The notes below the pieces were generated by a model that saw only the letters and a program-made list of their open reading frames with translations, did no database searches and was not told the origin of the DNA. From positions 1 to 21,860 of IMG/VR virus record IMGVR_UViG_3300036398_003051: 21,860 nt of DNA; one strand, 5' to 3'. The stretch's first letter is position 1. Each line of letters starts with the position of its first letter. Below are positions 1 through 21,860 of this stretch, one piece after another. Both the position numbers and the translations under genes were made by a program. Origin of the DNA: a virus.

Positions 1-20
1 GCAGATTTGTTTCTGTCCAT
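1..20 (-). CDS. Start of a further cluster gene, running off the left edge
   Basis: An ATG at position 20 shares one base with the TAA stop of the neighbouring fucosyltransferase (a TAATG junction). A GGAG Shine-Dalgarno-like sequence lies about nine bases upstream, inside the end of that gene. Only six codons (MDRNKS) are visible before the edge, so no function can be given. The tight junction matches the rest of the operon and suggests the cluster continues to the left. Confidence 0.4.
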
Positions 21-826
21 TACAGTCTACTCCATCTTTCAGGAATTAAGTCTTCTGTATTCTTATCTTGATTTCCTTCACCAAACCATTTAGTAGGTGC
101 AATTACATTATCAGAATTAGATAACCAGGCACCCCACCAAGAGAATGAAGAGTTAGCAATAATGTGATGCTTGCACAAAGTCATCAGACAAAGATCCACA
201 TAATGATCACCAGATTCGGAAATCATAAAGCGATCACCTGAAAATAGTTCTTGTTCCTTACACCAATCCACATCATCTGTAAAAATAATCACAGGTAAAT
301 CGGAATTCATCCGATTTAGTGCCTCTTGATAATATTCCAAACTCAGGGGAGTATGATTTGGATTTTGAAGATAGTCAGTACGACGGATGTGAAGACTAAT
401 TGCTTCGCCAATATCTTCTAGCATTTCTTTGCAAGGATCCAGAATCTCCTTCTTAAAGGAAAAGTCCGCACGAATCTCATCTTCAATATGCTTGAAGTAT
501 CTTTCAGATTGAAAAAATCCAGCAAGAGAAATTTCGTCTGGACACATGTTAAAAAGTGCCTCATCAAAATGAAAATGCCTTTCTTCCGCTATGGGAGCAT
601 AACCTCTATCAAGAAGTTTAATGTTATGTGGAAGAACATATAACATTTCAAAAGGATAGAAAAGTTCTATCTTTAAATCAAATCCATATGGATCCCTAAC
701 TACTTGATTGTGGTTAGGAATACAAAAATCATATCCACGATTTCTAGCAATGCCTCTCAATGAAGCATACTGAAACATTTGATTTCCCAAACGTCCCAGT
801 TTTCCAAGATGATTAAACGCTAGCAT
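20..826 (-). CDS. GT11 family glycosyltransferase, probable alpha-1,2-fucosyltransferase (copy 1)
   Basis: This 268-residue protein has the GT11 signatures in order: an N-terminal GRLGNQMFQYA segment (residues 11-21), the HIRRTDY motif (146-152), FTDD (182-185) and NSSFSWWGAWL (225-235). GT11 enzymes of bacteria and animals transfer L-fucose from GDP-fucose to the 2-hydroxyl of a sugar, usually galactose; the basic HxRRxDY motif binds GDP-fucose. Length is normal for bacterial members (about 280-300). GDP-fucose would come from Gmd and Fcl encoded in the same operon. The ATG is preceded by a strong GGAGGAAAG ribosome site and overlaps the upstream gene by 14 bases. A second GT11 gene lies one gene upstream and is clearly a paralogue. 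The acceptor sugar is unknown; family assignment is firm. Confidence 0.93.
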   Translation of the reverse strand: MLAFNHLGKLGRLGNQMFQYASLRGIARNRGYDFCIPNHNQVVRDPYGFDLKIELFYPFEMLYVLPHNIKLLDRGYAPIAEERHFHFDEALFNMCPDEISLAGFFQSERYFKHIEDEIRADFSFKKEILDPCKEMLEDIGEAISLHIRRTDYLQNPNHTPLSLEYYQEALNRMNSDLPVIIFTDDVDWCKEQELFSGDRFMISESGDHYVDLCLMTLCKHHIIANSSFSWWGAWLSNSDNVIAPTKWFGEGNQDKNTEDLIPERWSRL

Positions 827-1640
827 TTAATTCTTTCCTCCTCTGTTTTACATATTTTTGTTGTTCATAGTAATCCATTAGTCTTTGCTTATCCCAAGTT
901 CGTATCACATTCCACAGATTAGTATTTTCTTGCCATTTGGGATTATGATAATGGGAGTTAAAAGTTCTATAGTGATTTAAATGGTAGCACATATCATTAA
1001 CTCTACCAACTTTATTTCCCATCGCTTGAATTCTATATAAAAATTCACAATCTTCAGGACCCCATGCCATGAAATTTTCATTCCACATATATGAATCAAT
1101 TTCCGATTGACGGCGTATCATCTGACCCAAACCCATAACAGAGGGACAAATATTACATCCTGGATTTAAAACATTTAAATCAAATTTGGATTCAATAAAC
1201 TCATGAAACATTTCAACAGGATAATCAACAAGATATTGATAGACGCCTACACCGTAACAATAAACAGCATCATAATCACCATCATTAATCATGCTATAAG
1301 CAATATTATAACTACTAACTGGTAGTAAATGATCTATATCATAATTATAAACTATATCAGTTTTAGACGCTAAAAGAAGATCGTTTAAAATTCTAGTTTT
1401 ATGAAAAAAAGATTCTTCAGATTGCTCAAAAATATGCTCAACATTTTTAGGAAAATAACCAAAAATATTTTGAATAGAAGGAACTACTTTTTGAGAAAAA
1501 ACTGATTGTCGATCATTTTCTTTTACAATAATTGGACACTCTGGAAAATTATGATGTAGATAACCAATGGTAGTAATAATATTTTTAAGTCTATCATCAC
1601 TTTCAATTCTACACGGCATCAAAAATGTAAGATTATTCAT
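813..1640 (-). CDS. GT-A glycosyltransferase with galactosyltransferase (GT7 C-terminal)-like domain
   Basis: The 275-residue product begins with a short beta-strand and a PCR motif typical of GT2/GT7-like folds. It carries a DxD-type metal site (DID, residues 101-103) and a MAWGPEDCEFLYR segment (191-203). That segment matches the 'WG.ED.....R' acceptor/catalytic loop of the galactosyltransferase C-terminal family. It probably adds a galactose or hexosamine residue to the glycan, but the donor cannot be read from sequence. I chose the ATG at 1640 because GAGG lies a few bases before it and it overlaps the upstream stop by eight bases. An in-frame TTG at 1652 would only add four residues. It sits between two GT11 fucosyltransferase genes, so it may supply the sugar that one of them fucosylates (inference). 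Confidence 0.8.
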   Translation of the reverse strand: MNNLTFLMPCRIESDDRLKNIITTIGYLHHNFPECPIIVKENDRQSVFSQKVVPSIQNIFGYFPKNVEHIFEQSEESFFHKTRILNDLLLASKTDIVYNYDIDHLLPVSSYNIAYSMINDGDYDAVYCYGVGVYQYLVDYPVEMFHEFIESKFDLNVLNPGCNICPSVMGLGQMIRRQSEIDSYMWNENFMAWGPEDCEFLYRIQAMGNKVGRVNDMCYHLNHYRTFNSHYHNPKWQENTNLWNVIRTWDKQRLMDYYEQQKYVKQRRKELNASV

Positions 1641-2484
1641 AAGAAACCTCAATCCAAGTGTCGGGAATCAAATCATTCATATTATAATGATCATAATATT
1701 TACCAAACCAAGGTTTTGGTGCAACTATTGGTTGTGTTGGTTTATCAATTAACCATGCCCCCCACCAACTCAATGTACTATTTGCAATAACACCACCAGT
1801 ACAAAGAGACATCATGCACAAATCAAAATAAGGAATCAAACTATTTTGTTTTCCATATAAAGTATCTGATAATTGTGGGTATCTTTCACAATATTCTGAC
1901 AACATAAATCGATCATCTTGAAAGAATTCTTGTTCTTTACACCATTCAATATCATCAGAAAAAACAAGAACTGATGTTTCATCATCAAAATAATTTAATG
2001 CCTTTTCATAATATGAAATAGGACATACCGGATGAGCATCTAAATTAACAAAATAGTCTCCTCTTCTTACATGAAGAAAAATAGGGTTTTCCAATTCATC
2101 AATAATTTCTTTACAAGGATTAAATATTTCTTTTTTGAATCTATAATCTTGTCTAATCAAATCTTCAATATTGAGAAAATATTTTTCCGTAGTAAAATGG
2201 TCATGAAGATTTACATTATCTGGACAAGAATCGAAAAACTCTTGAATAAAATGAAACTGACCTGTTGAAATACTTTTAGCATTCAGAAAACCAAAATTAC
2301 TCTCCTGAACTGAACTCATCTCAAAACAATCAAAAAGACCATAGTTAGAATCGCCATAACTGTCTGGTCTTGGAATCAACCAATTATAACCACGATGGGC
2401 AGCAATACCACGCAAACCAGCGTACTGAAACATCTGGTTTCCCAAACGACCATTTGATCCCAATCTATTGTAACTTATTGCCAT
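1633..2484 (-). CDS. GT11 family glycosyltransferase, probable alpha-1,2-fucosyltransferase (copy 2)
   Basis: This 283-residue paralogue of the gene at 20-826 shows GRLGNQMFQYA (residues 12-22), HVRRGDY (138-144), FSDD (175-178) and NSTLSWWGAWL (235-245). It also shares a WCKEQE...DRFM.SE stretch with copy 1. The role is predicted transfer of L-fucose from GDP-fucose in an alpha-1,2 linkage. The start at 2484 forms a TGATG junction with the upstream FkbM gene and has a GGAG site ahead of it. An upstream in-frame extension to 2517 would lie wholly within that gene and is not needed. Relative to copy 1 it has an insertion of roughly 15 residues before the DLC.M.LC segment (around residues 203-218), so the two copies have diverged and may act on different acceptors. 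Confidence 0.92.
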   Translation of the reverse strand: MAISYNRLGSNGRLGNQMFQYAGLRGIAAHRGYNWLIPRPDSYGDSNYGLFDCFEMSSVQESNFGFLNAKSISTGQFHFIQEFFDSCPDNVNLHDHFTTEKYFLNIEDLIRQDYRFKKEIFNPCKEIIDELENPIFLHVRRGDYFVNLDAHPVCPISYYEKALNYFDDETSVLVFSDDIEWCKEQEFFQDDRFMLSEYCERYPQLSDTLYGKQNSLIPYFDLCMMSLCTGGVIANSTLSWWGAWLIDKPTQPIVAPKPWFGKYYDHYNMNDLIPDTWIEVSYE

Positions 2485-3104
2485 CAGTTTCTCCGAACAT
2501 AAAGAGCATCTCCCCAAATATCACCAGACCATTCGGTTTCAACTCTCTCCATTTTGTAAGTTGCTAAGAAATCATCTAACTGTTCAACATAAGCATTATT
2601 TTCATAAACCTCATCACGGTTTACTTCACAATAAACATAATCTACATGATTTAAAGTTTCTACACCACCTTTCAATACTTCAAGTTCATATCCCTGAACG
2701 TCCATATTAATAAAATTAAAGTTTAAAATCTCTGCACTAAAACTATCAAGACGTTTCATTTCAACTTCTTCAACGCCATTGAAATGTACAGTTGGGTGAT
2801 TTTGTAAATGTTTTTTTGGTTTTAAGATGGAACTACTCATTTGTTCATTATCACTCAAATACATAGTAACCATCTTTTCTTCATTACCCAATGCAACTTG
2901 ATGTGCAGATATGTTTGCATTTGCATCTCTAAGATTCTGTTCTAACACTTCAAAGTTATAACTAAGAGGTTCAAACATTACAATATCTTGAATACCACTA
3001 TTAATGTAGTCTTCTACTTCTTCTCCATGGTGAGCACCAATATGAATAATTCCTTTAATATTCATATTGTACTTATGTTTAAGATATTTAAAATTGAGTA
3101 TCAT
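2484..3104 (-). CDS. FkbM family SAM-dependent methyltransferase
   Basis: The 206-residue protein has the class I methyltransferase fold with FkbM features. The AdoMet-binding strand-loop is GIIHIGAHHGEE (residues 18-29), an acidic MFEPL strand end follows, and the MDVQGYELEVLKG motif is characteristic of the FkbM family. FkbM enzymes O-methylate sugars or polyketides. Given the setting, O-methylation of a sugar in the glycan is the likely role (inference). It overlaps both neighbours through ATGA and TGATG junctions, placing it firmly in the operon. The short length is common for FkbM domains without extra modules. Confidence 0.87.
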   Translation of the reverse strand: MILNFKYLKHKYNMNIKGIIHIGAHHGEEVEDYINSGIQDIVMFEPLSYNFEVLEQNLRDANANISAHQVALGNEEKMVTMYLSDNEQMSSSILKPKKHLQNHPTVHFNGVEEVEMKRLDSFSAEILNFNFINMDVQGYELEVLKGGVETLNHVDYVYCEVNRDEVYENNAYVEQLDDFLATYKMERVETEWSGDIWGDALYVRRN

Positions 3105-3916
3105 AATTCTTGTAGATAAGTTTTGTAAATGTAGTCTTCGTTAATTGGATAATTTTGGACTCTTTCCAAATTATCCTTTACTGCTTCCAGTTTATCATAA
3201 TAAAGTTCTAGCGTCAATGAGGAAACATCAAAATCTTCAGTTAAGAAAATAATTCCCTTGGGATTGAAGAATTTTCCAATATCAGGAGATCCATAGTAAA
3301 TGGGAATCGTTCCTGTTGCAAAACAGTCTTGGATCTTTTCGGTGAAATATGTTCCATAAGAAGCGTTCTCAATCGCAACAGAGAACATATAGTCTGCTAG
3401 ACCTTCTTCCTTTGATTGGATTTCATTGAAACCACGACCATAAAAATCAACTTGACCTTGAAGTTTTTGTGCCCAATTCAAACGATTCTGATGTCCATTG
3501 CACATTAACTTATTGGAGCAGATCATTGAAACCAGTTTACTTTTTTCATAAAGTTTTGGTTCTGCAATCCAACTCCCGTATAGAGGAGCAAACTTAAACT
3601 TAGAATGAAGTTGAAGAAGTTCTTGATTATGAGTAAAGATAGCATCATAGACACGTACATAATGAAGGTAGTTACGCTTCATATCTTCAACTACATTTGA
3701 TTTTATTTCTCTAGACTCCAATAACCAAGCATATTTTTTCTTGCTTGTACCATCATCAAAGGCAAAAGAGATATAGTCATCTACATAAAAAGTCTCTTCT
3801 GCGCCAGCGTCTACCCATTCAATATATTTGGATTCTTGTTTATAAATGGAAGATCCTTTGTTTTCATTATTATAATGATTAAACCCAGCACCAACTAAAT
3901 TATATTGTTTTTTCAT
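3101..3916 (-). CDS. GT10-like fucosyltransferase (probable alpha-1,3-type)
   Basis: The C-terminal half of this 271-residue protein matches the GT10 donor-binding region. It has SVAIENASYGTYFTEK (residues 179-194), then ATGTIPIYYGSPDIGKFFNP (200-219), equivalent to the 'F.ENS....Y.TEK....G..PI..G' signature of alpha-1,3/1,4-fucosyltransferases such as those of Helicobacter. GT10 enzymes use GDP-fucose, which Gmd and Fcl of this cluster should provide. The N-terminal half is shorter and less conserved, as expected for the acceptor domain. I chose the ATG at 3916; a TTG at 3925 overlapping the upstream stop is the alternative and neither has a clear ribosome site. With the two GT11 genes this makes three potential fucosyltransferases. 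Confidence 0.85.
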   Translation of the reverse strand: MKKQYNLVGAGFNHYNNENKGSSIYKQESKYIEWVDAGAEETFYVDDYISFAFDDGTSKKKYAWLLESREIKSNVVEDMKRNYLHYVRVYDAIFTHNQELLQLHSKFKFAPLYGSWIAEPKLYEKSKLVSMICSNKLMCNGHQNRLNWAQKLQGQVDFYGRGFNEIQSKEEGLADYMFSVAIENASYGTYFTEKIQDCFATGTIPIYYGSPDIGKFFNPKGIIFLTEDFDVSSLTLELYYDKLEAVKDNLERVQNYPINEDYIYKTYLQEL

Positions 3917-3921
3917 AAAAA

Positions 3922-4674
3922 TCAATAACGTTGAATAATCATATTACGAAGTTCAGATGAATAATTATCATTTTCATCAAATGGTTCCCCTATGAAAGAA
4001 AAATTATCCAGATTTCTATCTCTCTTAATAGGAATAGCATTTCCCTCATAATTAAAATATTCATCATGGACTAAAGCATAGTCTTTAACTATAGGGTAAA
4101 TACACTGTTCTAAAAATTTTTGATCTGCTGCTTGTTCATGAGCATGACTACTTGTATCCAAAAATACTTTAATAGATTGATCTATATTTTCAATAAACCC
4201 ACCTTTACATCCCCACATACCACCATTGATAACCCAACCATGACCACCAGGATGATCTCGTATAATATGAAAAGGTTTATCCGATTCTATCCATTCATTC
4301 ACAGCACATACTTCTCTATCTGAAAATCTTGAATCACAATCTCTAGAAACAAAATAGTCAACATTTTTATCCGAGGCAGGAACAAACCTCCAAAACATAC
4401 CATAGACTGTATTAGCATTACTATGTCTTGGATAATAAATGTTATCATTTTGTTGCTCTATATTTACAACATTTACACCCAGATTCTCTAATTTTTTAAT
4501 ATCATCCAACTGCAAATCATTATCACAATACAATCTCATTTCCCAATCAGGAAAATAATCATTCTTAATTTCAGCATTTTTGACTGCACCGATTACATAT
4601 TTTTGAAATCTATCAAAATCATGTGCTCTTTTACGTTGAGAATTATCAAAAAGACAGAACGAAAGTATTTTCAT
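3922..4674 (-). CDS. GT-A-like glycosyltransferase of unassigned family
   Basis: The 250-residue protein has a probable metal/nucleotide-sugar motif, RDCDSR (residues 111-116), following a hydrophobic strand, in a context GMFWRF...DYFVSRDCDSR. A conserved-looking HPGGHGWVINGGMWG segment (141-155) and a later EQAADQKFLEQ stretch follow, as in GT-A enzymes where DQ near the C-terminus marks the acceptor side. No CAZy family can be named with confidence. The position between a Fringe-like and a GT10 gene, with ATGA coupling to the upstream gene, supports a glycan role. Donor and acceptor are unknown. Confidence 0.65.
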   Translation of the reverse strand: MKILSFCLFDNSQRKRAHDFDRFQKYVIGAVKNAEIKNDYFPDWEMRLYCDNDLQLDDIKKLENLGVNVVNIEQQNDNIYYPRHSNANTVYGMFWRFVPASDKNVDYFVSRDCDSRFSDREVCAVNEWIESDKPFHIIRDHPGGHGWVINGGMWGCKGGFIENIDQSIKVFLDTSSHAHEQAADQKFLEQCIYPIVKDYALVHDEYFNYEGNAIPIKRDRNLDNFSFIGEPFDENDNYSSELRNMIIQRY

Positions 4675-5354
4675 TTTAAATATTCATAGAGTGTATACAT
4701 TCTCTCATCAGAAATATGATGATAAGTAATATTATCTATAATATCTTTATCAGTTTGACCAAAAGTTTCTGGGATAGTTCCATGAATTCCATTTTCATGA
4801 ACTATATCTATTCCATTACGAAGAAGGTTTAATGATATAACACAATCTTCAAAATTAATACCATAGTCAATAAACTTATTAATTTTTTTTAAACTTTTTG
4901 TTGAGACTAAAATTCCACCTCCACCAGAAGCATACTTATTATCAGATTTCCATATGTGTGAAAAATTAGTCCAAACATTTCCAGGTTCATCTACTCTATG
5001 GGCAACATATCCATAAGCACAATAATCATTGCAAGTTTCTAAAAATTTTTTCATATTTTTAGTATTTACAAAAGTATCATCATCTGCAACAAAAATCCAC
5101 TCATAAGAATCAAGAATACTTTTATCAGATCCTTTAATAAAAATATTACCAAGATTATTGTAAAAATATAAAGATTTTTCTACCAGTCCCTCGTAAGTAT
5201 CATCATGACTTGCCAAAATTGTGTTGTTGTCAAGGTCTTCATGATCAGAATAATAAATATAATCCTCAATACCAGATAACCAAGTTTCTAATTGAGACTT
5301 TCTTCTATTTTCATATCTTTTTGTTGTCTTTAACGCATATAATATTTTTTTCAT
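4671..5354 (-). CDS. Fringe/GT31-like glycosyltransferase
   Basis: The 227-residue protein resembles the Fringe/beta-1,3-galactosyltransferase group. It has an R..SQLETWL motif near the N-terminus (residues 17-26), the metal-binding WIFVADDDTFVN motif (86-97, DDD at 91-93), YASGGGGILVS (141-151), and the catalytic-region FEDC (168-171). Fringe enzymes add GlcNAc to O-linked fucose, and GT31 relatives add Gal or GlcNAc in beta-1,3 linkage. A Fringe-like enzyme beside fucosyltransferases hints at elongation of fucose, which is only an inference. The start has GGAG about ten bases upstream, and the stop overlaps the next gene as ATGA. Confidence 0.8.
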   Translation of the reverse strand: MKKILYALKTTKRYENRRKSQLETWLSGIEDYIYYSDHEDLDNNTILASHDDTYEGLVEKSLYFYNNLGNIFIKGSDKSILDSYEWIFVADDDTFVNTKNMKKFLETCNDYCAYGYVAHRVDEPGNVWTNFSHIWKSDNKYASGGGGILVSTKSLKKINKFIDYGINFEDCVISLNLLRNGIDIVHENGIHGTIPETFGQTDKDIIDNITYHHISDERMYTLYEYLK

Positions 5355-5370
5355 TTTTAAAAACTCCAGT

Positions 5371-6078
5371 TTATAAGTATTGAATATTGTGGGGAAGAAT
5401 CTTCTGTCGATATAATTCCATATTATGCTGATAAATTGAGTGATCTTTTGGATGAGAAGATGCTACTTTTCCAACAGGGAGAGAACATACTTTAATATGT
5501 GGTAAGTCTTTGACTTTATAACCAAATTGATATGCACGAAAAGACATATCTCCATCAGCACAATAGTATTGATATTCTGGATTGTACATACCAACTTCTC
5601 TAAAAATTTTCTTATGGTATAAACCATAATTCATAACCACTTCTCCACCAGAATCGCCAAGATTACATAAACACCATCCATCAGATTGATTAGTACCCTT
5701 CAACCATTCAGGATCTTTAGAGTCTTCATAAGATCCATACTTCCAATTGAAAAGATAAACATCATATTGCGATTCGATTTCATCAAGAACTTCTTTCCAA
5801 TCATTACATAAAACAACATCATCGTTCCACTGACAGACAATTTCATGAGTTGATTCTTGAATACCAAGATTCATAAAATGTGGATAAGAACTTCTACCGC
5901 CAACTTCAATTAATTTAATATTGGGATGATTGATTTGTTTAATGTAATCAATTGTACCATCAGTGCTCCCACCATCGACCAATACCAACTCCAATCTATC
6001 ATCAGAAAGAACAGTATTTTCCAATAAAATAGGGAGTATATTTACTCGGTTTAATGTTCCAGTTACAATGCTGATCAT
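5371..6078 (-). CDS. GT2 family glycosyltransferase
   Basis: This 235-residue protein is a classic inverting GT2 (GT-A fold). It has an N-terminal SIVTGTLNR strand, the nucleotide-binding LVLVDGGSTDGT motif (residues 31-42), and QWNDDVV (83-89) carrying the DxD-equivalent metal site. No membrane segment is present, so it is a soluble or peripheral enzyme, unlike processive GT2 synthases. The donor sugar is unknown. It lies 13 bases after the methyltransferase gene and 16 bases before the Fringe-like gene. Confidence 0.9.
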   Translation of the reverse strand: MISIVTGTLNRVNILPILLENTVLSDDRLELVLVDGGSTDGTIDYIKQINHPNIKLIEVGGRSSYPHFMNLGIQESTHEIVCQWNDDVVLCNDWKEVLDEIESQYDVYLFNWKYGSYEDSKDPEWLKGTNQSDGWCLCNLGDSGGEVVMNYGLYHKKIFREVGMYNPEYQYYCADGDMSFRAYQFGYKVKDLPHIKVCSLPVGKVASSHPKDHSIYQHNMELYRQKILPHNIQYL

Positions 6079-6091
6079 TTATCGCTAAAAA

Positions 6092-6667
6092 TCAATTATT
6101 TTCATATATCCAACATGAATATGTTGAATATGGTTGTTTAGGATCTGCTTTAAAGTTTTTTAAATCACAACCAGATAACACTTCATCTACAGCTTTGATC
6201 GTTTCTGGATGAAGATCGTTATAATCATGTCCAGCAAGAACGCCACCAATTTTAACTTTTGGTTTCCATGCAAGAACATCTTTTTTTACATTTTCATAAT
6301 CATGAGCAGCATCAATAAAAACAAAATCTAAACTTAAATCTTCAAATTTTTCCGCCGCCTCTACAGATGGCATATTCAAAACTTTATAATAATCTTTAAG
6401 TGGTTCCATATTGCTCATAAAAATTTGATAAAGACTTGAGTTCCACCCAGCTTGTTCATCACCCAAAAAATGATCTACACAATAAAAATCTATATTTTTA
6501 CCTGAATTTGCAATTTCTACTGCCATAAAAGAAGATGATTTACCCTTCCAAGAACCAACTTCAACAAATGTACTCCCAGAAGGAAATCTTTCTACTATTT
6601 GTTTATAAAATTGAGGATAAGTAAACCAATCTTCACCAAATTGTGATTGTTGATAAATGTGTTCCAT
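6092..6667 (-). CDS. Class I SAM-dependent methyltransferase (Methyltransf_24-like)
   Basis: The 191-residue protein shows an AdoMet-binding motif FVEVGSWKGKSSSF (residues 34-47), a CVDHF strand ending in an acidic residue, and LDFVFIDAAHDYENVKKDV followed by GGVLAGHDY. This pattern is typical of the small methyltransferases found in polysaccharide clusters (Methyltransf_24/cephalosporin hydroxylase-like group). It probably methylates a sugar hydroxyl. It is a different family from the FkbM protein in the same cluster, so two different methylations are plausible. A 48-base AT-rich gap separates it from the upstream gene, one of the longer gaps in the operon. Confidence 0.8.
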   Translation of the reverse strand: MEHIYQQSQFGEDWFTYPQFYKQIVERFPSGSTFVEVGSWKGKSSSFMAVEIANSGKNIDFYCVDHFLGDEQAGWNSSLYQIFMSNMEPLKDYYKVLNMPSVEAAEKFEDLSLDFVFIDAAHDYENVKKDVLAWKPKVKIGGVLAGHDYNDLHPETIKAVDEVLSGCDLKNFKADPKQPYSTYSCWIYENN

Positions 6668-6715
6668 TTTTTAATCAAAGAATTTATATTATGTAGGTAC
6701 TAAAGTTATGTACAT

Positions 6716-7498
6716 TTATTCTACAATATTAATTTTATTTTTACTTAAAATTGGTTCGCCATCAGTGTAGTCTCTGAGATACAAATGAAAATATATTTTT
6801 GGTTTTTGCAATTCAATTGAATTTACAAATTCAGAAAATGCAGATTGAAACATGTGTACTTCTTCAGCATTTTCTAAAATTTTTCTATAATTATACATCA
6901 AGAATCTACTGTCATTATAATTTAATGTTTTATCGTACTTAATAATTTTATACTGCTTAGGTAATCTACTCTCATCTATAGTAAGAGAACCGAACTGATG
7001 TTTATCATCATCCACTACAAATATATACTTTTCATTATTTGGATTTAGAAAATTAAAAACATAATCTTCATATTCAAAGTTCCTTTCACAATAAAAATTA
7101 TCCAATCTAAAAGATGGATCAAAACCGTGCATTTTATAAAATGCTTTATCAAAGCGAGTATTTAATCCACCAAGACCATCAAAACCTATGTGAATAATAT
7201 CGTTTTCAAAATCTATGTTATTTTCCTTTATAAATTGAAGACATTGATAATCAGAAAGATTGTCTACCACAACTTGGCGACCATTTTTAAACACAAATTG
7301 ATAGTAACCTGTCTTATCTTCAAAAGGGATTACATCTAAATGCTTTATGTCCCTAAACATAAATTTTACATTTTCATAAAGGACATCCTTACAAAAAATA
7401 GCAATATCATCATACTGTTCACAAAAATGTCTAACAAGACCATTGCAAATTATATGATCACCTAATCCCATGTGCTGTCGTATATACTTTTTAGTCAT
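6716..7498 (-). CDS. GT-B (GT9-like) glycosyltransferase candidate, paralogue of the next gene upstream
   Basis: The 260-residue protein starts with a beta-strand followed by a GLGDHIICNGLVRHF loop (residues 11-25). This resembles the N-terminal 'GxGDxixxxP.v..L' motif of heptosyltransferase-like GT9 enzymes. The C-terminal part has ILENAEEVHMFQSAFSEFV, similar in place to the 'S..e.A..i..n.S...h.A' donor-site region of GT-B folds. The same landmarks occur in the gene at 7500-8282, so the two look like an old tandem duplication. A GGAG site stands before the ATG. Family membership is inferred from fold-like motifs, not certain. Confidence 0.6.
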   Translation of the reverse strand: MTKKYIRQHMGLGDHIICNGLVRHFCEQYDDIAIFCKDVLYENVKFMFRDIKHLDVIPFEDKTGYYQFVFKNGRQVVVDNLSDYQCLQFIKENNIDFENDIIHIGFDGLGGLNTRFDKAFYKMHGFDPSFRLDNFYCERNFEYEDYVFNFLNPNNEKYIFVVDDDKHQFGSLTIDESRLPKQYKIIKYDKTLNYNDSRFLMYNYRKILENAEEVHMFQSAFSEFVNSIELQKPKIYFHLYLRDYTDGEPILSKNKINIVE

Positions 7499-7499
7499 T

Positions 7500-8282
7500 T
7501 TAACTCCAGATAATTTCCCAGTTTTCTAATTTAGGAAAGAGCATCATATTTAAATAATGGTTATTACAATTTGAACCGTCACATCTACGATGAGGTTCTT
7601 TTCTTGCATATGCATGTAAATGTATTTTAAACTTATCAAGTAAAGAAGATAATTGCATATGATAAGTAAATAGAGAAGTAGCGTTTTCTATAAGATGAAT
7701 ATCATCAGAGTTCTCTAGTATTTTAAAGATGTCTACAAAATTTGGAGAGAGATTATGTAGGTTAATGATATTAGAATGCTTTAGATACTTTCTATCTACA
7801 AGATGCTCTCCATAGTCACAGACTACTGAATATGGTTTAGATAAATTCAAACTATTAAAAAGTTGATCTTCAAGATCATATCTTCTAGAAAAAAAGAAAG
7901 ATTCATTTTTTATATTAGGACTTAGACCAAGTTTGGTATAAAAGTTATCAGAATTTGAAGATAAACCAGAATGAACATAAGTGCCAAAAGGATTTTGGAA
8001 ACTCCAGTAATTACCATTTCCAATAATTGGGTAGGGTTCATTAACTCTAGTATCGATTACATCTTCAGTATTACATATTCTTTCATAATCATAATTAACA
8101 ATTGTAGAGACTTTTGGTTCGTCTGCGTATAATAAATCTACGAAATGTTTGCGCGATTCATCATGTTCTAAAACTAGATAAACTTTTTGATATCCATGAT
8201 CCCTAATTAAATAGCGTACCAATCCATTAATAGTAATCCAATCTCCGTAAGCATCATAGTGCCTTACAAATATTGTTTTCAT
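7500..8282 (-). CDS. GT-B (GT9-like) glycosyltransferase candidate, tandem paralogue
   Basis: This 260-residue protein has the same length as its downstream neighbour and shares the N-terminal GD.I..NGLVR landmark (AYGDWITINGLVRYL, residues 11-25). It also shares a C-terminal ILENSDDIHLIENATSLF segment and an HLHAYAR ending near the same place. A GT-B sugar transferase role is likely from the fold-like motifs and context. A small cysteine/histidine-rich patch near the C-terminus (RRCDGSNCNNHY) is absent from its paralogue. It begins inside the stop of the GDPD-like gene (ATGA) and ends one base before the next ATG, so all three genes are co-translated. Confidence 0.58.
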   Translation of the reverse strand: MKTIFVRHYDAYGDWITINGLVRYLIRDHGYQKVYLVLEHDESRKHFVDLLYADEPKVSTIVNYDYERICNTEDVIDTRVNEPYPIIGNGNYWSFQNPFGTYVHSGLSSNSDNFYTKLGLSPNIKNESFFFSRRYDLEDQLFNSLNLSKPYSVVCDYGEHLVDRKYLKHSNIINLHNLSPNFVDIFKILENSDDIHLIENATSLFTYHMQLSSLLDKFKIHLHAYARKEPHRRCDGSNCNNHYLNMMLFPKLENWEIIWS

Positions 8283-8716
8283 ACAAATACAGGATAATCA
8301 GTACATATACCAAAAGGATTTACATCTGGTATAAATTCATCTACAGAATCTTTATGAATTAATGGAATAATAGTATTTTCATCTATTCCCATACTCAGGT
8401 CATGTAACCAAATCTTTCCAGTTGATGTATAAGTAAATGGATCTGAAGTATGGCAAAAAGAATGATACTCCCAACACTCTTTTGCTGCTTCAAGATTTTT
8501 ACAGTGCAACCAGAGATAATGTCTGCGTTTATTTAACCAATTATGATCCACTCTATACTGTGGTTCATCATGCCCTAACCAAAGTTCCCCATCTATTGAA
8601 CGAACATCAATTTCTACATGATATCCATTTCCAATTGCACAATCAATATAACTTGGACGATTTTCTTTGTCAGGAACCGATCCACGAATATTACCACGAT
8701 GAGAAATAATAATCAC
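8279..8716 (-). CDS. Half-length glycerophosphodiester phosphodiesterase (GDPD/PLC-like) protein
   Basis: The 145-residue protein carries the first half of a GDPD-type TIM barrel: ISHRGN (residues 4-9), ENRPSYI..A (19-27), VEIDVR (34-39) and LGHDEP (47-52). These match the catalytic HRG...EN...E.D...HD pattern that binds metal and the phosphodiester. Typical GDPD proteins are 230-300 residues, so the barrel is only partly present. It may act as a compact variant or a sugar-phosphate binding protein. The start is a GTG fused to the upstream stop (GTGA); no better start exists. Its place beside a HAD phosphatase and an aldolase suggests work on phosphorylated glycan precursors (inference). Confidence 0.65.
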   Translation of the reverse strand: MIIISHRGNIRGSVPDKENRPSYIDCAIGNGYHVEIDVRSIDGELWLGHDEPQYRVDHNWLNKRRHYLWLHCKNLEAAKECWEYHSFCHTSDPFTYTSTGKIWLHDLSMGIDENTIIPLIHKDSVDEFIPDVNPFGICTDYPVFV

Positions 8717-9024
8717 AATTCTTCAATCCTCAAAGATTTATCTTCAATAAACAGATCATAAAATGGTTTATCTACCCTCAGTTCGTGATACTTTGCTCCC
8801 CATTTTTCAAGTTGGGTTACAGTCAACTCAGTCCAATCAATTTGTTTTCTAGATCCACGAGCAGTCCAATAAACTATTGTATGACCCTCATCATATAGTT
8901 TATTGATTTTTTCTATGTTTTTTAGAATTGGTTTTGCTTTGGTGTAATCATGAGTAGTTCCAAAATCAATAGAAGTTTCCCGATGACAAATAGTTTCATC
9001 AATATCAACATAAATGACTTTCAT
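8713..9024 (-). CDS. Small HAD-superfamily phosphatase of capsule/LPS cluster type
   Basis: The 103-residue protein has all HAD landmarks. Motif I is YVDIDETIC with the nucleophile D7 and acid D9, motif II is WTARG (T54), K86 serves as motif III, and DLFIEDKS (residues 90-97) is motif IV. There is no cap domain, as in the small phosphatases of sugar clusters that remove phosphate from small sugar or polyol phosphates. Substrate is unknown. It is coupled to the aldolase-like gene upstream by ATGA and to the GDPD-like gene downstream by GTGA. The three probably act in one precursor pathway (inference). Confidence 0.82.
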   Translation of the reverse strand: MKVIYVDIDETICHRETSIDFGTTHDYTKAKPILKNIEKINKLYDEGHTIVYWTARGSRKQIDWTELTVTQLEKWGAKYHELRVDKPFYDLFIEDKSLRIEEL

Positions 9025-9692
9025 TGATACATATTTCTCCTATAATTTTCATTTGGACAAGTATCAACATCAGCAACTTCTTGTTTAGTAAGAAACTTAA
9101 CTCCACCTAGAAGTTTTGCTCCGATAAAAATATCAGCAGACTTTTCACACATTAAAGTAGAAGCTGCACAATCTTTTTTAGATGCAGATGCTGAGATTAT
9201 ACCATGATTTTGTAGAAGAATCAACTTAGGAAAATATCCTTCTTTATCTACAAACTCAGATACATATTTTTCAACCAATTTCAGAATTGCTTCACCAGGA
9301 GGAGCATAAGGAACAACACAGGACTTAATTCCATTTCTTACAATCTGATCGGGAAACCATCGATGTTCTGCAAAATCATAAAGAACAGTTGGTTCTGAGC
9401 AAAGAATTTTAGTTGTATGTGGTGGATGCGTATGAGCAATGAAATTAATATCTGGAAATGTTTTCATAATCCAAGCATGAAAAGAAGTCTCAATACTTGG
9501 TTTCTTATGCGATAGTTCTATTTGAGCACCGTTTGTATTGCATAACGTCAAATCTTCTTCTGATAGTGTATGAAGACTTGTTCCACTTGCTTTAATTAAA
9601 AAACTATTCTCATCAACTCTTACAGAAACATTACCTTCACCACATATGGTGTATTCACTAATTTCTCTTGCTAGTTCTAGTATTTCAGACAT
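9021..9692 (-). CDS. Class II aldolase/adducin family protein
   Basis: The 223-residue protein matches zinc-dependent class II aldolases and epimerases such as L-fuculose-1-phosphate aldolase. It shows GEGNVSVR (residues 18-25), SGTS (36-39), SIETSFHAW (66-74, E68), HTHPPHT (87-93, zinc ligands H87 and H89) and LLQNHG (159-164, third histidine H163). Length is close to FucA (215). The family cleaves or makes ketose phosphates using dihydroxyacetone phosphate or a relative. Because the operon makes GDP-fucose from mannose, it is not needed for that route. It more likely builds or decorates a different sugar (inference). It overlaps the GT61 gene by eight bases and the HAD gene by four. Confidence 0.85.
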   Translation of the reverse strand: MSEILELAREISEYTICGEGNVSVRVDENSFLIKASGTSLHTLSEEDLTLCNTNGAQIELSHKKPSIETSFHAWIMKTFPDINFIAHTHPPHTTKILCSEPTVLYDFAEHRWFPDQIVRNGIKSCVVPYAPPGEAILKLVEKYVSEFVDKEGYFPKLILLQNHGIISASASKKDCAASTLMCEKSADIFIGAKLLGGVKFLTKQEVADVDTCPNENYRRNMYQ

Positions 9693-10788
9693 CTTTGATA
9701 AAAGTTTCTAGGGTATTTAGATTTACTTTCCAAGGAGAGTTTAGACCACCAGAGATTGAAAGAGCACCATCACTTTCTACACTTTCTTCAACCTTTTCTA
9801 TAAACTGAGTATCATTAAAATGATGCAATTGAGTATGAGACATTGAATACTCAAAGCGTGTGTTAATATCAAAGAACAAAGGACTATTGATAGAAATCAC
9901 TTTCGTTTCTGGTGGCGAAAAGATTACATTACACATACCCCCACCAATTGGTCCAGCAACATACTTTGCTGAGTTAAATAACCCAATCTTTTCTTTCATC
10001 GTCATATTTTCACAAAAGACTTCTTCATAACCATAAGACTTAAAAAGTTCTGCAACTTCATCCTCATTCACACAACGACGACGTTCAGTATAATTGGTTC
10101 CAATGTTTTCTAGATTATTGTGCAACCAAGTACGACGAGAGATATAAATCTTTTCTGGTCCTTGATAATCACCTTTCATACGATTAATAATATCAAATAC
10201 ACCAGAATGGGGTGGAGTATTTGAAAGACCATTGTGTGTTAAAGAAGAACCAACTACAACAGTATTATAAAGAGTTTCTGGATTTAAAAATACAACATCT
10301 TTACGAGTAATACCCAAAAGTTCTAGTGATTCCCATACAAAAGGATATAAATCATCTTTACCTTCTGGTGGACTTACTAGAAGTTTAAGATCTGGATGAA
10401 TTTCTTTTTCATTAAAGTAAGAGTACAAATAAGGCAAAGTATCATAGATGAAATGATAATAGTTAGCCATATTATATACAAAGTAGAATACTGGAACTGA
10501 ACAAAAATTTTTGAAGCGAAGAGGTCTCTCCAATTCATACTCCATTGTTTCTTCATAAACAGTTCCTCTACCCAAAGACATAAACATTTCTTTGATTGGA
10601 AGAATTAATTTATGAGTTTGATGAGAATAAATGAGAGGTTGAGGATAATGCTTTGATAATCCAGTAAACTGACAGGAAAAAAAGTATGCTACTTCAATAT
10701 CCCTACCATTTTCATCTTTTTCTTTTATAAGTCTTGTTCTTCCCGAATTCCAGTATTCAATTGGTAAAATAGTCTTTTGAGTATTCAT
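9685..10788 (-). CDS. GT61 (DUF563) family glycosyltransferase
   Basis: The 367-residue protein shows the GT61 pattern. It has NYYHFIYDTLP (residues 109-119), PEKIYISRR (211-219), RRRCVNEDEV (236-245), a YGYEEV segment and GPIGGGMCNVIF (279-290). GT61 members include plant xylosyl- and arabinosyltransferases and many bacterial cluster enzymes; donor sugars vary. I chose the ATG at 10788, which lies 32 bases inside the end of the nucleotidyltransferase gene. A TTG at 10803 is the only longer option and has no better ribosome site. It stands between the nucleotidyltransferase and the aldolase, so it may transfer the sugar activated by the former. Confidence 0.85.
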   Translation of the reverse strand: MNTQKTILPIEYWNSGRTRLIKEKDENGRDIEVAYFFSCQFTGLSKHYPQPLIYSHQTHKLILPIKEMFMSLGRGTVYEETMEYELERPLRFKNFCSVPVFYFVYNMANYYHFIYDTLPYLYSYFNEKEIHPDLKLLVSPPEGKDDLYPFVWESLELLGITRKDVVFLNPETLYNTVVVGSSLTHNGLSNTPPHSGVFDIINRMKGDYQGPEKIYISRRTWLHNNLENIGTNYTERRRCVNEDEVAELFKSYGYEEVFCENMTMKEKIGLFNSAKYVAGPIGGGMCNVIFSPPETKVISINSPLFFDINTRFEYSMSHTQLHHFNDTQFIEKVEESVESDGALSISGGLNSPWKVNLNTLETFIKDV

Positions 10789-12310
10789 AAGGATGCCAAT
10801 CAACTTTATTAAAAAATCTTTGCCAATACTGATATGTTTTTAAATCATTAGGAGTTCCCCAACAAATATAATTATCAATCTCAAAATTCTTTACTTTATA
10901 TCCTAAATGAATTGCCTCATTTAGCATACTATCAACATAAAACTCGCCATTAGTTCTATTATTATTCTCATACAATGATTCAAGAGAGCGATGGAAGATT
11001 TCTTTTGTTCTGAAAAACATTGTACCTGTAATCGCAAATTCATTTACAGGATTTGTTCCATTAAATCTTTTAACATCAACACTACTTACATTTCCTTCTT
11101 CATCACAATTAACCCAAGAATATGCTTCTGGTTGTAAATGACTCGTATAGTTATTTCTATAAGTCCATACTATTATATCATTTTCTTCATCATTTACCAA
11201 GTCTAAAAACTTATCAGCGTCATAGAATACACCGTTATCACAGGCGGAAACAAGAATAGATGAATCTGGGTCAATTACATTTACAATTCTTTCAGTTGTG
11301 CAAGCTTGACCTTCAAGAACTTCATCAATCCATACAGTATTTTGACCAGGAGATTGATGACCTTTTAGGCAAGCGTAAATTACATCATCAGTTTTGGGTA
11401 GACACCTAACTGCTTGATCTACCATATTTTTACCATTGACTTGAATAAATGGTTTTGGTTCAGTATATCCTTCTTTTGAAAAACGACTACCAGCACCCGC
11501 CATTGGAAGTGCAATAACACAATTTTCAAGTCTAACTTCTTTCTGTCCTTCTAACGCTTTACGATAATAATTTGACCAACTATTGTAGATATCAAGATCA
11601 AATGGAGTTCCCCATTGCAACATATAAGGAATCTCATAGACTTGATTATCTAAACCATCATGAATCAGAAGATTATAAACAAGACTTACATAATACTCAC
11701 CATTGATATTAATATCTTCATCCATCAACTGCTTAAAATATTTCTTAACGTAACTTCCTTTTCTAAAGTAGTAATTACCAGCAGAAGCAAACTCAGACAT
11801 TTTATTGTCTGTAAATGGCTGCTTTTCACGAACTTCTAAAATTCGATTGTTCTCATCTGTTTTGCAGAAAGCATAATTATCACTTCCTAGCATATGTGGA
11901 TGAAATCCTGTGTAACAAATTACACACCCATCACATTCAGTTGTATCTACAAATTCTTTAAAGTGCCTATAATCCCAATAGATTGAAAAATCGCAATAAT
12001 TGACGATAACTTCTTCTTCATCATCAATTAAGTGTTCAAACTCAGACACAGTAAAGACTGGGCCTTTTTTATGTCTAGGTATTGTTATAATCTTTTTCTT
12101 TTCAACTAACTCATTTAATACATCAATAATATTAGTTTCTTTCTGATGCTTATCATTAATAATAAAAACAAATTCAGAATCTTCTGGATATAAATTTACA
12201 ATATGTTCTATAACTTTTTTTCCATCCACTTCAATAAGATATTTTGGTATAGTATATCCAGCAGCAGAAAATCTACTGCTCATACCAGACATTGGGATAA
12301 TAATTTTCAT
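10757..12310 (-). CDS. Tandem two-domain sugar-phosphate nucleotidyltransferase
   Basis: The 517-residue protein is an internal duplication of a nucleotidyltransferase domain. Domain 1 (about residues 1-255) begins IIPMSGMSSRFSAAGYTIPK and domain 2 (about 263-517) begins ALPMAGAGSRFSKEGYTEPK. Each has its own VDGK/VNGK loop, a metal-site CD (NYCDFSIYWD and SACDNGVFYD), a NGEYYV/NGEFYV segment and a WGTP.DL..Y..W ending. Such domains join a sugar or polyol phosphate to an NTP. Single-domain relatives are about 240-260 residues. Domain 2 keeps the canonical GAGSRF; domain 1 has GMSSRF, so specificity or activity may differ. The nucleotide and sugar cannot be read; GDP-mannose supply for Gmd is one possibility, a CDP- or other activated compound another. 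Confidence 0.85.
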   Translation of the reverse strand: MKIIIPMSGMSSRFSAAGYTIPKYLIEVDGKKVIEHIVNLYPEDSEFVFIINDKHQKETNIIDVLNELVEKKKIITIPRHKKGPVFTVSEFEHLIDDEEEVIVNYCDFSIYWDYRHFKEFVDTTECDGCVICYTGFHPHMLGSDNYAFCKTDENNRILEVREKQPFTDNKMSEFASAGNYYFRKGSYVKKYFKQLMDEDININGEYYVSLVYNLLIHDGLDNQVYEIPYMLQWGTPFDLDIYNSWSNYYRKALEGQKEVRLENCVIALPMAGAGSRFSKEGYTEPKPFIQVNGKNMVDQAVRCLPKTDDVIYACLKGHQSPGQNTVWIDEVLEGQACTTERIVNVIDPDSSILVSACDNGVFYDADKFLDLVNDEENDIIVWTYRNNYTSHLQPEAYSWVNCDEEGNVSSVDVKRFNGTNPVNEFAITGTMFFRTKEIFHRSLESLYENNNRTNGEFYVDSMLNEAIHLGYKVKNFEIDNYICWGTPNDLKTYQYWQRFFNKVDWHPYEYSKDYFTN

Positions 12311-12319
12311 AAAATATTT

Positions 12320-13273
12320 TTAAATATTTATTTTATACCATTCATAAGTTTTTTCAATACCTTCACGAAGATTGATCTTTGGTTCCCACCCAAGGGATTT
12401 TATCTTATCTACGTTCAAAACTTTACGGGGAGTACCATTTGGTTTTGTGGTATCCCATTCAATATCACCCATAAACCTGACAACATCAGAAATTATGTGA
12501 GCAAGTTCTTTAATTGTTACATCTTCACCAGTGCCTACGTTAATATGCTCTGCTTCATCATATTTCTGCATACAAACGTAACACGCTTCAGCAAGGTCAT
12601 CAACGTGTAGAAACTCTCTCATAGCAGAACCATCGCCCCAGAGTTTAACAGAACCATACCAAGGTCCACCCATATCAATAGTATACCCATTCTCTTTCAT
12701 ATCATGAAACTTAGCAATCATCGCAGGGAGAACGTGTGAGGTTTCCAGATTAAAGTTATCATTAAAACCATAAAGATTTGTAGGCATCAAGGAAATAGCG
12801 TTAAAACCGTGCTGTTGGCGATATGCCTGACACATCATAATACCAGCAATCTTAGCAATCGCATAGGCATCATTCGTTGGTTCTAGAGGACCAGTCATCA
12901 ACTGATCTTCGGTGATAGGTTGAGTTGCAAACTTAGGATAGATGCAGGATGATCCAAGAAACAAGAGTTTCTTTACACCAAAATTATAAGATTGCTGAAT
13001 AAGATTAGTTTGAATTTGAAGATTCTCAGTCAGAAAGTCTGCCTTATAGTTGCTATTTGCCATAATGCCACCAACCTTGGCAGCGGCAACAAAGACATAC
13101 TCAGGTTCTTCTGAACAGAAGTATCTTTCGGTTTCATCTTGATTTGTAAAGTCAACATCATCACGAGTTCCTTTGATGATGTTGCTATAACCTTTACTCT
13201 CAAGGTTTCTCACGATTGCCGAACCAACCATCCCGTTGGCACCAGCAACTAATACCCTAGAATCACTGTCCAT
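12320..13273 (-). CDS. fcl: GDP-L-fucose synthase (GDP-4-keto-6-deoxymannose 3,5-epimerase-4-reductase)
   Basis: The 317-residue protein is a short-chain dehydrogenase with the Rossmann motif GANGMVG (residues 11-17), [12 protein letters not shown] (63-74) and SSC (108-110). The catalytic pair is Y137/K141 in YAIAK, almost the same numbering as E. coli Fcl (WcaG, 321 residues). It converts the Gmd product to GDP-L-fucose with NADPH. The ATG at 13273 is chosen because GAGG stands about ten bases before it and it overlaps the gmd stop by 11 bases; a TTG at 13291 is a weaker alternative. Adjacent gmd completes the pathway from GDP-mannose. Confidence 0.95.
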
Positions 13274-14264
13274 AAATGCACATATCCTCAACTAATTGTT
13301 TAAAAGAAGTCTTAGGTTCCCAACCTAGTTTTTCCCTTGCCTTGGAGGCATCACCTAATAAAGTCTCTACTTCAGCAGGTCTAAAATATTTAGGATTGAC
13401 TTTAACGATTGTTCTACCAGTGTTTTTATCTACACCAATTTCTTCAAGACCTTCACCTTCCCAGACAATATTCATTCCAAAATAAGGTGCTGCTTCTTCA
13501 ACAAAATCACGCACCGAATACTGCTCACCAGTAGCGATTACATAATCATCTGGTTCATCCTGCTGAAGCATCAACCACATTGCTTCAGCAAAATCTTTAG
13601 CGTGTCCCCAGTCACGCTTTGCATTCAAATTACCCAGTTCTAGAATCTGCTGCTCACCCGTAGAAATTCTTGAGAGAGCACGGGTAATCTTACGAGTAAC
13701 AAAGGTCTCACCACGGCGAGGAGACTCATGATTGAAGAGGATGCCTGTACAAGCATACATTCCATAGGACTCACGATAGTTCTTTGTAATCCAATAACCA
13801 TAGAGTTTTGCTACACCATAAGGAGAGCGGGGATAAAAAGGAGTAGTTTCGCGTTGAGGAATTTCTTGAACAAGACCGTAAAGTTCGCTGGTAGATGCTT
13901 GGTAAATGCAAACACGATCTTCCATACCCAAGAGGCGCACCGCCTCAAGAACACGAAGAGTTCCCACAGCATCCACATCAGCAGTGTATTCAGGCATCTC
14001 AAAGGATACTTTGACGTGACTCTGAGCGCCAAGATTATAAATTTCATCGGGTTGGACTTTTTGTATAACTCTTACTATATTAGTAGAGTCTGTTAAATCT
14101 CCGTAATGTAACTTAATATTTTGATACAAATGATCAATACGTTGTGTATTAATTTGAGAAGCACGGCGAATAATACCATGAACTTCATAACCTTTTTCTA
14201 AGAGAAGTTCAGCAAGATAAGATCCATCTTGTCCAGTGATTCCAGTAATTAGTGCTTTTTTCAT
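13263..14264 (-). CDS. gmd: GDP-mannose 4,6-dehydratase
   Basis: The 333-residue protein has the NADP-binding motif GITGQDG (residues 8-14), [11 protein letters not shown], the catalytic STSE (124-127) and Y149/K153 in [10 protein letters not shown]. It also has [16 protein letters not shown], a hallmark of Gmd. It makes GDP-4-keto-6-deoxy-D-mannose, the first committed step to GDP-L-fucose, GDP-rhamnose or GDP-perosamine. Since fcl follows directly, fucose is the product. It is a little shorter than E. coli Gmd (373). The start at 14264 overlaps the upstream stop as ATGA. Base composition appears higher in G+C than that of the flanking glycosyltransferases, a hint of separate origin. Confidence 0.97.
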
Positions 14265-15085
14265 GCTTCGCAATTTGTAAAATCTATTTGACCATTCCTA
14301 GTTGCCCAGATTGGATATTCTCTACCATAGGTATTCCAAATCTTTGCTTGCTGTTGCCCGACTGGAACTCCAGAAGTTCCAGCAGCATTCCAAATTGTTT
14401 CGTAAGTATCATCCTCATGAAATGTGAAATCATGAGTCTCTGCTTTTTTCTTCAGTAATAAAGACCAGATAGATTGATCATGCCTATTCTCTCTGAAGAT
14501 ATCGTCATTTGGAAGGATAGAAGGACTATCATCTAAATATTTTCCTTCACCATCAACACAAATATCTATCCATCTTTGAACTAACTCTCTAATCATAGAT
14601 GTATTTTTCAAAAAGAAGATACCGGAAATAACTTGACGAGTCATCAAGTATTCATCACTATCTCCCATAATATAGCGGTAGGTGTCCATTTTAGTCCATT
14701 GAATTTCTGGAAGATCTAAAGTAAAGAAAACTCCTTCAGTTTCCAAACATTCTTCGTAGTATTGTTTGAGTTTCTCTAGACCATTCTTATTCAATTCACA
14801 ACCAGAATCCACATAAAGAAGCACATCATTCTCAGGAATACTCTCCAAAGCTTTGAGAATGAAATATGGTTTACATGCATAATACCCATAATATCTCATG
14901 GGCATTCCTATGCGAGGACTCATCATAGGTTTTGCATATTGTTCCCAGAATAGATTATCCTCCAAATCAGATTCTCCAAACTCCAGAATAGAATTAAACA
15001 CTCCGAAGTTTTCCGCTTGTTTTCTGATTCTATTCTTACCTAAAGAAAAGTTATTATCTCCAAAGTAAGTTAAATGCAATTTCAT
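14261..15085 (-). CDS. GT-A-like glycosyltransferase of unassigned family
   Basis: The 274-residue protein starts [10 protein letters not shown] and has a hydrophobic strand ending in LLYVDSGCE (residues 89-97). That is a DxD-like site as in GT32/GT8-like enzymes. Near the C-terminal third is an [13 protein letters not shown] segment resembling the 'HDQ..l' acceptor-side motif of GT-A capsule enzymes. No family can be fixed. The ATG at 15085 is used; an in-frame TTG at 15109 would fall in the -10 box of the promoter module just upstream. It is the first gene after that module and overlaps gmd by four bases, so this promoter should drive fucose synthesis. Confidence 0.68.
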
Positions 15086-15108
15086 AAACAATACATTGTT
15101 ATCAAGCA

Positions 15109-15142
15109 ATTATAGCAAAAAAGGAGAGTTTATGCAACTCTC
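15109..15142 (-). promoter_or_regulatory. Hairpin/promoter module B (-35 in the loop, TATAAT)
   Basis: On the minus strand a 7-bp stem GAGAGTT/AACTCTC (15142-15136 and 15130-15124) encloses the loop GCATA and is followed by a T6 tract (15122-15117), as in a rho-independent terminator. The same DNA holds TTGCAT (15137-15132), exactly 17 bases from TATAAT (15114-15109). It should end transcription from the upstream gene, whose TGA stop overlaps the stem, and restart it into the gmd-fcl operon. Geometry is identical to modules at 18293-18327 and 21557-21591. Confidence 0.75.
15117..15142 (-). terminator. Rho-independent terminator of the upstream glycosyltransferase operon
   Basis: The hairpin of module B (7-bp stem, 5-base loop) is followed by one C and then six T residues on the minus strand. 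Its first bases are part of the TGA stop of the gene at 15141-15845. The stem is only moderately stable, so partial read-through is likely. Confidence 0.65.
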
Positions 15143-15845
15143 AAATAATAAATGATTTAAGAGAATCAATACTCTCTTTATAGTTAGAGTAAGGTCTTGG
15201 ACAATGTGCATCAATATAATTAATATTTTCAACACACCAGTAATTCCTATCCAATCTACCAATTGTCTGTCCGGGTTTATCTAAACCAGGAGAAAGAGGA
15301 GTATTAAATCCTCTATTGTGATAAATCTTTTTAAAGTTGGATAAATTAATTTTTTCAGAGATGTATAACTCATCAGTATTCCATCCAAAATTTAAAGAAT
15401 TTAATCTAATTACAAATTCTTCCCAAGTTTCATTTTCATCATCCAAAGCAATCGATGCAAAAGTCTTCCCATAAGAAGAAAAATAACACATTGGATATCT
15501 AGTTCCTACAATGGGAAATTTATCATTTATATAAGCATCTGATGAATATATTGAGATCTCATCATAGTCGTTAGCAAGATTAGATAAAAAATATTCTTTA
15601 TTTAATGGAAGTATGTCTATATCAGTTATTAAAATTACTCTATCAGGAAATAATTTTGTAACATACATTCTCAGTATTTGAGATTGAAGTGAAGATCTAA
15701 CATTTGGAATTTCTGGAAATTCTTCACTACCAACCAGTCCATAAAAAGTATCAAATCCACAGGTTTGCCAAAATTCAGTTACGATTGGAGCAAACTGATA
15801 GTAATCTGGGTTATTGTCGCTAGAGAAAATTACTAATGGTTTCAC
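15141..15845 (-). CDS. GT-A-like glycosyltransferase candidate
   Basis: The 234-residue protein has a DxD motif in ILITDIDILPL (residues 71-81) after a LRMYVTKLFP helix, and later a GWNTDELYISE segment. The overall plan resembles small GT-A enzymes acting in polysaccharide clusters. Family, donor and acceptor are not identifiable. The start is GTG at 15845, with AGGAG about ten bases upstream inside the end of the exostosin-like gene. The stop runs into terminator module B. It is the last gene of the three-gene unit that begins with the carbamoyltransferase. Confidence 0.62.
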   Translation of the reverse strand: MKPLVIFSSDNNPDYYQFAPIVTEFWQTCGFDTFYGLVGSEEFPEIPNVRSSLQSQILRMYVTKLFPDRVILITDIDILPLNKEYFLSNLANDYDEISIYSSDAYINDKFPIVGTRYPMCYFSSYGKTFASIALDDENETWEEFVIRLNSLNFGWNTDELYISEKINLSNFKKIYHNRGFNTPLSPGLDKPGQTIGRLDRNYWCVENINYIDAHCPRPYSNYKESIDSLKSFII

Positions 15846-15847
15846 TA

Positions 15848-16678
15848 TTAAATACTCCTTTTCATTAATTTAATCCACCAACTAACTTTTAGTTTTTCCA
15901 TATTAAAATCTTTATTAGATATTTCGACTAATTTATTCTTTAAAAATTCCTCTGTTATTTCTTCAAAAGAATCTACAATAACAACAGGAAGATCCACTAA
16001 ACATTTAGTATAATGAATATGTTTTTCTACAATTGGTATTATTCCACAATATAAAGATTCCCATAATCTAATTGTATCAACACCATTACCTCTAGGGCAA
16101 AGAATAAATTTGTGAGAATTTAGTTTTTTTCTATATTCATCCAAACTTAAGTTTGGATGATCTACAGTACACCAATTATTTGTAGTGAAGTAATTATAAA
16201 TCCATTCTCTACTTGATGGATGAGTAGAAATGCGATGATTGATGTATAAAAGTTTATCTTTATTACTTTCTTCAGTAGTTTTTTTTATATGTGATAATGT
16301 TAAACTATGAAATTTATAATAATCACATGCTACTCCTAGTGGGATAGGAATCAAGTCTTCATGATCATATTCTACATTTTGAGCATACCACTTAAAAATA
16401 CATTCTGGTTTACTTCTAAAAAAGTTTTCATCAACTCCAGCATCACTTTCATGACTAATTAGTATTAATTTTTTATCACAATTTTGACTTCTAAGAACTT
16501 CAAATAACTTTGGTACAAATTCATATTTTGAAAAAATTACATCATTATCATTTACAGTTAAATTTGTGTTTATTACTTGCGTAACTTCTCCTTGATTTGG
16601 AATTTCAGGATACACATTTCTAGCAAAAACAAAATCAGATTGTGATAAAAAATTTAAATGACTTAGAATATCGTCCAT
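15848..16678 (-). CDS. Exostosin-like (GT47-type) glycosyltransferase
   Basis: The 276-residue protein contains the exostosin GT-B signature FILCPRGNGVDTIRLWESLY (residues 191-210) followed by CGIIPIV (211-217). This part binds the nucleotide sugar in the C-terminal Rossmann domain. An earlier PIPLG segment (111-115) and LLYINHR (143-149) fit the same fold. In animals and plants the family adds GlcA, GlcNAc, Gal or Xyl; phage and bacterial members are uncharacterised. It lies six bases after the carbamoyltransferase gene and two bases before the next GTG start. Confidence 0.8.
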   Translation of the reverse strand: MDDILSHLNFLSQSDFVFARNVYPEIPNQGEVTQVINTNLTVNDNDVIFSKYEFVPKLFEVLRSQNCDKKLILISHESDAGVDENFFRSKPECIFKWYAQNVEYDHEDLIPIPLGVACDYYKFHSLTLSHIKKTTEESNKDKLLYINHRISTHPSSREWIYNYFTTNNWCTVDHPNLSLDEYRKKLNSHKFILCPRGNGVDTIRLWESLYCGIIPIVEKHIHYTKCLVDLPVVIVDSFEEITEEFLKNKLVEISNKDFNMEKLKVSWWIKLMKRSI

Positions 16679-16684
16679 AGAATT

Positions 16685-18268
16685 TTATTTTGTCACTAAT
16701 AAATTTTCAACCACTACAAAATCCAATTCTGTATTATCTAGAACATACAAAGCATCTTCGATTGTTGTTAAAATTGGTCTACCTTTAATATTAAAAGAAG
16801 TATTCAAAATTACAGCAGTTTTTTCACTTTTTTTCATAAAAGAAAGTAAGTCGTAAAAAAGTTTATGTTGTTTTGAATTAACTGTTTGCAATCTAGCAGT
16901 GCCGTCGTTGTGAGTAATAGAAGGTAACTTATCTTTATATTCATCTTTAACTATAGGAGCATAACTCATATATTCTGAAGGAAAGGCATTATCAAAATAG
17001 TCATGCATATCTTCTTCTCTACACACTGGAGCAAAAGGTCTAAACCATTCTCTAAATTTAACCTTAGCATTAAGAACATCTTTCATATCCCTAAAAGAAG
17101 GATCACAAATAATACTTCTATTTCCTAAAGCTCTTGGGCCAACCTCGGAGTATCCTTGTATAATACCACCTATTTTACCATTACTTATTAAATTAAATAT
17201 TTTTTCAGTAGTAACCTCTTCAGTATTATAATTACCCCTTTCCAAATGAAAACTAAGATTTTTACGATCTAAGATATCAAATCCACTGTAAACCAAAGGA
17301 TCAATATGTGTTTTAGTTTTAACCAAATATTGCCCTAGTGATTGACCACAATCATTAGGATTTGGTGGAACATAAAGATCAAAACCATTTTGATTTAAAA
17401 CTTCTTTTAACCTTTGATTAAAAATTACATTTAATGCACATCCACCAGTCAATACTATATTTTTTTTATTATTTTCAAAAAAGTTTAGAATAAAATCCAT
17501 CAATATGTTCTCGAAAACATATTGAGAAGTTGCAGCTAAATTGTAACTATTTTGACCAGATAGTGAATTGAGAGATAGATTTAACCCAATATCATTACCT
17601 AATCTTGACAAATCTCTGTGATAATAGAATTGGTGCATTGGTTCAATCCACTTTTCTATGACTTCACCATAAGCACATATTCCCATTACTTTACCAGCAT
17701 AAGAAAGAAATACACCTAGATCAGAACTATCTTTTCCAGGACTAATTTCACTCATAGGAACTCCAATAAGTGAATATGCGTTTCCAAAATCTAAATCTGA
17801 CTTATAAATTTCGATAATTTCATTTTCAACTCCAGTATATACTTTAGTTGTGGTGTGCATACCAAAATCACTTCCACCACCATCAACGGTAAATATCAAA
17901 GCATCTTTAAATGGAGATTGATAATATGCACCATAAGCATGAGATATATGATGACCATCAAAACTTTCCAAACAAGAATTTGGAAAGTACTCAGAAATAA
18001 GTTGTATATCATTTTGATTCAATACTGAAGAATATACAACTGTCTCTGGTGTATTTTTGATTTGTTCTTTTATATGACTAAGAAAATTTCTTCTTATAGT
18101 TTCATTGGTTCCGAGAGACCAGGAATCAAATTCACTACTATACATTGCATATCTAATATTACAAAACCTTTCTAATTCAAAAACTCTTAGATCTCCATTT
18201 TTATCTACAAAAGTAGCTGAAGCATCATGAGATCCATATATGCTTAATATCTTATCGTCTAAAGTCAT
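16685..18268 (-). CDS. O-carbamoyltransferase of the NodU/CmcH/TobZ family
   Basis: This 527-residue protein spans both family domains. The N-terminal kinase-like YrdC/Kae1-type domain has SIYGSHDASA (residues 9-18), HHISHAYGAYY (106-116), TVDGGGSDFG (127-136) and LTGGCALN (273-280). The C-terminal part has GYSEVGPRALGNRS (372-385), REWFRPFAP (406-414) and ILNTSFN. These enzymes make carbamoyl-adenylate from carbamoyl phosphate and ATP and pass the carbamoyl group to a hydroxyl of a sugar or antibiotic. Length is slightly below the usual 540-610 but no motif is missing. It is the first gene after promoter module A; the ATG lies about 18 bases past the expected transcript start with no strong ribosome site. 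Confidence 0.92.
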   Translation of the reverse strand: MTLDDKILSIYGSHDASATFVDKNGDLRVFELERFCNIRYAMYSSEFDSWSLGTNETIRRNFLSHIKEQIKNTPETVVYSSVLNQNDIQLISEYFPNSCLESFDGHHISHAYGAYYQSPFKDALIFTVDGGGSDFGMHTTTKVYTGVENEIIEIYKSDLDFGNAYSLIGVPMSEISPGKDSSDLGVFLSYAGKVMGICAYGEVIEKWIEPMHQFYYHRDLSRLGNDIGLNLSLNSLSGQNSYNLAATSQYVFENILMDFILNFFENNKKNIVLTGGCALNVIFNQRLKEVLNQNGFDLYVPPNPNDCGQSLGQYLVKTKTHIDPLVYSGFDILDRKNLSFHLERGNYNTEEVTTEKIFNLISNGKIGGIIQGYSEVGPRALGNRSIICDPSFRDMKDVLNAKVKFREWFRPFAPVCREEDMHDYFDNAFPSEYMSYAPIVKDEYKDKLPSITHNDGTARLQTVNSKQHKLFYDLLSFMKKSEKTAVILNTSFNIKGRPILTTIEDALYVLDNTELDFVVVENLLVTK

Positions 18269-18292
18269 TGTTATAATACTTTAATACTTATA

Positions 18293-18327
18293 ATTATACT
18301 AAAAAAGGCGGGTTTATGCAACCCACC
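18293..18327 (-). promoter_or_regulatory. Hairpin/promoter module A (-35 in the loop, TATAAT)
   Basis: On the minus strand an 8-bp stem GGTGGGTT/AACCCGCC (18327-18320 and 18314-18307, one G-T pair) encloses the loop GCATA and is followed by T6 (18306-18301). TTGCAT (18321-18316) is exactly 17 bases from TATAAT (18298-18293). The module is placed to end transcription from the right part of the window and to start the carbamoyltransferase and glycosyltransferase operon. Confidence 0.8.
18301..18327 (-). terminator. Rho-independent terminator at the border of the accessory gene region
   Basis: The G+C-rich 8-bp stem with a 5-base loop followed directly by six T residues on the minus strand is the strongest terminator-like structure of the left half. 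It separates the small-gene region from the glycan cluster. It is embedded in promoter module A. Confidence 0.75.
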
Positions 18328-18330
18328 TTT

Positions 18331-18428
18331 GGTAATTCAGGCTCGCCACCAATTTTTTAACTGGAAATTGGAAACCAGGCGGGGTAACCCCATCCGCACC
18401 ACCAATCCTTTGAAGAGAGATTGGAAAC
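18331..18428. repeat. Imperfect tandem direct repeat, two units of about 46 bp
   Basis: Two related units, 18331-18375 and 18383-18428, share GGTAA at the left, CCACCAAT in the middle and ATTGGAAAC at the right on the plus strand; their starts are 52 bases apart. Inside each unit CCAAT and ATTGG can pair, so each could form a hairpin. They fill the gene-free stretch (18331-18461) between the small membrane protein gene and module A. Function is unknown; it may be a regulatory RNA structure or decayed coding DNA. Confidence 0.5.
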
Positions 18429-18461
18429 TCAATGGGTCTTTTGACTCCACCAGTATAAGTT

Positions 18462-18698
18462 TTAAGTCATTCCAGGACTCAAAAAAAGTTGGGTTAACTT
18501 TGATATCTCGGTAATACCAAAGAATACTATCAGAAATAGCACATCCCAGAGTTTGAGTTTGATAGCAAAAGGAATACCGAGTAGTCCCCCGATAAACTTT
18601 ATTATCAAACCATTTTTAAAATCTCCCCACAACATGATTTGATAACCAAGTAAGAGAAGAAAGTTTCCAGTGTATCTTAGGATACTTATTTTAGACAT
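18462..18698 (-). CDS. Small membrane protein, hypothetical
   Basis: The 78-residue protein is strongly hydrophobic with about three possible membrane spans (residues 8-24, 30-46 and 50-66). Short polar loops (GDFKNG, KLKLWD) separate them, and the C-terminal tail is polar. No enzymatic motif is seen. It lies 28 bases downstream of the next small gene in the same direction and is the last gene before the repeat region and terminator module A. No ribosome site stands out. It may alter the host membrane during infection, but that is only a guess from its type. Confidence 0.65.
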   Translation of the reverse strand: MSKISILRYTGNFLLLLGYQIMLWGDFKNGLIIKFIGGLLGIPFAIKLKLWDVLFLIVFFGITEISKLTQLFLSPGMT

Positions 18699-18726
18699 AA
18701 GGGGTTTTCATCACCGACCAGGGTTT

Positions 18727-18993
18727 TTAGAGACTCTCCATGTCTTCATCATCGTCTTTCACATAAGCAGGGACTCTATCAGGATCTAACCAACAAGTGT
18801 AGTCATAATCCTCCATAGCAGTCATAAGTTGCATTTCATTATCTAGAAGATACATATCCCTATATCGACCAGTGTAGGAATCTACTTTTTGGATACGATA
18901 ATCAGGTTTACCGTTAATTTCAAGAATACCAACTTGAACGTAACGATAAGGAAAACGTTCAAGAAGGACGGTAGGTTTCCTGATAACTTTCAT
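18727..18993 (-). CDS. Hypothetical protein, 88 residues
   Basis: No family is recognised. The protein is soluble-looking, with an N-terminal part rich in basic and aromatic residues (PTVLLERFPYRYVQVG) that could form a small beta-sheet and an acidic tail (DDDEDMESL). The acidic C-terminus is typical of many small phage proteins that bind host factors, but nothing here shows a partner. Its start overlaps the stop of the upstream gene by one base (TGATG), so the two are probably co-translated from the promoter at 19232-19260. Confidence 0.7.
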   Translation of the reverse strand: MKVIRKPTVLLERFPYRYVQVGILEINGKPDYRIQKVDSYTGRYRDMYLLDNEMQLMTAMEDYDYTCWLDPDRVPAYVKDDDEDMESL

Positions 18994-19208
18994 CAGGCAA
19001 CCTCAACGGTTTCAAGATCTTGAGCGACATACTCCATAAGCATTTCGTAGTCGTCAAGGGGGTCACCAGAAAATACGACGCCTTCATTTTCATAAAAGCG
19101 ACGAACCTTTTTATAAAGTTTCGGATTCTTTACATCAAGGTAGATTTCCCCGTTAGCAGCAGAACGAAGAGTGCTAACATCTTTCTTGAATTTTGTAATC
19201 AGAGACAT
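18993..19208 (-). CDS. Hypothetical protein, 71 residues
   Basis: The small protein has a basic N-terminal half (residues 1-40, several lysines and arginines) and an acidic C-terminal half (DPLDDYEMLMEYVAQDLETVEVA). No known domain is recognised. It is the first gene after a strong sigma70-like promoter, with a leader of about 17 bases between the expected transcript start and the ATG. There is no clear Shine-Dalgarno sequence. Being promoter-proximal fits an early infection gene (inference). Confidence 0.7.
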   Translation of the reverse strand: MSLITKFKKDVSTLRSAANGEIYLDVKNPKLYKKVRRFYENEGVVFSGDPLDDYEMLMEYVAQDLETVEVA

Positions 19209-19231
19209 TTGTTTGTTTTGTTTACTCGGAT

Positions 19232-19260
19232 ATTATAGAATGCTTGAGGTTTTAAGTCAA
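19232..19260 (-). promoter_or_regulatory. Sigma70-like promoter (TTGACT-17-TATAAT)
   Basis: On the minus strand TTGACT (19260-19255) is followed after exactly 17 bases by TATAAT (19237-19232). The expected start is near 19225, just before the gene at 18993-19208. This is the best match to the host consensus in the window and should act without phage factors. Confidence 0.8.
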
Positions 19261-19263
19261 GTG

Positions 19264-19283
19264 GTCCAGATTGAAAACTGGAC
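19264..19283 (-). other. Hairpin between tRNA-Pro and the next promoter
   Basis: GTCCAG and CTGGAC form a perfect 6-bp stem around an 8-base loop (TTTTCAAT on the minus strand), one base after the tRNA-Pro discriminator base and three bases before the -35 box. There is no T tract, so it is not a standard terminator. It may guide 3' processing of the tRNA or act as a weak terminator before the promoter. Confidence 0.5.
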
Positions 19284-19284
19284 A

Positions 19285-19360
19285 TCGGGGTATTCAGATT
19301 TGAACTGAAATTATTCCTGCTCCCAAAGCAGGTGCCATGACCAAGTTAGGCGATACCCCG
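19285..19360 (-). tRNA. tRNA-Pro (anticodon UGG)
   Basis: A full cloverleaf is visible. The acceptor CGGGGTA/TACCCCG has discriminator A, and the D arm is GCC...GGC. The anticodon arm CCTGC/GCAGG has loop TTTGGGA (anticodon TGG), and the T arm TTCAG/CTGAA has loop TTCAAAT. CCA is not encoded. It reads CCA and other proline codons. Confidence 0.95.
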
Positions 19361-19368
19361 TTTCACCG

Positions 19369-19485
19369 TTATTTAGTTCGGTGTATAAGCATTATACCTA
19401 TAATCGGCGGAATAATCAAGCCCCCTCCACAAATACCGATCCAGACTGGGCTTGCCGCAAGTGTCTCTACAATGTGAAAAATCAT
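19369..19485 (-). CDS. Mini membrane protein, 38 residues
   Basis: This short gene begins with an ATG inside the stop of the gene upstream (ATGA) and has GGAG six bases before it, so translation is well supported. The peptide has one hydrophobic span rich in Gly, Ile and Pro (about residues 14-34, including WIGICGGGLIIPPIIGIML) and a short basic tail (HRTK). No homologue is recognised. It ends nine bases before the tRNA-Pro gene. Single-span phage peptides often act on membranes or membrane enzymes; nothing specific can be claimed. Confidence 0.6.
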   Translation of the reverse strand: MIFHIVETLAASPVWIGICGGGLIIPPIIGIMLIHRTK

Positions 19486-19679
19486 CTCCCTCTCCAATTC
19501 TTGTATTCAAAGTAAAAGTATTGGTCTACCTCATCTAAACCCGTTACAGGGGCATTTACACCCCACTCAGACCATTCTATGCAGAACTGTTTGATATCGT
19601 GGTTATGCATAATAGAGTGTCCATGCATTCTCACAAAAGCAGACATTGCAAATTGATATTTCTTATTGTGGATAGGCAT
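19482..19679 (-). CDS. Hypothetical protein, 65 residues
   Basis: No domain is recognised. The peptide is soluble-looking, rich in histidine in the first half (MHGHSIMHNHDIKQF, five histidines including the first IH) and aromatic residues near the C-terminus (DQYFYFEYKNW). The histidine cluster could bind metal, but there is no known pattern. It overlaps the mini-gene upstream by 17 bases and the one downstream by four, so it belongs to a coupled run of tiny genes. Confidence 0.6.
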   Translation of the reverse strand: MPIHNKKYQFAMSAFVRMHGHSIMHNHDIKQFCIEWSEWGVNAPVTGLDEVDQYFYFEYKNWRGR

Positions 19680-19752
19680 TGTGAAGTCCCCAATTTAAGA
19701 AAATTGCTATGAGACCAAATATAATGATTGCATTGATAATTGTATTACTCAT
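19663..19752 (-). CDS. Mini membrane peptide, 29 residues
   Basis: The ATG at 19752 overlaps the end of the acidic mini-gene upstream (ATGAGTAA) and is preceded by a GAGG-rich stretch. The product has one hydrophobic span (about residues 5-22, TIINAIIIFGLIAIFLNW) and a short polar tail. Its end overlaps the start of the next gene. Because both ends overlap neighbouring small genes, it is probably real despite its size, but there is no homology support. Confidence 0.45.
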   Translation of the reverse strand: MSNTIINAIIIFGLIAIFLNWGLHNAYPQ

Positions 19753-19852
19753 CTTCTTCATCCTCGTAGGTAGATGGTTCTTCAAATAACTCATCTATCT
19801 TTTGTTGAAAAACTCTTTGTTGCAATTCTTGAAAATCTTCTTCTGTAATCAT
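19745..19852 (-). CDS. Acidic mini-protein, 35 residues
   Basis: The peptide is rich in Glu, Asp and Gln (MITEEDFQELQQ... ending EDEEDE) and is likely one amphipathic helix with an acidic tail. GGAG abuts the ATG directly, which is closer than usual and weakens the start. It lies five bases after the previous gene and overlaps the next one by eight bases. Small acidic phage peptides often mimic nucleic acid or bind host proteins, but no evidence is seen here. Confidence 0.45.
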   Translation of the reverse strand: MITEEDFQELQQRVFQQKIDELFEEPSTYEDEEDE

Positions 19853-19857
19853 CTCCG

Positions 19858-20064
19858 TTAGTTTAAAGTAATTTTAAGAAATGGAAGTAAGGGCGGAATA
19901 ACTCCTATCAACCTCAAAAGTCCCTCAGCAAATAAAGCAAGAACCACCCAACCGACGCACATACTAATGATAGAAGCATTACGGTTGTGTCGTCGTATTG
20001 CAGCATCAATCATCTCCTGCACTTCTATATGAGTAACATAATCATCATCAAAAGGTTCCATCAT
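19858..20064 (-). CDS. Small single-span membrane protein, 68 residues
   Basis: An acidic N-terminal segment (MMEPFDDDYVTHIEVQEMIDAAIRRH in two parts) probably forms a helix. A hydrophobic stretch from about residue 31 to 63, including CVGWVVLALFAEGLLRLIGV, gives one or two membrane spans. No known family is recognised. The start overlaps the stop of the 49-residue gene upstream (ATGA) and GGAG lies about nine bases before it. Two adjacent ATGs (20064 and 20061) are possible. Confidence 0.65.
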   Translation of the reverse strand: MMEPFDDDYVTHIEVQEMIDAAIRRHNRNASIISMCVGWVVLALFAEGLLRLIGVIPPLLPFLKITLN

Positions 20065-20210
20065 TTCTCATCTCCAAGAAACTTCGCCAGAGGATCTCTG
20101 CGGGTTTTGACTATTTCCACTGCTCTCTTATAGAACATATTATTGGTGTTCCCAGAGGCTTCAAAAGTCTCCTTGATCTTCACCCAATTATCGTAGGTGT
20201 GCTGATCCAT
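20061..20210 (-). CDS. Hypothetical protein, 49 residues
   Basis: A short open frame with a normal amino-acid mix (MDQHTYDNWVKIKETFEASG at the start, RRDPLAKFLGDEK at the end) that reads like a compact helical protein. It ends in an ATGA overlap with the next gene. It is the first gene after the promoter at 20237-20264. No ribosome site is obvious (AACCTT precedes the ATG). The frame is open over its full length, and the downstream coupling supports it; function unknown. Confidence 0.6.
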   Translation of the reverse strand: MDQHTYDNWVKIKETFEASGNTNNMFYKRAVEIVKTRRDPLAKFLGDEK

Positions 20211-20229
20211 AAGGTTTAGGTTGAATACT

Positions 20230-20244
20230 ACTAGTTATACTAGT
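20230..20244. promoter_or_regulatory. Palindrome ACTAGT-TAT-ACTAGT, possible operator
   Basis: Two copies of the self-complementary hexamer ACTAGT (20230-20235 and 20239-20244) are separated by three bases; flanking ACT (20227-20229) and AGT (20246-20248) extend the symmetry. The element lies on the -10 region of the promoter reading left, a usual place for a repressor site. No binding protein can be named. Confidence 0.5.
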
Positions 20245-20264
20245 GAGTATTTTTACTATGTCAA
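20237..20264 (-). promoter_or_regulatory. Sigma70-like promoter overlapping a palindrome
   Basis: A perfect TTGACA (20264-20259) is followed after 16 bases by TAGTAT (20242-20237) or after 19 bases by TATAAC (20239-20234). It should read into the run of mini-genes from 20210 leftwards. The -10 region lies in the ACTAGT palindrome. Confidence 0.6.
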
Positions 20265-20322
20265 GTTTGTGTTGATACAAAAATATAGATTAAGATAATC
20301 TAAAATTTGTAACATTTGTAAA

Positions 20323-20409
20323 CGGAAGGTGCCGGAGTCGAACCGGCAAGGGCTTTAACACCTCAACTGTTTTCAAGACAGGTTCCGTCGCCAATCGGAT
20401 TGACCTTCC
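20323..20409 (-). tRNA. tRNA-Ser (anticodon UGA)
   Basis: The acceptor GGAAGGT/ACCTTCC has discriminator G. The anticodon loop CTTGAAA gives TGA, the variable arm is long as in class II tRNAs, and the T arm is GCCGG/CCGGC with TTCGACT. The first pair of the anticodon stem (C-T) is a mismatch. CCA is not encoded. It reads UCA and related serine codons. Confidence 0.94.
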
Positions 20410-20418
20410 AAAAAGTCC

Positions 20419-20676
20419 TCAACGGACTTCAAAATCTAGGCGTCTTACTTTACGTTGGCGTCTTGCTTCCTGGAAGGCAAGGTCTTCGTTAGTAAGAACA
20501 CCAGATTTTGTTTTATTATGATAAGAGTTTAGCATAACTATCTGTGATAGGTCAACTGCTGAAATCTTATCTCCGCGAATTGTCGCCATATTTGAACAAC
20601 CGCAAGTCACAGTTTTCGTAGGATGCCCTTCTATCTCCTTACCACAGGATCGGCATCTAATTCTTAAATTTTCCAT
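20419..20676 (-). CDS. Small zinc-ribbon-like protein, 85 residues
   Basis: The N-terminus has a CRSCG knuckle (residues 8-12) and a TCGCSN knuckle (24-29), giving a C-x2-C and C-x-C pair like a degenerate zinc ribbon. The rest includes VDLSQIVMLNS and a basic helix EARRQRKVRRLDF near the C-terminus that could bind nucleic acid or protein. The exact family is not recognised. It follows the Dps-like gene by six bases and ends nine bases before tRNA-Ser. It probably shares the late promoter upstream of the Dps-like gene. Confidence 0.75.
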   Translation of the reverse strand: MENLRIRCRSCGKEIEGHPTKTVTCGCSNMATIRGDKISAVDLSQIVMLNSYHNKTKSGVLTNEDLAFQEARRQRKVRRLDFEVR

Positions 20677-20682
20677 TGTAAT

Positions 20683-21117
20683 TCATTCAGTAAAAGATCT
20701 TAACATCCAAATAAACTTTCCATGAGACTCATTTAAATCATCAACAAGATTTGTAGTACCTCTAGATTTTTGTACTTCTGCTTCTTCGGCAACCTGACCT
20801 AGAAGAGATACAATTTGTTGATTACATTTAATCAAATCATTAACCATACCCATTGCATCTAAAGAACTATTTGCTTCTTCAACTTGAGAAACTTCAGTAA
20901 TTCTTGTAAGAGTGCTAACTGGTTTAATCTTCAAATACCTCATATGTTCGGTGAGGCGGTCAATTTCTTCAAACATTGTTTCATATTGTTCACCAAAAAC
21001 TTTATGAAACTGATAAAATTCGGAACCTACCACATTCCAGTGATAAACCCAAGTTTTTTGAAAGAGAACAAAAAGACTTGCCTGAGTATCAGAGAGTAAC
21101 TTATATAGTTTTTCCAT
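20683..21117 (-). CDS. Dps/ferritin-like protein
   Basis: The 144-residue protein is a four-helix Dps-type ferritin. It has VYHWNVVGSEFYQFHKVFGE (residues 24-43) with H26 and H38, IDRLTEH (52-58) with D53 and E57, and a C-terminal LVDDLNESHGKFIWMLRSF. Spacing H-12-H-15-D-4-E equals that of the E. coli Dps intersubunit ferroxidase site. The usual acidic ligand four residues after the second His is Gly42 (followed by Glu43), so iron oxidation may be altered. Dps proteins protect DNA from iron and peroxide damage. There is no lysine-rich N-terminal tail, so DNA binding is doubtful. An exact late promoter box lies 18 bases before the ATG. Confidence 0.88.
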   Translation of the reverse strand: MEKLYKLLSDTQASLFVLFQKTWVYHWNVVGSEFYQFHKVFGEQYETMFEEIDRLTEHMRYLKIKPVSTLTRITEVSQVEEANSSLDAMGMVNDLIKCNQQIVSLLGQVAEEAEVQKSRGTTNLVDDLNESHGKFIWMLRSFTE

Positions 21118-21134
21118 TATACCAGTTTTTTAGG

Positions 21135-21142
21135 TATTTATA
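21135..21142 (-). promoter_or_regulatory. T4-type late promoter box TATAAATA
   Basis: The minus strand has TATAAATA at 21142-21135, the exact consensus recognised by the T4 late sigma gp55 and similar to late motifs of cyanophages. It lies between tRNA-Val and the Dps-like gene, giving a very short leader. It implies late expression of the Dps-like and zinc-ribbon-like genes. Confidence 0.65.
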
Positions 21143-21143
21143 A

Positions 21144-21215
21144 TGGGCGAAGAGGGATTCGAACCCCCGACTGCCTCGGTGTAAACGAGGAACTCTACCA
21201 CTGAGTTATTCGCCC
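21144..21215 (-). tRNA. tRNA-Val (anticodon UAC)
   Basis: The acceptor GGGCGAA/TTCGCCC has discriminator A and the D arm is ACTC...GAGT. The anticodon arm CCTCG/CGAGG has loop TTTACAC (anticodon TAC), and the T arm is GGGGG/CCCTC with TTCGAAT and one G-T pair. CCA is not encoded. It reads GUA and related valine codons. Confidence 0.95.
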
Positions 21216-21216
21216 T

Positions 21217-21234
21217 AAAAAGTCAATATTGACT
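21217..21234 (-). terminator. Possible weak terminator: palindrome AGTCAATATTGACT plus T tract
   Basis: A perfect 14-bp palindrome (21221-21234) is followed on the minus strand by a run of five T residues (21221-21217). It can fold with a 5-bp stem and an ATAT loop. It contains the stop codon of the 54-residue gene and ends just before tRNA-Val. The stem is A+T-rich, so termination is probably weak, or the hairpin protects or separates the tRNA. Confidence 0.4.
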
Positions 21235-21387
21235 TAGAAGGTATTCTACTGTATTTGCTACATCATTCATAGCATCACGAAGATTTTCTCTTTGTCCAGA
21301 TTCTTGTCTGATGATTGGTCGGTGATCATCAGTTAATGTCCAACGCCACTGATTCATATCCTTACAAAACCACAGATTAATTTTCAT
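21223..21387 (-). CDS. Hypothetical protein, 54 residues
   Basis: A short gene whose ATG overlaps the end of the upstream 52-residue gene by 11 bases. The peptide (MKINLWFCKDMNQWRWTL at the start, ending EYLLSQY) looks like a beta-strand pair followed by a helix (RENLRDAMNDVANTVEYLL). No known domain is recognised. Composition, coupling to the upstream gene and the terminator-like palindrome at its end support a real gene. Confidence 0.65.
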   Translation of the reverse strand: MKINLWFCKDMNQWRWTLTDDHRPIIRQESGQRENLRDAMNDVANTVEYLLSQY

Positions 21388-21535
21388 TCTTAAAATATTC
21401 CAGTTCTATCCAACGAAGAAGTGTATTATAAGCATATATAGATGCTTCTGTACAGTTGTCTTTTTTGAGTCGTTGAATGTAATACTCAAGTGCCTCGATG
21501 ACCATTTCACGGTCTTTTTGGGAAATAAGAGACAT
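21377..21535 (-). CDS. Hypothetical helical protein, 52 residues
   Basis: The start at 21535 is chosen because a near-perfect Shine-Dalgarno (AGGAGG) stands five bases before it and promoter module C lies just upstream. A longer frame to 21652 would run back through the promoter and the end of pstS. The peptide (MSLISQKDREMVIEALEYYI at the start) is predicted to be mostly two helices with many charged residues. No family is recognised. It is the first gene of a two-gene unit ending at the palindrome before tRNA-Val. Confidence 0.72.
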   Translation of the reverse strand: MSLISQKDREMVIEALEYYIQRLKKDNCTEASIYAYNTLLRWIELEYFKNEN

Positions 21536-21556
21536 AAACCTCCTAACTCGTTTCTT

Positions 21557-21591
21557 ATTATAAGGCAAAAAAGGGGTTTCGTCAACCCCCC
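21557..21591 (-). promoter_or_regulatory. Hairpin/promoter module C (-35 in the loop, TATAAT)
   Basis: On the minus strand GGGGTT/AACCCC encloses the loop GACGA and is followed by T6 (21572-21567). The near-consensus TTGACG (21585-21580) is exactly 17 bases from TATAAT (21562-21557). It begins nine bases after the pstS stop and reads into the 52-residue gene. Of the three modules its -35 box is closest to consensus. Confidence 0.8.
21567..21591 (-). terminator. Rho-independent terminator of pstS
   Basis: A G+C-rich hairpin (GGGGTT/AACCCC, possibly lengthened by two further G residues) with a 5-base loop and six T residues follows the pstS stop codon on the minus strand. It is embedded in promoter module C. 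Confidence 0.75.
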
Positions 21592-21599
21592 TATGTATA

Positions 21600-21860
21600 T
21601 TAGTTTCCGATACGCCCCACAGCAAGTCGTGCTCTATTAAGAATAGAACCACTCAGGGGAACATATCCAAGGTCATCGGCAATTGATTGTGCCTTAGAAC
21701 TCAGAGCATAATTGAGTGCTTTACGAATAGCATCAGCATTAGCACCATTACCAGTCTTATATGCAAGAACCCAAGTCAGAGTTGAAATTGGATATGCAGT
21801 TGCACCAACAGGATTTGGATTTTCACCAGCAAGGTTTGCATCCAGTTTGATACCATTCAG
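21600..21860 (-). CDS. pstS: Phosphate-binding protein PstS, C-terminal part (runs off the right edge)
   Basis: The last 86 codons are visible and read as the C-terminal lobe of a periplasmic phosphate-binding protein. They include GATAYPISTLTWVLAYK, a DAIRKALNYALS helix, AQSIADDLGYVPL and an ending RARLAVGRIGN. The 'YPI...tw.l' and 'GYVPLP..i' segments are hallmarks of PstS in cyanobacteria and cyanophages. The protein captures phosphate for the host PstCAB transporter, which helps phage replication under phosphate limitation. The N-terminal signal peptide and most binding residues lie outside the window. Base composition is clearly higher in G+C than in the glycan cluster. Confidence 0.88.
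   Translation of the reverse strand: MNGIKLDANLAGENPNPVGATAYPISTLTWVLAYKTGNGANADAIRKALNYALSSKAQSIADDLGYVPLSGSILNRARLAVGRIGN

Follow-up and report, generated by a model that had tools for sequence, protein, structure and literature searches.

The promoter-early stem-loop (PeSL) cassettes of T4-type phages were reportedly described by Arbiol in 2010 and by Comeau in 2014. They are composites of a terminator and a sigma-70-like early promoter, they occur in several copies at gene boundaries, and they have been linked to module exchange. RB49 is the phage that we take to be the type case. Few PeSLs have been found in the marine phage S-PM2 (PMC4503421). A second described element that bears on the locus examined here is the wcaG RNA, a cis-regulatory riboswitch candidate placed in the 5′ UTRs of exopolysaccharide genes or high-light genes (PMC2864571; repeated in PMC9964418).

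The DNA analysed in this study (hereafter the window) is the 21,860-nucleotide virus record IMGVR_UViG_3300036398_003051. Its closest named relative is the Synechococcus phage S-SRM01 (Kyanoviridae), which is mostly collinear with the window. Three minus-strand hairpins within these 21.9 kb, designated hybrids A, B and C, each carry a TTGNNN -35 box, a T-tract spacer and a TATAAT. A sequence-only reading had proposed three terminator-promoter junctions, and all of them are indeed present on the minus strand with the TTGNNN-17-TATAAT arrangement. The relevant features are as follows.

21557-21592, minus strand: hybrid C (hairpin 21570-21592; -35 TTGACG 21580-21585; -10 TATAAT 21557-21562), preceding a small open reading frame that starts near 21535
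20683-21117, minus strand: Ferritin/Dps-like protein, which many relatives likewise encode between hybrids C and A
20322-20410, minus strand: tRNA-Ser (TGA), which narrowly passes the Rfam selenocysteine tRNA model as well and shares 84-98% identity with tRNA-Ser stretches from Streptomyces phages
18335-18432, minus strand: wcaG RNA (RF01761), full-length, 95.6 bits against a gathering score of 42, E 2e-17
18293-18330, minus strand: hybrid A (hairpin 18304-18330; -35 TTGCAT 18316-18321; -10 TATAAT 18293-18298), with the T tract in the spacer and the carbamoyltransferase gene directly downstream
15143-18292, minus strand: exchangeable module between A and B, absent from S-SRM01 at this place
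16685-18268, minus strand: carbamoyltransferase, a module gene (Nol-like, PHROG 1601), within a sugar-nucleotide/glycosyltransferase cluster
15848-16678, minus strand: exostosin-like protein of 276 aa, a module gene
15141-15845, minus strand: gene for a protein of 234 aa, a module gene
15109-15142, minus strand: hybrid B (hairpin 15124-15142; -35 TTGCAT 15132-15137; -10 TATAAT 15109-15114), preceding the 273-aa gene at 14261-15082

In each of the three hybrids, exactly 17 bp lie between TTGNNN and TATAAT, the TT of the -35 box lies in the two stem-closing pairs and its remaining bases reside in the loop, and the flanking genes are co-directional. Folding gives AAAGGTGGGTT(GCATA)AACCCGCCTTTTTTAGTATAAT for hairpin A (11 pairs, -16.7 kcal/mol), GAGAGTT(GCATA)AACTCTCCTTTTTTGCTATAAT for hairpin B (7 pairs, -8.7 kcal/mol) and AGGGGGGTT(GACGA)AACCCCTTTTTTGCCTTATAAT for hairpin C (9 pairs, -12.0 kcal/mol), and in A and C the T tract is partly paired with the first bases of the 5′ arm. 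The five-base loop size that had been proposed is therefore correct, but the proposed stems of 6-8 bp must be revised to 7 to 11 pairs, and the loop sequence is kept only between A and B (GCATA), with C carrying GACGA. At the junction occupied by hybrid C, relatives carry a hybrid with a varied stem.

Such elements might simply reflect AT-rich terminators that happen to meet a TATAAT. AT-rich DNA commonly contains both TATAAT and T tracts, and a plain promoter scan of the window finds 100 matches where 101 are expected, which is the chance level. However, when a hairpin, a T tract, TATAAT and the correct spacing are all required, the window yields 3 elements and dinucleotide shuffles yield 0/1000. 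A looser consensus (up to three mismatches) likewise finds 3 in the window against a shuffle mean of 0.50, with 3 of 100 shuffles reaching this number. We also assembled 80 viral loci on the basis of similarity to a small protein of the window, such that the motif itself had no part in the choice; because many of these loci are related, locus counts overstate independence (there are 26 distinct wcaG-hybrid sequences). Together with the window, the loci comprise 1.03 Mb and contain 105 distinct terminator-like hairpins, of which 39 have a TATAAT starting at position +19 from the loop centre, with no other offset accounting for more than 4. The same offset peak is evident among the 272 terminators of eight complete cyanophage genomes, where 24 promoter matches fall at +18 to +22, compared with 0 to 7 in other five-base bins and 0 at +18 to +22 in a reversed-sequence control. 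Strict hybrids number 1 to 7 per complete cyanophage genome. Furthermore, a scan of the viral collection recovered the 17-bp version of the pattern in at least 120 DNA stretches and a 20-bp version in none.

Covariation was evaluated with 35 distinct copies that carry a five-base loop. In this set, 99.3% of cells are paired, two-sided changes occur at six of the eight stem pairs, and 0 of 500 shuffles match the score, whereas shifting the partner by one column reduces pairing to ~67%. The two innermost pairs, which are the TT of the -35 box, are invariant. Therefore, both the stem pairing and the promoter hexamers are conserved while the stem sequence drifts, which bears out the earlier proposal that selection acts on structure: stems vary, and the -35 box, T tract and -10 box are fixed. 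Enrichment over shuffled sequence, a check named beforehand, is likewise evident in the window shuffles, the offset histograms and the spacing-variant scan. Taken with the covariation, these histograms (for both loci and genomes), the 1000 shuffles and the comparison of 17-bp and 20-bp spacings lead us to reject chance in AT-rich DNA, whose probability as an explanation is practically negligible.

The hybrids share with PeSLs the combination of a terminator and a sigma-70-like promoter at gene boundaries where modules are exchanged. Each comprises a stem-loop of the intrinsic-terminator type followed by a U tract, and a TTGNNN-17-TATAAT match to a sigma-70-like promoter whose early activity is predicted; three copies occupy gene boundaries of variable regions within 21.9 kb. 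Synteny with S-SRM01 indirectly places the window in a T4-type phage; among the genes of the 21.9-kb record, none was identified as a T4 core gene. The resemblance to PeSLs suggested by the sequence-only reading is thus well supported by recurrence at gene boundaries, by stem covariation and by gene modules joined at the element. Its further idea of a link through melting of the DNA hairpin gains no support in the form given. Nor is the design that of coliphage PeSLs. RB49 and T4 keep the promoter as a separate entity located wholly after the terminator; counted from the loop centre, TATAAT is at ~+50 or ~+65, and the -35 box lies beyond the T tract (promoter peaks in RB49 are at +48 to +52 and +63 to +67, versus +18 to +22 in cyanophages). 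In contrast, the cyanophage hybrids place the -35 box in the loop and TATAAT at +19 to +22 from the loop centre, and thus depart from the RB49 order of a terminator followed by a complete promoter. Because the likely working is PeSL-like and the promoter is placed differently than in RB49 and T4, we consider the cyanophage element to be a nested, PeSL-like variant.

Nesting is also observed in KVP40, a T4-like Vibrio phage, in which TTGAC(TACG)GTCAA or TTGC(TTCG)GCAA stems are followed 17-18 bp on by TATTAT. These elements differ from those of cyanophages by their TACG/TTCG tetraloops, by a -35 box that is mostly in the stem, and by the TATTAT -10 box. Nested terminator-promoters of this kind, with the -35 box in the stem and mostly with TACG/TTCG tetraloops, are present at KVP40 positions 39859, 139745, 85853, 100188 and 121371, and a similar ATCGAAACGA-like leader follows them. 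Nesting in KVP40 may have been described before; our literature search for overlapping terminators and promoters yielded no relevant report.

Having the new promoter embedded in its stop hairpin, the 40-base element appears to end one gene block and start the next. Its fixed geometry, covariation and recurrence, and the exchange of downstream genes at this site (see below), are direct observations. Termination, early initiation and recombination within the element are what we infer from the sequences. We consider it very probable that the element marks the boundary between transcription units by fitting an intrinsic terminator and a sigma-70 early promoter of host type into a single stretch of 40 bp, and that modules are exchanged there by homologous recombination.

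Cyanobacteria are not known to carry Rho and depend on intrinsic termination. The hairpin and T tract would end the upstream transcript, such that polymerase exiting the preceding unit would let go when the RNA 3′ end lies between the -35 and -10 boxes of the next promoter. The TATAAT, positioned after a T-filled 17-bp spacer, would then direct the next unit to start just downstream. Bound initiating polymerase and arriving elongating polymerase would be mutually exclusive. A gene block between two elements would thereby gain its own start and stop, and each element would insulate its neighbours so that inserted modules leave expression undisturbed. Moreover, the short, near-identical copies at several junctions could serve as joints for module gain, loss and swap by homologous recombination within the T4-like cyanophage group.

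The comparison with S-SRM01 illustrates such an exchange. S-SRM01 has one element where the window has two (A and B), and this element has the 273-aa gene downstream, as after B, and a wcaG RNA upstream, as before A. Since the single copy combines the left flank of B with the right flank of A, the window has an extra module of three genes and 3.2 kb between its two copies. The 34 bases of B (GAGAG...TATAAT) are identical to those of the S-SRM01 element. Other loci exhibit related arrangements: in L138 and L153 a B-type element directly follows wcaG, with a leader and gene nearly as in the window, and in L080, L414 and L146 two elements enclose modules of one or two genes. The gene that comes first behind the wcaG-linked element varies from locus to locus among ~10 families that lack detectable similarity to each other, and these include (by names read from the sequences) GDP-mannose dehydratase, cytidylyltransferase, fucosyltransferase, nucleotidyltransferase, methyltransferase and acetyltransferase. 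Modules are thus gained, lost and swapped at the element, and the crossover itself would lie inside it.

When pairs of loci with different downstream genes are compared, identity is 1.00 through TATAAT and falls to about 0.3-0.5 from the next base. Stem class tracks the upstream linker (11/1 versus 0/11, Fisher p 1e-5), and no association between stem class and downstream gene was found (p 0.67). This pattern fits a joint located at or just beyond the element's 3′ half, but an equally sharp identity edge after TATAAT could arise if selection preserved the promoter bases alone. Indeed, the overlap of terminator and promoter might be a matter of genome economy only, with the element kept by selection on transcription rather than as a recombination joint, and with downstream genes swapped by illegitimate recombination, mobile endonucleases or homology of neighbouring genes. 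The end of identity at the last functional promoter base is consistent with this explanation, as is locus L384, which lacks hybrid B and has the carbamoyltransferase and 234-aa genes joined directly to the 273-aa gene. The carbamoyltransferase gene of L384 also lies downstream of a wcaG RNA and of a TATAAT-bearing nested hairpin whose -35 box is poor. The L384 arrangement implies that other routes of rearrangement exist and that two hybrids are not used in every exchange.

The presence of the pattern in unrelated contigs also bears on this question. The same nested 30-mer occurs in a Pelagibacterales contig (L391, ~1372-1401) and a Treponema contig (L392, ~2080-2109), where the element is the sole DNA in common with the window. 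These copies look convergent on sequence grounds, which favours selection for compactness, and we know of no such module shuffling in Pelagibacterales or Treponema. A search of the surroundings of the Treponema copy for riboswitch families gave none above threshold. An origin of the element in host chromosomes was also considered and rejected, as the genome collection contains only three matches to the 30-base pattern and none supports it. The third match, a contig binned as Crocinitomicaceae (L390), carries cyanophage DNA that shares ~75% identity with the window and includes wcaG, and its assignment is likely a binning error. Against an explanation by economy only, modules are flanked by two copies of the element in several phages, the difference between the window and S-SRM01 at this place is the stretch between two copies, and stem type moves with the upstream side only. 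On balance, we regard economy without a recombination joint as possible but rather unlikely, and favour exchange at the element.

The proximity of the wcaG RNA to hybrid A is not peculiar to the window. The 3′ end of this RNA lies 4 bases before hairpin A, and the gap is about 5-20 bases in most copies found. A profile search of the loci and genomes recovered 72 near-complete wcaG copies. A TTG-N20-TANNNT pattern follows 62 of them within 110 bases, and another 5 are followed by a form of the hairpin with TTTACA; because the copies are mostly syntenic, this arrangement is largely that of one lineage, plus DSL-LC03 and S-CREM1. A few of the 62 lack the hairpin hybrid, one being Syn9, where a plain TTGACA-17-TATAAT promoter is located 51 bases past wcaG. 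In the published view, wcaG RNAs occupy the 5′ UTR of the gene that they control, whereas a terminator and a new promoter intervene here. Since wcaG ends just before the terminator-promoter in most copies, the riboswitch candidate appears cut off from its supposed target gene, although transcripts that read through could still carry it in an extended leader of the downstream gene.

One way to reconcile these facts is that hairpin A is the expression platform of wcaG, with a ligand deciding on read-through towards the sugar genes while the nested promoter provides basal early transcription. The short distance of about 5-20 bases from wcaG to the hairpin in most copies is compatible with such a role, as is the status of wcaG as a cis-regulatory riboswitch candidate (PMC2864571). 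In S-SRM01, we noted a possible-looking pairing of the wcaG central hairpin with the 5′ arm of the terminator (CUCUCCC with GGGAGAG), but this candidate was rejected. Identical wcaG cores are accompanied by unrelated stems (GGAGAG, GGTGGG, AGGGAG), and this speaks against conservation of an antiterminator pairing. Moreover, the promoter is downstream of the wcaG RNA, and hybrids B and C occur without wcaG. An expression platform of this type therefore seems improbable. Without conserved pairing between core and terminator, wcaG either ends the upstream transcript or gates read-through in another way. We tentatively suggest, with considerable doubt, that cyanophage wcaG and the nested terminator-promoter form one unit unlike an ordinary 5′ UTR riboswitch, in which wcaG would finish the upstream transcript, whether by a structured 3′ end or by forming a small RNA, or else gate read-through into whatever sugar module lies downstream.

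If this suggestion is true, one conserved wcaG sensor-plus-socket would serve interchangeable surface-sugar genes. The accepted placement of wcaG is in any case questioned, as a terminator plus a new promoter lies between most copies examined here and the gene downstream. More generally, PeSL-type shuffling would be extended to freshwater cyanophages and to sugar-modification genes, and a compact viral genome may hold self-insulated, exchangeable modules by means of a 40-bp joint that supplies stop, start and homology.
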